A stretch of 64,000 nt of DNA from Streptomyces sp. NBC_00569 (GTDB taxonomy: Bacteria > Actinomycetota > Actinomycetes > Streptomycetales > Streptomycetaceae): positions 3,224,001 to 3,288,000 of the forward strand of contig NZ_CP107783.1 in NCBI RefSeq assembly GCF_036345255.1. Reading direction: 5' to 3'. Shown one piece after another: positions 1-64,000 of this stretch (the stretch's first letter is position 1; every line of letters starts with the position of its first letter). A model generated the notes under the pieces. That model did no database searches and was not told the DNA's origin. It saw only the letters and a list, made by a program, of their open reading frames with translations. A program made the translations under genes and the position numbers.

Positions 1-554
1 TAGGCGCCGCCCCAGCCCGCCTCCACGACGGTGCCCGCGCCCACGGCGTGGACCGAAGTGCCGCTGGCGGCGTGGAAGTCGATGCCGGTGTGGCTGCCGG
101 AGGACCACAGGCCGCTGCTGGCCTTGTACGCGGTCGACACGTACGAGCCGGTGACGGGCATGACGAAGGCGTTCAGGCGCTTGCGCTCGGCCGCACGGGC
201 TGCGCGCTCCTTGGCCTCGCGCTCGGCCTTGGCCTTGGCGGCGGCCTTGCGCCGGTCCTCCTCGGCCTTCTTCTTGGCGGCGGCCTCGGCCTTCTCCTTC
301 GCGGCGGCCACGTCGGCGGCATGCTGCTGGGCGGCGGCCTGCGCGTCGATCTGCTCCGCGAGGGAGTCGCCGATGGAGATGGCCTTGGTCAGGCCGGTCT
401 GCTCGAGAGACGCGTCGTCAGCGGCGAGGGCGGGGGCGGCGAGGCCTCCGATGACACCGGTCGTGGTGAGCGCGGCGACGCCGGCGACCTGCGCGGTGGT
501 GCGCGTGAGACGGCTCGGGCGACGGTGCTTCCCGGTGGCACGGGTGAACGCCAT
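1..554 (-). CDS. Secreted M23-family peptidase with coiled-coil region (partial, C-terminus outside window)
   Basis: The gene reads leftward from an ATG at 554 and runs off the window edge. Residues 1-44 form a twin-arginine-free export signal: a basic start, a hydrophobic stretch, then an APALA-type cleavage site. A long Ala/Lys/Glu-rich stretch follows (about residues 60-125), which looks like a coiled coil. The start of a LytM/M23 domain then appears with the zinc-ligand motif HTGIDF followed by GTAVHAVGAGTVV. The HxH ligand pair would lie outside the window. Such proteins cleave peptidoglycan cross-links. The riboswitch immediately upstream fits the known control of Streptomyces cell-wall hydrolases by c-di-AMP. 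Confidence 0.88.
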   Translation of the reverse strand, partial: MAFTRATGKHRRPSRLTRTTAQVAGVAALTTTGVIGGLAAPALAADDASLEQTGLTKAISIGDSLAEQIDAQAAAQQHAADVAAAKEKAEAAAKKKAEEDRRKAAAKAKAEREAKERAARAAERKRLNAFVMPVTGSYVSTAYKASSGLWSSGSHTGIDFHAASGTSVHAVGAGTVVEAGWGGA

Positions 555-579
555 GGAGTGGCTGATCCTTTCCTTCCTT

Positions 580-725
580 CTCGCCTACCGGGTTAGCTGA
601 CGGGTTCGGAGCAGGAAGGTCTCCTACGGACCCCCTTCAGGGAAGGGCGTCCGATTCACCCCAGGGACGGTGGGTCCCCGGCTCCCCCGGCTCGCGCCTT
701 GGGGGACTCGGCGATGACCGTCCGG
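580..725 (-). ncRNA. c-di-AMP riboswitch (ydaO/yuaA type) leader
   Basis: Read on the minus strand, the leader of the M23 peptidase gene contains the conserved pieces of the ydaO class in order: CGCCGAGTCCC near 710, a GGGGTGAATCGG block near 650-663, GTAGGAGACC near 620, and the distal CGAACCCGTCAGCTAACCCGG-like closing segment near 588-608. The arrangement and its position just upstream of a cell-wall hydrolase match published actinobacterial examples. Folding with the Rfam RF00379 covariance model would settle it. Confidence 0.85.
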
Positions 726-863
726 TGCCGCGGGCGCGGCGTACATCTGGCGGACAGCCGGACCGACGCTAAGCGGGGCATCTTTCAATCAACAAACGGA
801 ACCGGGCTTTTGTAGCGCATGCCACAGGGCAGACAGGCAACCACTGGTTCAATTCGGACATAC

Positions 864-900
864 AGGGGCCCCGGTGGTCATCTCGCCCACCGGGGCCCCT
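864..900 (-). terminator. Intrinsic-type hairpin after the M16 peptidase pair
   Basis: A near-perfect stem pairs AGGGGCCCCGGTGG with its complement at 887-900 around a short loop. It lies 20 bases beyond the stop of the downstream M16 gene. No clear T-run is visible, as is usual in Streptomyces. Confidence 0.65.
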
Positions 901-919
901 CGTTGCACACCGGTCACGG

Positions 920-2305
920 TCAGCCCGTGACGACGGTCACCTCTCCGATGCCGAGCGCCCTGACGGGCTCCTCGATCTGGGCTGCGTCACCGACGAGCAC
1001 CGTCACCAGACGGTCCATCGGGAAGGCGCTCACGACGGCCGCGGTGGCCTCCACGGTGCCCGTCGCGGCGAGCCGCCGGTACAGCTCCGCCTGGAAGTCG
1101 TCCGGCAGGTGCTGCTCGACCTGATCGGCGAGCGTCCCCGCGACCGCCGCGGCGGTCTCGAACTTGAGCGGGGCGACTCCGACCAAGTTCTGTACGGCCA
1201 CGTCCCGTTCGGCGTCGGTGAGACCCTCGGCGGCGAGCGTGCGCAGCACCTTCCAGAGGTCGTCGAGCGCCGGACCCGTGTTCGGCGTGTCCACGGAGCC
1301 GCTGATGGCGAGCATCGCTGCGCCCGTCCCGTCCGGCGCCGAGCGCAGCACCTGGCCGAACGCCCGCACGCCGTAGGTGTATCCCTTCTCCTCGCGCAGG
1401 ACACGGTCCAGGCGGGAGGTGAGGGTGCCGCCCAGGCAGTACGTGCCGAGCACCTGGGCCGGCCACACCCGGTCGTGCCTGTCCGCGCCGACGCGGCCGA
1501 TCAGGAGCTGCGTCTGCACCGCGCCCGGCCGGTCGACGATGACGACCCGGCCGGTGTCGTCGGCCGTCACCGGCGGTACGGGGCGCGGCTCGGCCGTGTT
1601 CCCCGTCCAGGCGCCCAGCGAGTCCGCGAGCAGGACGTCGAGGTCGACGCCCGCGAGGTCGCCCACGACGACCGCGGTGGCCGTGGCGGGACGCACGTGC
1701 CGGTCGTAGAAGGCACGTACGGCCGCCGCGTCGATGGCCGCGACGGTCTCTTCGGAGCCCTGGCGCGGGCGGGACATGCGCGCGGTGGCCGGGAAGAGCT
1801 GCTTCGAGAGCTCCTTGGCGGCGCGGCGGCCGGGGTTGGCCGTCTCGTGCGGGATCTCGTCGAGCCGGTTGCGCACGAGACGTTCGATCTCGCTGTCCGC
1901 GAACGCGGGTGCCCTGAGGGCGTCGGCGAGCAGGCCGAGCGCCTTCGGCAGACGGGAGACGGGGACCTCCAGGGAGACCCGGACGCCGGGGTGGTCGGCG
2001 TGCGCGTCGAGGGTGGCGCCGCAGCGCTCCAGCTCGGCGGCGAACTCCTCGGCGGCGAGCTTGTCGGTGCCTTCGGAGAAGGCCCTCGCCATGATGGTGG
2101 CCACGCCGTCGAGCCCGGCGGGCTCGGCCTCCAGGGGCGCCTCGAGGTTGATCTCGACGGCGACGACCTGCTGGCCCGGGCGGTGGCAGCGCAGCACCGT
2201 CAGGCCGTTGTCGAGGGTGCCGCGCTCGGGCGCGGGGAACGCCCACGGCCGCGCCGTGCCGGCCTGGGGCTGCGGGTGGAAGTCCATGGTCGCGAGCTCG
2301 GTCAC
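920..2305 (-). CDS. M16-family peptidase-like subunit without the zinc motif
   Basis: A 461-residue protein of the M16B fold. The N-terminal half has the family frame (LDNGLTVLRCHRPG, then DGVATIMARAFSEGT), but the place where HxxEH should sit lacks both His and Glu, so this copy should be catalytically silent. M16B enzymes commonly work as an active/inactive pair, and the active partner is directly upstream, with the ATG start here overlapping its stop by four bases (ATGA at 2302-2305). The two are therefore probably translationally coupled and form a heterodimer that degrades peptides. An internal ATG at 2287 is a possible alternative start. Confidence 0.87.
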   Translation of the reverse strand: MTELATMDFHPQPQAGTARPWAFPAPERGTLDNGLTVLRCHRPGQQVVAVEINLEAPLEAEPAGLDGVATIMARAFSEGTDKLAAEEFAAELERCGATLDAHADHPGVRVSLEVPVSRLPKALGLLADALRAPAFADSEIERLVRNRLDEIPHETANPGRRAAKELSKQLFPATARMSRPRQGSEETVAAIDAAAVRAFYDRHVRPATATAVVVGDLAGVDLDVLLADSLGAWTGNTAEPRPVPPVTADDTGRVVIVDRPGAVQTQLLIGRVGADRHDRVWPAQVLGTYCLGGTLTSRLDRVLREEKGYTYGVRAFGQVLRSAPDGTGAAMLAISGSVDTPNTGPALDDLWKVLRTLAAEGLTDAERDVAVQNLVGVAPLKFETAAAVAGTLADQVEQHLPDDFQAELYRRLAATGTVEATAAVVSAFPMDRLVTVLVGDAAQIEEPVRALGIGEVTVVTG

Positions 2306-3696
2306 TTGCCGGCCTCCTCGTCTGCAGTCCCGCCTGCGGTCTCGTCCGTGGTCTCGGGGGCGGTCTCGTCGGCCTCCTCGGGGGCTTCTTCAGGGGCCGT
2401 GGGCTCGTAGACGAGCACCGCGCGGTTGTCGGGGCGCAGATGGGCCTTGGCCACCTCCTGGACCTCCTCCGCGGTGATGTCGAGGACGCGCTGGACGGCG
2501 GTCAGGGCGAGCTGCGGGTCGCCGAACAGGACGGCGAACCTGCACAGTTCGTCGGCGCGGCCCGAGACCGTGCCGAGCCGGTCGAGCCACTCGCGCTCCA
2601 ACTGGGCCTGGGCGCGCTCCATTTCCTCCGGAGTGGGACCGTCGGCGGCGAACCGCGCGAGCTCCTCGTCGACAGCCTCCTCGATGACCGGCACCTCGAC
2701 GTCGCCGGACGTCTTCACGTCCAGCCACCCCACGGAGGGCGCCCCCGCGAGCCTCAGGAGACCGAACCCCGCGGCGACGGCGGTCTGGTCACGGCGGACG
2801 AGACGGTTGTAGATCCGGGACGACTCGCCGCCGCCGAGGACCGTCAGGGCCAGGTCGGCCGCGTCGCACGCGCGCGAGCCGTCCTGCGGCAGCCGGTAGG
2901 CGGCCATCAGCGCGCGGGCCGGGACCTCCTCCTCGATGACCTCACGCACGCCCTCACCGATCCGGTCGGGCAGGGCGCCGTCGCGCGGGGGCTGCTTGCC
3001 GTCGTGGCGCGGGATGGAGCCGAAGTACTTCTCGACCCAGGCCAGCGTCTGCTCGGGGTCGATGTCCCCGACGACCGAGAGGACGGCGTTGTTCGGGGCG
3101 TAGTACGTACGGAAGAAGTTCCGCGCGTCCTCCAGCGTGGCCGCGTCCAGGTCGGCCATGGAGCCGATGGGCGTGTGGTGGTACGGGTGGCCCTCCGGGT
3201 ACACGAGGGCGGTCAGCTTCTCGAACGCGGTCCCGTACGGAACGTTGTCGTAGCGCTGGCGGCGCTCGTTCTTGACGACGTCGCGCTGGTTCTCCATCGA
3301 CTCCTCGTCGAGCGCGGCGAGGAGGGAGCCCATCCGGTCGGCCTCCAGCCAGAGCGCGAGCTCCAGCTGGTGGGTCGGCATGGTCTCGAAGTAGTTGGTG
3401 CGCTCGAAACTCGTCGTCCCGTTCAGCGAGCCGCCGGCGCCCTGCACCAGCTCGAAGTGCCCGTTCCCGTGGACCTGCTTAGAGCCCTGGAACATCAGGT
3501 GCTCGAAGAGGTGAGCCAGGCCGGTGCGGCCCTTGACCTCGTGGCGCGAGCCGACGTCGTACCAGAGGCAGACGGCTGCGACCGGGGTCAGGTGGTCCTC
3601 GGAGAGCACCACGCGCAGCCCGTTGTCGAGGCGGTGCTCGGTCGCTGTCAGGCCGCCGGAGCCGGCCTCGGCGGTGGCCGTGTGACCCATGGGCAT
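2302..3696 (-). CDS. M16-family zinc metallopeptidase (active subunit)
   Basis: A 464-residue insulinase-like peptidase. The inverted zinc motif HLFEH is at residues 62-66, and the third ligand lies in the VVKNERRQR segment about 75 residues later. Domain order is the usual M16B tandem (peptidase domain, then inactive repeat). The C-terminus ends in an Ala/Glu/Thr-rich tail of about 35 residues. There are two in-frame ATGs at the start (3696 and 3690). The next gene overlaps its stop by four bases and encodes the non-catalytic partner. The gene is divergent from parC. Confidence 0.9.
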   Translation of the reverse strand: MPMGHTATAEAGSGGLTATEHRLDNGLRVVLSEDHLTPVAAVCLWYDVGSRHEVKGRTGLAHLFEHLMFQGSKQVHGNGHFELVQGAGGSLNGTTSFERTNYFETMPTHQLELALWLEADRMGSLLAALDEESMENQRDVVKNERRQRYDNVPYGTAFEKLTALVYPEGHPYHHTPIGSMADLDAATLEDARNFFRTYYAPNNAVLSVVGDIDPEQTLAWVEKYFGSIPRHDGKQPPRDGALPDRIGEGVREVIEEEVPARALMAAYRLPQDGSRACDAADLALTVLGGGESSRIYNRLVRRDQTAVAAGFGLLRLAGAPSVGWLDVKTSGDVEVPVIEEAVDEELARFAADGPTPEEMERAQAQLEREWLDRLGTVSGRADELCRFAVLFGDPQLALTAVQRVLDITAEEVQEVAKAHLRPDNRAVLVYEPTAPEEAPEEADETAPETTDETAGGTADEEAGK

Positions 3697-3931
3697 GTAC
3701 GTCCCTTCGATCGCGGAACTATCGCGGAAACTGCAGATGTGCTGCCAGTTCTGCCACTGTATGCAAGCGTTCTGACGCCTGGCGAAGTTCCCGCACTGGG
3801 TACGCCGAGAGCGAGCACCGAACGCCGTACGGACGGGTCGCGGTCGGCGTTGTCAGTGGGGCGGTCCACAATGGTGCGCGTCAGATTCTCGTACATGCCC
3901 CGGCAGCATCTGTGAAGGAGCCGCAGCAGCG

Positions 3932-6388
3932 ATGGCCCGCCGCAGCACGAAGACCCCGCCTCCCGACGACTTCGAGGAGCGGATCCTCGACATTGACGTT
4001 GTCGACGAAATGCAGGGCTCCTTCCTCGAGTACGCCTACTCGGTGATCTACTCCCGGGCCCTGCCGGACGCCCGTGACGGCATGAAGCCCGTGCACCGGC
4101 GCATCGTCTACCAGATGAACGAGATGGGCCTGCGCCCCGACCGCGGCTATGTGAAGTGCGCCCGCGTCGTCGGCGAGGTCATGGGTAAGTTGCACCCGCA
4201 CGGAGACGCGTCGATCTACGACGCCCTGGTGCGGCTCGCCCAGCCCTTCTCGATGCGCCTCCCCCTGGTCGACGGCCACGGGAACTTCGGCTCCCTGGGC
4301 AACGACGACCCGCCGGCCGCCATGCGGTACACCGAGTGCCGGATGGCCCCGGCGACATCGCTGATGACGGAGTCGATCGACGAGAACACCGTCGACTTCG
4401 GGCCGAACTACGACGGTCAGGAGCAGGAGCCCGCCGTCCTGCCGGCCGCTTACCCGAACCTCCTGGTCAACGGCGCGTCCGGCATCGCCGTCGGCATGGC
4501 GACGAACATGCCGCCGCACAATCTCGGCGAGGTCATCGCCGCCGCCCGTCACCTGATCAGGCACCCGGGCGCCGACCTCGAGACGCTCATGAAGTTCGTC
4601 CCGGGCCCCGACCTGCCGACCGGCGGCCGGATCGTCGGCCTGTCCGGCATCAAGGACGCCTACGAGTCGGGCCGCGGCACCTTCAAGATCCGCGCCACGG
4701 TCTCCGTGGAGGACGTGACGGCGCGCCGCAAGGGCCTCGTCGTCACCGAACTGCCCTTCGCGGTCGGCCCCGAGAAGGTCATCGCGAAGATCAAGGACCT
4801 GGTCGGCTCCAAGAAGCTCCAGGGCATCGCGGACGTCAAGGACCTCACCGACCGCCAGCACGGCCTGCGTCTGGTCATCGAGATCAAGAACGGCTTCGTC
4901 CCGGAGGCCGTCCTGGAGCAGCTCTACAAGCTGACGCCGATGGAGGAGTCCTTCGGCATCAACAACGTGGCGCTGGTCGACGGCCAGCCCCTGACGCTCG
5001 GCCTCAAGGAGCTCCTGGAGGTCTATCTCGACCACCGCTTCGAGGTCGTACGCCGCCGCAGCGAGTTCCGCCGTACGAAGAAGCGGGACCGTTTGCATCT
5101 GGTCGAGGGCCTGCTCGTCGCGCTGGTGGACATCGACGAGGTCATCCGCCTCATCCGCTCCAGCGACAACTCCGCGCAGGCGAAGGAGCGCCTGATGGAG
5201 CGCTTCTCGCTGAGCGAGATCCAGACGCAGTACATCCTGGACACGCCGCTGCGCCGCCTCACCAAGTTCGACCGCATCGAGCTGGAGACGGAGCGCGACC
5301 GGCTCAACGGCGAGATCGACGAGCTGACCGGGATCCTCGACTCCGACGCCGAGCTGCGCAAGCTCGTCTCGGCCGAACTGGCGTCGGTGGCGAAGAAGTT
5401 CGGCACCGAGCGCCGCACCGTGCTCCTGGAGTCGGCGGGCACGGCGGTCACCGCGGTGCCCCTCCAGGTCGCCGACGACCCGTGCCGCGTGCTCCTGTCG
5501 TCCACGGGCCTCCTGGCGCGCACGGCGACCGCCGACCCGTTCGGGGACGACGAGGACGCCCGGCGCACCAAGCACGACGTGATCGTCTCCGCGGTCCCGG
5601 CGACGGCACGCGGCGAGATCGGCGCTATCACGTCCACGGGGCGCCTGTTGCGGCTCAATGTCATCGACCTGCCGCAGCTCCCGGAGACGGCCTCGGCGCC
5701 GAACCTCTCCGGCGGCGCACCCGTCACGGAGTTCCTGTCGTCTCTGGAGGCGGACGAGAAGGTGGTCTGTCTGACCACCCTCGACGAGTCGTCCCCCGGC
5801 CTGGCGATCGGTACCGAGCAGGGCGTGGTCAAGCGCGTCGTGCCCGACTACCCGGCGAACAAGGACGAGTTGGAGGTCATCGGCCTCAGGGACGGTGACC
5901 GCATCGTCGGCGCAGTGGAGCTGCGCACCGGCGAGGAGGACCTGGTCTTCATCACGGACGACGCGCAGTTGCTCCGCTACCAGGCCTCGCAGGTACGTCC
6001 GCAGGGCCGGGCCGCGGGCGGTATGGCAGGCATCAAGCTGGCCGACGGCGCCAAGGTGATCTCGTTCACCGCCGTCGATCCGGCTGTGGACGCGATCGTC
6101 TTCACGGTGGCGGGATCGCGCGGCACGCTCGACGACTCCGTCCAGACGACGGCGAAGCTCACCCCGTTCGACCAGTACCCGCGCAAGGGGCGGGCCACGG
6201 GCGGCGTGCGCTGCCAGCGCTTCCTGAAGGGCGAGGACTGCCTGAGCCTGGGCTGGGCGGGCCCGACACCGGCCCGCGCGGCGCAGAAGAACGGCACCCC
6301 GGCCGAGCTGCCCGAGGTCGACCCGCGCCGCGACGGCTCGGGCGTCTCCCTCGCGAAGACGGTCTCGGTGGTGGCGGGGCCGGTCTAG
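3932..6388 (+). CDS. parC: DNA topoisomerase IV subunit A
   Basis: An 818-residue type IIA topoisomerase A subunit that cuts and rejoins DNA together with ParE (encoded at 23.5-25.6 kb). The catalytic tyrosine is Tyr133 in [11 protein letters not shown]. The helix that contacts the cleaved DNA contains [12 protein letters not shown] (residues 88-99). The C-terminal beta-pinwheel carries a degenerate GyrA-box-like motif QGRAAGG rather than a full QRGGKG box, which, with the distant parE, favours topoisomerase IV over gyrase. The ATG at 3932 is preceded by GAAGGAG. Residue 93 is Ala where E. coli GyrA has Ser83. The stop overlaps the stop of the convergent cobW-like gene by four bases (CTAG). 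Confidence 0.93.
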
Positions 6389-7488
6389 CCCGCGTCGCGT
6401 TCCGCTTCGCTCGGCTCCTGTACGTACCTCAGGACGCCCCACATGCTGTGCTCGTCGGCATAGGTGTGCGGGGCGTCCTGGGCGCAGGCCGTCAGTTCCT
6501 TGTTCAGCCGTGGAGCGTCGATCCCGGCCCCGATGAGCACGAGCCGACTGAGGCGCGGCTCCCCGGGCACCCAGGGCTCCGGCGAGAACCGCAGGAACCG
6601 GCCCACGGCGTGCACGGTGTACCTGTTGCGCGTGTCGGCCGCGCCGAAGTCCACGTACCCCTTGATGCGGTAGAGCCCCTCGGGCCTGCTGTCGAGGAAC
6701 GCCATCAACCGGCGTGGATCGAGCGGCACTTCGGACTCGACGGAGACACTGTCGTACGCGGAGTGCAGATGGCCGTCGTGCTCGTCGTGTTCGTCTCCGG
6801 CCGTACTGCCGCCGTCGTACCGATGGAGGTCGTCGAACGACAATTGGCCGATCCGCTCGCGCGTCGGCCGGCAGTCGAAGAGGAACTCGGGGTCCACGCG
6901 CGCGTACGTCGCGGGAACGACTGCCGCGCCTCCGGCCAGCCCGCGCACCCGCTCCAGGACACGCCGGTGCTCCCCCTCCGGGACCCGGTCGGCCTTGTTG
7001 ACCACCACGAGGTCGGCGATGGCCAGATGCCGGTCGAGCTCCGGGTGTCGCTCCCGCGTCGTGTCGAACTCGACGGCGTCGACCACCTCGACCAGACCGC
7101 CGTACACGATCCGCGGATTCTCGCTGGCGAGCACCATGCGCACGAGCTCCTGCGGCTCGGCGAGCCCACTGGCCTCGATCACGATCACATCGATGCCGTT
7201 GCGGCCCGACGGCCGGGTGAGCCGGTCCAGGTACTCGTCGAGCTCGCTCGCGTCGACGGCGCAGCACAGGCACCCGTTGCCGAGGGAGACGGTGGAGTCG
7301 CCGAGCTGCCCGGCGACGGCCATGGCGTCGATCTCGATGGAGCCGAAGTCATTGACGATCGCGCCGATCCGCGTGCCGCCGCCGTGGTGCAGCAGATGGT
7401 TCAGCAGGGTGGTCTTGCCGGAGCCCAGGAACCCGGCGAGGACGACGACCGGGATCTGCTGCGGAAGCTCCTGCCTCTGCTGACTCAA
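6385..7488 (-). CDS. CobW/G3E-family GTPase, probable metal chaperone
   Basis: A 367-residue P-loop GTPase of the COG0523 group. Walker A is GFLGSGKTT (residues 19-27). The metal-binding GCLCC motif is at 72-76 and NKAD supplies guanine specificity. A His/Asp-rich segment (EHDEHDGHLH) sits between the GTPase and the CobW C-terminal domain and could bind zinc. Family members load zinc or cobalt into target enzymes, and many are induced by zinc starvation. I found no convincing Zur box upstream, so zinc control is unproven here. It is convergent with parC, the two stops sharing four bases. Confidence 0.88.
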   Translation of the reverse strand: MSQQRQELPQQIPVVVLAGFLGSGKTTLLNHLLHHGGGTRIGAIVNDFGSIEIDAMAVAGQLGDSTVSLGNGCLCCAVDASELDEYLDRLTRPSGRNGIDVIVIEASGLAEPQELVRMVLASENPRIVYGGLVEVVDAVEFDTTRERHPELDRHLAIADLVVVNKADRVPEGEHRRVLERVRGLAGGAAVVPATYARVDPEFLFDCRPTRERIGQLSFDDLHRYDGGSTAGDEHDEHDGHLHSAYDSVSVESEVPLDPRRLMAFLDSRPEGLYRIKGYVDFGAADTRNRYTVHAVGRFLRFSPEPWVPGEPRLSRLVLIGAGIDAPRLNKELTACAQDAPHTYADEHSMWGVLRYVQEPSEAERDAG

Positions 7489-7809
7489 CGCGCGACCTCT
7501 CTCACACCGGCGCGTCCAGGGACGCGCATACCGGCGTTCTTACGACGAATGAATGCCGCCCCAGGATACGAGCGCGTAGAAACACCGCGAAGTGAACGAT
7601 TGTTAGCGTCGCGGGCTGGGCACACGACAGGCATGGCGCCCGGACGAGCGACCCCTGCTTGCCTCCGTGTGCCTCCTCTCCGCCTCCCCGCCGACCAGCG
7701 CCGCTCGGCACCCCGGGGGGCGGCAAGCGCGCCGCCCACCGCTCGCCGGTCCTTTCCCGTCGCCCCGCACCCGACGACCGGCGGACGGTCGCCTGAACCG
7801 GGGGTTGAC
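7489..7809. other. Intergenic region between the G3E GTPase and the DUF6082-like gene
   Basis: The 321 bases hold the promoters of two divergent genes. No open frame with convincing coding character, no tRNA and no strong hairpin was seen. A TTGACA lies only a few bases before the ATG at 7810 and so is too close to be its -35 element. Confidence 0.5.
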
Positions 7810-8364
7810 ATGGCCACACAGAGTTTTGGGGTACGAGGGATCGGGTCCGCCGTCATTGCCGGGGCGGCTCTCATCGGAGCCGCCCTCGCACTCGCCGCGC
7901 AGCGGCGTCGTCTCGACGAGGCGCGTCTGCGCATCGAGGAGCTGGAGCAGGAAGAGTTGTCGCAACAGCGCAGCGCTCGGGCACGTCAGCAGCGCGTGCA
8001 CTGGGAACTGTCACTCAAGGCGATCGACGATCCCTCGCTCGCAGCGGTGATCAACACGTACGACGCCGAGATCCCACCGGCGAAGGTGCGGCAGTTCTTC
8101 TTCGCGAATGCCTGGTACGTCAACCTCTTCCACTTGGACCAGGCGGGCATCATCGACCAGCAAGAGGTGTACGGCCGTCTTCGCGAACTGTTCCAGAGTC
8201 CGGTCTTCCGCGAGTACTGGCGGGCCAGTCGACCTAACCGGGCGACCTTGATTCACTCCTCCGCCGAAGCTCGGCTCGGCCGCCTCGCCGACCGTCTCCT
8301 CGAGGAGCTCGAGGAAGCGGACACAGAGGAGTGGTGGGTGGTCGGCGATCCACCGACGTCCTGA
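7810..8364 (+). CDS. DUF6082-like protein with N-terminal membrane anchor
   Basis: A protein of 184 residues. Residues 10-30 (GIGSAVIAGAALIGAALALA) form one transmembrane segment, followed by an Arg/Glu-rich coiled coil (about 32-62) and a compact helical domain with many aromatics (FFFANAWYVNLFHLD, FREYWRASR). The layout matches a Streptomyces family annotated only as DUF6082. No enzymatic motif is visible. The ATG at 7810 begins the membrane anchor; the open frame extends further upstream without coding character. The function is unknown. Confidence 0.72.
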   Translation: MATQSFGVRGIGSAVIAGAALIGAALALAAQRRRLDEARLRIEELEQEELSQQRSARARQQRVHWELSLKAIDDPSLAAVINTYDAEIPPAKVRQFFFANAWYVNLFHLDQAGIIDQQEVYGRLRELFQSPVFREYWRASRPNRATLIHSSAEARLGRLADRLLEELEEADTEEWWVVGDPPTS

Positions 8365-8509
8365 CTTCTCGGTCGTCAACAGGCTGATATCACTCACACG
8401 AGCGAGTCCTCTGAGAAATTCCGCGGCGTCGTTACGCATGAGTCCCAAGGGGCGCATTAGCCTGTCGGCATCCTGCCGGAAGTAAGCCTCCTCTAAGGAT
8501 CGGTACCCC

Positions 8510-8746
8510 TTGAAGATCGTGCGCCGCATCGGTGTGCCCCCGCACGCCCGTGGCAGTACCTCGGGCGCGAACTGCCCTGACGTGTTCGAGCTGAGTGACG
8601 GCAACTTCGCCGTCATCGGCACAGAGGCCACAGCGGAGCTCGGCAAAGAGCTTCCGGACGACGCCTCACTGGCCGACTACGAGCGCATCGTGATCGTCAG
8701 CCGTGAAACGCTCGTGCGCGCGAAGGCCGATATCCCGGACGCCTAG
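8510..8746 (+). CDS. Small conserved-type hypothetical protein
   Basis: A 78-residue soluble protein with no recognised domain. It starts at TTG 8510 with AAGGA eleven to fifteen bases upstream; a GTG at 8519 is an alternative start. Composition is balanced (ELSDGNFAVIGTEATAEL in the centre) and codon use is typical of the genome, which supports a real gene. It follows the DUF6082-like gene by 145 bases and ends at a strong hairpin shared with the convergent citrate synthase. The function is unknown. Confidence 0.62.
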   Translation: MKIVRRIGVPPHARGSTSGANCPDVFELSDGNFAVIGTEATAELGKELPDDASLADYERIVIVSRETLVRAKADIPDA

Positions 8747-8757
8747 CCCGCCGCTTC

Positions 8758-8792
8758 CCGGAGCCCGGTCCCCACGAAGGACCGGGCTCCGG
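8758..8792. terminator. Bidirectional hairpin terminator
   Basis: Perfect 14-bp stem CCGGAGCCCGGTCC/GGACCGGGCTCCGG with a 7-base loop. It sits between two convergent stops (8746 on plus, 8798 on minus), so it can serve both genes. Confidence 0.75.
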
Positions 8793-8797
8793 CGCGT

Positions 8798-9964
8798 TCA
8801 GGACACGGCCGGTACCGGCGCCGGAGCGGCCGGGCCCACATACCGCGCCGCCGGGCGAATGATCTTCGAATCCCGGGCCTGCTCAAGGATGTTCGCGCTC
8901 CACCCCACCACCCGCGCAGCGGCGAACGTCGGAGTGAACATCGCGCGCGGCAACCCGCACAGCTCCATGACCACGCCCGCGTAGAACTCCACGTTCGTGT
9001 GAAGTTCCCGGCCCGGCTTCAGCTCCGCGAGGATCGACTCCACGTGACGCTCGACCTCGACGGCGAACTCCACCGTCGGCCCGCCGAACCCCTCGGCGAT
9101 GCCCCGCAGCATCCGCGAACGGGGGTCCTCCGTGCGATAGACAGGGTGGCCGAAGCCCATGATCCGGTCGCCCGCGAGGACCCGCTCGCGGATCCACCCG
9201 TCGATCCGGTCCGGCGTGCCGATCGCGTCGAGGGTGTCGAGCGCGCGACTCGGGGCGCCGCCGTGCAGCGGCCCGGAGAGCGCCCCCACGGCGCCGACCA
9301 GACAGGCAGCGACATCTGCACCGGTCGACGTGATGACCCTCGCCGTGAACGTTGACGCATTGAACCCGTGATCAATGGTTGAGATCAGGTACTGCTCGAT
9401 GGCACGCGCGTGAGCGGGCTCCGGCTCCGAACCCGTCAGCATGTAGAGATAGTTCGCGGCGTACGACAGGTCGTCGCGCGGTTCGACCGGTTCGAGGCCG
9501 TCACCGAGCCGGTGCAGCGCCGTGAGCAGCGTCGGCACGACCGCCGCGGCGGCCAGGGTGTCGTCACGCCGCCGCTCGTCGTCGATGTCGTACACGGGGC
9601 GGAAGCCCTGCGAGGCACCGAAGAGCGACAGGGCGCTGCGCAGCCCGGCGAGCGGGCCGGAGAGCGATCCGGCGCGGGCGATGACGGGCAGCGCGGCCCG
9701 CACGTCGTCGGGCAGCCGGCGCAGGGCCGCCGTACGCGCGGCGAAGTCCGCGGACTGCGCGGCGTCAGGCAGCTCGCCGTGGATCATCAGGTGCCATACG
9801 TCCTCGAAGCCGCGGGTCTGCGCGAGCTCGACGGCCGAATACCGGCGGTAGTGGTAAAAGCCCTCACGCCCTCTGACGTCACCCAATTCGGTGTCGGTGA
9901 CGACGACGCCCGCGAGTCCCCGCGGTACGTCGACAGGGGTGGCCGTGGTCCCGTTGATAGGCAT
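8798..9964 (-). CDS. Citrate synthase (CitA2-type)
   Basis: A 388-residue citrate synthase that condenses oxaloacetate with acetyl-CoA or a related acyl-CoA. The two catalytic histidines are His234 (GPLHGGAPS) and His273 (GFGHPVYRTEDPRS). The third catalytic position, Asp in GltA-type enzymes, is Glu326 here (NVEFYAG); I recall the same change in mycobacterial CitA-type paralogues, so it may be a family trait. The gene is transcribed away from a second, HTH-fused citrate synthase across a roughly 98-base AT-rich gap with several dyads, suggesting joint control. Methylcitrate synthase activity cannot be excluded. Confidence 0.9.
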   Translation of the reverse strand: MPINGTTATPVDVPRGLAGVVVTDTELGDVRGREGFYHYRRYSAVELAQTRGFEDVWHLMIHGELPDAAQSADFAARTAALRRLPDDVRAALPVIARAGSLSGPLAGLRSALSLFGASQGFRPVYDIDDERRRDDTLAAAAVVPTLLTALHRLGDGLEPVEPRDDLSYAANYLYMLTGSEPEPAHARAIEQYLISTIDHGFNASTFTARVITSTGADVAACLVGAVGALSGPLHGGAPSRALDTLDAIGTPDRIDGWIRERVLAGDRIMGFGHPVYRTEDPRSRMLRGIAEGFGGPTVEFAVEVERHVESILAELKPGRELHTNVEFYAGVVMELCGLPRAMFTPTFAAARVVGWSANILEQARDSKIIRPAARYVGPAAPAPVPAVS

Positions 9965-9979
9965 GTTTCCTCCCTGGAC

Positions 9980-10033
9980 TTGATTCGACTGTCCATGCTT
10001 GACTCAATGTCTGTCAATATTGATTGAATCAAT
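9980..10033. promoter_or_regulatory. Three TTGA-TCAA dyads between divergent citrate synthase genes
   Basis: Three related dyads lie in the AT-rich gap: TTGATTCGA at 9980-9988 (imperfect), TTGACTCAA at 9999-10007, and ATTGATTGAATCAAT at 10019-10033 (perfect around a central base). Their centres are 19 and 23 bases apart, about two helical turns. They are placed to control both genes. The HTH domain of the neighbouring citrate synthase is an obvious candidate ligand, but that is inference. Confidence 0.5.
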
Positions 10034-10062
10034 ACAAGCAATACGGATATACGGTGGCACGC

Positions 10063-11343
10063 ATGACGGATCACGAACCCGCACCCGCGCGGGAAGCCCG
10101 GCGGCTCAGCACCAAGGAGACGGCCGAACTTCTGGGTGTGAAGCCCGAGACCGTGTACGCGTACGTGAGCCGCGGTCAGCTCAGCAGTCGCCGGGCGGAA
10201 CCGGGCTCGCGCGGCAGCACGTTCGACGCGGCCGAGGTGGAGGCGCTCGCGCAGCGCAACAAGCGGGAGCCCGCGGCCGGTTCGGCCCCGGGCGAGCTCT
10301 CCGTACGCACCCGCATCACGTTGATCGACAAGGACCGCTACTACTTCCGCGGGGTCGACGCCGCCGAGCTCGCCGCGCGCCACTCGTACGAGGAGGTCGC
10401 CGAGTGGCTGTGGACCGGGGCCCTGCGGCCGGGGGTCCGGTTCACCGCTCCCCGGCAGTCCCTCGCCGCGGCCCGGCGCGCCGTGGGGGCCCTGCCGGAG
10501 CACAGCGGCCCCGTCGACCGCCTGCGGGTCGCCGCCGTCGCCGCCGCCGTCACCGACCCGCTGCGCTTCGACCTCTCCGAAGAGGCCGTACTCGGCACGG
10601 CCCGCACCCTCATCCCGACACTGGTTGCCGCCCTGCCGCCCGTACGGCACACACATCGCGACGGCGGACCGCTCGCCCAGCGCCTGTGGGGCCGCCTCTC
10701 AGGACGTGAACCCGACGATCCGTCACTGCACGTCCTGGACACGGCACTTGGGCTCCTCGTCGACCACGACCTCGCCGCGTCGACGCTCGCCGTCCGGGTC
10801 GCCGCGTCGGCGCGCGCGCACGCGTACGCGGCCGTGTCCGCGGGCCTCGGCGTCCTGGAGGGGCCGCTCCACGGCGCCGCCAGCGGTCTCGCGCACCGCA
10901 TGCTCCTCGAAGTCCTTGACCGCGGCAGCGCGGCCCCTGTGGTGGCGGACGAACTGCGTGCCGGGCGCCGCGTCCCGGGCCTCGGCCACCGCCTGTACAA
11001 GGGCGAGGACCCACGCGCCCAGGCCCTGTTCGCCCTCCTGGAGGAGATCCCGCAGGTCCACCCGGCGCTCGCCGCGGCCCGCGACGTCGTGGCGACGACC
11101 GCCCGCCACACCGACCTGCACGCGAATGTGGACCTCGCCCTCGCGGTCTTCACCGTCTCGTACGGCATGCCCGCCGAGGCCGGCGAGACCGTCTTCGCGG
11201 TGGCCCGGACGGCGGGCTGGATCGCGCACGCACTGGAGGAGTACGGCGAGCGTCCGCTGCGGATGCGGCCGAGCGGACAGTACGTGGGGCTGCGCCCGCC
11301 TCAGCCGCTGCCCGCGCCCGACGCCCCCCTACCGGCCCGGTGA
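10063..11343 (+). CDS. Citrate synthase with N-terminal excisionase/MerR-like helix-turn-helix
   Basis: A 426-residue protein. Residues 13-62 form an excisionase-type HTH (RLSTKETAELLGVKPETVYAYVSRGQL) and the remainder is a citrate synthase fold with His270 (GPLHGAASG), His309 (GLGHRLYKGEDPRAQ) and Asp357 (HANVDLAL) all present. The protein could therefore be enzymatic, DNA-binding, or both. The start is placed at ATG 10063; in-frame GTG 10054 and TTG 10024 exist, but TTG 10024 lies inside the 10019-10033 dyad. It is divergent from another citrate synthase. Its stop codon TGA overlaps an iron-box-like sequence serving the next gene. Confidence 0.85.
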   Translation: MTDHEPAPAREARRLSTKETAELLGVKPETVYAYVSRGQLSSRRAEPGSRGSTFDAAEVEALAQRNKREPAAGSAPGELSVRTRITLIDKDRYYFRGVDAAELAARHSYEEVAEWLWTGALRPGVRFTAPRQSLAAARRAVGALPEHSGPVDRLRVAAVAAAVTDPLRFDLSEEAVLGTARTLIPTLVAALPPVRHTHRDGGPLAQRLWGRLSGREPDDPSLHVLDTALGLLVDHDLAASTLAVRVAASARAHAYAAVSAGLGVLEGPLHGAASGLAHRMLLEVLDRGSAAPVVADELRAGRRVPGLGHRLYKGEDPRAQALFALLEEIPQVHPALAAARDVVATTARHTDLHANVDLALAVFTVSYGMPAEAGETVFAVARTAGWIAHALEEYGERPLRMRPSGQYVGLRPPQPLPAPDAPLPAR

Positions 11344-11359
11344 GGTTAGGCTCCCCTAC
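11341..11359 (+). promoter_or_regulatory. Iron box (DmdR/IdeR-like operator) abutting a start codon
   Basis: The 19-mer TGAGGTTAGGCTCCCCTAC matches the Streptomyces DmdR1 consensus TTAGGTTAGGCTCACCTAA at 16 of 19 positions. It begins on the stop codon of the citrate synthase and ends one base before the GTG of the next gene. The central TAGGCT (11347-11352) can act as a -10 element, which would put the transcript start on the GTG itself. Confidence 0.7.
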
Positions 11360-12310
11360 GTGAGTACGTGTACGACCGCCTCGCAGGATCTGATCGAGCC
11401 TCTCGCGGGGACCGCCGCCACCGCGAGTACCTGGCTGCTGATCGAGCAGCCGGGCCCCTGGGGCGTGAAGGCGCTGACGTCCAGCCATCTCGACCCGGAG
11501 CTCGGCAGGGCCCTGGAGGCGGCCGCGGAGGGGACCGGCGTCCGCGTCGCCCTCATCAGACGCCCGGGCCGGCACGCGGACTTCCACGCCACCACCCAGC
11601 GCCATGTGTATGTGGCCCACACCATCCCGGGAAACACATGGCTGCGTGGCACCATGACCGAGTCCCCACAGGACTTGCTCGCACTCGACTTCGGCGCCCT
11701 CGGAGCGGGTGACCACCGTGGCTTCGGCACGCCGCACAAGGGCGCGCCGCTCGCGCTCGTCTGCACCAACGGCAAGCGCGACCGCTGCTGCGCCCTCCTG
11801 GGCCGGCCTCTCGCCGCCGACCTCGCCGCGTCCGGACAGGACGGCATCTGGGAGGTAACCCACCTCGGCGGCCACCGCTTCTCCCCCACGCTGCTCGTAC
11901 TGCCCTACGGCTACGCGTACGGCCGTGCCGACGCCGCCCACGTCAAGGGCACCCTCGACGCGGTACGGGCCGGCCGGATCACCACCGACGGGTGCCGCGG
12001 GAACTCCGCGTGGGAGCGGCCCGGCCAGGCCGCCGAGCTCGCCGTGCGCACGTCGGCCGGGATCGATGACGCCGGAGTGCTGACCGTCGTCGGCACGGAG
12101 GCCACGACGCCGGGGCATGGGGCCCTCTGGGAGGTCACTGTCACCCACACGGACGGCCGTCGCTGGCACGTCACGGTCGCGCAGGGCGCTTCACTGCCGC
12201 CCCGCCCCGAGAGCTGCGGTGCCGCACTGGGTACTCCGGCGCGCATGGACGTACTCACGGTGGACGAGATCGCGCCCGCTGTCACGGGCCCCCTCAGCGC
12301 GAGCGGCTGA
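11360..12310 (+). CDS. Sucrase/ferredoxin-like [2Fe-2S] thioredoxin-fold protein
   Basis: A 316-residue Suc_Fer-like (Apd1/Aim32-type) protein. Family members carry a [2Fe-2S] cluster bound by two Cys and two His. Here the motifs are CTNGKRDRCC (Cys135, Cys143, Cys144) and HLGGH (His168, His172), matching the HxGGH signature. An electron-transfer or ferric-siderophore reduction role is plausible because an iron box lies directly upstream. The GTG at 11360 has no ribosome-binding site and no in-frame alternative nearby. With the -10-like sequence seven bases upstream, this looks like a leaderless message repressed by iron-loaded DmdR. Confidence 0.82.
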   Translation: MSTCTTASQDLIEPLAGTAATASTWLLIEQPGPWGVKALTSSHLDPELGRALEAAAEGTGVRVALIRRPGRHADFHATTQRHVYVAHTIPGNTWLRGTMTESPQDLLALDFGALGAGDHRGFGTPHKGAPLALVCTNGKRDRCCALLGRPLAADLAASGQDGIWEVTHLGGHRFSPTLLVLPYGYAYGRADAAHVKGTLDAVRAGRITTDGCRGNSAWERPGQAAELAVRTSAGIDDAGVLTVVGTEATTPGHGALWEVTVTHTDGRRWHVTVAQGASLPPRPESCGAALGTPARMDVLTVDEIAPAVTGPLSASG

Positions 12311-12441
12311 GCCGCCGGGATCGCGCCCCGCACCGGCGTGCCCACGGCACCCCACCACCCCTTACGAGGCGCATCCCAGCACGCGAGATACCCGCCACAT
12401 CCGCTACGGAGTACCCGGCCCGCCCCCTTACCGTTCTTCGT

Positions 12442-14151
12442 ATGAGCCCCACTCCCCCCACACGCCGGCTGCGCTTCGGCCTGCCGCGGCGCGTCTTCGC
12501 GCAGGTGCTGCTGATGCAGGTGGCGATCGCCGCCGGGGTGGCCGTGCTCGCGACGGGGCTCTTCCTCGCACCGCTCAGCGACCAGCTCGACGACCAGGCG
12601 ATGCGCCGCGCGCTGGCGATCGCGCAGACCACCGCGGCCCAGCCGAGCATCGCCGAGGACCTGCGGCATTCACGTCCCACGGTCGACGGCCCCGTCCAGC
12701 GGGAGGCCGAGCGGATCCGCCGGGCCAGTGGCGCCGAGTACGTAGTGATCATGAACAAGGAAGGCGTCCGCTGGTCCCACACCGATCCGGGCGAGGTCGG
12801 CAGGATCGTCTCCACGGACCCCAGCGAGGCGCTCGCGGGCCACGAGGTCATGGAGATCGACAGCGGCACCCTGGGACGCTCCGCGCGCGGGAAGGTCCCC
12901 CTGCGCGACGCGCAGGGGGACATCGTCGGGGCCGTCTCGGTGGGCATCGAGTACGACAGCGTCAGGGCGCGGCTCATCCACGCCATTCCGGGCCTGTTCG
13001 CCTACGCGGGCGGCGCCCTCGCCGTCGGAGCGCTGGCCGCCTACCTGATCTCGCGCCGGGTCCAGCGGCAGACCCGTGATCTGGCGTTCTCCGATATCTC
13101 GGGGCTGCTCTCGGAGCGCGAGGCCATGTTGCACGGCATTCGGGAAGGCGTCGTCGCACTGGACCGGAGCGGCCGGATCCGGCTGCTCAACGACGAGGCG
13201 CACCGGCTCCTGGGCATCGGTGACGAGGTGATCGGGCAGTCGCTCGACGACGCGCTGGGCCCTGGTCGTACGACCGATGTGCTGGCGGGCCGGGCCACGG
13301 GCACGGATCTGGTGACGGTCCGCGGCCAGCGCGTCCTGATCGCCAACCGCATGCCCACGGACGACGGCGGCGCCGTCGCCACCCTCCGGGACCGCACCGA
13401 ACTGGAGCAGCTGGGGCGCGAGCTCGACTCGACGCGCGGCCTGATAGACGCCCTGCGCGCCCAGGACCACGAACACGCCAACCGCATGCACACGCTGCTC
13501 GGCCTGCTCGAACTGGAGATGTTCGACGACGCCGTCGAGTTCGTCGGCGAGGTGGTGGGCGACCACAGGGCGACCGCGGAACAGGTGACCGAGAAGGTGC
13601 ACGATCCGCTGCTCGCGGCTCTCCTCGTCGGCAAGGCGACGGTGGCGGCGGAGCGCGGAGTCGCCCTGTGGATCTCCGACAGGACGCTCCTCCCCGACCG
13701 GCTGATCGACCCACGAGGGCTCGTCACGATCGTCGGGAATCTGGTCGACAACGCGGTGGACGCTGTCGCGGGAACCCCCCACGCGCGCGTGGAGGTCGAT
13801 GTGCGGGCGGCCGACGACCGCTCGGTGGAGTTGCGGGTGCGCGACACGGGGCCCGGCATCCCCGCCGCCCGACGGGAGTTGATCTTCACGGAAGGGTGGT
13901 CCACCAAGAAGCTGCCCTCCCACGGGAAGCGCGGTATCGGCCTGCCCCTCGTGCGCCGGCTCGCGGAACGGCAGGGCGGCAGCGTCCACGTGGGGGAACC
14001 GGACGGCGGAGGCGCGGAGTTCACCGTCGTCCTGCCCGAGGCGCTCACGGATCCGGGCCTCGCGCAGGAGGCCGCCGGGGCGCCCATGACCCCCGCGAGC
14101 AACACCACCACCGATGCCCTGGCCACCCCCACGAAGGAGGACCCGCGATGA
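12442..14151 (+). CDS. CitA/DcuS-type sensor histidine kinase
   Basis: A 569-residue membrane kinase. The first transmembrane helix spans residues 20-45, an extracellular PDC/Cache-type sensor covers about 46-180, the second helix lies near 183-203, and a PAS domain follows at about 225-320. The phosphoacceptor is His343 in QDHEHANRMH, the form typical of citrate and C4-dicarboxylate sensors. The HATPase domain shows DNAVDAV, DTGPGI and GIGLPLVRRL. A Thr/Ala-rich tail ends the protein. The ligand is probably a small carboxylate, by family. It is coupled by an ATGA overlap to its response regulator and lies just after the citrate synthases. Confidence 0.9.
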   Translation: MSPTPPTRRLRFGLPRRVFAQVLLMQVAIAAGVAVLATGLFLAPLSDQLDDQAMRRALAIAQTTAAQPSIAEDLRHSRPTVDGPVQREAERIRRASGAEYVVIMNKEGVRWSHTDPGEVGRIVSTDPSEALAGHEVMEIDSGTLGRSARGKVPLRDAQGDIVGAVSVGIEYDSVRARLIHAIPGLFAYAGGALAVGALAAYLISRRVQRQTRDLAFSDISGLLSEREAMLHGIREGVVALDRSGRIRLLNDEAHRLLGIGDEVIGQSLDDALGPGRTTDVLAGRATGTDLVTVRGQRVLIANRMPTDDGGAVATLRDRTELEQLGRELDSTRGLIDALRAQDHEHANRMHTLLGLLELEMFDDAVEFVGEVVGDHRATAEQVTEKVHDPLLAALLVGKATVAAERGVALWISDRTLLPDRLIDPRGLVTIVGNLVDNAVDAVAGTPHARVEVDVRAADDRSVELRVRDTGPGIPAARRELIFTEGWSTKKLPSHGKRGIGLPLVRRLAERQGGSVHVGEPDGGGAEFTVVLPEALTDPGLAQEAAGAPMTPASNTTTDALATPTKEDPR

Positions 14152-14828
14152 TCGAAGTGCTGGTCGTGGACGACGACATCCGCGTCGCGCGCGTGAACGC
14201 GGCCTACGTGCAGAAGGTGGCGGGCTTCCGCGTGGTGGCCGAGGCGCACAGCTCGGCCGAGGCCCTGCGCGAGGTGGAGGCCCGGCCGCAGATCGACCTG
14301 ATCCTCATGGACCACTACCTGCCGGACGAGACGGGTCTGGCGACCGTTCAGGAGATCCGGCGCCGCGGTCATCAGACCGACGTGATCATGGTGACGGCGG
14401 CGCGTGACGTCTCCACGGTGCAGGCCGCCATGCGGCTCGGGGCGCTGCAGTACCTGGTCAAGCCGTTCGCGTTCGCGGGGCTGCGCGCCAAACTGGAGGC
14501 GTACGCGGGGCTGCGCCGCACGCTGGACGGCGGCGGCGAGGCCGAGCAGGCGCAGGTCGACCGGATCTTCGGCGCCCTCTCAGCGGACACGGAGCCGGAC
14601 CTCCCGAAGGGACACTCCCCCAGCACGGCGGAGCTCGTACGCAGGGCCCTGGTGGACGCCGAGGGCCCGCTCTCGGCGCAGGAGGTCGCGGACCGTACGG
14701 GGCTGAGCCGGCAGACGGCCCAGCGCTATCTGAAGCTCCTGGAACGCACCGGCCGGGCCGGCCTGACCCTCAAGTACGGCGACGCGGGCCGCCCGGAACA
14801 CCGTTATGTCTGGGCGACCCGCACCTGA
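14148..14828 (+). CDS. CitB/DpiA-type response regulator
   Basis: A 226-residue regulator with a receiver domain (acidic pocket VVDDD at residues 7-11 region, phosphoacceptor Asp55 in LILMDHYLPD) and a C-terminal winged helix (GLSRQTAQRYLKLLERTG) that binds DNA. Translation is coupled to the kinase through an ATGA overlap, with AAGGAGG upstream. It closely resembles the orphan regulator at 17.8 kb in length and sequence, including the shared receiver segment DHYLPD and the ending RPEHRYVW. The stop lies 24 bases from the convergent stop of an ABC binding-protein gene. Confidence 0.92.
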   Translation: MIEVLVVDDDIRVARVNAAYVQKVAGFRVVAEAHSSAEALREVEARPQIDLILMDHYLPDETGLATVQEIRRRGHQTDVIMVTAARDVSTVQAAMRLGALQYLVKPFAFAGLRAKLEAYAGLRRTLDGGGEAEQAQVDRIFGALSADTEPDLPKGHSPSTAELVRRALVDAEGPLSAQEVADRTGLSRQTAQRYLKLLERTGRAGLTLKYGDAGRPEHRYVWATRT

Positions 14829-14852
14829 GCGACGTACGAGGAGTTGACGTGG

Positions 14853-15911
14853 TCAGCCGGCGGCCTTGTCCACGAACTCGGTGGTGTACGTCTTGCTCAG
14901 GTCGACCTTGGCGTTCTTGATGTTCGGGTTGAACGCCTTGAGCACACTCTCAACAGTCTCGGGGCCGTTCTTGGGCATCACGCCGTCCGTCGTGAACATC
15001 GGCAGCGTGGCCTTGATCGCCTCGGCGTACAGCTTCTTGTCGCCCTGGGAGTAGTCGGCCGGCATCTTGGCCGCGATCTCGTCGGCGCTGTGCGTCGACA
15101 TCCACTTGAGCGTCTTCACGAAGGCGTTGGCGAGCTTCTGGACCGTCGGCTTGTGGCTGTTGACCCAGTCCGTCTGCATGTAGAGGCTCGACGACGGGTA
15201 CGGGCCGCCGAGCGCCTCCTGGGAGCCCTCCGGGGTCCGCATGTCGACGAGGACCTTGCCGAGCTTCTTGTCCAGGATCGTGGCGACGGTGGGGTCGGTC
15301 GTCATGCCACCGTCGATGGCGCCCTTCTGGAGCGCCGAGACGAACGTCGGGCCCGCTCCGACAGCCACCGGCGAGAACTGGCTCGGCTGGACGCCGTTCT
15401 TGACCGCCAGGTACTTCGTGAGGAAGTCCGTCGAGGAGCCGAGGCCCGTGATGCCGAGCTTCTTGCCCTTGAAGTCCTTGGGTGAGGTGATGTCCCCGGA
15501 CGCCTTGTTGGAGACGATCTCCACCTCTCCGGGGGCCCGCGAGAACTGCACCACGGACTCCACGGCCTTGCCCTTGACCTGCAGGTCGAGCGTGTGGTCG
15601 TAGAAGCCGACGGCCCCCTGGACCTGGCCGGAGACGAGCGCCGTCTCGGCCTGGACGCCCGCGGGCTCGCTCAGAAGTTGGACATTCAAACCCTCATCCT
15701 TGAAGTAGCCGAGCCGGTCCGTGAGCATCGCCGGCATGTAGATGACCTTGTCCAGGCCGCCGACCATGATCTTGACGTGCTCGCCCTTGCCGTCCGCCTT
15801 CTTGCCGGAGCCGGTACTCGTACTGGCGGCGTCGTTGGCGCACGCCGTGAGGGAGGACAGGGCGAGCAGGCCGGTCGCTGCGAGGGCACAGAGCCGCGCG
15901 GTGTTGCGCAT
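14853..15911 (-). CDS. ABC transporter substrate-binding lipoprotein, NMT1/SsuA type
   Basis: A 352-residue extracellular lipoprotein. The signal peptide ends in the lipobox LTAC with Cys24, followed by a Ser/Thr/Gly linker. The mature part has the NMT1/THI5-like frame (YMPAMLTDRLGYFKDEGLNV, GKKLGITGLGSSTDFLTKYL). Family members bind sulfonates, nitrate, or thiamine-precursor pyrimidines; the sequence alone does not say which. It is the last gene of a collinear ATPase-permease-binding protein operon; the gap after the permease is 95 bases. Confidence 0.88.
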   Translation of the reverse strand: MRNTARLCALAATGLLALSSLTACANDAASTSTGSGKKADGKGEHVKIMVGGLDKVIYMPAMLTDRLGYFKDEGLNVQLLSEPAGVQAETALVSGQVQGAVGFYDHTLDLQVKGKAVESVVQFSRAPGEVEIVSNKASGDITSPKDFKGKKLGITGLGSSTDFLTKYLAVKNGVQPSQFSPVAVGAGPTFVSALQKGAIDGGMTTDPTVATILDKKLGKVLVDMRTPEGSQEALGGPYPSSSLYMQTDWVNSHKPTVQKLANAFVKTLKWMSTHSADEIAAKMPADYSQGDKKLYAEAIKATLPMFTTDGVMPKNGPETVESVLKAFNPNIKNAKVDLSKTYTTEFVDKAAG

Positions 15912-16006
15912 GGTGGTTCACGTCCTTGTGAAGAGGCTGAAGAGACTGAGGCGGGTGGGGAGAGCGGTGCGGGGAAGCGCTGGTGGCGCGCGCCGAGGGG
16001 CAGCCG

Positions 16007-16870
16007 TCAGCTGTCCGAATCCGTCGGCTTCCAGCGGAAGATGCGGCGCTCGGCGAAGGTGAGCAGCCCCTCGGCCAGCAGCGCCACGACGGCGAGGATG
16101 ACCATCGCCGCGTACACACCCGCCGCGTTGAACGTGCCCTGCGACTGCGCGACGAGCAGGCCGACGCCCTTGGTCGCGCCGATGTACTCGCCGACGATGG
16201 CGCCGATCAGCGCGAAGCCGAAGCTCACATGCAGGCTGGTGAAGATCCATGACGTGGCGGACGGGATGACGACCTGAAGCGTCACGCGTCGATCGCTGGC
16301 GCCGAGGATGCGGGCGTTGGCGACCAGGTTCCGGTCGACCTCGCGGGCTCCCTGGAAGGCGTTGAAGAACACCGGGAAGAACACCAGGACGACGGCGGAG
16401 GCGACCTTGGAGGCCGGGCCGAGGCCGAACCAGATCACGAAGATCGGGGCGAGCACGATCCTCGGGATGGAGTTGAGGACCTTGATGTACGGGCCGAGGA
16501 CATCGGCGAGGAAGGTGATGCGCCCGAGCGCGATACCGAAGACGACACCGGCGATCACGCCGATGATCCAGCCGACGAGCGCTTCGTAGAGCGTGTACCA
16601 GACCTGTTCGCCCAGCGAGCCGAGCGCCGTGCCGTGGGTGGTCCACGTCCAGATCTGGTCCCAGATCTTCGACGGCATGGAGAAGTTGAACGGGTCGATG
16701 ATCGCGGCGCGCGCGAGCACCTCCCAGAGGCCGAGGACGGCGACGAGGAGCAGGACCCGGGCGCTGCCGATGAGCACCTTGCGCCGGCGGGCGGCACGGG
16801 CCTTGGTGACGGCGCGTCCCGGCTTGGCGGTGTCGGTGGCGGGCGCGGCGGTGACGGTGTCAGGCGACAT
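16007..16870 (-). CDS. ABC transporter permease, SsuC/TauC type
   Basis: A 287-residue permease with a basic N-terminus and about six transmembrane helices. The cytoplasmic EAA-type loop is visible as GAREVDRNLVANARILGASD. ATG 16870 is preferred over GTG 16879 because GAGAGG lies eight bases before the ATG. The start overlaps the end of the ATPase gene by 11 bases, indicating translational coupling. It works with the ATPase upstream and the binding protein downstream. Confidence 0.9.
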   Translation of the reverse strand: MSPDTVTAAPATDTAKPGRAVTKARAARRRKVLIGSARVLLLVAVLGLWEVLARAAIIDPFNFSMPSKIWDQIWTWTTHGTALGSLGEQVWYTLYEALVGWIIGVIAGVVFGIALGRITFLADVLGPYIKVLNSIPRIVLAPIFVIWFGLGPASKVASAVVLVFFPVFFNAFQGAREVDRNLVANARILGASDRRVTLQVVIPSATSWIFTSLHVSFGFALIGAIVGEYIGATKGVGLLVAQSQGTFNAAGVYAAMVILAVVALLAEGLLTFAERRIFRWKPTDSDS

Positions 16871-17675
16871 CGGCGGCACCTCTCTCGCGCGTGATGCGGA
16901 CCTCTTCGCCGAGGGATTCCCAGATCTCGCGGTAGATGTCGATGAACTCGGGCAGCAGGCGGACCGATTCGACCTTGCGGGGACGTGGCAGGTCGATGTC
17001 GAAGACCTGCTTCACGGTGGCCGGACCCGCGGTCATGACGACGACCTTGTCGGCCAGCGCGATGGACTCCTCCAGGTCGTGGGTGACGAAGACGACCGAG
17101 GCGCCCGTGCCCTCCCACAGCTCCAGGAGCTCGTCCGACATCAGGGCCCTGGTCTGCACGTCGAGCGCCGAGAACGGCTCGTCCATGAGCAGGATCTCGG
17201 GGTCGTTGACGAACGTGGCGGCGAGCGCGACGCGCTTGCGCTGGCCTCCGGAGAGCTGGTGCGGGTACCGGTCCTCGAAGGACGCGAGGCCGACGCGGGC
17301 CAGCCATTCGCGGGCCTTGGCCTTCGCCTCGGCCTTCGGTACGCCGCGGAAGCGCGGGCCCGCCATGACGTTGGACAGCACCGTCCGCCAGGGGAACGTC
17401 GCGTCCTGCTGGAACACGAATCCGACCTTGTCGCCGACTCCCTCGACGGGTTCACCGGCCACCAGGACCTCGCCGTCGGTGGGTTCCTCCAGGCCGCTGA
17501 CGAGGGTGAGGGTGGTCGACTTGCCGCAGCCGGTGGGGCCGACGACGGCCACGAACTCGCCGCGTGCGACGGTCAGATCGAGCTCCCTGACCGCGGTGTG
17601 CAGGCCGCCCGAAGGCGTCCTGAAGGTTTTGCTCGCGCCCCGCAGTTCGATGGCGGGGCCGGTGTCTGTGCTCAT
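16860..17675 (-). CDS. ABC transporter ATP-binding protein, SsuB/TauB type
   Basis: A 271-residue ATPase with all catalytic motifs intact: Walker A GPTGCGKST, signature LSGGQRKR, Walker B LLMDEPFSALD, and H-loop VTHDLEES. It is the first gene of the three-gene importer and is divergent from the orphan CitB-like regulator at 17.8 kb. The substrate class is as for the binding protein: sulfonate, nitrate or pyrimidine-like, undecided. Confidence 0.92.
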   Translation of the reverse strand: MSTDTGPAIELRGASKTFRTPSGGLHTAVRELDLTVARGEFVAVVGPTGCGKSTTLTLVSGLEEPTDGEVLVAGEPVEGVGDKVGFVFQQDATFPWRTVLSNVMAGPRFRGVPKAEAKAKAREWLARVGLASFEDRYPHQLSGGQRKRVALAATFVNDPEILLMDEPFSALDVQTRALMSDELLELWEGTGASVVFVTHDLEESIALADKVVVMTAGPATVKQVFDIDLPRPRKVESVRLLPEFIDIYREIWESLGEEVRITRERGAADVA

Positions 17676-17835
17676 GGCCGGAAGGTAGATGTGACCTGGG
17701 ACACCGCATCAGTCTTCTGGGCGCAAGGCGGACTTCTGCTTGCAAGAGACTGTTGTGCTCGTTTTGCTCGCGCTACAACAGCTGAGCCGAAACACGGGCT
17801 TAACAGCTCGCCTGGGCTTGAGGGAGAGAGGCCCG

Positions 17836-18528
17836 ATGATTGACGTCCTGGTCGTGGACGACGACTTCCGTGTCGCCGAGATCAACGCGAAGTACGTGGG
17901 AAAGGTTCCCGGCTTCCGGGTGGTGGCCCGCGCCCACAACGCCGCGCAGGCACTGGCCTTCGTGGAGCGCCAGCGCATCGACCTCGTGCTGCTCGACCAC
18001 TACCTGCCCGACATGACGGGCCTCGAACTCGCCCATCGGATGCGGGAGAACGGCCACAACACCGACGTCATCATGATCACGGCGGCGAGCGACGTCCTGA
18101 CGGTCCAGGCGGCGATGCGCCAGGGCGCACTGCACTACTTGGTCAAACCGTTCACGTTCGCCGCGCTGCGCTCGCGGCTCGACTCGTACGCGGCGCTGCG
18201 CCGCACCGTGGACCGGGTCAGCGGCCGCGGCGCCGCGGGACAGGAGCAGGTCGACCGGATCTTCGGTGCGCTACGGGCGCTGCCCATGCCCGCGTCGCCC
18301 GGCCTGCCGAGCGGGCAGTCGGAGCCGACCACGGATCTGATCTGCGGCGTGCTGCACCGCGCAGACCATCCGCTGTCCGCCCACGAGGTGGCGACGGAGA
18401 CCGGCCTGAGCCGCTCCACGGCGCAGCGGTATCTGCGGCACATGGAACAGTCGGGCCGGCTCCGCCTCTCGCTCAAATACGGGGACACCGGGCGCCCGGA
18501 GCACCGTTATGTGTGGGTGGCGCCCTGA
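17836..18528 (+). CDS. Orphan CitB/DpiA-type response regulator
   Basis: A 230-residue regulator with receiver (Asp54 in LVLLDHYLPD) and winged-helix output (GLSRSTAQRYLRHMEQSG). It is a close paralogue of the regulator at 14.1 kb, but no kinase gene is adjacent. The two paralogues flank the ABC importer operon. ATG 17836 is preceded by GGGAGAGAG. The kinase at 12.4 kb could phosphorylate both. The upstream gap contains an inverted repeat CTGTTGT/ACAACAG at 17750-17781 that may be an operator. Confidence 0.88.
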   Translation: MIDVLVVDDDFRVAEINAKYVGKVPGFRVVARAHNAAQALAFVERQRIDLVLLDHYLPDMTGLELAHRMRENGHNTDVIMITAASDVLTVQAAMRQGALHYLVKPFTFAALRSRLDSYAALRRTVDRVSGRGAAGQEQVDRIFGALRALPMPASPGLPSGQSEPTTDLICGVLHRADHPLSAHEVATETGLSRSTAQRYLRHMEQSGRLRLSLKYGDTGRPEHRYVWVAP

Positions 18529-18611
18529 GGTGAACGCGGTGACCGAGGTGACCTGAGCACTCTGGGGCAGCCGCGCGAGAGCTCGGGCCACACAGATGTG
18601 GAGCGCGGTTC

Positions 18612-20204
18612 TCAGACGGCTCCCGCCCCGGTCAGCGCCCGCACCTCTGTCTCCGCGTGCCTGGCCTCGTCCGGTGGCTCGGGCGAGGTGACCGTGCCGA
18701 ACCAGCCCGCCAGGAAACCGAGGGGGATGGAGACGAGGCCGGGGTTCTCCAGCGGGAAGAACTGGAAGTCCAGGCCGGGGAACAGCGAGGTCTCGCTGCC
18801 GGACACGACCGGTGACAGGACCACCAGGACGAGGGCGGGCACGAGCCCTCCGTAGACGGACCACACGGCGCCGCGCGTGGTGAAGTTCCGCCAGAACAGG
18901 GAGTAGAGCAGTACGGGCAGGTTCGCGGAGGCCGCCACGGCGAAGGCGAGGCCCACGAGGAACGCCACATTGAGGTCGCGGGCGAGCAGACCCAGAGCGA
19001 TCGCGACCACGCCGATTCCGGCGGCGGCCACGCGGGCCACGGCGACCTCGCTGCGCGGCTTGGCGTGCGGGCGGCGCAAGGACGCGTACAGGTCGTGGGC
19101 CACGGACGCCGAGGAGGCGAGCGTGATCCCGGCGACGACGGCGAGGATCGTGGCGAAGGCGACGGCCGCGACCACCGCGAACAGGACCGTTCCACCCGTG
19201 GAGTCCGGACCGCCGCCCAGGTCGAGCGCGAGCAGCGGAACCGCCGTGTTCCCCGCCGCGTTCGAACCGCGCACGGCGTCGGAGCCCACGATCGCCGCCG
19301 CGCCGAAGCCGAGCACGATGGTCATCAGGTAGAAGCTGCCGATCAGTCCGATGGACCAGATGACCGAGCGGCGCGCGGCCCGTGCCGTCGGAACGGTGTA
19401 GAAGCGCGACAGGATGTGCGGCAGCCCGGCAGTGCCGAGCACGAGCGCAAGCCCCAGGCTGATGAAGTCGAGCCGCGCGGTCCAGTCGCCGCCGTACTTC
19501 AGTCCGGGCGCGAGGAACGCGGCTCCGTGCCCGCTGCGCTCGGCCGCCGTACGCAGCAGTTGGTCGAAGTCTCCGTGGAAACGCAGCAGGACGAGCACGG
19601 TCAGGGTGATCGTCCCGCCCATGAGCAGGACCGCCTTGACGATCTGGATCCAGGTGGTGGCCCGCATCCCGCCCAGCGACACATAGATGACCATGAGCCC
19701 GCCGACGCCGACGACGGTCCATGCCTGTACGGCTCCGGCGGTGCGGCCGAGCAGCAGCGCGACCAGACTGCCCGCACCCACCATCTGCGCCACCAGGTAG
19801 AGAACGGACACCGTCACCGAGGAAGTTCCCGCCGCGATCCGCACGGGACGCTCCCGCATTCTGGCGGCGATGACGTCGGCGAGCGTGAACCGCCCGCAAT
19901 TGCGCACGAGTTCGGCGACCAGCAGCAGCACGACGAGCCAGGCGACGAGGAACCCGACCGAGTAGAGCAGGCCGTCGTAGCCGAACAGCGCGATCAGGCC
20001 CGAGATGCCGAGGAAGGACGCCGCCGACATGTAGTCGCCCGCGATGGCGAAACCGTTCTCCATGGGCGAGAAGAGCCGGCCGCCCGCGTAGAACTCCTCC
20101 GCCGAGCCGTGCCTGTTGCGGCTCACCCAGGTGGTGATCGCCAGGGTGACGGCGACGAACACGCTGAACAGCAGCAGCGCCAGCGTCTGATGGTTCCCGG
20201 TCAC
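18612..20204 (-). CDS. Sodium/solute symporter (SSS family), ActP/MctC-like
   Basis: A 530-residue protein with about 13 transmembrane helices and the SSS frame (GDYMSAASFLGISGLIALFGYD, SLGGMRATTWIQIVKAVLL). Relatives import acetate, pyruvate or propionate with sodium. It is preceded by a DUF485 protein, the usual partner of ActP-type transporters. The GTG start at 20204 overlaps the DUF485 stop by four bases (GTGA). A NarL-type two-component operon lies upstream on the same strand and may regulate it. Confidence 0.9.
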   Translation of the reverse strand: MTGNHQTLALLLFSVFVAVTLAITTWVSRNRHGSAEEFYAGGRLFSPMENGFAIAGDYMSAASFLGISGLIALFGYDGLLYSVGFLVAWLVVLLLVAELVRNCGRFTLADVIAARMRERPVRIAAGTSSVTVSVLYLVAQMVGAGSLVALLLGRTAGAVQAWTVVGVGGLMVIYVSLGGMRATTWIQIVKAVLLMGGTITLTVLVLLRFHGDFDQLLRTAAERSGHGAAFLAPGLKYGGDWTARLDFISLGLALVLGTAGLPHILSRFYTVPTARAARRSVIWSIGLIGSFYLMTIVLGFGAAAIVGSDAVRGSNAAGNTAVPLLALDLGGGPDSTGGTVLFAVVAAVAFATILAVVAGITLASSASVAHDLYASLRRPHAKPRSEVAVARVAAAGIGVVAIALGLLARDLNVAFLVGLAFAVAASANLPVLLYSLFWRNFTTRGAVWSVYGGLVPALVLVVLSPVVSGSETSLFPGLDFQFFPLENPGLVSIPLGFLAGWFGTVTSPEPPDEARHAETEVRALTGAGAV

Positions 20205-20698
20205 CGCTGGCCACCCTCGATCACTCGGGTCATCTCCTGGGTGTCCCAGCGCAGTTCGAGCGCCGCGCGGTCTCTTCGCAGCCGCGCGTGGCGCGAGTAC
20301 AGCCATGTCAGGAGGAAGGTGCTCAGGAACTGCCCGAGCCCCGCCAGCATCGCCACGTTCACCGCGCCCGCGACGGGCCTGCCCATCAGACCGGGGGCCG
20401 TCGTCGCCGCCAGGATGTACGCGAGATACCAGGCGAAGAAGGCCGCGGCGGCCGGAATGACGAACCGTCGGTAGCGGCTGCGTACTTCCTGGAAGGCGGC
20501 GCTGCGCTGCACCTCCAGATAGATCGCGGCCGCGCTCCGCTCCGGGGGCGCGGCCTGGGGAGGTACGGCCGGGGCCGGGGCTCCCGTGCCGTCCAACTCG
20601 CCCCACCCGGAGGCCAGCGCGTCGTACCAGGGATCGCCGAGAACACCGCGATCACCGGCCCGGGTCTGCGCCGCCTCGCGCCCGTCGTGCTTCTCCAC
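20201..20698 (-). CDS. DUF485 membrane protein
   Basis: A 165-residue protein with a Pro/Ala-rich N-terminal half and a C-terminal DUF485 domain containing two transmembrane helices (FVIPAAAAFFAWYLAYILAA and VNVAMLAGLGQFLSTFLL). DUF485 proteins such as YjcH are encoded immediately before ActP-like symporters. GTG 20698 is chosen because AAGGAGA lies five bases upstream. Its stop overlaps the start of the symporter gene. Confidence 0.87.
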   Translation of the reverse strand: MEKHDGREAAQTRAGDRGVLGDPWYDALASGWGELDGTGAPAPAVPPQAAPPERSAAAIYLEVQRSAAFQEVRSRYRRFVIPAAAAFFAWYLAYILAATTAPGLMGRPVAGAVNVAMLAGLGQFLSTFLLTWLYSRHARLRRDRAALELRWDTQEMTRVIEGGQR

Positions 20699-20793
20699 CG
20701 AACTCTCCTTGTCCGCGGGCCACTTAGGCCGCGAGCCCAAGGATGGGCAGAACGGGAAGATCCCGGACTCTTCTCACATCCCGCTTCACCCCA

Positions 20794-21606
20794 TTAGGTG
20801 ATGGCCGACCCCGGTGGCTGAACAAGGCCGTGCCGATAGGCGTACCGCACCGCCTGTGCCCTGTCCTTGAGGCCGGTCTTGGCGAAGAGATTGTTGATGT
20901 GTGTCTTCACCGTCGCGGTGGAGACATGGAGGGCGCGGGCGATCTCCTGGTTGGTGAGCCCCTCTGCGATGAGTCCCAGAACTTCGGCCTCTCGCGCGGT
21001 GATCCCGGCGGGCGGATCCACCGGCGCGGGGGCCGGTGCGGGCTCCGAAAGACGCTCCAGGAGACGGCGCTGGATCTTCGGGGAGAGGCCCGCGTCACCG
21101 GAGAGCACGTCCTCGACGGCCCGCACGATCTCGTCGCCGCCCGCGTCCTTGGTGAGATAGCCGCGGGCTCCGGCCTTGAGCGCGGGGAACAGCGACTCGT
21201 CGTCCGCGTAGGTGGTCAGGATGACCACCTGGGTCCCGGGGTACTCCGAGCGGATGCGGCGCGTCGCCTCCACCCCGTCACAGCGCGGCATGCGCAGGTC
21301 CATGAGGACGACGTCCGGGGCAAGTCGGGCGACCAGCGCGACGGCCTCGTCCCCGTCACCGGCCGCTCCGACGACCTCGATACCCGGCAGCAGCCCGAGC
21401 AGCATCACGATGCCCTCGCGCACGACCGTCTGGTCATCGGCGACCACGACTCTGGCGTCCCTGCGCACCGACCCAGCCGTCTTCGATCCAGCCGCGTCCA
21501 CGGCGCCTGCCTGCGAACCTGTCGGCGTGTCTGCCGCGCCTGTCCACGAACCTGCCGCGTCCGCCGCGCGATCCTCCCCGTTCGCCCCCGGGCCCGTCCC
21601 GCTCAT
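20794..21606 (-). CDS. NarL/LuxR-type response regulator
   Basis: A 270-residue regulator. An N-terminal 45-residue Gly/Ala/Thr-rich extension precedes the receiver domain (VVVADDQTVVREG; phosphoacceptor in VVLMDLRMP). The LuxR helix-turn-helix follows at the C-terminus (LTNQEIARALHVSTATVKTH). The ATG overlaps the kinase stop by four bases, so the pair is coupled. Its likely target is unknown; the carboxylate symporter pair 95 bases downstream is the nearest candidate. Confidence 0.9.
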   Translation of the reverse strand: MSGTGPGANGEDRAADAAGSWTGAADTPTGSQAGAVDAAGSKTAGSVRRDARVVVADDQTVVREGIVMLLGLLPGIEVVGAAGDGDEAVALVARLAPDVVLMDLRMPRCDGVEATRRIRSEYPGTQVVILTTYADDESLFPALKAGARGYLTKDAGGDEIVRAVEDVLSGDAGLSPKIQRRLLERLSEPAPAPAPVDPPAGITAREAEVLGLIAEGLTNQEIARALHVSTATVKTHINNLFAKTGLKDRAQAVRYAYRHGLVQPPGSAIT

Positions 21607-22757
21607 GCCGGTACCTTCAGCTTCACTGCGAAACCCTCCTCGCACGGCCCTGCCACGAGCGTGCCGCCGAGCAGCTCCGCACGCTCCCTCATCCCCAACA
21701 GACCGTAGCCGGAGCCACTGACAGTGAGCTCCCCCGCCGACGCGGCCGAGCCCGCATCCCTTACCTCAAGGGTCACTTCGGCGGCGCCGTACTCCAGCCT
21801 CACCTGGGCCTTCGCACCGGGCGCGTGTTTGCGTACGTTCGTCAGGGCCTCCTGGGCGACTCTGCGCACGGTCTGTGACGCCTCTACGGACAGTGGCCGC
21901 CGCACGCCCTCCACCGAGACCGTCGCACCGTCCGTGGCGACGAGCTCGCGCAGGAAGTCCTCCAGCGGCGTCATCTCACCACGCAGCGCCGAGAGTGCCT
22001 GGCGCGTCTCGGTGAGCCCGTCACGTGCCATGCCCCGGGCGGCGACGACCCGTTCGTGGATCTGGTCGAGATCCGCGCCCCGCTCGATGAGCAGGCGGGC
22101 CGCTTCGAGGTGGACGAGCTGGGCGGAGAGGCTGTGAGCCAGCACGTCATGGATCTCCCGCGCGATCCGGGCCCGCTCGGCCAGTGCGGCGGATTCCGCC
22201 TCCGCGGCCCTCGCTGCCCGCTCCTGGCGGAGCAGCCGCTGGGCGCTTCCTCTCGCCTCCGCGTCCAGGCGCAGGACGTATCCCGCAAGGCAGAGCCCGA
22301 TGGTGGTGACCGCAGTGGTGAACCATGCGTCGTTGTTCAGGACCGCGAATCCGGTGAGCGCGCCGGCCGTGAGAGGAATGGCCGCGACCAGGGGCAGCCG
22401 CTCAAGGGCGGTGACGGCACAGCCGCACCACAGGACGAGCGCCGCCCCTCTGAACCCGGCCTGCTCCACGGCGAACGCCGCGCCCAGCAGGAGGGCGAGC
22501 AGCCCCACGGAGGGCCACAGCAGGTGTTCCAGCGTGGTCCGGAAGAACCCCCAGGCGGCGGCTCCACAGGCGATGAGCACAGCCGGCGCCAGGGCGACGG
22601 TCCATCCGTGCACACCACGCTCCGCCGCGGCGGTCCACACAAGAGCCGTGAGCGCGACCGCTCGCACGACGCGGGCCAGGACCCGCCGTGCCCGTGTGAG
22701 CCCTTCACGGGAGAGCGCCTCCCGCGAGGGCCAGCTGGTCCAGGCTCCGGGCGTCAC
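21603..22757 (-). CDS. NarL-partner sensor histidine kinase (HisKA_3)
   Basis: A 384-residue kinase with about five to six transmembrane helices in its N-terminal 160 residues and little extracellular sequence, as in intramembrane-sensing kinases. The phosphoacceptor motif is AREIHDVLAHSLSAQL. The HATPase domain shows EALTNVRKHAPGA and GSGYGLLGMRERAELLGG. GTG 22757 is preferred over GTG 22772 because GGAAGGA lies six bases upstream and it overlaps the previous stop by four bases. It forms an operon with the membrane protein before it and the regulator after it. Confidence 0.88.
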   Translation of the reverse strand: MTPGAWTSWPSREALSREGLTRARRVLARVVRAVALTALVWTAAAERGVHGWTVALAPAVLIACGAAAWGFFRTTLEHLLWPSVGLLALLLGAAFAVEQAGFRGAALVLWCGCAVTALERLPLVAAIPLTAGALTGFAVLNNDAWFTTAVTTIGLCLAGYVLRLDAEARGSAQRLLRQERAARAAEAESAALAERARIAREIHDVLAHSLSAQLVHLEAARLLIERGADLDQIHERVVAARGMARDGLTETRQALSALRGEMTPLEDFLRELVATDGATVSVEGVRRPLSVEASQTVRRVAQEALTNVRKHAPGAKAQVRLEYGAAEVTLEVRDAGSAASAGELTVSGSGYGLLGMRERAELLGGTLVAGPCEEGFAVKLKVPA

Positions 22758-23278
22758 ACACGGTCCTTCCACGACGGCGCGGGCACGCCGTCACCGTACG
22801 CCCCGGCCCTCCGGGGCGCAGTCTGCAGGGACTGCGCACGCCAGATGAGGACTCCGGAGCGGACGAGCAGGGTGGCGGCCAGGGCAAGCATGAGGGCGGC
22901 GCTGCCCTGCTTGATGCCGAAGGCCGCGCCGGCGGCGTAGAGACCGGCCCGTATGGCCACACCCACGATCCAGACGGCGCCGCTGGCCTTTGTGCTCTTG
23001 CTCCACACGGTGCCGTCCTGCGCGATCCACAGACGGGTGGTCCAGGCCCAGCCGGCGCCGATGGCGAGACCGACGAGCAGCTCAAGGCCCATGAGCGAGG
23101 CCGAGAGTGCCTGGTGGTGGGGGTCGAGGAGGTCTGGCTTGCGCAGCGCCATGAAGACGAGCACGCCGGGCACGACCCACCAGCGCTTGTCCATGGTGAT
23201 CTGCTGTGCCTTGAACTGGCGGACGACCACCAGCACGACGACGGCGATGATCACCAGCACATTGGTGAGCCCGGACAT
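22754..23278 (-). CDS. DUF1453/CcdC-like membrane protein
   Basis: A 174-residue protein with about four to five transmembrane helices, the first directly at the N-terminus (VLVIIAVVVLVVVRQF). The MDKRWWVVPGVLVFMALRKP segment fits the CcdC/DUF1453 group. It is the first gene of a coupled operon with a sensor kinase and response regulator, so it may act as an accessory sensor. No catalytic residues are visible. Confidence 0.75.
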   Translation of the reverse strand: MSGLTNVLVIIAVVVLVVVRQFKAQQITMDKRWWVVPGVLVFMALRKPDLLDPHHQALSASLMGLELLVGLAIGAGWAWTTRLWIAQDGTVWSKSTKASGAVWIVGVAIRAGLYAAGAAFGIKQGSAALMLALAATLLVRSGVLIWRAQSLQTAPRRAGAYGDGVPAPSWKDRV

Positions 23279-23420
23279 GGCGGCCTCCGACTTTCCGTGA
23301 CTTCGAGGATTTCTGGAACTTCACCGGACGGCGCCGAGTGGCGACGTCGAGCAACGTCTTCGAAGTTACGGAAAGGGCCGGCTCACGGGATCGGAGCTGG
23401 GGTGGATCGCGGGTGGATCA

Positions 23421-23448
23421 GCCGGCTCCACCCATGGGTGGAGCCGGC
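23421..23448 (-). terminator. Perfect hairpin after parE
   Basis: GCCGGCTCCACCC pairs with GGGTGGAGCCGGC around a two-base centre, giving a 28-base perfect palindrome that ends 14 bases past the parE stop. It may also serve as a barrier for anything arriving from the right. Confidence 0.7.
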
Positions 23449-23461
23449 GTCCGGGTCAGCC

Positions 23462-25597
23462 CTAGGCGTCGATGCGCGAGCGGTCGAGCGTCGCGGCCGA
23501 GCTGCTGATGAACTCCTTGCGCGGCGCCACGTCCGTGCCCATGAGCAGGTCGAAGACCTGCTCGGCGGCGTCCAGCTCGCCGATGTTGATCCGGCGCAGC
23601 GTGCGGTGACGCGGATCCATCGTGGTCTCGGCCAGCTGGTCGGCGTCCATCTCTCCGAGACCCTTGTAACGCTGGATCGAGTCCTTGTAGCGCACGCCCT
23701 TGCGCTGGTACTCGAGGAGCGTCTCGCGCAGCTCGCGGTCCGAGTATGTGTAGACGTACTTGTCCTGACCCTTCTTCGGCTGGACGAGCTCGATGCGGTG
23801 CAGCGGCGGAACCGCGGCGAACACGCGGCCCGCCTCGATCATCGGCCGCATGTAGCGCTGGAAGAGGGTCAGGAGCAGGGTGCGGATGTGTGCGCCGTCG
23901 ACATCGGCGTCGACGAGCAGGATGATCTTCCCGTAGCGCGCGGCGTCGATGTCGAAGGTCCGCCCCGACCCAGCTCCTATGACCTGGATGATCGCGCCGC
24001 ACTCGGCGTTCTTCAGCATGTCCGACACGGACGACTTCTGAACGTTGAGGATCTTGCCGCGGATCGGCAGAAGCGCCTGGAACTCGGAGTTCCGGGCCAG
24101 CTTGGCGGTGCCGAGCGCGGAGTCCCCCTCGACGATGAAGAGCTCGCTGCGCTCCACGTCGTCGCTGCGGCAGTCGGCGAGCTTGGCCGGCAGCGACGAC
24201 GACTCGAGGGCCGTCTTCCTGCGCTGCGCGTCCTTGTGCTGGCGGGCCGCGATCCGCGTACGGGCCGCGGCGACGGCCTTCTCCATGACGGCGCGGGCCT
24301 GGGCCTTCGCGTCGCGCTTGGTGGAGGTCAGGAACGCCTTGAGCTCCTTGGCCACGACGTTCGCGACGATCCTGTTGGCCGCCGAGGTGCCGAGCACCTC
24401 CTTGGTCTGGCCCTCGAACTGCGGCTCGGCGAGACGCACCGTGACGACGGCCGTCAGACCCTCGAGGGCGTCGTCCTTGACGACGTCGTCCTCGGCGACG
24501 CGCAGCAGCTTCTGGGCGCGCAGCACCTCGTTCATCGTCTTGGTGAGCGAGCGCTCGAAGCCGCTCACGTGGGTGCCGCCCTTGGGGGTGGCGATGATGT
24601 TGACGAACGACTTCAGTGTCGTGTCGTAACCGGTGCCCCAGCGCAGCGCGATGTCCACGCCGAGCTCGCGGGTGACCTCGGTAGGCGTCATCTGACCGTG
24701 GTCGTCGAGGACGGGGACGGTCTCCTTGAAAGTGCCCTGCCCGGAGAAGCGGATGACATCGCAGACCGGCTTGTCGGCGGCGAGGTACTCGCAGAACTCG
24801 CTGATGCCGCCGTCGAAGCGGAAGGATTCCTCGCCCTTGCTGCCGCCGTCACCGAGCCCGTACTCGTCGCGTACGACGATGGTCAGGCCCGGCACGAGGA
24901 ACGCGGTCTGGCGGGCGCGCTGGTGCAGGTTCTCCAGGGACAGCTTGGCGTCCTTGAGGAAGATCTGGCGGTCGGCCCAGTAGCGCACGCGCGTGCCGGT
25001 GCGGTTCTTCGGGACCCGCTTGACCTTGCTGAGCCGCGCGGAGGAGTCGAACGTCGCGTCGGGCCCCGGCTTGGCGAAGGCGCCGGGGACGCCGCGGCGG
25101 AAGCTGATGGCGTGCGTGTTCCCGCCACGGTCGACCTCGACGTCGAGCCGCGCGGAGAGCGCGTTCACCACGGAGGCACCCACGCCGTGCAGGCCGCCGG
25201 AGGCCGCGTAGGAGCCTCCGCCGAACTTGCCGCCCGCGTGCAGCTTGGTCATGACGACCTCGACCCCGGAGAGTCCGGTCTTGGGCTCGACGTCCACGGG
25301 GATACCGCGGCCGTTGTCCCGCACCTCTACGGAGGCGTCGTCGTGGAGGATGACCTCGATGTAGTCGCAATAGCCGCCCAGGGCCTCATCGACGGAGTTG
25401 TCGATGATTTCCCAGAGGCAGTGCATCAGGCCGCGGCTGTCCGTCGACCCGATGTACATGCCAGGGCGCTTGCGTACGGCCTCGAGCCCCTCAAGGACGA
25501 GCAGGTGCCGCGCGGTGTAGTTGGAACTGTCCTTGTCCACGATGCCGCCTGCTCCGGTCAGCAGCGCTGTGGACGGCACGGACGTTTCGGCGGTCAC
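23462..25597 (-). CDS. parE: DNA topoisomerase IV subunit B
   Basis: A 711-residue type IIA topoisomerase B subunit. The GHKL ATPase domain has EIIDNSVDEAL, DNGRGIPV and GLHGVGASVVNALS. The TOPRIM domain has IVEGDSALG and DADVDGAHIR, which bind the catalytic magnesium ions. The gene lies 17 kb from parC, not adjacent as in many bacteria, and is separate from gyrBA, which is not in the window. The GTG start at 25597 has AGCGAGGAG nearby upstream. It acts with ParC in decatenating replicated chromosomes. Confidence 0.92.
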   Translation of the reverse strand: MTAETSVPSTALLTGAGGIVDKDSSNYTARHLLVLEGLEAVRKRPGMYIGSTDSRGLMHCLWEIIDNSVDEALGGYCDYIEVILHDDASVEVRDNGRGIPVDVEPKTGLSGVEVVMTKLHAGGKFGGGSYAASGGLHGVGASVVNALSARLDVEVDRGGNTHAISFRRGVPGAFAKPGPDATFDSSARLSKVKRVPKNRTGTRVRYWADRQIFLKDAKLSLENLHQRARQTAFLVPGLTIVVRDEYGLGDGGSKGEESFRFDGGISEFCEYLAADKPVCDVIRFSGQGTFKETVPVLDDHGQMTPTEVTRELGVDIALRWGTGYDTTLKSFVNIIATPKGGTHVSGFERSLTKTMNEVLRAQKLLRVAEDDVVKDDALEGLTAVVTVRLAEPQFEGQTKEVLGTSAANRIVANVVAKELKAFLTSTKRDAKAQARAVMEKAVAAARTRIAARQHKDAQRRKTALESSSLPAKLADCRSDDVERSELFIVEGDSALGTAKLARNSEFQALLPIRGKILNVQKSSVSDMLKNAECGAIIQVIGAGSGRTFDIDAARYGKIILLVDADVDGAHIRTLLLTLFQRYMRPMIEAGRVFAAVPPLHRIELVQPKKGQDKYVYTYSDRELRETLLEYQRKGVRYKDSIQRYKGLGEMDADQLAETTMDPRHRTLRRINIGELDAAEQVFDLLMGTDVAPRKEFISSSAATLDRSRIDA

Positions 25598-26037
25598 GCA
25601 GTTCGCTCCTCGCTGAATTTCAGTTGGAACCCTTTTGGGTAAGGGGTCGGCTTCGGTCGCCGCTCAGAGGGTACCGAGGCCTGATAGAGCCGTTGTAACG
25701 CAACCCTCGCCTCTGCCCAGACTAGTCCAGCATCGTATGCGTGTTCGATCCCTCGATGGGGTGAAGCACACATCACGTTCCCTTCGGCGCATGAACCATT
25801 TAGGCTCCGGGCACGTCCTCATGAACAACCGACAAGCCAGTCGGCGAGGACCGACCCTGACGGAACGCGCGAACCCGTAAGACACGTAAGAGACGCAATA
25901 CGGCACATTCGCCGCCAACCGGCAGCAGACAGCCCCTCGGAAAGATTTTTCGAGGAAAAGCCACGAGCGGGAACGTTTTCGGCCTGGTTGGATGTTGACC
26001 CTGGTACGACAGCTCGTCGAGCTAGAGAAGAGGCGAC
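25598..26037. other. Divergent promoter region between parE and a small zinc-ribbon-like gene
   Basis: The 440 bases are clearly less GC-rich than the flanking genes and no reading frame shows coding character. Near the plus-strand gene, TTGACC (25995-26000) could be a -35 element, with a weak GAGCTA 18 bases further on. No stable hairpin or repeat family was recognised. Confidence 0.45.
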
Positions 26038-26268
26038 GTGACTACTGTTCTGACCCCCGCGAGCCCACTGACGGCCGCTGACCGCTGTGACCGTTGCGGC
26101 GCCCAGGCATATCTGCGCGTCGTGCTCATCAGCGGTGGTGAACTGCTCTTCTGCGCCCACCATGGCCGCAAGTTCGAGCCGGAACTCAAGAAGATCGCCG
26201 CTGAGATACAGGACGAGACGGAGCGCCTGACCGCCGCTCCGGCAAGCGCCGAGACCGAGGAACGCTGA
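26038..26268 (+). CDS. Small DUF7455-type protein with Cys pairs
   Basis: A 76-residue protein. Its core CDRCGAQAYLRVVL and LLFCAHHGRKFEPEL provides Cys-x2-Cys and Cys-x-His-His groups that can form a zinc site. A Glu/Lys-rich helix and an Ala-rich tail follow. The GTG start at 26038 has AGAGAAGAGG upstream. It belongs to a family abundant in Streptomyces and annotated without function. A strong hairpin lies about 45 bases after the stop. Confidence 0.78.
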   Translation: MTTVLTPASPLTAADRCDRCGAQAYLRVVLISGGELLFCAHHGRKFEPELKKIAAEIQDETERLTAAPASAETEER

Positions 26269-26311
26269 CGCCTCGCACAACGACGAGCCAGCTCCGGCCC
26301 AGGCCGGTGAT

Positions 26312-26347
26312 CGGGCGGCCATCCCTGCACCACAGGGTGGCCGCCCG
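26312..26347. terminator. Hairpin between convergent genes
   Basis: CGGGCGGCCATCCCTG pairs with CAGGGTGGCCGCCCG with one bulge or wobble position. It is located between the stop at 26268 (plus) and the stop at 26393 (minus). Confidence 0.65.
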
Positions 26348-26392
26348 TCCTCGCATCAGCCCGATATAGGCCCATGAGGCGCCCTGAGCGCG

Positions 26393-27223
26393 TCAGACAG
26401 GCTTTGGCATGACGCGCATGGCCTCCGACACCCGGGCATAGACGCCGGGGCTCTGAGGGCGTCCACAGCCGCTCCCCCAGGACACGATCCCGATCAGGCG
26501 CCCGTGCGCCACGAGCGGGCCACCGCTGTCTCCCTGGCAGGCATCCCGCCCACCCTTCGGTTCCCCCGCGCACAGCATCGTGCGAGCGCGGAACGTTCCC
26601 TCGGAGCTGCCCGGATAGGCCGCCTCACACGCGGAGTCAGCGAACACCTGCAAGTCCGCGGCCCGCAGCATGTTCTCGTAGTCACCGGCCCCCGTGGTGT
26701 CGCCCCAGCCGTAGACCACGGCTCCGGTCCCGGCCGTGTACGCAGAGTCCCCCGCCCCCGCCATCGGGATGACGTATCCCTTGGGCAGCGGCGCGTTCAG
26801 CGTGACGACCGCCACATCCCCGGAGTTGGTTTCGGGGTCGTAGTCGGGGTTGACCCAGGTACGGCGTACCGGGATCTCGACGCCCGTCTCGGTCCGCAGG
26901 TCGTCACGCCCCGCGATGACCTTGAGGTCACCCACGCCGCGCGGGGCGGTGCCCAGGACTTCGGGGCTCAGGCAGTGGGCGGCGGTCATGACGGTCGACC
27001 GCCCGACCACGACAGCCCCGCAGAACTGACCGGATCGGGTACCCCCGAACCGGTCACGACTGGAGAGCGCCACCATCCACGGACTGTCGGCCACCCGGAC
27101 GGACCGGCCTCCGATGACGACACCGTCCGCGGCAGCGGGGGCGAGGGAAGCCAGGGGCAGCAGGGCCGCCGCCGCCAGCAGGACAGGCGCCCGGAACAGC
27201 GTTCGGGCGAAGGGACGACGCAT
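26393..27223 (-). CDS. Secreted trypsin-like serine protease (S1 family)
   Basis: A 276-residue protease. A signal peptide covers residues 1-32 (ends PAAADG). The catalytic triad is complete: His in MTAAHC, Asp in SGDVAVVTL, Ser in GDSGGP. An Asp six residues before the serine (DACQGDSGG) predicts cleavage after Lys or Arg. The mature N-terminus begins near VVIGGRSV, close to the IVGG form that results from zymogen activation, so a short propeptide is possible. Paired Cys residues indicate disulfides. The neighbouring hrdB is on the same strand, separated by a terminator. Confidence 0.92.
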
Positions 27224-27294
27224 TCGGTGTCCTCACTCTGAGTTGTATCGACAAACCCAGCGTGAGCGAACCTCGTGCGTCATGCACACGAACG

Positions 27295-27338
27295 CATCGA
27301 AGGGCCCGGCCCCCTGAGGGGATCCGGGCCCTTCGATG
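27295..27338 (-). terminator. Hairpin after hrdB
   Basis: CATCGAAGGGCCCGG pairs with CCGGGCCCTTCGATG around a 14-base loop. It lies 41 bases past the hrdB stop, before the protease gene, so it separates the two transcripts. Confidence 0.72.
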
Positions 27339-27378
27339 ACGCACTCACCGCCCGGATCCGGTCCGGGCGGTCGCGCTT

Positions 27379-28911
27379 CTAGTCCAGGTAGTCGCGCAGC
27401 ACCTGCGAACGCGACGGGTGGCGCAGCTTCGACATCGTCTTGGACTCGATCTGACGGATCCGCTCACGCGTGACGCCGTAGACCTTGCCGATCTCGTCGA
27501 GGGTCTTCGGCTGACCGTCGGTGAGACCGAAACGCATCGAGACGACGCCCGCCTCGCGCTCCGAAAGAGTGTCGAGGACGGAGTGCAGCTGCTCCTGCAG
27601 GAGCGTGAAGCTGACCGCGTCGGCCGGCACGACCGCCTCGGAGTCCTCGATGAGGTCACCGAACTCGCTGTCGCCGTCCTCACCCAGGGGGGTGTGGAGG
27701 GAGATCGGCTCGCGGCCGTACTTCTGGACCTCGATGACCTTCTCCGGGGTCATGTCGAGTTCCTTGGCCAGCTCCTCCGGGGTGGGCTCGCGGCCCAGGT
27801 CCTGGAGCATCTGGCGCTGCACGCGCGCGAGCTTGTTGATGACCTCGACCATGTGCACCGGGATACGGATGGTGCGGGCCTGGTCGGCCATGGCGCGGGT
27901 GATGGCCTGACGGATCCACCAGGTGGCGTACGTGGAGAACTTGTAGCCCTTGGTGTAGTCGAACTTCTCGACCGCGCGGATCAGACCGAGGTTGCCCTCC
28001 TGGATCAGGTCCAGGAAGAGCATGCCGCGGCCGGTGTAACGCTTGGCCAGGGAGACCACCAGACGGAGGTTGGCCTCCAGGAGGTGGTTCTTGGCGCGGC
28101 GGCCGTCCTCGGCGATGATCTCCAGCTCGCGCTTGAGCTTCGGCGCCAGCTTGTCGGCGTTGGCGAGCTTGTCCTCGGCGAACAGGCCGGCCTCGATGCG
28201 CTTGGCGAGCTCGACCTCCTGCTCGGCGTTGAGCAGCGGGACCTTACCGATCTGCTTCAGGTAGTCCTTGACGGGGTCGGCGGTGGCACCGGCCGCGGCG
28301 ACCTGCTGCGCGGGCGCGTCGTCCTCGTCCTCGTCGGACAGGACGAAGCCCTGCGCGCCCTCCTCGCCGGGCTCGCCTTCGGCCTTGGCCGTACCGGGGG
28401 TCTCCTCGGTGGCCTCGTCGTCGACCTCGTCGTCCTTCTTGCCGGACGTCTTCTTCGCCGCCGCCTTCTTGGCGACGGTCTTCTTCGCGGCGGCCTTCTT
28501 GGCCGTCGTCTTCTTGGCTGCGACCTTCTTGGGTTCGGCGTCCTCAGCCTCGGCCTCGACGGCCGGGGACTCGGGGGTGGCGGTGGCAGCGACCTTCTTC
28601 GCCGTGACCGTCTTGGCGGCGACGGTCTTGGTGGCGGTGCGCTTGACCGGGCTCTTAGCTGCGACGCTCTTGCGGGGGCGCTTCGGCTCCGCGGCACTGA
28701 CCATCAGCGTCACACCCTCTTCCTCGAGGATCTGATTGAGGCTGCGCAGAACGTTCTTCCACTGAGTGGCCGGAATCTGGTCGGCCTCGAAGGCACGGCG
28801 CACGTCGTCGCCGGCGATCTGGCCATCAGCCTTTCCCCGCTCAATGAGCGCCATGACAGAGACGGACTCGGCGATCTCCGGCGGGAGCGTACGGGATGTG
28901 CTGGCCGACAC
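27379..28911 (-). CDS. hrdB: Principal RNA polymerase sigma factor HrdB
   Basis: A 510-residue sigma-70 group 1 factor that directs most housekeeping transcription. Region 1.1 at the N-terminus (about 1-60) is followed by a long Lys/Ala/Thr-rich low-complexity segment (about 65-195), a Streptomyces hallmark. Region 1.2 follows, then the 2.3-2.4 core ([19 protein letters not shown]), region 3, and region 4.2 ([19 protein letters not shown]). GTG 28911 is chosen because GAGAGG lies six bases upstream and the length then fits the known HrdB. The next gene in genome order is whiH, as in S. coelicolor. Confidence 0.96.
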
Positions 28912-29369
28912 GAACAACCTCTCGGAACGTTGGAAAACGGCTTCCGGCCCCGTCCTGTGAGGACCGGAGCCGACGACCGCCGGCTTGGGGATGGGCCGAC
29001 GGCGCGGGCGGAGCCGGGGAGATGCACAGCGCCGAACGCGGCGGCTGTATTCCCTCCTCGGCTGTCACCTCTTAGGTCATCGCGCTGTTCCGAGGAGCGT
29101 TACGCCCAATCTGCGTGGCCCGAGTCACACCCCGTAAGCGGTCAAAAACTAATGGATACGGTCAAACATGGCCACTCTTCTGGTACCCAGCTCGACCCGG
29201 CGGAACCCATGGTCCACACATGTGTCGCCGGATCGCGCCGGGTCCCGGGGGGATCAGGCGCGCTCCGGCGACACATGGGGAACGAGATGGGCACATCCGG
29301 ATGGCGCAGTGCATCGAGCACCGAGGGCCTGCACCGAGGCGCCGAATCACCCGATCGCCGAGAAGCGTG
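28912..29369. promoter_or_regulatory. hrdB leader and promoter region
   Basis: The 458 bases between hrdB and whiH hold the hrdB promoters, read leftward. Two TTGACC hexamers on the minus strand (29140-29145 and 29160-29165 region) are candidate -35 elements. GGAAC followed by GTG at 18-base spacing near 29065-29095 loosely resembles the SigR type known for hrdB in S. coelicolor. Exact start points cannot be assigned. The rightmost part holds a large hairpin described separately. Confidence 0.5.
29219..29277. terminator. 21-bp hairpin between whiH and hrdB
   Basis: The arms 29219-29239 and 29257-29277 are complementary over 21 bases with one mismatch, around a 17-base loop. It lies 93 bases past the whiH stop and upstream of the hrdB promoter candidates, so it most likely ends whiH transcription and insulates hrdB. 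Confidence 0.68.
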
Positions 29370-30257
29370 TCAGTGCTCGCGGGGCGCGGGGACCACACGT
29401 TCGACATCAGGGTGGACGGTGAGCAGCTGACGCATGGCCGCCTCCGCGCCCGTCCCGTCGCCCGCGGCGAGGGCGTCGGCGATCCGGCCGTGGTGCGCGA
29501 CAGCCACCTCGTTCGGGCGGTCGCAGCCCGTGACGGGTCCCCCGGAGACCTGGAGGGCGGCGGAGACGATGCCGGACAGGTGCTCGAGCATGCGGTTGCC
29601 CGCGAGCTGGATGAGCAGGGAGTGGAACTCGGCGTCGGCGCGGGCGAACGTGATCGGGTCACCCTGCCCCAGGGCGTGCCCCATGATCTCGACCATGTCG
29701 GCGAGCCGCTGCTGGACGTCCTCACGGCCGTGTCCGGCCGCGAGCCGCGCGGCGAGGGGCTCGATCGTCCAGCGCAGCTCGTTCAGCTCGCGGCGCTGGT
29801 CGTCGCGCTGCGGACCGAAGGCGCGCCATTCGATGATGTCCGGGTCGAGCAGGTTCCAGTCACTGACGGGGCGGACGCGGGTGCCGACATTGGGGCGGGC
29901 ACTGACCAGGCCCTTCGCCTCGAGGACGCGGAGCGACTCGCGGACAACGGTGCGGGACACCTCGAATCGCTGGCCGATCTCCTCGGGCACGAGCGGGCGG
30001 TCCGCACCGAGGTCCCCGGAAACGATCATCTGGCCCAGCTGCTGGACGAGTTGGCCGTGCAGGCCGCGTCCGCGACTGCCCGCGGCACGCCTCCCCATCC
30101 GGCCGAGATCCTGGTCCGCGACATCCCAAACAGGGGCGCCCACACGGTCGGCGCCATTTGCCTCCCCATAGGGGTAACGGTCGAGTTCGCCCGAGCCGGC
30201 CAGGCCGGAGTCGTTGGAGCGGGCGGCGGTCATCATGGTGTGCGCAAGGGTACTCAC
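29370..30257 (-). CDS. whiH: GntR/FadR-family sporulation regulator WhiH
   Basis: A 295-residue regulator. The winged HTH lies at about residues 60-130 (GLHGQLVQQLGQMIVSGDL, FEVSRTVVRESLRVLEAKGL), followed by an all-helical FadR C-terminal ligand domain (about 145-285) with metal-ligand-like histidines (DAEFHSLL, AVAHHGRIADAL). The N-terminal 55 residues are an unstructured extension. GTG 30257 gives the length I recall for WhiH; ATGs follow at codons 9 and 10. Its place immediately before hrdB on the same strand matches S. coelicolor, where WhiH is needed for sporulation septation. Its ligand is unknown. Confidence 0.87.
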   Translation of the reverse strand: MSTLAHTMMTAARSNDSGLAGSGELDRYPYGEANGADRVGAPVWDVADQDLGRMGRRAAGSRGRGLHGQLVQQLGQMIVSGDLGADRPLVPEEIGQRFEVSRTVVRESLRVLEAKGLVSARPNVGTRVRPVSDWNLLDPDIIEWRAFGPQRDDQRRELNELRWTIEPLAARLAAGHGREDVQQRLADMVEIMGHALGQGDPITFARADAEFHSLLIQLAGNRMLEHLSGIVSAALQVSGGPVTGCDRPNEVAVAHHGRIADALAAGDGTGAEAAMRQLLTVHPDVERVVPAPREH

Positions 30258-30418
30258 GGATCTGTTGTCGGCGCCGCCCCCAAGTCCCTTGAGGTCTTTG
30301 GTGAAAAGCACACGAAAGGGTGATCGCTTACCCCGTCGCAATTGACGCCTTATCGGACGGAAATGAGCGCTCGCCGGGGAGTTGTGCGCGAGGCCGGACC
30401 AGAAGGCGCAGGACGTCG

Positions 30419-32443
30419 TCATCGAGCCCTGGGGCGCAGCACTGTGAGCAGATAAGCGCAGAGCAGAGCGGTCAGCGACAACATCAGCGCACTGCCCACA
30501 GGTTGGGCGATCATGCGCAGTCCCGCGGCCAGAACACGCTCCGCCCCGAACGGCCAGTGCACGAGGGCCAGATCACGAAGCCTCGACGGAAGTCCCGCCG
30601 CCGTTCGCACAGATGGTCCTTCCAAGGCCTTCTGTACGAGCGGCACGACGAGGACCGGAACGGCGAGTACGGCGGCCAGCCCGGCCGTCGTGGACCGAAA
30701 GACACCGGCGGCCAGCACCCCTGCCCAGGCGCAGCCCACGACGAGCGCCAGCCAACTCGCGCTCGTCGAAAGCCAGTCGGCGGGAACCTCGGTGAGCTCT
30801 TCTCCGTATACAAGGTGGAGCAGCACCGCGTCGGAGGCGACGACGAGGAAGGCCAGCGAGACGGCGACGGCCGCTGCGACAACGAGTTTCGCGCAAAGAA
30901 GCCCCAGGCGACGGGGGACGGTGCCACGGTCGGCGGCGAGCGCGGGGTGACGGAACTCGTCGCCGAACGCGAAGGCCCCGAGCAGCCCCGCACCCAGGGC
31001 AGCCGGCGGAAGCGGTAGCCCCTGGGGCCAGGCGGCCAGCAGGTGCGCCTGCGGGGTGTGACCGGTCCGCGCGAGCAGTACGGCGACGATCGCGGAGGCG
31101 ACGAGGACGGCAGCCGCGGTGAGGTAACCGGTGGCGATGCCGGTCGCCCGGCGGACCTCGTAACGCAGCGGACGGAGCGGGCTGGGTGCGGGGTGGATCG
31201 TGATGGGGGGCGGGAGGGGGGAGAGGGGCCGGGCGGGGGCGGGGATTGAGGGAGTCCTGGGGGCCTGGGCGGCCCGTTCGTCGCGCGGCGGCGCCGGGGC
31301 CGAGGAGGAGGCCGCGGAGGAGACGCCACCAAGGTCCGCGTCGGCGCGGAGCACTACGAAAGTGCCCGTGGAGTGCGGGGGTTCCTGAGCGGAGGGAGCG
31401 TGTGCCTGCGCCGGCGCCATCGGTGCGGCGGCTTCTTCTTCCGACGGCTCCATGGCTGGAGGAGGCTCGTCCGCTACGGACGACGCATCCACGACTGCCA
31501 TCTGGGGCGCGGCCGGCTCTACCTCCCGGACTTCTTCAGTGCGCGCCCGCGCCGGAACGCTCACCGCAGGCCCCGCATCCCCGACCTCGTCTGCGAGTTG
31601 GTGGACCAGGATGCTGTGGCGGAACGCGGTCTCGCCGACGTCCGCGCAGTTGCTGCCGTATACGGAGAGTCGGTTGCCGTCCTCGTTCACGACCTCGACG
31701 GAACGCTGTGTCGCGCGCGCTTCCCTGGCCAGCAGGACACCGAGCCGGGCCGCATGTGGGCTGCGGACGGCGACGCGGGGGCGCAGCCTCGTGCGGGAGA
31801 AGTCCGCGACGCCCTGGTCCGCGATGACGCGTCCCGCCTCCAGGGTGACCACGCGGTCAGCCGTCCGCGCCGCTTCCTTGGCGTCGTCGGTGGTGAAGAG
31901 CACCGTGCCGCCGAGCGACGCGTGGGCCCGCAGGATGCCGTGCAGCCACTTGCCCTCGCGCGCCGAGAGGCCGCCCGCGGGCCCGTCGAGGACGAGCGTG
32001 TGCGGATCCGCGAGAAGCGCGCAGGCGAGGCCGAGGCGCCGGTCCATGCCTCGCGAGAGCGTGCCGAGCCGCTGCTCCCGCAGGCTGACGATGCCGACGA
32101 CTTCGAGGACCTCGTCCGCACGCTGCACCGGCACGCCTGCGGCCGCGCACAACATACGCAGTTGTCCGCGTACGGTGCGGGACGGATGCCCCTGGACCTC
32201 GCCGAGCAACACGCCGACTTCTCGGGAGGGATGGGGGATGCGGTGCAGGGGGCGGCCTCTGAAATGCGTGATTCCACGGCCTTGTTGGAGTTCGAGCATC
32301 AGCCGGACCGCCGTCGTCTTGCCGGACGCGCGAGCGCCGAGCAGCGCCGTGACGCGACCCGTCGGCGCCTCGAAGGACACGTCGTCGACAGCGGGCGGGA
32401 GCTCCTGGCGGGGATTGCTGGTCAGTCCGAAGGCCTGGATCAT
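30419..32443 (-). CDS. ABC transporter ATPase-permease fusion with degenerate catalytic motifs
   Basis: A 674-residue protein. An N-terminal ABC ATPase (about 1-250) is joined through a Pro/Ala/Glu-rich linker (about 285-440) to an ABC-2-like membrane domain with about six helices. Walker A is acceptable (GARASGKTT), but the signature is LSRGMDRR, Walker B reads LVLDGP with Gly in place of the catalytic Glu, and the H-loop position reads TTDDAKE without His. ATP hydrolysis should therefore be weak or absent. Such half-exporters normally have separate subunits; the fusion and damage suggest a regulatory or structural role. It lies upstream of whiH on the same strand. Confidence 0.75.
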   Translation of the reverse strand: MIQAFGLTSNPRQELPPAVDDVSFEAPTGRVTALLGARASGKTTAVRLMLELQQGRGITHFRGRPLHRIPHPSREVGVLLGEVQGHPSRTVRGQLRMLCAAAGVPVQRADEVLEVVGIVSLREQRLGTLSRGMDRRLGLACALLADPHTLVLDGPAGGLSAREGKWLHGILRAHASLGGTVLFTTDDAKEAARTADRVVTLEAGRVIADQGVADFSRTRLRPRVAVRSPHAARLGVLLAREARATQRSVEVVNEDGNRLSVYGSNCADVGETAFRHSILVHQLADEVGDAGPAVSVPARARTEEVREVEPAAPQMAVVDASSVADEPPPAMEPSEEEAAAPMAPAQAHAPSAQEPPHSTGTFVVLRADADLGGVSSAASSSAPAPPRDERAAQAPRTPSIPAPARPLSPLPPPITIHPAPSPLRPLRYEVRRATGIATGYLTAAAVLVASAIVAVLLARTGHTPQAHLLAAWPQGLPLPPAALGAGLLGAFAFGDEFRHPALAADRGTVPRRLGLLCAKLVVAAAVAVSLAFLVVASDAVLLHLVYGEELTEVPADWLSTSASWLALVVGCAWAGVLAAGVFRSTTAGLAAVLAVPVLVVPLVQKALEGPSVRTAAGLPSRLRDLALVHWPFGAERVLAAGLRMIAQPVGSALMLSLTALLCAYLLTVLRPRAR

Positions 32444-32633
32444 CGCTTCTCTCGCAGGATGTGCGACCGCTCGGCGGCCGGGGCCCGTCCGCCGAGCGGG
32501 GACGGACGAACCCCGTGGGTACCAAAGAAAGATAACGCGACATTTCCGACTTTTCGGTCAGGGTGGAGCCCCGGGTGTCCCTTGCGCGGCGCGGGCGGGC
32601 AGAGCCCGGAGGTCAGGCCCGGTCAGCTCCGGG

Positions 32634-33395
32634 TCACACCTCGGGGCGCAGCATCGGCGGGTTGAGCAGCGTCGCGCCACCCGCCCGGAAGAGCTGGGCC
32701 GGCCTGCCGCCCTGGCGGGTGGTGGTCCCCCCGGTGGGCACGAGGAAGCCCGGGGTGCCCGTCACCTTGCGATGGAAGTTGCGCGGATCCAGCGCGACGG
32801 CCCAAACCGCCTCGTACACGCGCCGCAGCTCGCCGACCGTGAACTCCGGCGGGCAGAAGGCCGTGGCGAGTGACGAGTACTCGATCTTCGAGCGCGCGCG
32901 CTCCACGCCGTCCGCGAGGATCTGGGCATGGTCGAAGGCCAGAGGTGCCACCTGCTCGCCCTCACGCCCGTACCCTTTCTGGTTCAGCAGGTCCTCCACG
33001 GGCGCCCAGCGCGCACTGTGCGCGTCGCCGCCCGCACGCGGTGCCGGCAGATCCGGCGCCAGGGCCAGATGAGCGACGCTGACCACGCGCATACGAGGAT
33101 CGCGCTTGGGGTCGCCGTAGGTGGCCAGCTGCTCCAGGTGCGCGCCGTTGACCTGGTCCGGATCCGCGGGATCATGGGCGCAGAGCCCGGTCTCCTCGAT
33201 CAGTTCGCGTGCCGCGGCCGACGACAGGTCCTCGTCGTCCCGGACGAAGCCGCCGGGGAGTGCCCATCGCCCCTGGAACGGCGGTTCGCCTCGCCGTACC
33301 GCGAGCGCACAGAGCGCGTGCCGGCGCACGGTCAGCACCACCAGGTCGACGGTGACTGCGAAGGGCGGGAAGGCCGACGGGTCGTAGGGCGACAT
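32634..33395 (-). CDS. NUDIX-domain transcriptional regulator, NrtR-like
   Basis: A 253-residue protein. An N-terminal NUDIX domain carries a full box, G-x5-E-x7-REUxEExGU (residues 48-71, ending AARELIEETGL). It is followed by a C-terminal winged-helix region (about 165-250). This architecture is that of NrtR, a repressor of NAD-synthesis genes that binds ADP-ribose compounds. No NAD gene is adjacent here, so the regulon is unknown. ATG 33395 begins at the conserved MSPYDPSAFPPFAVTVD; the frame is open further upstream. Because the NUDIX box is intact, hydrolase activity is possible. Confidence 0.8.
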   Translation of the reverse strand: MSPYDPSAFPPFAVTVDLVVLTVRRHALCALAVRRGEPPFQGRWALPGGFVRDDEDLSSAAARELIEETGLCAHDPADPDQVNGAHLEQLATYGDPKRDPRMRVVSVAHLALAPDLPAPRAGGDAHSARWAPVEDLLNQKGYGREGEQVAPLAFDHAQILADGVERARSKIEYSSLATAFCPPEFTVGELRRVYEAVWAVALDPRNFHRKVTGTPGFLVPTGGTTTRQGGRPAQLFRAGGATLLNPPMLRPEV

Positions 33396-33404
33396 GCCGT
33401 GATC

Positions 33405-33424
33405 ATAGTCGTCTTCCTGACGAT
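33405..33424. promoter_or_regulatory. Candidate operator upstream of the NrtR-like gene
   Basis: ATAGTC (33405-33410) and GACGAT (33419-33424) form an imperfect inverted repeat with an 8-base spacer, starting ten bases upstream of the ATG. Its location would suit autoregulation by the NrtR-like protein. The assignment is inference. Confidence 0.35.
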
Positions 33425-33514
33425 AAACACTCCCTTCGCGATCGTCGATCAAGGCCATCTTCGAAGTTCCCGAGGTGGGACCCCGCCGAACTTCCGAACC
33501 CACGTCCGCGCCGG

Positions 33515-35872
33515 TCACACCCCCAACTGCAGCCCGTCGGCCGCCTCCTCGACCATGGCGAGACCGAGCCTGCTGACCCGCACCGAGAACGGGGCGCCCG
33601 CGACCCGCAACCCGGCCAGTCCGATCTCCCCCAGGGGTGCGCTGCGCATCGGTCTCAGCGTCACCGTCCCGGCAGGCGCGTCCGGCCGGAGCCCGACGAG
33701 GGCGGTGAGGAGCTGCACCCCCGACGCCGCTGCGGTTGCCGCGGGTCTGCAGGCCGCCGGATGCGGAAGCGGGGCGCCCCCTTCAAAACGTTGCTCCCCC
33801 GCGTACATCTCGGGCAGCCGGAACCCGAAGGCCTCGGCCGCGGACAGGATGCCTCGCAGCAGGGAGCTCGACTCCTTCTCGTAGCCCGCAGCGGCCAGGC
33901 CGCCCACGGCCAGCGCCGTCTCCTGCACCCGCACGGCTCCGCCACGGTGCCCGAACGGGTTGTACGACGCTTCCCGTGCGCCCAGGCTGCGCAGACCCCA
34001 CCCCGAGTCGAGCGCCGGACCGCCCAGGAGCCGCGCGAGCTGTTCCGTCTGCACCTTGTCGAGAAGGCCCGGCGCCATCAGAGCGCCGCCGAGCAGCCCT
34101 GTGTCGAGGAGGTGGGCCGCGGCGCTGCCCAGGTGGGGTAGGAGTCGCCCGTCAGGTGTGCGGGCGGCAGCGGGCCGGCCGCCTCCACGGTCCTCGACCC
34201 AGAAGTCCTCTCTGAACCTCGTCCGCAGCGCTTCAGCCCACTGGCGCAGTTCCAGGGCGCCTGGTCTGCCATGGGCGTCGAGGAGATCCGCGCCGAGCAG
34301 GGCGGCCCGGTGGGCGTGCGCCTGGGTCTCACAGCGCAACGGGCCTCCGGGGCCGGGGTCCGCCAGGTACGCCCCGTCGCCGGCGGCGGTCCGCAGCCAC
34401 TGCAGGCAGCGCCCCGCCGTGGGCAGCAGCTCCGCGACCTCCTGCTCGGGAAGGCCCCAGCGTCTCGCCTCCGCGAGGAGCACCGGAAACAGGAGCGTCG
34501 CTTCGGTTCCGGTGCAGCCGGGCGGCAGATGCGGGCCGGCGTCCCTCAGCGGGCCGGGAATCATCCCCGACTCCCGTCCCGTTCCCAGGAGTTGGGTCCG
34601 AGCGAGGGCTCTGAGCGTGCCCGCAGCCAACCTCGTCCCCAGAGGGAGCGCCATCCGCGCGGCCGCCAACGCCTCGGCCGGAGCCAGACCGCAGCGCCAG
34701 GGCGCGCCGGCGGCGAGGTAGAGGTCCGAGGGGGACGCCGGGTCACGCAGCAGCAGCGCGTGCAGGTCCTCTGTAGAAGTTCTCAGCAGCCGGCCCACTC
34801 GTGCGTCGTCCCCAGCCGATTCCGCCACGGCGAGCGGGCGTACGGTGCCATGCCCGACCGGCCTGCTCGCCGCCCCACCGTCGGCCCGTACCCGTAGTTC
34901 GACACTCCAGGTGCCGCCCGGAGGCAGGTCGAACTCCCAGCGCAGCAGCCCGGCGGAGGCGAGGGCGTCGCGGGGCGGCGGGGCTGCGGTGACAACGGCG
35001 TGGCCTGCCGAGGACGACCACCGCATGCCGGAGTCGTGGACGGTGGCGGACAGTTCACGCCCCGGCCGTCCGGCCGCCACCGCTCCCAGCTCGGCCAGAT
35101 CCGTACCGAGCGCGACCTCGACCGGCAGTCGCAGCGGTCGGGTGGCCGAGCTGCGCAGCGTGATGCGCTCCGTGCCGTCGGCATGCCGGAGCCGTTCGAC
35201 CATGATGTCCGGGTCGGGTCCGCCGTCCACGACAGGTCTCAGCGTCGCCACGAACCGGGCCCGGTCGGCGGCGACCATGCGGGCCTGCACCGCGATCGGC
35301 TCGCGCCCCGCAACGCGGAGCAGGCAGCGCGACAACAACCGGCGCCCCGCGCGGTAGAACCCTTCCAGTCCGTCGCCCGTCAACTGCCCTTGCTGCGAGG
35401 AGATCGCGAGCGAGGGCAGCGCCACGCAGATCAGCGTCGTGTGTGCCGGTGGCAGCTCCGCGGAGCGCCGGGGAGCCGGGGTGTTCGCGCGACCGGCGTG
35501 CGCATGTGGCGGCGGAGTGTCACGGGTAGCGGGTGGAACCGGGGCCGGACGTTTGCGGCGGGCTGGGGAGATCGCCGACGTCATTGCTTGAGCGGATGGC
35601 ACTCCCGCGACGACGGTTGACGGCCCCGCCACGACGGTTGACGGCCCCGCGGTCTCGGATGGGGCTTCCAGCCTCAACGCCGCGGACTCCGCGAACGACA
35701 CTCCAACGGGCGCGGTCGATACCCCAGCCGGTGGAGGAGGCGAGATCTCCACGGCGATTCCGGCCTGGTCCGCTCCTCCGACGAGGCGCTCGACGAACGA
35801 GTCCTCCGAAGGGCTCTCGAAGGAGCCCTTGAACGAGCCTTCGGGCTCCGGCGCTCGTGCGGCTGAAGGCAT
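33515..35872 (-). CDS. Glycogen debranching enzyme-like glycosidase
   Basis: A 785-residue protein. The first 130 residues are Pro/Ser/Ala-rich and probably disordered, including a direct GPSTVVA repeat. The next part has the N-terminal domain of amylo-1,6-glucosidase-like proteins (SSQQGQLTGDGLEGFYRAGRRLLSRC, residues about 145-350). The C-terminal half is an alpha/alpha barrel with GTEATLLFPVLLAEARRWG and YNPFGHRGGAVRVQ. Family members act on alpha-glucan branches. The ATG at 35872 overlaps the stop of a 49-codon gene (TGATG), so translation is probably coupled. The frame stays open to 36277, but that stretch looks non-coding. Confidence 0.78.
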   Translation of the reverse strand: MPSAARAPEPEGSFKGSFESPSEDSFVERLVGGADQAGIAVEISPPPPAGVSTAPVGVSFAESAALRLEAPSETAGPSTVVAGPSTVVAGVPSAQAMTSAISPARRKRPAPVPPATRDTPPPHAHAGRANTPAPRRSAELPPAHTTLICVALPSLAISSQQGQLTGDGLEGFYRAGRRLLSRCLLRVAGREPIAVQARMVAADRARFVATLRPVVDGGPDPDIMVERLRHADGTERITLRSSATRPLRLPVEVALGTDLAELGAVAAGRPGRELSATVHDSGMRWSSSAGHAVVTAAPPPRDALASAGLLRWEFDLPPGGTWSVELRVRADGGAASRPVGHGTVRPLAVAESAGDDARVGRLLRTSTEDLHALLLRDPASPSDLYLAAGAPWRCGLAPAEALAAARMALPLGTRLAAGTLRALARTQLLGTGRESGMIPGPLRDAGPHLPPGCTGTEATLLFPVLLAEARRWGLPEQEVAELLPTAGRCLQWLRTAAGDGAYLADPGPGGPLRCETQAHAHRAALLGADLLDAHGRPGALELRQWAEALRTRFREDFWVEDRGGGRPAAARTPDGRLLPHLGSAAAHLLDTGLLGGALMAPGLLDKVQTEQLARLLGGPALDSGWGLRSLGAREASYNPFGHRGGAVRVQETALAVGGLAAAGYEKESSSLLRGILSAAEAFGFRLPEMYAGEQRFEGGAPLPHPAACRPAATAAASGVQLLTALVGLRPDAPAGTVTLRPMRSAPLGEIGLAGLRVAGAPFSVRVSRLGLAMVEEAADGLQLGV

Positions 35873-36021
35873 CACCGCCGCCCCGCCCCCGCACGACCGG
35901 CCGTACCGGTCTCGCAGGGCGGGCCGCCGGCACCTGGTGGGGCGTCCTTCTCCAGGGCGAGCACCACGGGTACGGCGCAGGTCAATAGGGCGGACACGGT
36001 CGACGACGCGGGGGGCGGCAT
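35872..36021 (-). CDS. Small overlapping protein upstream of the debranching-like gene
   Basis: A 49-codon reading frame starting at ATG 36021, with GGAAGGAG seven bases upstream, one of the better ribosome-binding sites in this area. Residues 8-23 are hydrophobic (TVSALLTCAVPVVLAL), resembling a signal or membrane anchor, followed by a Gly/Ala/Arg-rich tail. The stop TGA shares one base with the ATG of the next gene. It may be a real small membrane protein or a coupling leader peptide. No homologue is recognised. Confidence 0.5.
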   Translation of the reverse strand: MPPPASSTVSALLTCAVPVVLALEKDAPPGAGGPPCETGTAGRAGAGRR

Positions 36022-36273
36022 GGGGTGGCTCCTTCCGTGCTGGGCGCGCGCGAGGCGCCGATGGCGCTCCGAAGGGTCGGCGGGGAGACGGCGGCCCGGC
36101 CCGGTCAGAGGCTGCGCCACAGAGGTGAACGGGCCTGCCCCACCCCAGGTCACGCCCGCGGCGCAGGAAGCCGAGCAGCCGATGCCCCATGCCCGTCCCC
36201 GGCTCCCCCGCCCCGGTCGGTGCCCGCTCGGCCACAGAGGCGGGCCCACGGGACCTGCGCCACGAGCCGGCAC

Positions 36274-37734
36274 TCATCCGTCCCGCCTCGTCCCCTGCCG
36301 GCCCACGCGGCGACGCCCTTGTGGTCGCCGGGGTGCATACGCCCCGGCCTGGGAAGGTCCCTTGCCCGCCCCTGCGCGTCGCGATCCGCGGCGGCGCAGA
36401 GCGGCCTCCAGAGCCCGCGTCACCCGATCCTCGGCCTGTTCCCGAGAGTCCTCGGCGCTCGGCCGCCCAGGGGATCCTGCGCCGTTGCGGTCAGCGGCGC
36501 CTTTGCCCTTGACACCGGTGCTGCTACCGGCGCCGGTTCCTGCACCTGCCGCCGCTCCTGCCCCGGCTCCGTCGAAGGTCCTCTGGGATTTCGCCTCGGA
36601 CGGCGTCACGTTCCGCTCGTCCCGTGTCTTGCGCAGGCTGCGCCGCACCGGCTCCGGATCCAGGTCCGCGCTGCACGCCTCCATGAGGAGCCGGGCGAAG
36701 ACGTACCGCGGGTCCGCGGCCAGAGCCATGTCCAACGCCTCGCCTGCCTCCACGCGGTCGCCCAGGGACCACGCGACCCAGCCGGCGAGCGTCAGCGGCG
36801 CCGCTGCGTGCTCGCCGTACGGGCCCACGCAGCGCCGGGCCAGCGCTCGCCAGAGGCGCAGAGCCAGCGGCGCCTCGTCGCCCTCCATCCATTCGGCAGC
36901 GTGATCCCGGGTCAGCCGGTCCTGGAGGCCGAGGATCAGCCTGGCCGCCTCGTCGTGCGCGAGCTGCTCGTCGTCCCTGAGGTCGGATTCCAGCGTGCCG
37001 TCACCGGTCGGCAGGTGCCCGAAACGGCTCCAGACCCGCCGTGCGAGATCGAGCGTCTCGTCCGCGACCTCGGCGCGCGGGACTCCGGCGAGAATCCTGG
37101 GGACGAGAGCCATGGCCGCGGCGTCCAGCGCATGCTCCTGCTGTGGCACGGCCGCCGTCTGCCACGGCGTGAGCCGGGCCCTCATCTCCCTCAGCGGGCG
37201 CCTCACTTGGATGCCCGCATAAGTCATCGCGGCCGCCGTGACGGACGTACCGGACGCGGCCAGCGGTGTGCCGTCGGGCGGGCAGCACTCCTCGACCGGG
37301 CAGCTGTACGACCAGAAGTGATCGTCCGAGATGCAGAGGGCCTCGACCACGGGCACATCGAGGCGGCCGCACGCCAAACGCAGCATCTGTGCCAGCGGTT
37401 GCAGGCGCTCCCTGATCTGCCGTCCGGTCTCGGTGGTCTTCGGATCCCGGCACAGGAACGCGACGATGCCGTCCGGCGTTCCGTCCTTGCGCTCGCATCT
37501 GCCGATCAGGCACTTGGCCATCTCCTCCGCGACGGACGGCCAGTCGCCGGGGCGCTCGGGGATTCCGAGTCGCACGCGGCCGCCGAAGCGTCCGCGGTGC
37601 AGGGCGACGAGCACGATGCTGTCCTCGGGCTTGAACCCCAGCAAGTACGGGAGCGCTTCGGCCAGTTCGGAGGGGTTGCGCAGGGTGATCTGTTCCGTGC
37701 CGGGTGCACCGGCTGCTTCGCTGTGATGCGTCAT
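36274..37734 (-). CDS. DUF4192-family protein
   Basis: A 486-residue protein. The N-terminal 370 residues follow the DUF4192 pattern: LRNPSELAEALPYLLGFKPEDSIVLVAL at the start, RLGIPERPGD soon after, and an all-helical TPR-like part with GWVAWSLGDRVEAGEALDMALAADP near residue 320. The last 110 residues are Gly/Ala then Arg-rich and look disordered and basic, which could bind nucleic acid. The function of the family is unknown; it is widespread in actinobacteria. Two DnaA-box-like sites lie in its promoter region. Confidence 0.82.
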   Translation of the reverse strand: MTHHSEAAGAPGTEQITLRNPSELAEALPYLLGFKPEDSIVLVALHRGRFGGRVRLGIPERPGDWPSVAEEMAKCLIGRCERKDGTPDGIVAFLCRDPKTTETGRQIRERLQPLAQMLRLACGRLDVPVVEALCISDDHFWSYSCPVEECCPPDGTPLAASGTSVTAAAMTYAGIQVRRPLREMRARLTPWQTAAVPQQEHALDAAAMALVPRILAGVPRAEVADETLDLARRVWSRFGHLPTGDGTLESDLRDDEQLAHDEAARLILGLQDRLTRDHAAEWMEGDEAPLALRLWRALARRCVGPYGEHAAAPLTLAGWVAWSLGDRVEAGEALDMALAADPRYVFARLLMEACSADLDPEPVRRSLRKTRDERNVTPSEAKSQRTFDGAGAGAAAGAGTGAGSSTGVKGKGAADRNGAGSPGRPSAEDSREQAEDRVTRALEAALRRRGSRRAGAGKGPSQAGAYAPRRPQGRRRVGRQGTRRDG

Positions 37735-38125
37735 GTGACGACCATGCCGCGGATCTCAAAATTCCGTTTTGACCTGTGGATAACCCGGATCAGGGACACG
37801 ACAGGAGTTGTCCACAGGCCAGCAGGGTCACTCGCGTGAAACGACCCATCAGGTCATGCTTGTCCAGGGTGAGTTGGCTGTTGTCGACGGGAGGGCCCGG
37901 AGTCCGCCGGTTCGACGGGCGACTGGCAGGCTTCTAGGTCGAATCACCCAACGTCGGTTGCAGCGAGCGCTGCTGGTCACGCCACCTCAGCCCAAGGCAC
38001 CGAAACTGATGCCAGGTCAGTGGCAGGGCACAGAGGGGTACTTCAGGCGTGAGGCACACGCCGAGATCACGCGAGGCCCCCGCTCTCGTCACCGTGTGAC
38101 GCTCAGCCCTGACTGGTCACATGCC
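37735..38125. other. Intergenic region between recQ-like and DUF4192 genes
   Basis: The 391 bases carry the DUF4192 promoter region with its DnaA-like boxes at the left end. Beyond that, no frame with coding character is apparent. A weak hairpin, TGTGAC/GTCACA (38095-38121), may terminate the recQ-like gene. Confidence 0.45.
37773..37818. promoter_or_regulatory. Pair of inverted DnaA-box-like sequences
   Basis: TGTGGATAA (37775-37783, reverse complement TTATCCACA, the E. coli consensus) and TTGTCCACA (37808-37816, the form preferred in Streptomyces oriC) face each other 33 bases apart start to start. They share the extended arms CCTGTGGA and TCCACAGG. Both lie within 85 bases of the DUF4192 start codon. 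Confidence 0.5.
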
Positions 38126-40285
38126 TCAGCCCGCCGCGGCCAGGACCAAGGGCAGGACCTGCTCGCTCCCCGCCTTCCGGAGCAGCCGCGCAGCGACCGC
38201 AAGAGTCCAGCCGGAGTCCATGTAGTCGTCCACGAGCAGGACGGGACCGGGAGCGCCGGCCAGGGCGGCGGCCAGGTCGGCAGGAACGGTGAAGGTGCCT
38301 GACAGGGCCCTGAGACGCTGGGCGGAATTGCTGCGGCGTACCGGGTGTACGTCCTCCGGCCCCGTGTACGCCAGCGTGCCGAGGAAGGGGAGGCGGCCGA
38401 TGGTCGCGATTCCCTGGGCGAGCGACCCGACCAGTTGCGGCCGGGTCAGGGACGGCACGGCGACGACTCCCACCGGTCGGGCAGAGGCGTCCGGAACGGT
38501 CGGCGCCCAGCCCCCGGGCGAGCGCGCCCAGTCGGCGATGACCGCCACCGCGGCCTTCAGGACGTCGTCGGGGACGGGCCCGTCGGACGCGTTCTCTGCC
38601 AGCAGCGGGCGGAGTCGGTTGCCCCAGCCGATGTCCGAGAGCCGTCCCAGGGCGCGCCCGGTGGAGCACTGTTCCTTGGCCGGGATGCGCCCCTTGAGGT
38701 CGATGCCCAGCGCGGGCATCCCCGTCGGCCACATGCGGCGCGGCTCGACCTCCACCCCCGGGCGGTCCAGCTCTCTGGCCGCCCCCGTCAGCACTTCCGC
38801 CGATACCGAGGAGTCGGCCCAGGCCCCCGCGCAGTTGTCGCAGCGGCCGCACGGAACCGCACCCTCGTCGTCCAACTGCTCACGCAGGAACTCCATCCGG
38901 CACTGGGACGTACTCGCGTAGTCGCGCATGGCCTGCTGCTCGGTCGACCGCTGCTTGGCCACCCACGCGTAGCGCTCGGAGTCGTACACCCAGTCGGCCC
39001 CCGTGGCCGTCCAGCCGCCCTTGACCCGCTTGACCGCGCCGTCCACGTCCAGCACCTTCAACATCGACTCCAGACGGCTGCGCCGAAGATCGACTGCCGC
39101 CTCCAGGGCGGGCACGGACAGCGGACGTCCCGCGCCCTCGAGAGCCGAGAGGGTCTGCCGCACCTGCGGCTCGGGCGGGAAGGCCGTATCGGCGAAGTAG
39201 CGCCAGATGGCCTCGTCCTCCTTGCCCGGCAGCAGCAGCACATCGGCGTGGGCCACACCGCGGCCCGCACGTCCCACCTGCTGGTAGTAGGCGATCGGCG
39301 AGGACGGCGAGCCGAGATGGATCACGAATCCCAGGTCCGGCTTGTCGAAGCCCATCCCCAGCGCGGAGGTCGCGACCAGAGCCTTCACCCGGTTCTCCTG
39401 GAGGTCGATCTCGGCCTGGAGCCGGTCGGCGTTCTCCGTCTTGCCCGTGTACGAGGCCACGTTGAAGCCGCGCTGGCGCAGGAACGCCGTGGCCTCCTCG
39501 GCCGCGGCCACCGTCAGCGTGTAGATGATGCCGGAGCCCTGAAGCTCGTCGAGGTGCTCGGCGAGCCAGCCCAGACGGTGCGCAGCGTCCGGCAACCGGA
39601 CGACGCCCAGGCGCAGGCTTTCCCGATCCAGGGGGCCGCGGAGCACCAGCGCTTCGCCGGCTCCCGTGCCCAGCTGATCTGCGACGTCCGCCGTGACCCG
39701 CGCGTTCGCCGTCGCGGTGGTGGCCAGTACCGGCACACCGGCGGGAAGCTCGGCCAGCATGGCCCGCAGCCGACGGTAGTCCGGCCGGAAATCATGGCCC
39801 CAGTCGGAGATGCAGTGCGCCTCGTCGACGACGAGCAGTCCCGTCGTGGCCGCGAGCTTGGGCAGGACCTGATCACGGAAGTCGACGGAATTGAGGCGTT
39901 CCGGACTCACGAGGAGGACGTCGGTCTCGCCGCGCTCGACCTCCTCGTAGATCGTGTCCCATTCCTCGGGGTTCGCCGAGTTGATGGTGCGCGCCTGGAT
40001 GCCGGCCCGCGCCGCCGACTCGACCTGGTTGCGCATGAGCGCGAGCAGCGGCGAGATGATCACTGTGGGACCGGAGCCACGCCGCCGCAGCAAGGCCGTG
40101 GCCACGAAGTACACCGCCGACTTGCCCCAGCCGGTGCGCTGCACGACAAGGGCACGGCGGCGCTCCTCGACCAGGGCCGCCACCGCCTGCCACTGATCCT
40201 CCCGAAGGCGTGCCGAACCCCCCGGATCGCCGACCAGCTCAGCGAGGATGGCGTCGGCTTCGGCACGCAGCTCCTGGTTACTCAT
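38126..40285 (-). CDS. RecQ-family DNA helicase fused to a phosphoribosyltransferase-like domain
   Basis: A 719-residue protein. The superfamily 2 helicase motifs are present: QRTGWGKS (I), VVDEAHCISDWGHDFRPDY (II plus the RecQ loop), TATAN (III), ATSALGMGFDKPDL (V) and QQVGRAGR (VI). The RecQ zinc region has CRMEFLREQL then CGRCDNC. The last 200 residues form a phosphoribosyltransferase-like domain with the PRPP-loop pattern VLLVDDYMDSGWT. Translation starts at ATG 40285; the frame extends upstream without coding character. It probably unwinds recombination or damage intermediates; the role of the fused domain is unknown. Confidence 0.86.
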   Translation of the reverse strand: MSNQELRAEADAILAELVGDPGGSARLREDQWQAVAALVEERRRALVVQRTGWGKSAVYFVATALLRRRGSGPTVIISPLLALMRNQVESAARAGIQARTINSANPEEWDTIYEEVERGETDVLLVSPERLNSVDFRDQVLPKLAATTGLLVVDEAHCISDWGHDFRPDYRRLRAMLAELPAGVPVLATTATANARVTADVADQLGTGAGEALVLRGPLDRESLRLGVVRLPDAAHRLGWLAEHLDELQGSGIIYTLTVAAAEEATAFLRQRGFNVASYTGKTENADRLQAEIDLQENRVKALVATSALGMGFDKPDLGFVIHLGSPSSPIAYYQQVGRAGRGVAHADVLLLPGKEDEAIWRYFADTAFPPEPQVRQTLSALEGAGRPLSVPALEAAVDLRRSRLESMLKVLDVDGAVKRVKGGWTATGADWVYDSERYAWVAKQRSTEQQAMRDYASTSQCRMEFLREQLDDEGAVPCGRCDNCAGAWADSSVSAEVLTGAARELDRPGVEVEPRRMWPTGMPALGIDLKGRIPAKEQCSTGRALGRLSDIGWGNRLRPLLAENASDGPVPDDVLKAAVAVIADWARSPGGWAPTVPDASARPVGVVAVPSLTRPQLVGSLAQGIATIGRLPFLGTLAYTGPEDVHPVRRSNSAQRLRALSGTFTVPADLAAALAGAPGPVLLVDDYMDSGWTLAVAARLLRKAGSEQVLPLVLAAAG

Positions 40286-40690
40286 GCCCCCATGCAACCC
40301 CACACCACTGACATCGGCCCAATCCCCTGCCGTGATGATCACCGCGGCCCCGTCCGCCCGGCCGCTCGGAGGGTGTCCCACCAGGCGCCGAGCGCTTCTT
40401 GATTCCATGTCCAGGAGCGCCGGATCAACGAGGTCGGTCGGTGTTACCGCTGGTCCTGGCCGGGAACCGTGATCCTGGCGTCGCAGGCTGCTGCATTGGG
40501 CAGGGATATAGGCGACGCTTCCCCAGATACCGGCCGCCGGCCCCAATTGCTCGTTGCCGCAAGCCAGTGCGAAGGGAAGAATTGGAATCGCTCCCGCGCG
40601 GCTCGATCGTGGTCCGGTAGGGCTGTGCCGCGGTGCGCTCCCACAGTCCGACCCCGCCCGCAGTATGGGCGCGTAGCCGAAGGGAGGACC
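40286..40690. other. Divergent intergenic region
   Basis: The 405 bases separate the recQ-like gene from the next plus-strand gene and must hold both promoters. The segment around 40450-40600 is lower in GC than its surroundings. Open frames here have atypical codon use, and I do not regard them as genes. Confidence 0.4.
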
Positions 40691-41332
40691 GTGACCTTCG
40701 GATTCGCTCCGTCCTCGGCGGCATCGTTGTCGACGTCATCGACGCGTGCCGACATGTCCGCCGACTCCGCCAATCAACTCGCCAGGATGCTCGAACCCGC
40801 GGAATGGGCCGCGGCGGGGATACCGCTGCTGCGCAATCCGCGCGAGGTCGTCAGCGGCCTGCACGCCCGGCACCGCCCCAGGCCCCAGACCGCCGTCGTG
40901 GCCGTTCTCGATACGGAGGAGCGGCTCAGGGCCAGCGCGTCGTTCAGCCGGCGCGCGAGCGCGGCGGACGGCTGGGTGTTCCGCAACGCGCTGCTCACGC
41001 ACCTGCGCCGGGTCATCCCGCACGACCTCCGACGCCGTACACCGGCGCGAACAGCCGTGCTGCTCTACTGCCGTGAGGGCGACGCGCATTGGACGGAGGA
41101 GGACGGTGCGTGGATGTGGGGGCTGCGGGACGCGTGCACACTTCATGGGCTGCGCTGCGGGGCGTACATCACCATGACGCGGGACGGCTGGCAGGTACTC
41201 GGCGAAGGGCGCGGTGGCAGGCGACCGAGCCTGGGATCGACGCCCGAAGCGTACGAGGGCACCGGTGAGCCGCCACTGCCGCGCGCAGGAGGAGCCGCGT
41301 CAGAGGTACTGCGCCGCGCGGCTGCCCGCTGA
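40691..41332 (+). CDS. Conserved-type hypothetical protein
   Basis: A 213-residue protein read from GTG 40691, just after AGGGAGGA; the short gap suggests ATG 40754 (MSADSANQ) as an alternative start. The centre has a compact domain (RTAVLLYCREGDAHWTEED, WMWGLRDACTLHGLRCGAYI), followed by a basic, Gly/Pro-rich tail. It has two Cys and many Arg, with no known motif. It is divergent from the recQ-like helicase gene. The family is not recognised. Confidence 0.6.
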   Translation: MTFGFAPSSAASLSTSSTRADMSADSANQLARMLEPAEWAAAGIPLLRNPREVVSGLHARHRPRPQTAVVAVLDTEERLRASASFSRRASAADGWVFRNALLTHLRRVIPHDLRRRTPARTAVLLYCREGDAHWTEEDGAWMWGLRDACTLHGLRCGAYITMTRDGWQVLGEGRGGRRPSLGSTPEAYEGTGEPPLPRAGGAASEVLRRAAAR

Positions 41333-41347
41333 GAGCTGCCGCGAGAA

Positions 41348-41408
41348 CGAGCCCGGCCGACGCGAGCCCTGCCGACACGAGCCCTGCCGACACGAGCCGC
41401 TGCCGACG
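41348..41408. repeat. 15-bp tandem repeat
   Basis: About four units of CGAGCCCTGCCGACA (starts 41348, 41363, 41378, 41393), the middle two identical and the outer two with small changes. They lie just past the stop at 41332 and may be a variable-number repeat. Confidence 0.7.
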
Positions 41409-41482
41409 CGGGCCGCAGACACACGGCGCCGCCGACCGCCCGCGGAACCGTCGAGCGGTCCGGGCGGCCGGCGTGCGGCGTG

Positions 41483-42148
41483 TCAGACTCCGGCGCCCAG
41501 CAGGGAGTTGATCCGCTGCGGGTCGCCGCACACGATCAGCAGGGCGCCCGCCCGGCCGAGGGCGAGAGGCAGAGCGGTGGCGGCCGCCTCGTCGGCACCG
41601 CCGTTCAGCGCGACGACGACCACAGGCCGCTTCGCAGCGCGCTCGGCGGCCCCGGCGTCGGCGTAGAAGACGTCGTCACCGGCATCGTGCTGCGCCCAGT
41701 AGGCGACGTCGCCGAAGGACAGCTCGTGCGTGGCCCACGGGTGCGGGTCACCGGTGGTGATCACCAGCACCTCGCCGGGCGCGCGGCCCGAGTCGAGGAG
41801 CAGGTCGACGGCTTCCTCCGCGGCGTCCAGGGCACCCTCGACCGAAGCCGGGATCAGCTGGACCTGCGGCTGCGCGGTCGCGTCCGACGGGGCGGGCGCG
41901 GTCGGCACGGCAGCGGGAGCGGCCGGAGCCGAAGGCCCCGGCTTGGCGGCGGACACCGACTCGCGCGACGTGCGCTGCGCGGGCGGCATCGGCCGTGCGG
42001 GACCCGGGCGTCCGGGTCGCGGCGGCGCCGCGGGACGCGGGCCGGGTACGGGGCGGGGGGTCGGCGCGTTGCGGCCGCTGGGGGCCGAAGTGGCGCGGGG
42101 ACCCTGGGCACTCTCGTGAATCTGAGACTCCTCGGGAAGGAGAGGCAT
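41483..42148 (-). CDS. Hypothetical protein with Pro-rich N-terminus
   Basis: A 221-residue protein. The first half is a Pro/Ala/Arg-rich disordered region. The second half is a folded domain (VQLIPASVEGALDAAEEAVDLLLDSG, VLVITTGDPHPWATHELSFGDVAYWA, ADEAAATALPLALGRAGALLIVCGDP) with alternating strands and helices. It could be a nucleotide-binding or helicase-associated fold, but no specific family is recognised. ATG 42148 is chosen as the last ATG before the disordered part; 42199 is possible, and neither has a good ribosome-binding site. It follows rnhB by 67 bases on the same strand. Confidence 0.6.
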   Translation of the reverse strand: MPLLPEESQIHESAQGPRATSAPSGRNAPTPRPVPGPRPAAPPRPGRPGPARPMPPAQRTSRESVSAAKPGPSAPAAPAAVPTAPAPSDATAQPQVQLIPASVEGALDAAEEAVDLLLDSGRAPGEVLVITTGDPHPWATHELSFGDVAYWAQHDAGDDVFYADAGAAERAAKRPVVVVALNGGADEAAATALPLALGRAGALLIVCGDPQRINSLLGAGV

Positions 42149-42215
42149 GAGCTGATGTCTATCAAACGCCGGTGCGAGTGGCTCCGGCGGGTGGCACATG
42201 AGTGCGAACGGAAGA

Positions 42216-42917
42216 TCAGAAGTCGAAGCCGAGCTGGCCTTCGATCTCCGGAACGTTTCCGTCCGCCCAGCTGCGGGCCTTCTTGAGGTGCCGCCACTGG
42301 GGCAGCGCATCAAGATACGCCCACGTGAGCCGGTGGTACGGGGTGGGCCCCCGCAACTCCAGCGCGGCCTTGTGGACCGGCGACGGATAACCGGCGTTGT
42401 CCGCAAAACCGAAGTCTGCATGTTCGATGCCCAGTTCGGCCATCATTTTGTCGCGCCGAACCTTGGCGATCACCGATGCCGCGGCGACGGCCACACAGGA
42501 CCGGTCGCCCTTGATCACCGTGCGGACCTGCCAGGGAGCACCGAGGTAGTTGTGCTTGCCGTCGAGGATGACCGCGTCCGGACGGACCGGAAGGGCCTCA
42601 AGGGCGCGCACCGCGGCGAGGCGCAGAGCGGCCGTCATCCCCAGCTCGTCGATCTCCTCGTGAGAGGCGTGCCCGAGAGCATGTGCCGTCACCCAGCTCT
42701 CCAGCGTCTCGGCGAGCACATCGCGCCGCTTCGGGCTGATCAGCTTGGAGTCGGTGAGACCTTCGGGCGGTCGGCGCAGCCCCGTGACGGCGGCGCACAC
42801 AGTGACCGGTCCCGCCCACGCACCACGACCGACCTCGTCCACACCGGCGACGATCTTGGCTCCGGTGGTGGCGCGCAGTGAGCGCTCGACGCTGTGAGTG
42901 GGTGGTTCGTACGGCAT
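42216..42917 (-). CDS. rnhB: Ribonuclease HII
   Basis: A 233-residue type 2 RNase H that removes ribonucleotides and RNA primers from DNA-RNA hybrids. The signature [16 protein letters not shown] places the first catalytic Asp and Glu at residues 27-28. Further acidic active-site residues lie in [11 protein letters not shown] and in the [19 protein letters not shown] block. The C-terminus ends early after [12 protein letters not shown], within the normal range. ATG 42917 is the only start consistent with the conserved N-terminus. Confidence 0.92.
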
Positions 42918-43091
42918 GGCGCCAGATAGCGTACGCCGCCTCGACCCCTCAGCGACACCCGGTACGACCAGCCCGGTCTCCACAGGCGGGACCCGGGGGC
43001 AGGAACCTGCGGTTCACGGCCGACCGGACGGAGGCGCGACCCCTGGCACCAGACCCGAATCCACAGCCGAGCCGCCGGCGTCACCCCCGCG

Positions 43092-43715
43092 TCACGCCCC
43101 CGCCGGCCGCAGCAGCGGAACCATCACTTGATCGATCATCTCCGTGAGATCACGCTCGCCCCATTCGCTTGCGCACACCTTCGACCGGTACATCATCATC
43201 GCCGGGATGACATCGCAGACGTATGCGTCCATGGCGCCGGGGCGCACCTCCCCCCGCTCGATCCCACGGCGTACGACCTCCTTGATCAGTTCGACGCTCG
43301 GCTCGACGACACCCTCGAAGATCACCTCATGGAAGCGCTGGGCCGTCGCGGAGTCGCATTCGTGAAGCACCGACCGCAGAGCGAAGCCGGGGCGTGAGTA
43401 CATCGCCTCACGCATCAGGCGGCACAGCTCGATCAGGTCCTCCCGGACGCTGCCGCGGTCCGGCGCTCCGTCGAGCCTGGGCAGCGCCGCCTGGAGGGCG
43501 TCCGCGACGAGCTCCTCCTTGGAGGGCCAGCGGCGGTAGACGGCGGCCTTGCCCGTCTGCGCCCCGGCGGCGACGCCTTCCATCGTGAGGGCGTTCCAGC
43601 CGACCGTACTGAGCTGCTCCAGCGCGGCTTCCAGGATGGCCCGCTCCAGGACGGGGCCACGCCGGCGCAGGGTGGCCGTCCGAGCGGGGGCGGCCGTCCA
43701 GCGCGAAGTATCCAT
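43092..43715 (-). CDS. TetR-family transcriptional repressor
   Basis: A 207-residue regulator. The HTH is at about residues 25-65 (LEQLSTVGWNALTMEGVAAGAQTGKAAVYRRWPSKEELV), followed by a helical ligand domain of the TetR_C group. ATG 43715 has GGAGAAGA just upstream. It is divergent from an MFS drug exporter, and the gap holds two identical 20-base palindromes. It very likely represses both genes and is released by an exporter substrate. Confidence 0.9.
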   Translation of the reverse strand: MDTSRWTAAPARTATLRRRGPVLERAILEAALEQLSTVGWNALTMEGVAAGAQTGKAAVYRRWPSKEELVADALQAALPRLDGAPDRGSVREDLIELCRLMREAMYSRPGFALRSVLHECDSATAQRFHEVIFEGVVEPSVELIKEVVRRGIERGEVRPGAMDAYVCDVIPAMMMYRSKVCASEWGERDLTEMIDQVMVPLLRPAGA

Positions 43716-43760
43716 CGTCTTCTCTCCGTTGGGGATCCGGGTGTTCAAGGCAGCTTCTTC

Positions 43761-43780
43761 AGTGAACGGTTGCGTTCACT
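43761..43780. promoter_or_regulatory. TetR-type operator copy 1
   Basis: AGTGAACGGTTGCGTTCACT: perfect 8-bp arms AGTGAACG/CGTTCACT around four bases. It lies 46 bases upstream of the tetR-like start. An identical copy begins 49 bases further right. Confidence 0.82.
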
Positions 43781-43809
43781 GATGGGGAGTCACTACCGTT
43801 CGGTTCGAC

Positions 43810-43829
43810 AGTGAACGGTTGCGTTCACT
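43810..43829. promoter_or_regulatory. TetR-type operator copy 2
   Basis: The same 20-mer as at 43761-43780, with no mismatch. It lies 24 bases upstream of the exporter start, where bound repressor would cover its promoter. Confidence 0.82.
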
Positions 43830-43852
43830 AACGCACTTGTGGGGGATCCATA

Positions 43853-45427
43853 GTGTCAACCTCTCAGTTAACTCAAGATCAGAAACCGGACAAGGCCAGG
43901 AAGCCGGGGGCAGCACGCCGGGCGGGGCACCCCGGCATAGCCCTGGCGGTCATCGCGGCCTGCCAACTCATGGTCGTACTGGACGCGACGATTGTGAACA
44001 TCGCGCTCCCGCATATTCAGGACGCGCTCAAGTTCTCCACGACGGACCTCACTTGGGTCGTCAGCGCGTACACGCTCACCTTCGGTGGTCTGCTGCTTCT
44101 CGGTGGCCGCGCGGGCGACATCCTCGGTCGCCGCCGGGTCTTCATGTCCGGCATCCTGCTCTTCACGCTGGCCTCCCTGCTCGGCGGACTCGCCCAGGAA
44201 CCCTGGCAGTTGCTGGCGGCCCGGGCCCTGCAGGGCGTCGGCGGCGCGATCGCGTCGCCCACCTCGCTCGCCCTCATCACCACGACGTTCCCCGAAGGCC
44301 CCGAGCGGAACCGCGCGTTCGGCGTGTTCGCGGCCGTCTCCGCGGGCGGCGGCGCCGTCGGCCTCCTCGCCGGCGGCATGCTCACCGAGTGGCTCGACTG
44401 GCGCTGGGTGCTGTTCGTGAACGTACCCATCGGCATCCTCATCGCGGTACTGGCGCCGATGTACATCAACGAGTCCGAACGGCACCCGGGACGCTTCGAC
44501 ATCGCGGGCGCGCTCACCTCCACGGCGGGCATGGCCTCGCTCGTGTACGGCTTCATCCGCGCGTCGGAGGAGGGCTGGCGGGACAGCGTCAGCGTGGGCT
44601 CGTTCGTCGCCGCGGTGGTGCTGCTGCTCGCCTTCGCGTTCATCGAGAGCCGGGCGAAGGAACCCATCACTCCGCTCAGGATGTTCGCCGACCGCAACCG
44701 CTCGGGCACCTACGTGATCATGCTGAGCCTGGCAGCGGCGATGTTCGGCATGTTCTTCTTCATCGTCCTGTTCGCGCAGAACGTACTCGGCTACACGCCG
44801 ATCGAGGCGGGCCTCGCCTTCCTCCCCGTGACGGTCGCGATCATCGTCGGCGCCGGCCTGTCCCAGCGACTGCTTCCGGTACTCGGCCCCAAGCCGTTCA
44901 TGATGACCGGCGCGACACTCGTCCTGCTCGGCCTCGGCTGGCAGACGTTCATCTCGCCCGACAGCTCGTACGCCGGTGGGGTGCTCGGCCCGATGCTGCT
45001 GTTCGGCCTCGGCATGGGGCTCAACTTCGTGACGCTCACCCTGACCGCCGTCTCCGGAGTCGCCCAGCACGAGGCCGGCGCGGCATCCGGGCTGCTCAAC
45101 GCGACGCAGCAGGTGGGAGGTTCACTCGGTCTCTCCATCCTGACCACGGTCTTCGGCACGGCCAGCCGGAACGAGGCCAAGGACCAGATCCCGTCCTTCA
45201 TGGCGCAGGCCACGCCCGAGCAGAAGGCGGAGTTCGCCAGGACCCACCAGCTCCCGGCTCCCTGGAGTCACCAGGTCCTGGCCGAGGGCATCTCGACCGC
45301 GTTCATTCCGGCCGCGGCGATGGCGCTGCTCGCCCTGGCCGTCGCCGCTGTGGTGATCCGGGTGCGCAAGAGCGACCTGGAAGCGCTCGCGGGTACCGCG
45401 GGTGCGGCCGGGCCGGCGGGCGGCTGA
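43853..45427 (+). CDS. MFS multidrug exporter, DHA2 (14-helix) family
   Basis: A 524-residue EmrB/QacA-type drug-proton antiporter with about 14 transmembrane segments. Motif C-like and family signatures are visible: LDATIVNIALPHIQDAL in helix 1, VVSAYTLTFGGLLLLGGRAGDILGRR for motif A, and RALQGVGGAIASPTSLALI. The N-terminal 25 residues are charged and cytoplasmic. GTG 43853 is preceded by GGGGGA. Expression is probably governed by the adjacent TetR-type repressor. Confidence 0.92.
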   Translation: MSTSQLTQDQKPDKARKPGAARRAGHPGIALAVIAACQLMVVLDATIVNIALPHIQDALKFSTTDLTWVVSAYTLTFGGLLLLGGRAGDILGRRRVFMSGILLFTLASLLGGLAQEPWQLLAARALQGVGGAIASPTSLALITTTFPEGPERNRAFGVFAAVSAGGGAVGLLAGGMLTEWLDWRWVLFVNVPIGILIAVLAPMYINESERHPGRFDIAGALTSTAGMASLVYGFIRASEEGWRDSVSVGSFVAAVVLLLAFAFIESRAKEPITPLRMFADRNRSGTYVIMLSLAAAMFGMFFFIVLFAQNVLGYTPIEAGLAFLPVTVAIIVGAGLSQRLLPVLGPKPFMMTGATLVLLGLGWQTFISPDSSYAGGVLGPMLLFGLGMGLNFVTLTLTAVSGVAQHEAGAASGLLNATQQVGGSLGLSILTTVFGTASRNEAKDQIPSFMAQATPEQKAEFARTHQLPAPWSHQVLAEGISTAFIPAAAMALLALAVAAVVIRVRKSDLEALAGTAGAAGPAGG

Positions 45428-45453
45428 CGGGGGAGCCGCCCGCCACGTGAGGT

Positions 45454-45494
45454 GGATGCCGGGCCGCCCAGGTACCGAAGGCGGCCCGGCATCC
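45454..45494. terminator. Bidirectional hairpin between exporter and ADP-ribosylglycohydrolase genes
   Basis: Perfect 15-bp stem GGATGCCGGGCCGCC/GGCGGCCCGGCATCC with an 11-base loop, between convergent stops at 45427 and 45529. Confidence 0.78.
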
Positions 45495-45528
45495 GCCACG
45501 CCACGTGAGGCAGTGAGCGAGCCGCAGG

Positions 45529-46437
45529 TCAGACCGGCAGGCCCGGCGCCCATTCCGGCAGCGGCTCGGTCCGCCGCAACCACTCGTCTGCCGGAGCGCC
45601 ACCCGGGCCGGAAGCGACCACTCCGCCCACGATCGCGCACGTCGTGTCCATGTCGCCGCCGACCTGCGCCGTGTCCCAGAACGCGCGCTCGAAATCGCCG
45701 AGTCCGCGCGCCGCCGACCACAGGGCGAACGGCACGGTGTCGTGGGCCGTGGTGCGCCGGCCGCAGCCGAGAACCGCGGCCACCGTCCCCGCGTCGCCGT
45801 AGTCGAGCATGTCCCTGGCCCGCCGGAGCCCCGCGCCCACCGCACTGCGCGGCACCAGCGCGATCACGCCGTCGAGGAGCGCCTGCGGCGTCGGCGGTCC
45901 TGCCGGATCGGCCACGATCGCGGCGGCTGCGGCCACGGCCATGGCGCCGACCACGGCCTCCCGGTGCTGATGCGTCGGGTAGGCGGAGATCTCGGCCTGA
46001 TGCGTGGCCTGCTCCGGATCGTCCGCGTACCAGGCGCCGAGCGGGGCGATCCGCATCGCCGCGCCGTTGCCCCAGGAGCCCTGGCCCTTGAAGAGCGCGG
46101 AGGACAGGGCGCGCCAGTCGCCGCCCTCGCGGATCTGCCGGAGCAGCCGGTTCACCGCGGGGCCGTAGCCCCGGTCGAAGTCGTGGTGCTCCGCGAAGGA
46201 CCGGGCGAGCACGTCCTGCTCGATACGGTTCTCGGCGGCCAGGACCGCCACCACGGAGCACGCCATTTCGGTGTCGTCGGTCCACTGCCAGACGCCGTCG
46301 GGCAGTTCGCGGCGCTGGAGCAGCGGGTAGTTGGCGGGCACGAAGAACTGGGAGCCCAGCGCGTCCCCCACCGCCAGGCCGCGCAGGCTGGACAGGGCTC
46401 GGTCAAGCCGCACATGAGGAGAGGAATCAGCGGTCAT
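45529..46437 (-). CDS. ADP-ribosylglycohydrolase family protein
   Basis: A 302-residue DraG-like hydrolase that removes ADP-ribose from proteins or small molecules using two magnesium ions. The metal motifs are WTDDTEM (residues about 52-58) and GGDMDTTCAIVGG near residue 265. The GDALGSQF motif near the start completes the family pattern. It is the last gene of a four-gene leftward run and begins 12 bases after the histidine phosphatase gene, so the two are probably co-transcribed. Confidence 0.9.
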   Translation of the reverse strand: MTADSSPHVRLDRALSSLRGLAVGDALGSQFFVPANYPLLQRRELPDGVWQWTDDTEMACSVVAVLAAENRIEQDVLARSFAEHHDFDRGYGPAVNRLLRQIREGGDWRALSSALFKGQGSWGNGAAMRIAPLGAWYADDPEQATHQAEISAYPTHQHREAVVGAMAVAAAAAIVADPAGPPTPQALLDGVIALVPRSAVGAGLRRARDMLDYGDAGTVAAVLGCGRRTTAHDTVPFALWSAARGLGDFERAFWDTAQVGGDMDTTCAIVGGVVASGPGGAPADEWLRRTEPLPEWAPGLPV

Positions 46438-46449
46438 CGCCCTGCCACT

Positions 46450-47109
46450 CTAACCGGTGACTCCGTACGGCTCGGGATCACGCCATCGTTCGAACGGCCG
46501 GTCCAAGGTGTATTTGCCGTCCTCCCCGAGAACGAGTGCCCGCGTCTCACCGTTCCCGGGATTCGACAGACATTCGAAGTCGGCGACGGTCCAGTGGAAC
46601 CAGCGCATGCAGAACAGCCGCATGGTGAGCCCATGGGTGACGAGGAGGACGTTCGACGGGTGGTCGTGCGCCTCGAAGCTCCGGTACAGACTCTCCAGAA
46701 AAGCACCCACACGGTCGTACACGTCGGCACCGGACTCGCCTTGGGCGAAGCGGTAGAAGAAGTGGCCGTAGGCGTCGCGGTACGCCTTCTGAAGACGCAC
46801 GTCGTCCCGGTCCTGCCAGTTTCCCCAGTCCTGCTCCCGCAGCCGAGGCTCCTCGCGCACCCGTACGAGTTCGGGGTCGAGCCGGAAGGCGCGGAACGTC
46901 TGGTGCGTGCGCCGGTAGGGCGACACGTACACACTCACCCGCTCACGGCCGAAGAGCTCGCGCAGGTACTGCCCTGTCTCGTCCGCCTGCCGGTGCCCCG
47001 TCTCCGTGAGGGCCAGGGCGTGGTCGGGCTCGCGTTCGTAGACGGTGTCGTCGGCGTTGCCCTCCGACTCGCCGTGCCTGACAAGGACAATGCGCCGCGG
47101 TCGTGCCAT
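46450..47109 (-). CDS. Histidine phosphatase family protein
   Basis: A 219-residue phosphoglycerate-mutase-like phosphatase. The phospho-accepting motif LVRHGESEGN lies at residues 9-18, and the second catalytic His is in LVTHGLTMRLF. The spacing fits the small bacterial branch acting on phosphorylated metabolites. The substrate is unknown. It lies 12 bases before the ADP-ribosylglycohydrolase gene. Confidence 0.9.
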   Translation of the reverse strand: MARPRRIVLVRHGESEGNADDTVYEREPDHALALTETGHRQADETGQYLRELFGRERVSVYVSPYRRTHQTFRAFRLDPELVRVREEPRLREQDWGNWQDRDDVRLQKAYRDAYGHFFYRFAQGESGADVYDRVGAFLESLYRSFEAHDHPSNVLLVTHGLTMRLFCMRWFHWTVADFECLSNPGNGETRALVLGEDGKYTLDRPFERWRDPEPYGVTG

Positions 47110-47207
47110 GCCGAAACCCTAGATCGGAAGGGCCCGGTTCGAGCACCCGTACGGGCTCCATCCGGCGTATGTCACACCTGGTGGCCCCTGTCCGTGGGCG
47201 ATCCGGC

Positions 47208-47813
47208 TCATACCGTCCAGGAAGGTTCCAGCTGAACGATGTCCCCCGCGATCCCTGCGATGTCGGTCTCCGTCTGGGCACGGGTCGAGAGCCGCTCCAC
47301 ACGTTCGGCCTGGTACTTGCCGTGCTCGGCCACGGAGTGCCACATCGAAAGGATCAGGAACTCGTTGCCCGGCGCCTCACCGAACAGTCCGCGCACCATC
47401 CCCGGGGAGCCGGCCATCGCGGGGTTCCAGACCTTCTCCTGCATGAGCGCGAAGTGTTCCTCGCGGTCCGCGTGCACCCGGCAGTGCGCGAGGCGCACCG
47501 TGTCCGCGTCCGTGAAGCGCGGCTCGAAGCCCGTCTTCACGTCGAACCGGTGGTCGAAGAGCTTCACTTGGATGTCTTTGTACGTGCCCGACTGGGCGGC
47601 GGCGAGCCGGTCGTGCGAGCGCGCCATGAAGGAGTCGTAGAAGGCGCGACTCTCCCAGAAACCGAGAACATGGGCCACTCCCGGCCGATTTCTGCTCCAG
47701 CCCCCGCCCTGTCCCCGGAACCCTGGCTCCCCCAGAAGCCCCGCCCACTTCCGCTGCCCCCGCTCGAACCCGCGTCGGTCGGTCACGGTGCAGCGAATCC
47801 ACTTGACCAGCAC
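47208..47813 (-). CDS. Antibiotic-biosynthesis-monooxygenase-fold protein (YdbC/DUF4937-like)
   Basis: A 201-residue protein with two ferredoxin-like halves. The first begins MLVKWIRCTVTDRRGFERGQ and contains GFWESRAFYDSFM. The second repeats the plan with VRLAHCRVHADREEHFALMQ and LILSMWHSVAEHGKY. This tandem layout is typical of small dimeric-barrel proteins that act on aromatic or hydrophobic compounds, but no cofactor motif is seen. It is 33 bases after the N-acetyltransferase gene on the same strand. Confidence 0.75.
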   Translation of the reverse strand: MLVKWIRCTVTDRRGFERGQRKWAGLLGEPGFRGQGGGWSRNRPGVAHVLGFWESRAFYDSFMARSHDRLAAAQSGTYKDIQVKLFDHRFDVKTGFEPRFTDADTVRLAHCRVHADREEHFALMQEKVWNPAMAGSPGMVRGLFGEAPGNEFLILSMWHSVAEHGKYQAERVERLSTRAQTETDIAGIAGDIVQLEPSWTV

Positions 47814-47846
47814 CGCGCCATCGTACGGCCCACGACGTGGGTTCGG

Positions 47847-48677
47847 TCACGCTCCGGCGCCGTGCATCCGGATCAGTCGTGCCGCGTCCTCGCCACTCAG
47901 TTCGATCCCGAACTCCTGGGCGAGCAGGTCGATCAACTCGCCTTCCCCTACGTCCCGTTCGTCCCGAGTGCCGTCAGGAAACTCGACCGACATCCGCATG
48001 TCGATGAGTGAGCGCTGGGTGTCGACGGCTGCACGCTGGACTACGGGGCGGTGGATGAAGGCGGACCGCGGATGCGTCGACGTGTAGTGGTTCATCACCA
48101 CGTAGTCGACGGGACGGCGCTCCTCCAGGGTGAAGGCGTAGATCTCCTCCCAGCCGCCGGGGCGCAGGCTCCTCAGGACCAGAACGCCGCTGTCCTCCGG
48201 CACGAGGCCGAAGGTCCACGGCCCCTGACGCACCTCGATCCCGGCCCTCAGGGGGATCGGTTCGCGCAGCCCCTGGGCGCCGAAGCCCACGTCGCACAGC
48301 CACTCCTGGCCGTCCTCCACGGTGACGCGGGTCAGCATGTGGGTGACGGCGCGAACCGTCGTGGCGCCCACCCGGACTCGCGCCCCAAGTCCCTTCACGG
48401 AGTAGCCGATTCGCTCCAGGGCCGCCGCGAAGAGCAGGTTCTGCTCGTAGCAGTAGCCACCGCGGCGCTGTCGTACGAGCTTCGCCTGGAGGGCGGCGAG
48501 ATCCAGGTCCACCGGCCGCCCGAGCATGATCTCCAGGTTCTCGAACGGGATCGACGCGATGTGCGCCCGGTGCAGCGCGCGCAGCGTCTCCAGGTCCGGT
48601 TTCACGTCTCCCGTGAAGCCTGTTCGCGCCAAGTAGGCGTCGAGATCCAGCTGTTCCCCGTTCCAGGTCATGGTCAT
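47847..48677 (-). CDS. Arylamine N-acetyltransferase
   Basis: A 276-residue NAT enzyme that transfers acetyl from CoA to aromatic amines. The catalytic triad is complete: Cys in RRGGYCYEQN (near residue 70), His in RAVTHMLTRV, Asp in WLCDVGFGAQGLREP. The N-terminal helical domain contains SIPFENLEIMLGRPVDL, a family hallmark. ATG 48677 is chosen; a second ATG lies two codons later and a GTG two codons before. It is divergent from the TerD-family gene. Confidence 0.92.
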   Translation of the reverse strand: MTMTWNGEQLDLDAYLARTGFTGDVKPDLETLRALHRAHIASIPFENLEIMLGRPVDLDLAALQAKLVRQRRGGYCYEQNLLFAAALERIGYSVKGLGARVRVGATTVRAVTHMLTRVTVEDGQEWLCDVGFGAQGLREPIPLRAGIEVRQGPWTFGLVPEDSGVLVLRSLRPGGWEEIYAFTLEERRPVDYVVMNHYTSTHPRSAFIHRPVVQRAAVDTQRSLIDMRMSVEFPDGTRDERDVGEGELIDLLAQEFGIELSGEDAARLIRMHGAGA

Positions 48678-48709
48678 GGTCACGATCGTAGGACGTAGCG
48701 TGTCCGTAG

Positions 48710-48749
48710 CAGTCACGAACAGTCATGAGCGGTCAGTCATCGACAGTCG
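48710..48749. repeat. Four phased CAGTC direct repeats in a divergent promoter region
   Basis: CAGTC begins at 48710, 48720, 48734 and 48744, giving spacings of 10, 14 and 10 bases. The 10-base spacing puts each pair on one face of the helix. They fill the gap between the N-acetyltransferase and TerD-family genes and may bind a direct-repeat regulator such as a response regulator or SARP. Confidence 0.5.
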
Positions 48750-48777
48750 CAACCAGCGGCCGAGGAGGGGGAGTTCG

Positions 48778-49305
48778 GTGAGCAGCTTCACGAAAGGGCT
48801 CAAGAAGGTCGAGGTCTCGCTGAAATGGGACCCGAGCCCGATCGGCACGCCGCCCCATGATCTCGACATCATCGCGGCGACCTACACGTCCGACGATCCG
48901 GGCGACGCTCCGGCCTACGTCGTGCATTTCGACAGCCGCTCCCCCGACGGGACCATCACCCTCAACCGCGACAGCACCACCGGCCAGGGCTTCGGGTTCG
49001 ACGAAGTCATGACACTGGAGCTGGAACGTCTGTCTCCCTCCTACGCGCGCGTGGTCGTCGGTATCGCCATACAACAGGGGGAGCGGGCAACGGTGTTCGG
49101 AGCAGTGGCGAACACGGCGGTGCGGATCCGCGAGGGATACACCGACCTCGCGCAGAACGACTTCTCCGAAGTGGCCGATTCCACGGCGGCCGTGATCGCC
49201 GAGTTCACGAGGGACGACTCGGGAGAGTGGGCGTTCCGCGAGATCCTCCGGGGCTTCGACAGCGACCCGACCTCGTTCGCCGCCGCGATGGGCCGCGCGC
49301 GCTGA
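48778..49305 (+). CDS. TerD-family protein
   Basis: A 175-residue protein of the TerD/CABP family, calcium-binding proteins linked to tellurite resistance and stress. It begins FTKGLKKVEVSLKWDPSP and has HDLDIIAATYT and a GDAPAYVVHFDSRSPDGTI segment. The acidic clusters that bind calcium are partly present. GTG 48778 has GAGGAGGGGG five bases upstream. It is a single gene, not part of a large ter operon. Confidence 0.87.
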   Translation: MSSFTKGLKKVEVSLKWDPSPIGTPPHDLDIIAATYTSDDPGDAPAYVVHFDSRSPDGTITLNRDSTTGQGFGFDEVMTLELERLSPSYARVVVGIAIQQGERATVFGAVANTAVRIREGYTDLAQNDFSEVADSTAAVIAEFTRDDSGEWAFREILRGFDSDPTSFAAAMGRAR

Positions 49306-49327
49306 GCGCCCCGGGAACGCGGAACGG

Positions 49328-49365
49328 GTGAGGGGCGGCGGGCCTGGTGGCCCGCCGCCCCTCAC
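49328..49365. terminator. Bidirectional hairpin between terD-like and nrdJ genes
   Basis: Perfect 16-bp stem GTGAGGGGCGGCGGGC/GCCCGCCGCCCCTCAC with a 6-base loop, between convergent stops at 49305 and 49383. Confidence 0.82.
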
Positions 49366-49382
49366 CTCACTGCGTCAGCGGA

Positions 49383-52283
49383 TCAGCTGCAACCGCTGGT
49401 CGAGCCGCAGCCCTCGCAGATGTAGCAGGAGCCGGCGCGCTGCATCTTCGTGCCGCAGGAGAAGCACAGCGGTGCGTCCGCCTGGATGCCCAGCTGCATC
49501 TCCACGAGCTCGGCGCTGGTGTGCGCCTGCTGCGGAGCCGGCGCCACGGCCTTGGCCTTGGGGGCCTCGACGACGGCCTTCAGGGACTCGGTCTGCAGCG
49601 GGGCGGACTGAGCCAGACCCTCGACGTCGACCTCGACATCGTCGATGGACGGCTCGTACGAGCCCGTCTCCAGGTGACGCTGTCGCTCCTCTGCCGAGTG
49701 GATGCCGAGCGCGGAGCGCGTCTCGAAGGGCAGGAAGTCGAGCGCAAGGCGGCGGAAGATGTAGTCGACGATCGACTGCGCCATCCGCACGTCCGGGTCG
49801 TCCGTCATGCCGGCCGGCTCGAAGCGCATGTTCGTGAACTTCGAGACGTACGTCTCCAGCGGGACGCCGTACTGCAGGCCCACGGAGACGGCGATCGAGA
49901 AGGCGTCCATCATGCCGGCGAGGGTGGAGCCCTGCTTCGACATCTTCAGGAAGACCTCGCCGAGACCGTCGTCCGGGTAGGAGTTGGCGGTCATGTAGCC
50001 CTCGGCGCCACCGACGGTGAAGGAGGTGGTGATCCCCGGGCGGCCCTTGGGCAGACGCTTGCGGACCGGACGGTACTCGACGACCTTCTCGACCGCGGTA
50101 CGGATGGTCTCCTCGGCCTTGGCGGTGACCGCCTCCTTCTCCTTCTCCTTGGTCTTGGCGGAGAGGGGCTGGCCGACCTTGCAGTTGTCGCGGTAGATGG
50201 CGAGCGCCTTGACGCCCATCTTCCACGCCTCGAAGTAGACCTCTTCGACGTCCTCGACCGAGGCGGTCTCGGGCAGGTTGACCGTCTTGGACAGCGCGCC
50301 GGAGATCCAGGGCTGGATGGCGGCCATCATGCGGACGTGGCCCATCGCGGAGATGGAACGCTCGCCCATCGCGCAGTCGAAGACCTCGTAGTGCTCGGTC
50401 TTCAGGCCGGGGGCGTCGATCACGTTGCCGTTGTCGGCGATGTGGGCGACGATCGCCTCGATCTGCTCCTCCTGGTAACCCAGGCGGCGCAGGGCCTGCG
50501 GGACGGTGCCGTTGACGATCTGCATCGAGCCGCCGCCGACCAGCTTCTTGAACTTGACCAGGGCGAGGTCGGGCTCGAGCCCGGTGGTGTCGCAGGACAT
50601 CGCGAGACCGATGGTGCCGGTCGGGGCGATGACCGAGGCCTGCGCGTTGCGGAAACCGTTCTTCTCGCCGAGACGGACGACGTCCTGCCAGGCCTCCGTG
50701 GCGGCGGCCCAGATCGGCGAGTCCAGGTCGTCCATGCGGACGGCCGTGGTGTTCGCGTCGGCGTGCTGCTTCATGACGCGCTGGTGCGGCTCGGCGTTAC
50801 GGGCGTAACCGTCGTACGGGCCGACGACCGCGGCCAGCTCGGCGGAACGCTTGTACGAGGTACCGGTCATCAGCGACGTGATGGAACCGGCCAGGGCGCG
50901 GCCGCCGTCGGAGTCGTACGCGTGACCCGTGGCCATCAGCAGGGCGCCGAGGTTGGCGTAGCCGATGCCCAGCTGACGGTAGGCGCGGGTGTTCTCGCCG
51001 ATCTTCTGCGTCGGGAAGTCCGCGAAGCAGATCGAGATGTCCATCGCGGTGATGACCAGCTCGACGACCTTGGAGAAGCGGTCGACGTCGAAGGACTGGT
51101 GGCCCTTGCCGTCGTCCTTCAGGAACTTCATCAGGTTCAGCGACGCGAGGTTGCAGGACGTGTTGTCCAGGTGCATGTACTCGCTGCACGGGTTCGAGCC
51201 GTTGATCCGGCCGGACTCCGGGCAGGTGTGCCACTGGTTGATGGTGTCGTCGTACTGGATGCCGGGGTCGGCACACGCCCACGCGGCCTCGGCCATCTTG
51301 CGGAAGAGCGACTTGGCGTCGACCTCCTCGATGACGTCACCGGTCATCCGGGCGCGCAGACCGAACTTGCCGCCGGTCTCCACGGCCTTCATGAACTCGT
51401 CGTTCACGCGGACCGAGTTGTTGGCGTTCTGGTACTGGACGGACGTGATGTCGTCGCCGCCCAGGTCCATGTCGAAGCCCGCGTCACGCAGTGCGCGGAT
51501 CTTCTCCTCTTCCTTCACCTTGGTCTCGATGAAGTTCTCGATGTCGGGGTGGTCGACGTCGAGGATGACCATCTTGGCCGCGCGGCGCGTGGCGCCACCC
51601 GACTTGATCGTTCCTGCGGAGGCGTCCGCACCGCGCATGAAGGAGACGGGACCCGAGGCGTTGCCGCCCGAGGACAGCAGTTCCTTGGAAGAACGGATCC
51701 GGGAGAGGTTCAGGCCGGCGCCGGAGCCGCCCTTGAAGATCATTCCCTCTTCCTTGTACCAGTCGAGGATCGACTCCATGGAGTCGTCGACGGCCAGGAT
51801 GAAGCAGGCGGAGACCTGCTGGGGCTGCGGCGTACCGACGTTGAACCACACCGGAGAGTTGAAGCTGAAGATCTGGTGCAGGAGGGCATACGCCAGCTCG
51901 TGCTCGAAGATCTCGGCGTCGGCGGGCGAGGAGAAGTACTTGTAGTCCTCTCCGGCCTTCCGGTACGTCTTCACGATCCGGTCGATGAGCTGCCTGAGGC
52001 TCACCTCGCGCTGCGGGGTGCCGACCGCGCCGCGGAAGTACTTGCTGGTGACGATGTTGACCGCGTTCACCGACCAGAAGCCGGGGAACTCGACGCCACG
52101 CTGCTCGAAGTTGATCGAGCCGTCGCGCCAATTGGTCATGACGACGTCACGGCGCTCCCACTCCACCTCGTCGTACGGATGCACGCCGGGAGTCGTGTGG
52201 ATGCGCTCGATACGCAGCCCCTTGGTGGCCTTGGCTCCCTTGGCGCGGGAACCTCGTGCCGGGCCACTCGTCGTCTCTGTCAT
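49383..52283 (-). CDS. nrdJ: Adenosylcobalamin-dependent (class II) ribonucleotide reductase
   Basis: A 966-residue enzyme that reduces ribonucleotides to deoxyribonucleotides with coenzyme B12. Active-site segments include NPCSEYMHLDNTSCNLASLNL and GGSGAGLNLSRIRSS. The C-terminus carries the redox and zinc-ribbon-like Cys cluster (CFSCGTKM, CYICEGCGSTSGC) that shuttles electrons. It is 136 bases downstream of nrdR and probably in the same transcript. The oxygen-independent mechanism complements the class Ia enzyme normally present elsewhere in Streptomyces. Confidence 0.95.
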   Translation of the reverse strand: MTETTSGPARGSRAKGAKATKGLRIERIHTTPGVHPYDEVEWERRDVVMTNWRDGSINFEQRGVEFPGFWSVNAVNIVTSKYFRGAVGTPQREVSLRQLIDRIVKTYRKAGEDYKYFSSPADAEIFEHELAYALLHQIFSFNSPVWFNVGTPQPQQVSACFILAVDDSMESILDWYKEEGMIFKGGSGAGLNLSRIRSSKELLSSGGNASGPVSFMRGADASAGTIKSGGATRRAAKMVILDVDHPDIENFIETKVKEEEKIRALRDAGFDMDLGGDDITSVQYQNANNSVRVNDEFMKAVETGGKFGLRARMTGDVIEEVDAKSLFRKMAEAAWACADPGIQYDDTINQWHTCPESGRINGSNPCSEYMHLDNTSCNLASLNLMKFLKDDGKGHQSFDVDRFSKVVELVITAMDISICFADFPTQKIGENTRAYRQLGIGYANLGALLMATGHAYDSDGGRALAGSITSLMTGTSYKRSAELAAVVGPYDGYARNAEPHQRVMKQHADANTTAVRMDDLDSPIWAAATEAWQDVVRLGEKNGFRNAQASVIAPTGTIGLAMSCDTTGLEPDLALVKFKKLVGGGSMQIVNGTVPQALRRLGYQEEQIEAIVAHIADNGNVIDAPGLKTEHYEVFDCAMGERSISAMGHVRMMAAIQPWISGALSKTVNLPETASVEDVEEVYFEAWKMGVKALAIYRDNCKVGQPLSAKTKEKEKEAVTAKAEETIRTAVEKVVEYRPVRKRLPKGRPGITTSFTVGGAEGYMTANSYPDDGLGEVFLKMSKQGSTLAGMMDAFSIAVSVGLQYGVPLETYVSKFTNMRFEPAGMTDDPDVRMAQSIVDYIFRRLALDFLPFETRSALGIHSAEERQRHLETGSYEPSIDDVEVDVEGLAQSAPLQTESLKAVVEAPKAKAVAPAPQQAHTSAELVEMQLGIQADAPLCFSCGTKMQRAGSCYICEGCGSTSGCS

Positions 52284-52419
52284 GCCGCCTCCCTATACCG
52301 GGCTAAAACGCCCCGAAGTGCCTCGATCTTCCCGTGGCACGGTGTGTGTCTTGTATTGCGGACGCCGCTCTTGCCGCCCGCAACAGGTCTGAATGGCCGC
52401 CGACCGACCCCTGGGCCGA

Positions 52420-52965
52420 TCAGTCGGCAGCGGTGGCGGGCACGGGGACTTCTACAGTCCCTCCGGACCCGCAGTCACATGGTTCGCGCTCTCCGCCCGC
52501 GTCACCCCGGCTCGCGCCGGGCAGCTGTTCCCTCAGCTCCGCGATGGCCGAGTCGAAGTCCTCCAGCGAATTGAACGCCCGGTACACGGACGCGAAGCGC
52601 AGGTAGGCGACGAGGTCGAGTTCCTGAAGCGGGCCGAGTATGGCCAGACCCACGTCATGAGTGGTCAGCTCCGCGCTGCCGGTGGCACGCACCGCCTCTT
52701 CGACCCGCTGGCCGAGCTGGGCGAGGGCGTCCTCGGTGACGGGGCGACCCTGGCATGCCTTGCGGACGCCGTTGATCACCTTCGTACGGCTGAAGGGTTC
52801 GGTCACCCCGCTCCGCTTGACCACCATGAGCGAGCACGTCTCCACGGTCGTGAAACGACGGGAGCAGTCGGGGCACTGGCGGCGCCTGCGGATCGACGTG
52901 CCGTCGTCGGTGGTGCGACTGTCGACGACACGGCTGTCGGGGTGCCTGCAGAAGGGGCAGTGCAT
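52420..52965 (-). CDS. nrdR: Transcriptional repressor NrdR
   Basis: A 181-residue ATP-cone repressor of ribonucleotide reductase genes. The zinc ribbon uses CPFC (residues 3-6) and CPDC (31-34) with [17 protein letters not shown]. The ATP-cone follows ([23 protein letters not shown]). A Gly/Cys-containing tail of about 30 residues is longer than in E. coli NrdR. ATG 52965 has AAGGAGG upstream. Two NrdR-like boxes lie about 110-150 bases upstream, consistent with autoregulation of nrdRJ. Confidence 0.94.
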
Positions 52966-53073
52966 GGAACTCCAACCCTCCTTCACAGCACGACTCAATG
53001 GCCTCGGGAGGCCCTTCAGGCCCCTCGAAGCAGCCCCAAGCATAGGCGATGACGGAGGCCTCGACGGACCGGG

Positions 53074-53119
53074 ACCACAACTTCTGGGCTGCCGATGCAA
53101 TCCAACCACTAGATCTGGG
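53074..53119 (-). promoter_or_regulatory. Pair of NrdR-box-like sites
   Basis: On the minus strand, CCCAGATCTAGTGGT (53105-53119) and CCCAGAAGTTGTGGT (53074-53088) agree at 12 of 15 positions and start exactly 31 bases apart. Paired boxes three helical turns apart are the known NrdR arrangement in Streptomyces. Confidence 0.68.
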
Positions 53120-53398
53120 GTTTGGTCGCAAATTCGCCCCCACGCGTGTCGCTTTCACCTAGCGAACACCGGGGCGGGAGCGCGCCCATGACGGATGCCC
53201 GCAGATCGCGGACGGCGGCGCACGGAGAGGGGGCCGGTTCCGGGTTGACGGACCACCGGATGGCACACTGGGAACCCCACGGAGTGGGTCACGGCCTCGG
53301 CGGTGAAGCGTACCGTAATGAACCGAATTGCCACTCCGGCGAAGCGCAAGGCATACACCCAGGCACATGATCACGACAAGCAATCTGCGATTTTTCAC

Positions 53399-53414
53399 TC
53401 GAACGTGTGTTTGG
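53399..53414 (+). promoter_or_regulatory. LexA (SOS) box upstream of lexA
   Basis: TCGAACGTGTGTTTGG matches the actinobacterial form TCGAAC-N4-GTTCGA, with the right half partly degenerate. It lies 67 bases before the lexA start, where autorepression would be expected. Confidence 0.72.
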
Positions 53415-53480
53415 CGCAACCTTTCGAAAGCAACTACCGTTGGCTAGCTAGGGAGAACAACTCGAGAGGGGCCGACCGAC

Positions 53481-54266
53481 GTGACCACCACCGCAGACAG
53501 CGCCACCATCACTGCCCAGGACCGTTCCCAGGGCCGACTCGAGCCGGTGCATGCCATGAATGACGCATCCATGAGCGCGGAGGGGCCGAAGCCCGCGCGC
53601 TCCCTGCCGGGCCGACCTCCCGGCATCCGGGCGGACAGCTCGGGGCTCACGGACAGGCAGCGGCGCGTCATCGAGGTGATCAGGGACTCCGTGCAGCGGC
53701 GTGGTTACCCGCCGTCGATGCGGGAGATCGGCCAGGCGGTGGGCCTGTCGAGCACGTCGTCGGTCGCGCACCAGCTGATGGCCCTCGAGCGCAAGGGTTT
53801 CCTGCGCCGGGACCCGCACCGCCCCCGCGCCTACGAGGTCCGTGGCTCCGACCAGCCGAGCGCGCAGCCCACGGACACCGCGGGCAAGCCGGCCGCGTCG
53901 TACGTCCCGCTCGTCGGCCGCATCGCCGCCGGTGGCCCGATCCTCGCGGAAGAGTCCGTCGAGGACGTGTTCCCTCTCCCCCGGCAGCTGGTCGGTGACG
54001 GCGAGCTGTTCGTCCTGAAGGTCGTCGGTGACTCGATGATCGAGGCCGCGATCTGTGACGGCGACTGGGTCACGGTCCGCCGCCAGCCGGTCGCGGAGAA
54101 CGGCGACATCGTCGCCGCGATGCTCGAGGGCGAGGCCACCGTCAAGCGTTTCAAGCGCGAGGACGGCCATGTGTGGCTGCTGCCGCACAACTCCGCGTAC
54201 CAGCCGATCCCCGGTGACGAGGCGACGATCCTCGGCAAGGTGGTGGCCGTTCTGCGGCGGGTGTGA
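53481..54266 (+). CDS. lexA: SOS repressor LexA
   Basis: A 261-residue repressor. A 50-residue N-terminal extension precedes the winged HTH (about 56-120, [21 protein letters not shown]). The self-cleavage site is Ala150-Gly151 in [10 protein letters not shown], and the catalytic pair is Ser185 ([10 protein letters not shown]) and Lys222 ([10 protein letters not shown]). RecA filaments trigger cleavage after DNA damage. GTG 53481 follows GAGAGGGG; in-frame ATGs at codons 26 and 31 could be the real start and would remove the extension. It is divergent from nrdRJ and convergent with dinG. Confidence 0.94.
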
Positions 54267-54282
54267 CACCGCGCCCCTGACC

Positions 54283-54317
54283 GGGCCCCGGAACCAACTG
54301 CGCCGGTTCCGGGGCCC
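54283..54317 (+). terminator. Hairpin after lexA
   Basis: GGGCCCCGGAACC pairs perfectly with GGTTCCGGGGCCC around a 9-base loop, 17 bases past the lexA stop. Confidence 0.75.
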
Positions 54318-54353
54318 TGCTGTGTCCTGGGCCTGCCGTTTGTGGGGCCAGAC

Positions 54354-54393
54354 GTGTGGGCGGAGCTCCGGGTGTCCGGGGCTCCGCCCACAC
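54354..54393 (-). terminator. Hairpin after dinG
   Basis: GTGTGGGCGGAGC pairs with GCTCCGCCCACAC around a 14-base loop, 20 bases past the dinG stop on the minus strand. It forms a back-to-back pair with the lexA terminator. Confidence 0.7.
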
Positions 54394-54412
54394 GGCCGCA
54401 TGGTCCGCGCGG

Positions 54413-56395
54413 CTACGCGGTCTCTTCGGCTTCGGCGGTCGCCTTCGCATCGATGGCGGCCAGTGAGCGCCGCACCTGGTTCTGGTCCGTCGTGTACCAG
54501 AAGTCCGGCATCGAGGCCCGCAGATAGCTGCCGTACCGGGCCGTCGCCAGGCGCGGGTCCAGGACCGCCACGACGCCGCGGTCCCCCGTCGCCCGTACGA
54601 GACGGCCCGCGCCCTGGGCCATCAGCAGGGCAGCGTGTGTCGCCGCCACGGCCATGAAGCCATTACCGCCGGCGTCCTCGACGGCCTTCTGCCGGGCGCT
54701 CATCAGCGGGTCGTCGGGCCGCGGGAACGGGATCTTGTCCATGACGACGAGCTGGCAGCTGGCGCCCGGAACGTCCACGCCCTGCCACAGGGAGAGCGTG
54801 CCGAACAGACACGTCTTCGGGTCGGCCGCGAACCCCTTGATGAGCTCGCCGAGCGTCTCCTCGCCCTGGAGCAGGATCGGGTACTCGGGGAGTCGGGTCC
54901 GCAGCTCCTCGGCCGCGGCCTGGGCGGCGCGCATGGACGAGAAGAGTCCCAGCGTCCGGCCGCCGGCGGCCTGCATCAGCTCGGACAGCTCGTCCATCAT
55001 GTCGCTGCGGGTGCCCTCACGCGCGGGGCGTGCCAGGTGCTTGGCGACGTAGAGAATGCCCTGCTTGCGGTACTCGAACGGCGATCCGACATCGACGCCC
55101 TTCCACTGCGGCAGGCCCTCGCCCTCCTGGCCCTCGGGGGCCAGGCCCAGAGAGGCACCCACCCCGTTGAAATCGCCGCCCAGCTTGAGCGTTGCCGAGG
55201 TCAGCACGACGGACCGCTCCGCGAAGAGCTTCTCCCGCAGCAGGCCGGACACCGACATGGGGGCCACTCTGACGGACGCGCCGAAGCGGTCGTGGCGCTC
55301 GTACCAGACGACGTCGTACTCGGAGCCGTTCGTGATGCGCTCGGCCACGTCGTGGATGCTCTCCACGGAGGCCAGGGCCTGCTTGCGTACCGCGTCCTCG
55401 TCCTGGACGGACTTGTCGCGCGTGGTGCCCAGGGCCGAGATGACGGTCCGGGAGGCGTCCCGCAGCGCCATCAGCGCGTAGCCGAGGTCCTCCGGGACCT
55501 CCTCCAGACGGCCGGGCAGGGCCAGCTCCATGAGCCGCTCGAAGCCCTCGGCCGCGGTCTGGAGCTGATCGGCCGCCTTCTCGTTGACGAGCTTGGCGGA
55601 ACGGCGCACCGCGCGGTTCACCTGCCCCGGAGTGAGCTCGCCGGTCGCCACACCCGTGACCCGGGAGACGAGCTCGTGCGCCTCGTCCACGATCAGTACC
55701 TCGTGGGACGGCAGGACAGGTGCTCCTTCGATGGCGTCGATCGCCAGGAGCGCGTGATTCGTGACGATCACATCGGCGAGCTTGGCCCGCTCGCGGGCCG
55801 CCTCGGCGAAGCACTCCTGTCCGTACGCGCACTTGGTGGCGCCCAGACATTCTCTGGAGGAGACCGACACCTGGGACCAGGCCCGGTCGGAGACTCCGGG
55901 GGTCAGGTCGTCGCGGTCGCCGGTCTCCGTCTCGTCGGCCCAGTCCCGCATCCGCAGCAGGTCCTGGCCGAGCTTGCTGGTCGGAGCGGCCGCTTCGAAC
56001 TGGTCGAAGAGCCCCTCCTCCTCGTCCTGCGGCGCTCCTTCATGGAGGCGGTGCAGGCACAGATAGTTCGACCGGCCCTTGAGCATGGCGAACTGGGGGC
56101 GCCGGCGCAGCAGGGGGTGCAGCGCGTCGACCGTGCGCGGCAGATCCCGCTCGACGAGCTGGCGCTGGAGGGCCAGCGTGGCCGTCGCGACCACGACCCG
56201 CTCGCCGTGCGCCAGGGCAGGGACCAGGTAACCGAGGGACTTACCGGTACCCGTGCCTGCCTGTGCGAGCAGGTGGGAACCGCCGTCGATCGCCTCGGCG
56301 ACGGTCTCGGCCATGGTCACCTGGCCAGGTCGTTCCGTACCGCCCACGGCGGCGACGGCGGCGTGCAGGAGCTCGGGGAGGGAGGGCTTCGTCAT
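54413..56395 (-). CDS. DinG-family ATP-dependent DNA helicase
   Basis: A 660-residue superfamily 2 XPD-like helicase. Motif I is AQAGTGTGKSLGY, motif II VDEAHEL, and the C-terminal motifs include GTLSLWQGVDVPG and QGAGRLVRATGDRG. The four Cys of an iron-sulfur cluster can be placed at NYLCLHRL, RECLGATKC and QECF. Family members resolve DNA structures during repair. It lies 40 bases downstream of the siderophore synthetase gene on the same strand, so it may share that transcript; its neighbour on the other side is lexA. Confidence 0.9.
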   Translation of the reverse strand: MTKPSLPELLHAAVAAVGGTERPGQVTMAETVAEAIDGGSHLLAQAGTGTGKSLGYLVPALAHGERVVVATATLALQRQLVERDLPRTVDALHPLLRRRPQFAMLKGRSNYLCLHRLHEGAPQDEEEGLFDQFEAAAPTSKLGQDLLRMRDWADETETGDRDDLTPGVSDRAWSQVSVSSRECLGATKCAYGQECFAEAARERAKLADVIVTNHALLAIDAIEGAPVLPSHEVLIVDEAHELVSRVTGVATGELTPGQVNRAVRRSAKLVNEKAADQLQTAAEGFERLMELALPGRLEEVPEDLGYALMALRDASRTVISALGTTRDKSVQDEDAVRKQALASVESIHDVAERITNGSEYDVVWYERHDRFGASVRVAPMSVSGLLREKLFAERSVVLTSATLKLGGDFNGVGASLGLAPEGQEGEGLPQWKGVDVGSPFEYRKQGILYVAKHLARPAREGTRSDMMDELSELMQAAGGRTLGLFSSMRAAQAAAEELRTRLPEYPILLQGEETLGELIKGFAADPKTCLFGTLSLWQGVDVPGASCQLVVMDKIPFPRPDDPLMSARQKAVEDAGGNGFMAVAATHAALLMAQGAGRLVRATGDRGVVAVLDPRLATARYGSYLRASMPDFWYTTDQNQVRRSLAAIDAKATAEAEETA

Positions 56396-56435
56396 AGCTC
56401 GACCACCCTACGGGGCACCACTGACAATCCCGCGA

Positions 56436-58502
56436 TCAAGGCTGGTGCAGTGGATTGGGCACCGTGCCGTGCACGGCCGCGTGGGGGCGCTGCGACCGGT
56501 CGCGGTAACCGTCCAGATGCAGTCGGTTGCGATTGAGGCAGAGCCGCTCGATACGGGGAGTGAGGAGGTCGAACATCTCGTACCGCTCCTTGAGCTCGGG
56601 GAAGCGCGCCTGATGCCGCACGATCTCAGCGCGCACCAGGGACCAGAACTTCTCTTCCGTGACACCCAGCTGCTGCTCGCACAGGGGCGCCAGATACCGG
56701 AAGACGCCGACGAAGAGCCCCGAGTGGATGAACTGGGTCAGGAAGGCGGGCGGCTCGGTGAGCAGGGTCTCGCGGACGTCCTGCGGCATGCGGTCGTGTT
56801 CGGGCAGCGGCTCGGCGCTCACGTTCACGTCGTCGACGAAGTCCTTCACCGCGAGCCGCACCGGCACGTCGTGGTCGTCGAAGACGACGATGGCGTTCTC
56901 CCCGTGCGGGGAGAACACGGTGCCGTAGCGGTAGAGGAAGTGCAGAAGCGGGGGGAGCAGGGCCGCGAAGAGCCGGCGCAGCCACACCTCGGGGGTCAGC
57001 CCGGATCGGGCGACGAGTTCCGCGGTGAACGCCCGGCCGTGCGGGTCCACGTGCAGCAGAGAGGCCAGGGTGCGGGCCCGTTCGCCGGGGGCGAGATACC
57101 GGGAGACCGGTTCGCGCCAGATGGCACCCAGCAACTCCTTGTACTGATAAGGAACTTCTTCGAGGCCGTCGTACGCGGGGTGCTCGACGGCGACCGAAGC
57201 CACCTCTCCCAGGAGGATGACCCCGCAATCGTCCTTCAAGAAGGGGTCTGTTTCGCGGAGGGAGTGCATCCACGCGGTGACCGACGGTGCCGCGAGCGTG
57301 CGCTCTGTGGGCAGGCCCCGCCACACAAGGGTGTTGAGTACGGACAGCGGGAGCTTCACTGTGTGACGGTCGGGGCGCGAGATGTTGAGGAACGTACGAA
57401 TGGACTGCTGGGGCAGGCGCACGTCGCCGTCGGTGGGGAGCGGCACGATGGCGTCCGTCGCGACGGAGCCGGCGAAGAGCGGCAGCACGATGTTGTTCCA
57501 CTGCCACGGGTGTACCGGTAGGTACAGGTAGGCCTGCGGGTCCAGGCCGCGCTCCCGGAGGGCCTCGGCGAAGGAGTCCCGCGCCGCCGGGGAGAGTTCA
57601 CGGTCGTACAGCCGATCGGATGTCGCCAGGTCCGCGACGCCTCGGTAGGCGGCGATCCTCGTGTGGACGGCGATCCACGGGAGCGTCCCGGGGATACGGG
57701 CCTCGGGGGCCCAGCGGGCGGTGTCGGAGGCCGAGAACCCCATGCGGCCCTTGTTGAGGACGAGCCAGGGGTGGCCGGTCTGGTGGCCTTCCAGTTCGGC
57801 GTATCCGAGCTCGGCGAGCTGGGCCGCGGTGAGCGCGGTGTGGTCGAGACGGGCGTCGGCGGCGAGGGTGACGGTGAGCTCGCGGATGAGATGCCCGAGC
57901 GTGGCGCCGTCGAGGTCGAGGACGTGCTTGGCGCGGAGGAGGAAGGCGAGGGGGTCGGTGAAGCGTTCAGGCGGGTTCGTTGCGGGGAGCGAGGGCCTGG
58001 GCTCGGCGGCGTCCGCGTCCTTGTCAGTCTGCGCGGGGCGACCGACGGTCCCGCCCGGGCGGTCGGCGGTCTTGTCCGGGCGGTCGACGCTCTCGGCGGG
58101 GCGACCGACGGTCTCGTCCGGCCGGCCGGCGCTGTCGTCTGCGCGGCCGGCGATCCACTGGATGCTGCCGGGATCCACGAGCCAGCTGCCGTAGGCGCCC
58201 CGGCGGGCCTTGAACCGGAACGCGCCGCCGGGCGGCATGTGGGAGCCCTCGACGGGGAGGGTGTAGAGGTCTGACCGTCCTGGCCGCGGACCAGGCCCAT
58301 GAGCCGGAGCCGAACCCGGACCATGATCCAGCTCTGGCTCCGGTTCACGTTTCGGTTCGATGATCTCCTCGTACGCGAACTCGCCGATCATCTTCGCCAG
58401 CAGCCGGGCTGCGGCGCACTCCCAGTTCTCGGACGTCAGCTCCGCTGGGTCGTACAGAGCGGAGGACGCTGCGGAAGTCTGGGGCTCGGACGGATTCGGC
58501 AC
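56436..58502 (-). CDS. NIS siderophore synthetase (IucA/IucC family, DesD-like)
   Basis: A 688-residue ATP-dependent synthetase that forms amide or ester bonds to a carboxylate. Catalytic motifs: GHPWLVLNKGR (residues 243-253), LPVHPWQWNN, QQSIRTFLNISR and PHGENAIVVFDD. The C-terminus RDRSQRPHAAVHG resembles DesD. About 90 extra residues are inserted in the N-terminal part: a Glu/Pro-rich piece at 48-77 and a run of six heptad-like repeats at 118-160. GTG 58502 has GAGGAG five bases upstream. It is the last gene of the siderophore set and probably performs the final condensation. Confidence 0.9.
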   Translation of the reverse strand: MPNPSEPQTSAASSALYDPAELTSENWECAAARLLAKMIGEFAYEEIIEPKREPEPELDHGPGSAPAHGPGPRPGRSDLYTLPVEGSHMPPGGAFRFKARRGAYGSWLVDPGSIQWIAGRADDSAGRPDETVGRPAESVDRPDKTADRPGGTVGRPAQTDKDADAAEPRPSLPATNPPERFTDPLAFLLRAKHVLDLDGATLGHLIRELTVTLAADARLDHTALTAAQLAELGYAELEGHQTGHPWLVLNKGRMGFSASDTARWAPEARIPGTLPWIAVHTRIAAYRGVADLATSDRLYDRELSPAARDSFAEALRERGLDPQAYLYLPVHPWQWNNIVLPLFAGSVATDAIVPLPTDGDVRLPQQSIRTFLNISRPDRHTVKLPLSVLNTLVWRGLPTERTLAAPSVTAWMHSLRETDPFLKDDCGVILLGEVASVAVEHPAYDGLEEVPYQYKELLGAIWREPVSRYLAPGERARTLASLLHVDPHGRAFTAELVARSGLTPEVWLRRLFAALLPPLLHFLYRYGTVFSPHGENAIVVFDDHDVPVRLAVKDFVDDVNVSAEPLPEHDRMPQDVRETLLTEPPAFLTQFIHSGLFVGVFRYLAPLCEQQLGVTEEKFWSLVRAEIVRHQARFPELKERYEMFDLLTPRIERLCLNRNRLHLDGYRDRSQRPHAAVHGTVPNPLHQP
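58023..58151 (-). repeat. Six 21-bp coding repeats in the NIS synthetase gene
   Basis: The repeats encode units of the form GRPxxTV: GRADDSA, GRPDETV, GRPAESV, DRPDKTA, DRPGGTV and GRPAQTD. The unit length of seven codons is constant while the bases vary, so the repeat is kept at protein level as well as DNA level. Confidence 0.78.
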
Positions 58503-58555
58503 GGGGACTCCTCGGGAACCGGATCGGGGTGAGCGGTGTACTAAGAGTGACGGGC

Positions 58556-59455
58556 TCACAGCAGAGCGCGCAGGGCCCGGTCTCGGATCATCAGTGCGGC
58601 CCGTTTGTCGGGGAGCTCCACCTCGGCGGAGAAGCGGAAGCCGGCACTCAAAAAGGCGGATACAGAGGGGGTGTTGCGGAGGTCCGGCTCTGCGACGACA
58701 CGGGCGCAGGGCGGACGGTGGTCGAGTACGAGGTCGGCGACGGCCTTGAGCAGGCCTGTGCCGAGTCCCCGTCCGCGGTTGGCGACACCACCGATAAGGA
58801 GGTGAACACCGGTGTCGTGCGGGCGGGCAGGATAGTGGCGGGCCAGTGGGTCGAGGTCGGCGCGGTAGATCTCCCAGTAGCTCATCGGGGTGCCGTCCAG
58901 TACGCCGAGGCAAGGGACGCTGCGCCCGTCACCGTCCAGTTGGGGGCGGAGATGGTTCTCCGTGACGCTCTCCGGGCCTTCGAGTTCCCAGAACGCGGCT
59001 ACGGCTGGATCATTCATCCAGCGACTGATCAGCGCCAGGTCGCGTTCGATACGGACGGGAACCAGCTGAAAGACGCCGGAACGTGTGGTGACCGGTCCCC
59101 ACGCTCCGACGTTGTCGAGCAGGTCGTCGTCCGCCAGGGCCGTCGAGGTGCCGCCCGGTGCGTGTGGTCGCGTTCCGTCGACTGGGTGCCCGTACCCGGG
59201 AAGGACTGCGCCGGTCCCCTGGCCCACGCTGCCGCTGGCCTGCCCGCCGGTTTCACCCTGTCCGGCGATCAGGTCGATGAGTTCGTCGGGCAGACGCAGG
59301 TCCAGGGTGTCGGCGACGTCCGTGCCGACGCCGGGCTCGGAGCCTGTGAGCTCGTCGGCGCCGGGGCCCGTGTCGGCGACCTCGTCGGTGACGGCATCGG
59401 CAGGGGCGATAGCGGGCGTGGCTCCGGCGTCGGTGCACGCGTCGGTCGATGACAC
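58556..59455 (-). CDS. Siderophore-type GNAT N-acyltransferase with long N-terminal extension
   Basis: A 299-residue protein. The C-terminal 180 residues form an IucB/RhbD-type acyltransferase (DLALISRWMNDPAVAAFWEL near residue 137, YWEIYRADLDPLARHYPARPHDTGVHLLIG, GRGLGTGLLKAVADLVLDH for CoA binding). Relatives acylate the amine of a hydroxamate precursor. The first 115 residues are acidic, Gly/Thr-rich and probably disordered, except for a predicted amphipathic stretch LDLRLPDELIDLI. GTG 59455 has GAGAGGA eight bases upstream. It sits between the two synthetase genes, 38 and 53 bases away. Confidence 0.87.
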   Translation of the reverse strand: MSSTDACTDAGATPAIAPADAVTDEVADTGPGADELTGSEPGVGTDVADTLDLRLPDELIDLIAGQGETGGQASGSVGQGTGAVLPGYGHPVDGTRPHAPGGTSTALADDDLLDNVGAWGPVTTRSGVFQLVPVRIERDLALISRWMNDPAVAAFWELEGPESVTENHLRPQLDGDGRSVPCLGVLDGTPMSYWEIYRADLDPLARHYPARPHDTGVHLLIGGVANRGRGLGTGLLKAVADLVLDHRPPCARVVAEPDLRNTPSVSAFLSAGFRFSAEVELPDKRAALMIRDRALRALL

Positions 59456-59493
59456 GGCGGCGTTCCTCTCAGGGGATGGGGTGGGCGTGTACC

Positions 59494-61854
59494 TCAGGAA
59501 TGAAGGGGGTTGGCGATGGTGACGTAGACGGATTGGGTGTCGACGGGACCGACGAGTTCGTCGAGTCCGTGCAGGCGGGTGAGGAGGTTGGCCTTGCAGC
59601 GCAGGGCCGGGGAGTCGAGGAGGTATCCGGGCAGTGGGGTGCGGAGTTTGTCCGGTCCCGACGCGACATCGGAGAGGAACCCGCGGAACGCAGCCAGCAA
59701 CAGCCCTTCGTCCGCCAGCTGTTGGGAGCCGAAGGCGCCGATGAGACCGAAGACGTTGTTGATCCCGAGGTAGTAGGCGAACCTCTCGTCGGTGACGTCG
59801 TCGGAGACGAAGGTGTCGCTGTGGCTGCCGATGCCGGGCAGCCGGCCGTCCAGCTCGGCGCGGCGGGACTCGCGGAAGTAGTAGCCCTGGTTGTCGCGGT
59901 AGCGGCCGCCGACGGGCCAGCCTTCGGGATCGAGCAGCAGCAGCGTGTTCTGCTGATGGGCTTCCAGGGCCACGCCGGCGGTGCTGTCGAGCCAGAGCAC
60001 CGGGCGTACGACGTGTTCGAGGTAGCGCAGGAACCACTCGGCGGCGACGGCGCCTCGGGGGCGACCGGTACGGCCGGCGAGGCGGGTGATCGTCTCGGCG
60101 AGGCGGGAGCGCATGAGCTGGCGGTCCGGCTGTCCGTGGGGCACGGCCGGAGGTCTGGGGGACACGAGGCCGGCGATGCAGGCTGCGTCGTCTCCGGGTG
60201 CAAACGGGTTGTTCCGGATCATCACGTCCAGGCCGGCCACCGGTTCGCCGTCCGGGCCGTTGACGGCGAGCCAGGCCGGGTCGCGGACGATGTCGAATCC
60301 GGGGTGGGCCGCCTGCCACTGCTCGGAGAGCCCGGTGCGCAGCAGTCGGTGGACCTCGACGCCGCGGTGGAGTTCCTTACGGAGGTTCTCCCGACGGGAG
60401 TTGGTGATGCGCAGGCCGAGCGAGAGCTTCAGCATGGCCGACGCATCGGGCCGGTAGAGCGTACGGACGGAGGAGGTGGGGTACCAGGAGGCGCCGTGCG
60501 GGCCGAGGTCACGCAGAAGGCCGGCGTCGAGGAGGGCCGCGGTCTGGGGGCGGTGCCTGAGTTCGCGCGCCTGCCAGGGGTGCAGGGGCAGCGCGGTGTG
60601 TCCGTCGGGCAGGGGCAGTTCCGTCCCGGCGAGTTGGAGGGCGAGCTGGTCTGCCGGCAGTGGGCGGCCCCGATGGGTCCAGGCCGAGTCCATCGCGAGC
60701 ACCGAGCGGTTCACCGCCATCCAGTGCAGGGGGAAGGATCCCTGCAACTCGGGTGAATAGAGCCGGGATTCGGCCTCGGACAGGCCCTCGCGACTCTTCG
60801 GAGTCGGGTGCAGGGGGTGGCCGAGCAGGAGGGACTGTTCGGCGCCCAGGAAGAGGTCGGTCGTGTCGCGGGGGTTCCTGCGACGGTGGGCGATGAAGTC
60901 GGCAGTGCGGCGAATCGAGTCGGCGACGCGCCCCACCAGGTCGGCTCCGTCGCCTGAGGGGGTGGGGTGCGAGGAGTGAGGGGTGGCGGGGGGAGACGGC
61001 TCGGGGCGGGTGCCCTCGGGGTGGAGGGCCTTGGGGCGTGAGGCTTCGGGGTGGGGGGCCTGCGCCATCGGGTAGGCGGTCTCACCGCTGGGGGCGGGCT
61101 GCGCGACGGGGTCGCCGTGGGGACGCGGTGTCTCGGGTGCGGCGGCAGCGGCGACGGCCTCGGGGGTGTCCGCGACGGTCGGCGTGGGCGGCGCGAGGAC
61201 GCTCGGGGTCGGTGCCGAGGCACTCGGGGCCGGCATCCGGTCGGTGGGAACCGGCGTCCGGCCGGTCGGCGACTCCGGCCCGCCTGGGGCGTCGGATGCG
61301 GTGTTCGGCGTGCCCGCCGAGCCCGGAACGCCGCCCTCCTGCCGGGGGGCGTCACCGCCGCTTCCGCCGCCGGCCCTCACCCGGACGCCGCCGCCACCCC
61401 CGACCTCGGCCGCGCTTCCCGGGCCCGATGCCTCGCGGCTCAGGAGGGCGGCGACCGTGACGGCGTCGACGTGCGGGGCGTCCAGCGGGCCGTCCTGGAG
61501 ATGGGGCATGCCGAACCGGTGCCAGCCGGTCGCGGACCAGTAGTGGACAGGGATGAGGAGGGCGGTGCCACTTGCGGGCAGAGGAATGCGCAGAGTGCCG
61601 TGCGGGGGTTCGGCCAGATCGTTCTCCCGCACCCAGCAGCGGAGCAGGTTCTCGACGGCCGCGGCCTGGGCCGCGGTGCCGGGGTCGGGATGCTCCAGCA
61701 GGTCGGCGGTGGAGCCGTGCAGATGCTCGGCCTCCTGGCTGCCGTCCTTCTGCCGGGGGACCGTCCCGCGTTCCGGGGCGAGTTGGGGCTGCGTGTCGCA
61801 GGCTCCGCTCGCCTGGGGGCGGTGTCGGTCGTCGGGTGCGGGATTGGCGTTCAA
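59494..61854 (-). CDS. NIS siderophore synthetase (IucA/IucC family) with 160-residue insertion
   Basis: A 786-residue synthetase, compared with about 580-620 usual for the family. Residues 60-142 and 303-786 align with the family plan: GHPLHPTPK (345-353), LPLHPWQARE, SSVRTLYRPD, LKLSLGLRITNSRRENLRKE, YLEHVVRPVLWLD and EAHQQN. Between them lies a Pro/Ala/Gly/Thr-rich, charge-patterned insertion (about 143-302) with no fold apparent. TTG 61854 is chosen because AAGGAAG lies six bases upstream. It should perform the first condensation of a citrate-type acid with an amine. Confidence 0.88.
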   Translation of the reverse strand: MNANPAPDDRHRPQASGACDTQPQLAPERGTVPRQKDGSQEAEHLHGSTADLLEHPDPGTAAQAAAVENLLRCWVRENDLAEPPHGTLRIPLPASGTALLIPVHYWSATGWHRFGMPHLQDGPLDAPHVDAVTVAALLSREASGPGSAAEVGGGGGVRVRAGGGSGGDAPRQEGGVPGSAGTPNTASDAPGGPESPTGRTPVPTDRMPAPSASAPTPSVLAPPTPTVADTPEAVAAAAAPETPRPHGDPVAQPAPSGETAYPMAQAPHPEASRPKALHPEGTRPEPSPPATPHSSHPTPSGDGADLVGRVADSIRRTADFIAHRRRNPRDTTDLFLGAEQSLLLGHPLHPTPKSREGLSEAESRLYSPELQGSFPLHWMAVNRSVLAMDSAWTHRGRPLPADQLALQLAGTELPLPDGHTALPLHPWQARELRHRPQTAALLDAGLLRDLGPHGASWYPTSSVRTLYRPDASAMLKLSLGLRITNSRRENLRKELHRGVEVHRLLRTGLSEQWQAAHPGFDIVRDPAWLAVNGPDGEPVAGLDVMIRNNPFAPGDDAACIAGLVSPRPPAVPHGQPDRQLMRSRLAETITRLAGRTGRPRGAVAAEWFLRYLEHVVRPVLWLDSTAGVALEAHQQNTLLLLDPEGWPVGGRYRDNQGYYFRESRRAELDGRLPGIGSHSDTFVSDDVTDERFAYYLGINNVFGLIGAFGSQQLADEGLLLAAFRGFLSDVASGPDKLRTPLPGYLLDSPALRCKANLLTRLHGLDELVGPVDTQSVYVTIANPLHS
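60949..61428 (-). other. Low-complexity insertion inside the NIS synthetase gene
   Basis: The segment encodes about 160 residues dominated by Pro, Ala, Gly, Ser and Thr with repeated HPE and RPE patterns. Base composition is extreme even for this genome, with long G-runs on the plus strand. It interrupts the N-terminal domain, not a linker. Confidence 0.7.
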
Positions 61855-61997
61855 CGGGGCTTCCTTGTGGGGTAGTTGACTCCGTGGTGCGGTGGTCCGG
61901 ACTGTCCGGTGTTCCGCTGCTGTCCGTGGTGGTCCGTGTTGTGGTGGCCCAGGCCCGGTGGGTATGGGGCTTCAGGACGGGGCCGGTCCCGGCTGGG

Positions 61998-63404
61998 CTA
62001 TCCGCAATGGGTGCGGGCCGCCTCGGCCAGGGCGTCGGCGAGACGCTCGACGACGGCGGCAGCCTGTTCGTCGGTGATCGTGAGGGGCGGCAGAAGGCGT
62101 ACGACGCTGGAGTGGCGGCCGCCGAGCTCGACGATGAGTCCACGCCGGAGGCATTCGCGCTGCACGGACGCGGCGAGTCCGGGGGCGGGAGGATGTGGGC
62201 TCAGGTCGGGTGCGGCCGGTCGGTCCGGGTCCTGGGCGGCGCCCACGTCGACCAGTTCGACGCCGATCATCAGGCCGCGGCCCCGCACGTCCCCGATGCA
62301 GGGGTGTTCGGCGGCGAGGCCCTGGAGCTGGCCCACCATGCGGGCGCCCAGGAGGGCGGCGCGTTCGGCGAGACGGTTCTCCCGGACATGGGCGAGGGTC
62401 GCGGCGCCGGCGGCCATGGCGAGCTGGTTCCCGCGGAACGTGCCGGCGTGGGCCCCGGGTTGCCACACGTCGAGGTCGTCCCGGTAGACGACGACGGCCA
62501 GGGGAAGGCTGCCGCCGATCGCCTTGGACAGGACCATGACGTCGGGCACCACGCCGCTGTGTTCGACGGCCCAGAAGGCGCCGGTCCTGCCGACGCCGGT
62601 CTGGACCTCGTCGGCGATCAGGGGGATGGAGCGTGCCGCGGTCAGTTCCCGCATCCGCCGCATCCAGGCGTCGGGCGCGGGAATCACCCCGCCTTCCCCC
62701 TGGACGGGTTCGAGGATCATGCCGGCGGGGTGCGGCACCCCCGACTTGGGGTCGTCGAGGAGGGATTCGGTCCAGCGCGCGGAGAGTTCGGCGCCGCGCT
62801 CACCGCCGACGCCGAAGGGACAGCGGTAGTCCTGCGGAAAGGGGAGCCGCGCGACCCTGACGTCCTGCGCTCCGCCGGACGCTTCGAGCGCCCCCGCGGT
62901 CATCCCGTGATAGGCGCCGGTGAAGGCGAGCATTCCGCTGCGGCCGGTGGCCGTGCGGACGAGTTTCAGGGCGGCCTCCACCGCGTCGGTGCCGGCCGGT
63001 CCGCAGAACTGGATCCGTGCCCGCTCGGCGAGTCCGGCGGGCAGCGTTCGGAAGAGTTCCGTCGTGAAGGCGTCCTTCACGGGGGTGGCCAGATCGAGCA
63101 CATGCAGGGGGGCGCCGGAGTCGAGTACGCGTCTGATCGCTTCGAGCACGACAGGGTGATTGTGGCCGAGGGCCAGCGTGCCCGCGCCGGAGAGGCAGTC
63201 GAGGTACCGGCGTCCGTCGGCGCCCTCGATCGTCAGGCCGCGGGCCCGCACGGGCACGATCGGCAGGGCGCGCGCATAGGTGCGGGCCGCCGACTCCCGC
63301 GCGGACTGCCGCCGCAGGATTCCCTCTTGGGCAACGCCCTCACGGGCGGCGCCCCCCTCATACCCCGCGGACATCGCCGCGGACGCAGGCTCGGTGACGG
63401 CCAC
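61998..63404 (-). CDS. Class III aminotransferase, diaminobutyrate-2-oxoglutarate type
   Basis: A 468-residue PLP enzyme that should make L-2,4-diaminobutyrate from aspartate semialdehyde. The cofactor residues are Asp265 in IADEVQTGVGRTG and Lys294 in VLSKAIGGSLP; the CGPAGTDAVEAALKL and FTGAYHGMT segments complete the fold. It resembles RhbA of the rhizobactin pathway. GTG 63404 has GGGGAGGA nine bases upstream. It is the first gene of the leftward siderophore set; the next gene begins 143 bases later. No diaminobutyrate decarboxylase gene follows. Confidence 0.9.
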   Translation of the reverse strand: MAVTEPASAAMSAGYEGGAAREGVAQEGILRRQSARESAARTYARALPIVPVRARGLTIEGADGRRYLDCLSGAGTLALGHNHPVVLEAIRRVLDSGAPLHVLDLATPVKDAFTTELFRTLPAGLAERARIQFCGPAGTDAVEAALKLVRTATGRSGMLAFTGAYHGMTAGALEASGGAQDVRVARLPFPQDYRCPFGVGGERGAELSARWTESLLDDPKSGVPHPAGMILEPVQGEGGVIPAPDAWMRRMRELTAARSIPLIADEVQTGVGRTGAFWAVEHSGVVPDVMVLSKAIGGSLPLAVVVYRDDLDVWQPGAHAGTFRGNQLAMAAGAATLAHVRENRLAERAALLGARMVGQLQGLAAEHPCIGDVRGRGLMIGVELVDVGAAQDPDRPAAPDLSPHPPAPGLAASVQRECLRRGLIVELGGRHSSVVRLLPPLTITDEQAAAVVERLADALAEAARTHCG

Positions 63405-63787
63405 GACTGTTGGTCCTCCCCTTGGATCCCGCTGGATCCGGTCGATTTCTCGGTACGGGGGATCAGTTGACGTACGGGTGTCCGGGGCGGAACCCCAAGG
63501 ACCGAGCGACGACGGCGAATCCCCCGTACGTACCAACGACGGTGACTGCGCGGGATCACGGGTCGGGGGAAAATCCTTGTCGCTCGGAAGATCCATGCCG
63601 TGACGGAACCGTTGCCGTTCCGTGGGTAGTCCCCCACAGCGCGCGCATAGGGTGGGTTGCCGTTCGACGGAGGGCGGAGGGTTCGGTCGCGGGGCGAGGC
63701 ACATCAAGTGCCGAGCGTGGCGCGGCGGGTTCACGACCGACGGCGGCCGGCACTGCACAGTTCTCGAAGCCCAGGGGGATTCACGAC
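63405..63787. other. Divergent promoter region of the siderophore set
   Basis: The 383 bases separate the aminotransferase and lipoprotein genes. No iron box was found by eye. A distant inverted repeat (GTACGGGGGAT 63453-63463 and ATCCCCCGTAC 63519-63529) and the compact dyad at 63603-63623 are the only structured elements seen. No coding frame is supported. Confidence 0.5.
63603..63623. promoter_or_regulatory. Candidate operator dyad
   Basis: ACGGAAC (63603-63609) and GTTCCGT (63617-63623) are perfect inverted arms with a 7-base spacer, in the middle of a divergent promoter region. Confidence 0.45.
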
Positions 63788-64000
63788 ATGCGACCCATAC
63801 GTCCGCTCTCGACCGATCGGCGCGGGAGGAGCGCGCGCCGCAGAACCTCCCCCGTGGCGGCTCTCGCCGTCGGTGCGGCGCTCGCACTCACCGCCACCGC
63901 GTGCGGTCCCGGCGACGACAACGCGGACTCGAAGCCGACCGCGTCCGCCGCGCAGGGCGGCAGCGACAAGATCCAGATCCCGGACGACATCAAGGACCGG
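63788..64000 (+). CDS. Putative lipoprotein (partial, continues beyond window)
   Basis: The visible 71 residues start at ATG 63788. A very Arg-rich N-terminus (DRRGRSARRRTS) precedes a hydrophobic segment ending in the lipobox TATAC, so lipid attachment at Cys39 is expected. An Asp/Ser/Ala-rich linker and a charged start of the mature domain follow. The rest lies outside the window, so no family can be given. It is divergent from the siderophore biosynthesis set; being a siderophore-binding lipoprotein is only a guess from position. Confidence 0.72.
   Translation, partial: MRPIRPLSTDRRGRSARRRTSPVAALAVGAALALTATACGPGDDNADSKPTASAAQGGSDKIQIPDDIKDR

Follow-up and report, generated by a model that had tools for sequence, protein, structure and literature searches.

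A cluster named csb and called cryptic has been described in Streptomyces sp. YIM 121038 (Schneider et al. 2022, PMC9600172). The same account already noted the missing iucD and the diaminobutyrate (DABA) transaminase of csb, reported that CsbC works more efficiently with succinyl-CoA than with acetyl-CoA, and found no csb product by LC-MS; its csb sections describe no search elsewhere for the missing decarboxylase and monooxygenase (PMC9600172). In S. coelicolor, SCO5799-5801 has been named as a siderophore-type locus (PMC3224560, PMC7324645, PMC6414726) and is listed in PMC3610822; with its three locus tags it is possibly a form without csbD, judging from the numbering alone. Arthrobacter sp. 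Rue61a carries a cluster of RhbB-, RhbE-, RhbD- and RhbF-like genes, an actinobacterial prediction of the schizokinen type, in which decarboxylase, monooxygenase, acyltransferase and synthetase lie together, unlike the arrangement at Streptomyces csb; an aminotransferase is not among the genes named there (PMC3534580).

The desferrioxamine genes desABCD share the decarboxylase, monooxygenase, acyltransferase and type-C synthetase families with the csb pathway, but include neither an aminotransferase nor a type-A synthetase. The pSymA locus of Sinorhizobium meliloti, which we take to be rhbABCDEF of the rhizobactin 1021/schizokinen pathway, has in common with csb the aminotransferase, the type-A and type-C synthetases of the NRPS-independent siderophore (NIS) family, and the acyltransferase. 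Its gene order (aminotransferase, decarboxylase, NIS1, GNAT acyltransferase, monooxygenase, NIS2) is also the order in Embleya and Yinghuangia. Compared with rhb, the decarboxylase and monooxygenase are unlinked in Streptomyces, no iron box was found at Streptomyces csb, and the published CsbC prefers succinyl-CoA over acetyl-CoA (PMC9600172).

We analysed a 64,000-nucleotide stretch of Streptomyces sp. NBC_00569 (the window). It contains the same four genes as YIM 121038, in the same order csbABCD and followed by dinG, lexA and nrdR as in Table 1 of PMC9600172; our own coordinates are collected below.

Table 1. Features of the csb locus and of the unlinked gene pair. Positions refer to the window, except those prefixed C1, which refer to the single contig of the genome.
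Feature	Position	Strand	Start codon, length	Assignment or remark
csbA	61998..63404	-	GTG, 468 aa	class-III aminotransferase, diaminobutyrate--2-oxoglutarate family
csbB	59494..61854	-	TTG, 786 aa	type-A NIS synthetase, IucA/RhbC-like
csbC	58556..59455	-	GTG, 299 aa	GNAT N-acyltransferase, IucB/MbtK-like
csbD	56436..58502	-	GTG, 688 aa	type-C NIS synthetase, IucC/DesD/AlcC-like
dinG helicase gene	54413..56395	-		directly 3' of csbD; synteny marker
lexA	53481..54266	+		synteny marker
Element upstream of csbA	63520..63560	-		putative; CGTGAT-N16-CGTTGG within CCCGTGATCC...CGTCGTTGGTACGTACGGGGGA
Unlinked decarboxylase	C1:7235307 to about 7236737			family match Pyridoxal_deC
Unlinked N-monooxygenase	about C1:7236734-7238170			Lys_Orn_oxgnase; overlaps the decarboxylase gene

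A sequence-only reading of the window had called these four genes and likened them to the rhizobactin/schizokinen set. All four are open frames on the minus strand with family assignments that agree, and the aminotransferase, both synthetases and the acyltransferase match that set. Pfam searches returned Aminotran_3 for csbA (1.2e-86), IucA_IucC and FhuF for csbB (IucA_IucC at 4.2e-68), Acetyltransf_8 for csbC (1.3e-47), and IucA_IucC and FhuF for csbD (1.3e-70); the runs for csbC and csbD used starts slightly different from those in the table. CsbA scored 484.8 bits against the NCBIfam diaminobutyrate transaminase family TIGR00709 (cut-off 401.6), as expected of the DABA aminotransferase of a rhizobactin/schizokinen-type pathway. 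Identity to the S. meliloti pSymA counterparts was 55.7% for CsbA and 42.7% for CsbB. A type-A (citrate) and a type-C synthetase are both present, the closest solved structures being the aerobactin synthase IucA for CsbB and either DesD or AlcC for CsbD, depending on the stretch used, with IucC after these. MbtK was closest to CsbC, which has a long N-terminal extension; the N-terminus of CsbB carries a proline-rich insertion. The same reading had stated that no product was assigned to this cluster type, which holds in the literature found, but the type itself had already been published as csb (PMC9600172). What is added here beyond the published csb is an unlinked gene pair, intact relatives and loci without csbD. 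Now that these are named, the cryptic cluster is open to a short list of deletions and enzyme assays.

The csb locus lacks the DABA decarboxylase and N-monooxygenase that rhizobactin/schizokinen-type clusters contain. The genome, one contig of 10.32 Mb, was searched throughout at E <= 0.001 and gave five Pyridoxal_deC and five Lys_Orn_oxgnase matches, none of them inside the window or in the 18.4 kb to its right. This agrees with the claim that both enzymes are absent from the window, and a location directly to its right, which would have refuted the reading, was ruled out over the same 18.4 kb. The genome-wide search that the sequence-only reading had proposed did yield an adjacent decarboxylase-monooxygenase pair (C1:7235307-7238170), although it lies 3.95 Mb from csb and is not linked to it. 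No NIS synthetase gene stands beside the pair. Apart from its monooxygenase, DesB was the only full-length Lys_Orn_oxgnase match in the genome. On the NCBIfam RhbB decarboxylase model, DesA scored higher than the unlinked decarboxylase (440.9 against 289.5 bits), both below the cut-off of 900; the best structure match of the unlinked enzyme was a DABA decarboxylase, with a desferrioxamine decarboxylase a close second. The pair provides the best candidates for the two enzymes lacking at csb. Because these two enzymes are unlinked, mining of gene neighbourhoods cannot complete the csb pathway.

The dinG-lexA site was compared among relatives. Embleya scabrispora, E. hyalina and Yinghuangia seranimata carry there the complete order given above for rhb, then dinG and lexA, with an iron box in front of the cluster in all three loci and two small genes between NIS2 and dinG. 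A Sporichthyaceae MAG has decarboxylase-NIS1-GNAT-monooxygenase-NIS2 before dinG and lexA, the aminotransferase being missing from that order. In all four Kitasatospora-type genomes, of which two are recorded as Kitasatospora and two as Streptomyces, the site holds NIS1-GNAT-monooxygenase-NIS2, and the aminotransferase lies beside the decarboxylase at a second locus; NIS2 is followed by dinG in these genomes and in the MAG. That second pair adjoins another NIS-like gene (32% to csbB) and could serve this neighbour instead. Streptomyces shows yet another arrangement, with the aminotransferase at the csb site and the decarboxylase and monooxygenase elsewhere. Each of the seven Embleya, Yinghuangia and Kitasatospora-type genomes gave one decarboxylase match (E <= 1e-40) and one close monooxygenase match; Yinghuangia had an extra monooxygenase match at 38%, and the other six had no further one at E <= 1e-60. 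Most likely, csb descended from an iron-box-controlled six-gene cluster that still occupies the same site in Embleya and Yinghuangia. At this site a single pathway can be seen broken at different places in neighbouring genera, traceable by gene order and phylogeny.

In the decarboxylase tree, the unlinked decarboxylase fell with strong support inside the branch of csb-site and complete-cluster enzymes, with DesA outside; equally, the decarboxylases encoded at the csb site in Embleya, Yinghuangia and the MAG do not belong to the DesA clade, again with strong support. The unlinked monooxygenase, too, was placed among cluster enzymes. Streptomyces DesA and DesB formed clades of their own (100/100 each), separate from those of the unlinked decarboxylase and monooxygenase. 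DesB was clearly separate in the monooxygenase tree, the base of the larger tree being weak (64/33). A complete cluster in Streptomyces sp. TRM64462 (L216) encodes a decarboxylase and a monooxygenase of the same branch as the unlinked pair. The S. meliloti decarboxylase grouped with DesA on a long branch, and for several decarboxylases from complete clusters DesA gives a higher score than the unlinked decarboxylase does.

Among 150 Streptomyces genomes, a csbB match was found in 140 and the monooxygenase in 135, which makes csb a siderophore-type locus present in most of the genus yet without an assigned product in the literature found. Classified by hand, csb and monooxygenase were both present in 132 genomes and both absent in five, with csb only in ten and monooxygenase only in three (Fisher p 2.4e-4, a statistic that ignores relatedness and gives direction only). 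Restriction to the 115 genomes with <=200 contigs gave 106, 4, 5 and 0 in the same order (p 1.8e-5, again ignoring kinship and indicating direction only). For csb and the decarboxylase the counts were 132 with both, ten with csb only, none with decarboxylase only and eight with neither, or 128, 14, 0 and 8 once four second-cluster rows at 49% were set aside. By our own count, the ten csb-positive genomes without the pair comprise three with a second NIS cluster bearing its own decarboxylase and monooxygenase (G043, G114, G121), one with truncated genes (G012, locus L118), four fragmented assemblies (G008, G050, G081, G099) and two of 93% and 78% completeness (G010 and G079). The three genomes with monooxygenase but no csb are all fragmented (320-1010 contigs). 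In a class-wide sample of 393 genomes inspected by eye, csb occurred in 42 of 44 Streptomyces; of 31 relatives of csbB that fall outside the csb clade, 30 have a monooxygenase match next door, compared with none of the 42 csb-type loci.

From these gene families and placements, we consider it likely that csb is half of a six-enzyme, schizokinen/rhizobactin-like NIS pathway that is split between two loci in Streptomyces. Each substrate and product in this scheme is inferred from the observed gene families, relatives, locations and gene order. CsbA would form L-2,4-diaminobutyrate, which the unlinked decarboxylase would turn into 1,3-diaminopropane and the unlinked monooxygenase would N-hydroxylate. 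CsbC would acylate the hydroxylamine, probably from succinyl-CoA, after which CsbB would couple a first N-acyl-N-hydroxydiaminopropane to citrate and CsbD would attach a second. This would give a citrate bis-hydroxamate resembling schizokinen but bearing succinyl instead of acetyl. The closest relatives outside Streptomycetaceae are Pseudonocardiaceae decarboxylase-monooxygenase-NIS2 clusters with no close aminotransferase, so the substrate need not be DABA or diaminopropane.

The sequence-only reading had proposed that L-2,4-diaminobutyrate itself may serve as building block of a carboxylate or amide chelator. It would then be condensed with citrate, in a product comparable to achromobactin or staphyloferrin B, and no hydroxylation would be needed. 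The gap at the csb locus fits this proposal, and because the published CsbC succinylates free amines, putrescine and ornithine included, a hydroxylamine is not strictly required (PMC9600172). We nevertheless do not favour it and regard it as very improbable: relatives encode both enzymes inside the locus, and the second pair found elsewhere in Streptomyces co-occurs with csb in the genus sample. Its other suggestion, that the enzymes are borrowed from elsewhere in the genome, gained a concrete candidate in that pair. The desferrioxamine locus had been named as a lender, and DesA and DesB are indeed encoded in this genome and in all five further Streptomyces des loci fetched; they could supply a hydroxylated cadaverine- or putrescine-based diamine for an aerobactin-/arthrobactin-like or mixed product, leaving the unlinked pair to serve something else. 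The higher RhbB-model score of DesA speaks for this, and it is a plausible fallback in csb-positive genomes without the pair. It is nonetheless the weaker version of borrowing, and quite improbable, given that the unlinked decarboxylase and the csb-site enzymes of the relatives branch apart from DesA, that in six of the seven genomes whose csb site encodes a monooxygenase no further match passes the threshold above, that CsbA indicates DABA, for which a lysine route has no need, and that iron boxes occur at des but were not found in the csb stretches scanned.

Regulation and gene loss bear on what became of the cluster. No DmdR-type iron box, allowing up to four mismatches, was present in any of 50 csb stretches (two of them without csbA-csbB or with just a remnant) or in 24 pair loci, whereas the control des locus had iron boxes; csb may still be under some other form of iron control. 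A motif shared by csb and the unlinked pair was rejected as not convincing, only a short TCGTTGG appearing in part of the genomes. The putative element upstream of csbA has the same spacing as the BldN site, of consensus CGTAAC-N16-CGTTGA (PMC2375139). Of 27 csbD-plus stretches, 25 carry it in front of csbA/csbB, and one of the remaining two contains neither gene; among 21 csbD-minus loci only 4 have it. A csbA promoter conserved across the genus was ruled out, since the element follows csbD. In 60 of the 140 csbB carriers, none of the seven candidates scored per genome matched csbD at 70% identity or more, and the 23 of these genomes that were opened held no intact csbD. The csbD search was dropped as a measure of csb presence, because the csbB search found csb in genomes without csbD. 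In five opened loci (L056, L057, L121, L138, L139) csbA was not found. Under the split pathway, csbD-minus strains would yield a mono-amide as end product or rely on a different synthetase, for example DesD, to complete the second coupling. These losses, together with those of the iron box and the upstream element, could mean that in much of the genus csb is in decay or has been cut down, what remains being kept for another role, for example amine succinylation. We judge this unlikely, as csbB is retained so widely, the element is conserved in csbD-plus stretches, this window among them, and attempts to disrupt csbC failed in YIM 121038 (PMC9600172). Quite improbable, too, is that an iron-regulated citrate-hydroxamate cluster was dismantled in Streptomyces and put to a different use late in development, having lost its iron box, acquired a BldN-like ECF-sigma promoter in csbD-plus species, drawn its building blocks from an unlinked locus without iron box and elsewhere dropped csbD, so that CsbB alone or with DesD would make mono-amide or hybrid chelators. 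This late-development reading is made less probable by the absence of the element from 17 of the 21 csbD-minus loci, a form to which S. coelicolor may belong. In that species, SCO5799/5801 are up in the second mycelium at 48-72 h, and desA and the coelichelin genes are down (PMC3610822).

The sequence-only reading had claimed four collinear genes, and these were present at exactly the positions it gave, all on the minus strand. They are an already published cluster, csb: the accessible part of Schneider et al. 2022 (PMC9600172) describes csbABCD-dinG-lexA-nrdR in Streptomyces sp. YIM 121038.

Genes of the csb cluster in the window, with assigned functions
Gene	Position	Strand	Assignment	Basis
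csbA	61998-63404	-	diaminobutyrate-type class-III aminotransferase	domain and structure searches
csbB	59494-61854	-	IucA-like type-A synthetase	domain and structure searches
csbC	58556-59455	-	IucB/MbtK-like GNAT	domain and structure searches
csbD	56436-58502	-	DesD/AlcC/IucC-like type-C synthetase	domain and structure searches

By names read from the sequences, dinG, lexA, nrdR and nrdJ lie downstream (dinG-lexA-nrdR matching Table 1 of PMC9600172), and two lipoprotein-like genes followed by hflX lie divergently upstream. CsbB carries a long low-complexity, proline-rich insertion (window 60900-61460), and the N-termini of CsbC and CsbD have long extensions of the same character. As the accessible text of PMC9600172 points out, the YIM 121038 cluster lacks an iucD-like gene and has a diaminobutyrate (DABA) transaminase. 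That text also reports that LC-MS gave no csb product, that csbC disruption was unsuccessful, and that CsbC is an N-succinyltransferase using acetyl-CoA less efficiently. SCO5799-5801 of S. coelicolor are cited as siderophore genes in the portions of papers available; SCO5799 was not found in the accessible main text of the 2025 DmdR1-regulon paper (PMC12161575). No published location for the missing csb decarboxylase and monooxygenase was found in the accessible literature searched.

The genome containing the window is a single 10.32-Mb contig. Genome-wide profile searches identified three IucA_IucC synthetases (the two of csb, and DesD at 6.296 Mb), five Pyridoxal_deC matches and five Lys_Orn_oxgnase matches. 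Of the Lys_Orn_oxgnase matches two cover the full length: DesB, scoring 425.7 bits, and a protein encoded at 7.237 Mb, scoring 390.3 bits. The gene for the second, about 4 Mb from csb, directly follows a decarboxylase gene beginning at C1:7235307, with overlapping stop and start codons. This unlinked pair is flanked by an M1 aminopeptidase and a 5'-nucleotidase-like gene, with no NIS match within the surrounding 36 kb. The solved structure closest to the monooxygenase is a putrescine N-hydroxylase. Among solved structures the decarboxylase matches a DABA decarboxylase entry best (4.5e-65), with a desferrioxamine decarboxylase close behind (2.1e-64), and DesA outscores the unlinked decarboxylase on the RhbB family model. 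Judged by sequence, both proteins are candidates for the missing csb enzymes.

Relatives with intact or differently divided clusters were then compared. A 393-genome class sample, read by eye, contained 44 Streptomyces, 42 of them with a csb-type csbB; a monooxygenase hit lay near none of these 42 loci and near 30 of 31 other csbB relatives (G320 had none at the threshold used). When the monooxygenase of a Sporichthyaceae MAG served as reference, the aminotransferase, decarboxylase and both synthetases occurred together in 21 of the best 80 of 588 relatives, which were those annotated. Embleya scabrispora, E. hyalina and Yinghuangia seranimata have the order aminotransferase-decarboxylase-type-A synthetase-GNAT-monooxygenase-type-C synthetase, two small genes (observed for L149 and L151), then dinG-lexA; the Sporichthyaceae MAG (L103, same contig as L141) has the six-gene order minus the aminotransferase. 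Four Kitasatospora-type records, two carrying the name Kitasatospora (L147, L155) and two the name Streptomyces (L152, L153), have type-A synthetase-GNAT-monooxygenase-type-C synthetase-dinG, and in these genomes the aminotransferase adjoins the decarboxylase at a separate locus, alongside a further NIS-like gene. The Streptomyces cut is complementary to this one, with the aminotransferase retained at csb and the decarboxylase and monooxygenase elsewhere. Each of the seven Embleya, Yinghuangia and Kitasatospora-type genomes has one decarboxylase match and one close monooxygenase match. The unlinked pair also occurs in Actinacidiphila and Streptantibioticus (L211, L220), of the same family.

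The NIS-like gene of the Kitasatospora-type loci (L221-L224) is 32% identical to csbB, and L221 has a gene resembling a second kind of PLP decarboxylase; together these perhaps represent a different siderophore cluster. Streptomyces caatingaensis and S. morookaense (L197, L217) have aminotransferase, decarboxylase and monooxygenase together with no NIS hits in the stretch, which reads as a building-block module alone.

Among 150 Streptomyces genomes, 140 had csbB matches (E <= 1e-80); of the other ten, G028 and G050, both highly fragmented, had csbD hits. The unlinked monooxygenase was present in 135, counting rows of at least 59% identity, including partial rows G041 and G070, excluding G012 (truncated), and using E-value where a row was absent. 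Cross-tabulation of csb against the monooxygenase (both, csb only, monooxygenase only, neither) gave 132/10/3/5 (p 2.4e-4), 131/9/4/6 by csbB search alone (p 5.9e-5), and 106/5/0/4 in the 115 of 150 assemblies with <= 200 contigs (p 1.8e-5); against the decarboxylase it gave 132/10/0/8, or 128/14/0/8 after removal of four genomes whose sole match was a second cluster's enzyme, at 49%, all counts and p-values ignoring relatedness. Genomes with monooxygenase rows of 62-66% identity also had csbB (9/9). Second copies of the monooxygenase (64-66% identity) in L041, L046 and L047 each had an iron-box-like site nearby (3-4 mismatches); two adjoin an FhuF-type reductase and one a decarboxylase.

CsbD matches of at least 70% identity, a few partial, occurred in 82 of 150 genomes, plus a remnant in G012. 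Such a match was missing from 60 csbB carriers, and 23 of these were opened, with assembly quality as part of the reason for the choice. All 20 loci of one opened set, and G067 (L111), had dinG as the next gene after csbC, csbD being absent; G051 (L120) lacked both csbC and csbD, and G012 was rearranged (L052, L117). CsbD is cleanly gone in many sampled Streptomyces, csbC abutting dinG (e.g. L111, L121-L140). In G012 (L052, L117, L118) the remnant adjoins dinG, csbB-csbC lie at 8.4 Mb, and the decarboxylase and monooxygenase genes are truncated.

Trees were built from 34 and 48 monooxygenases and from 43 and 42 decarboxylases. Streptomyces DesB and DesA formed separate clades (100/100 each). 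The unlinked decarboxylase clustered with L216, L045 and L196, all three from complete clusters (99/97). A wider group that also takes in relatives' enzymes encoded at the csb site (the dinG-lexA neighbourhood) was separated, with strong support, from DesA and its S. meliloti counterpart (100/98 to 100/99). The unlinked monooxygenase paired with that of complete cluster L216 (97/89), the deepest split being weak (64/33); in the larger tree the S. meliloti monooxygenase and L101 had long branches and lay on the Des side. Because the nearest outside group was Pseudonocardiaceae decarboxylase-monooxygenase-type-C synthetase clusters with no close aminotransferase nearby, the pair looks like a replacement from that branch, not relocated csb-site genes, and may have a substrate other than DABA/diaminopropane. 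Such clusters (L108, L172, L189, L195, L204, L210) were mostly from Pseudonocardiaceae, and none of these six had a type-A synthetase hit.

Judged from these sequence comparisons, csb and the unlinked pair are most likely two parts, separated in Streptomyces, of a single hydroxamate NIS pathway whose product would be a schizokinen-like citrate siderophore, probably succinylated. Use of DABA itself as the csb building block, which the sequence-only reading put forward as one possibility, is disfavoured.

Regulatory sites were also compared. The des control locus had one perfect and one near-perfect iron box, and a scan of eight other Streptomyces NIS-cluster stretches turned up boxes in six. 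All three intact loci of Embleya and Yinghuangia have a box upstream, with 3-4 mismatches; for the two loci tested, shuffling gave an expectation of 0. The 50 Streptomyces csb stretches and 24 unlinked-pair loci scanned contained no box with <= 4 mismatches, and none turned up in the csb loci of four Kitasatospora-type genomes. In the window an element at 63520-63560 (minus strand) lies ahead of csbA. Across the genus it precedes csbA/csbB in 25 of 27 stretches with csbD, one of the two misses holding no csbA/csbB, and in only 4 of 21 csbD-minus loci, tending to vanish together with csbD. An earlier count of 34/48, superseded, included five chance matches inside genes. The core, CGTGAT-N16-CGTTGG, shares its spacing with the BldN site, CGTAAC-N16-CGTTGA, given in the accessible text of PMC2375139; with one mismatch allowed, 0.32 cores are expected by chance in the window, and 0 of the longer element. 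In the accessible data of PMC3610822, S. coelicolor second mycelium at 24/48/72 h gave log2 values of 0.4/1.3/1.8 for SCO5799, and 0.8/1.8/1.3 for SCO5801, against 1.1/-3.7/-3.2 for SCO2782. The bearing of the element and of SCO5799/SCO5801 expression on csb regulation is suggestive only.

The window's genome also encodes, at L029:5367-7988 (G000:C1:5360366-5362987), an 873-aa protein in which a penicillin acylase (Penicil_amidase) is fused to a GNAT domain of the siderophore type (Acetyltransf_8).
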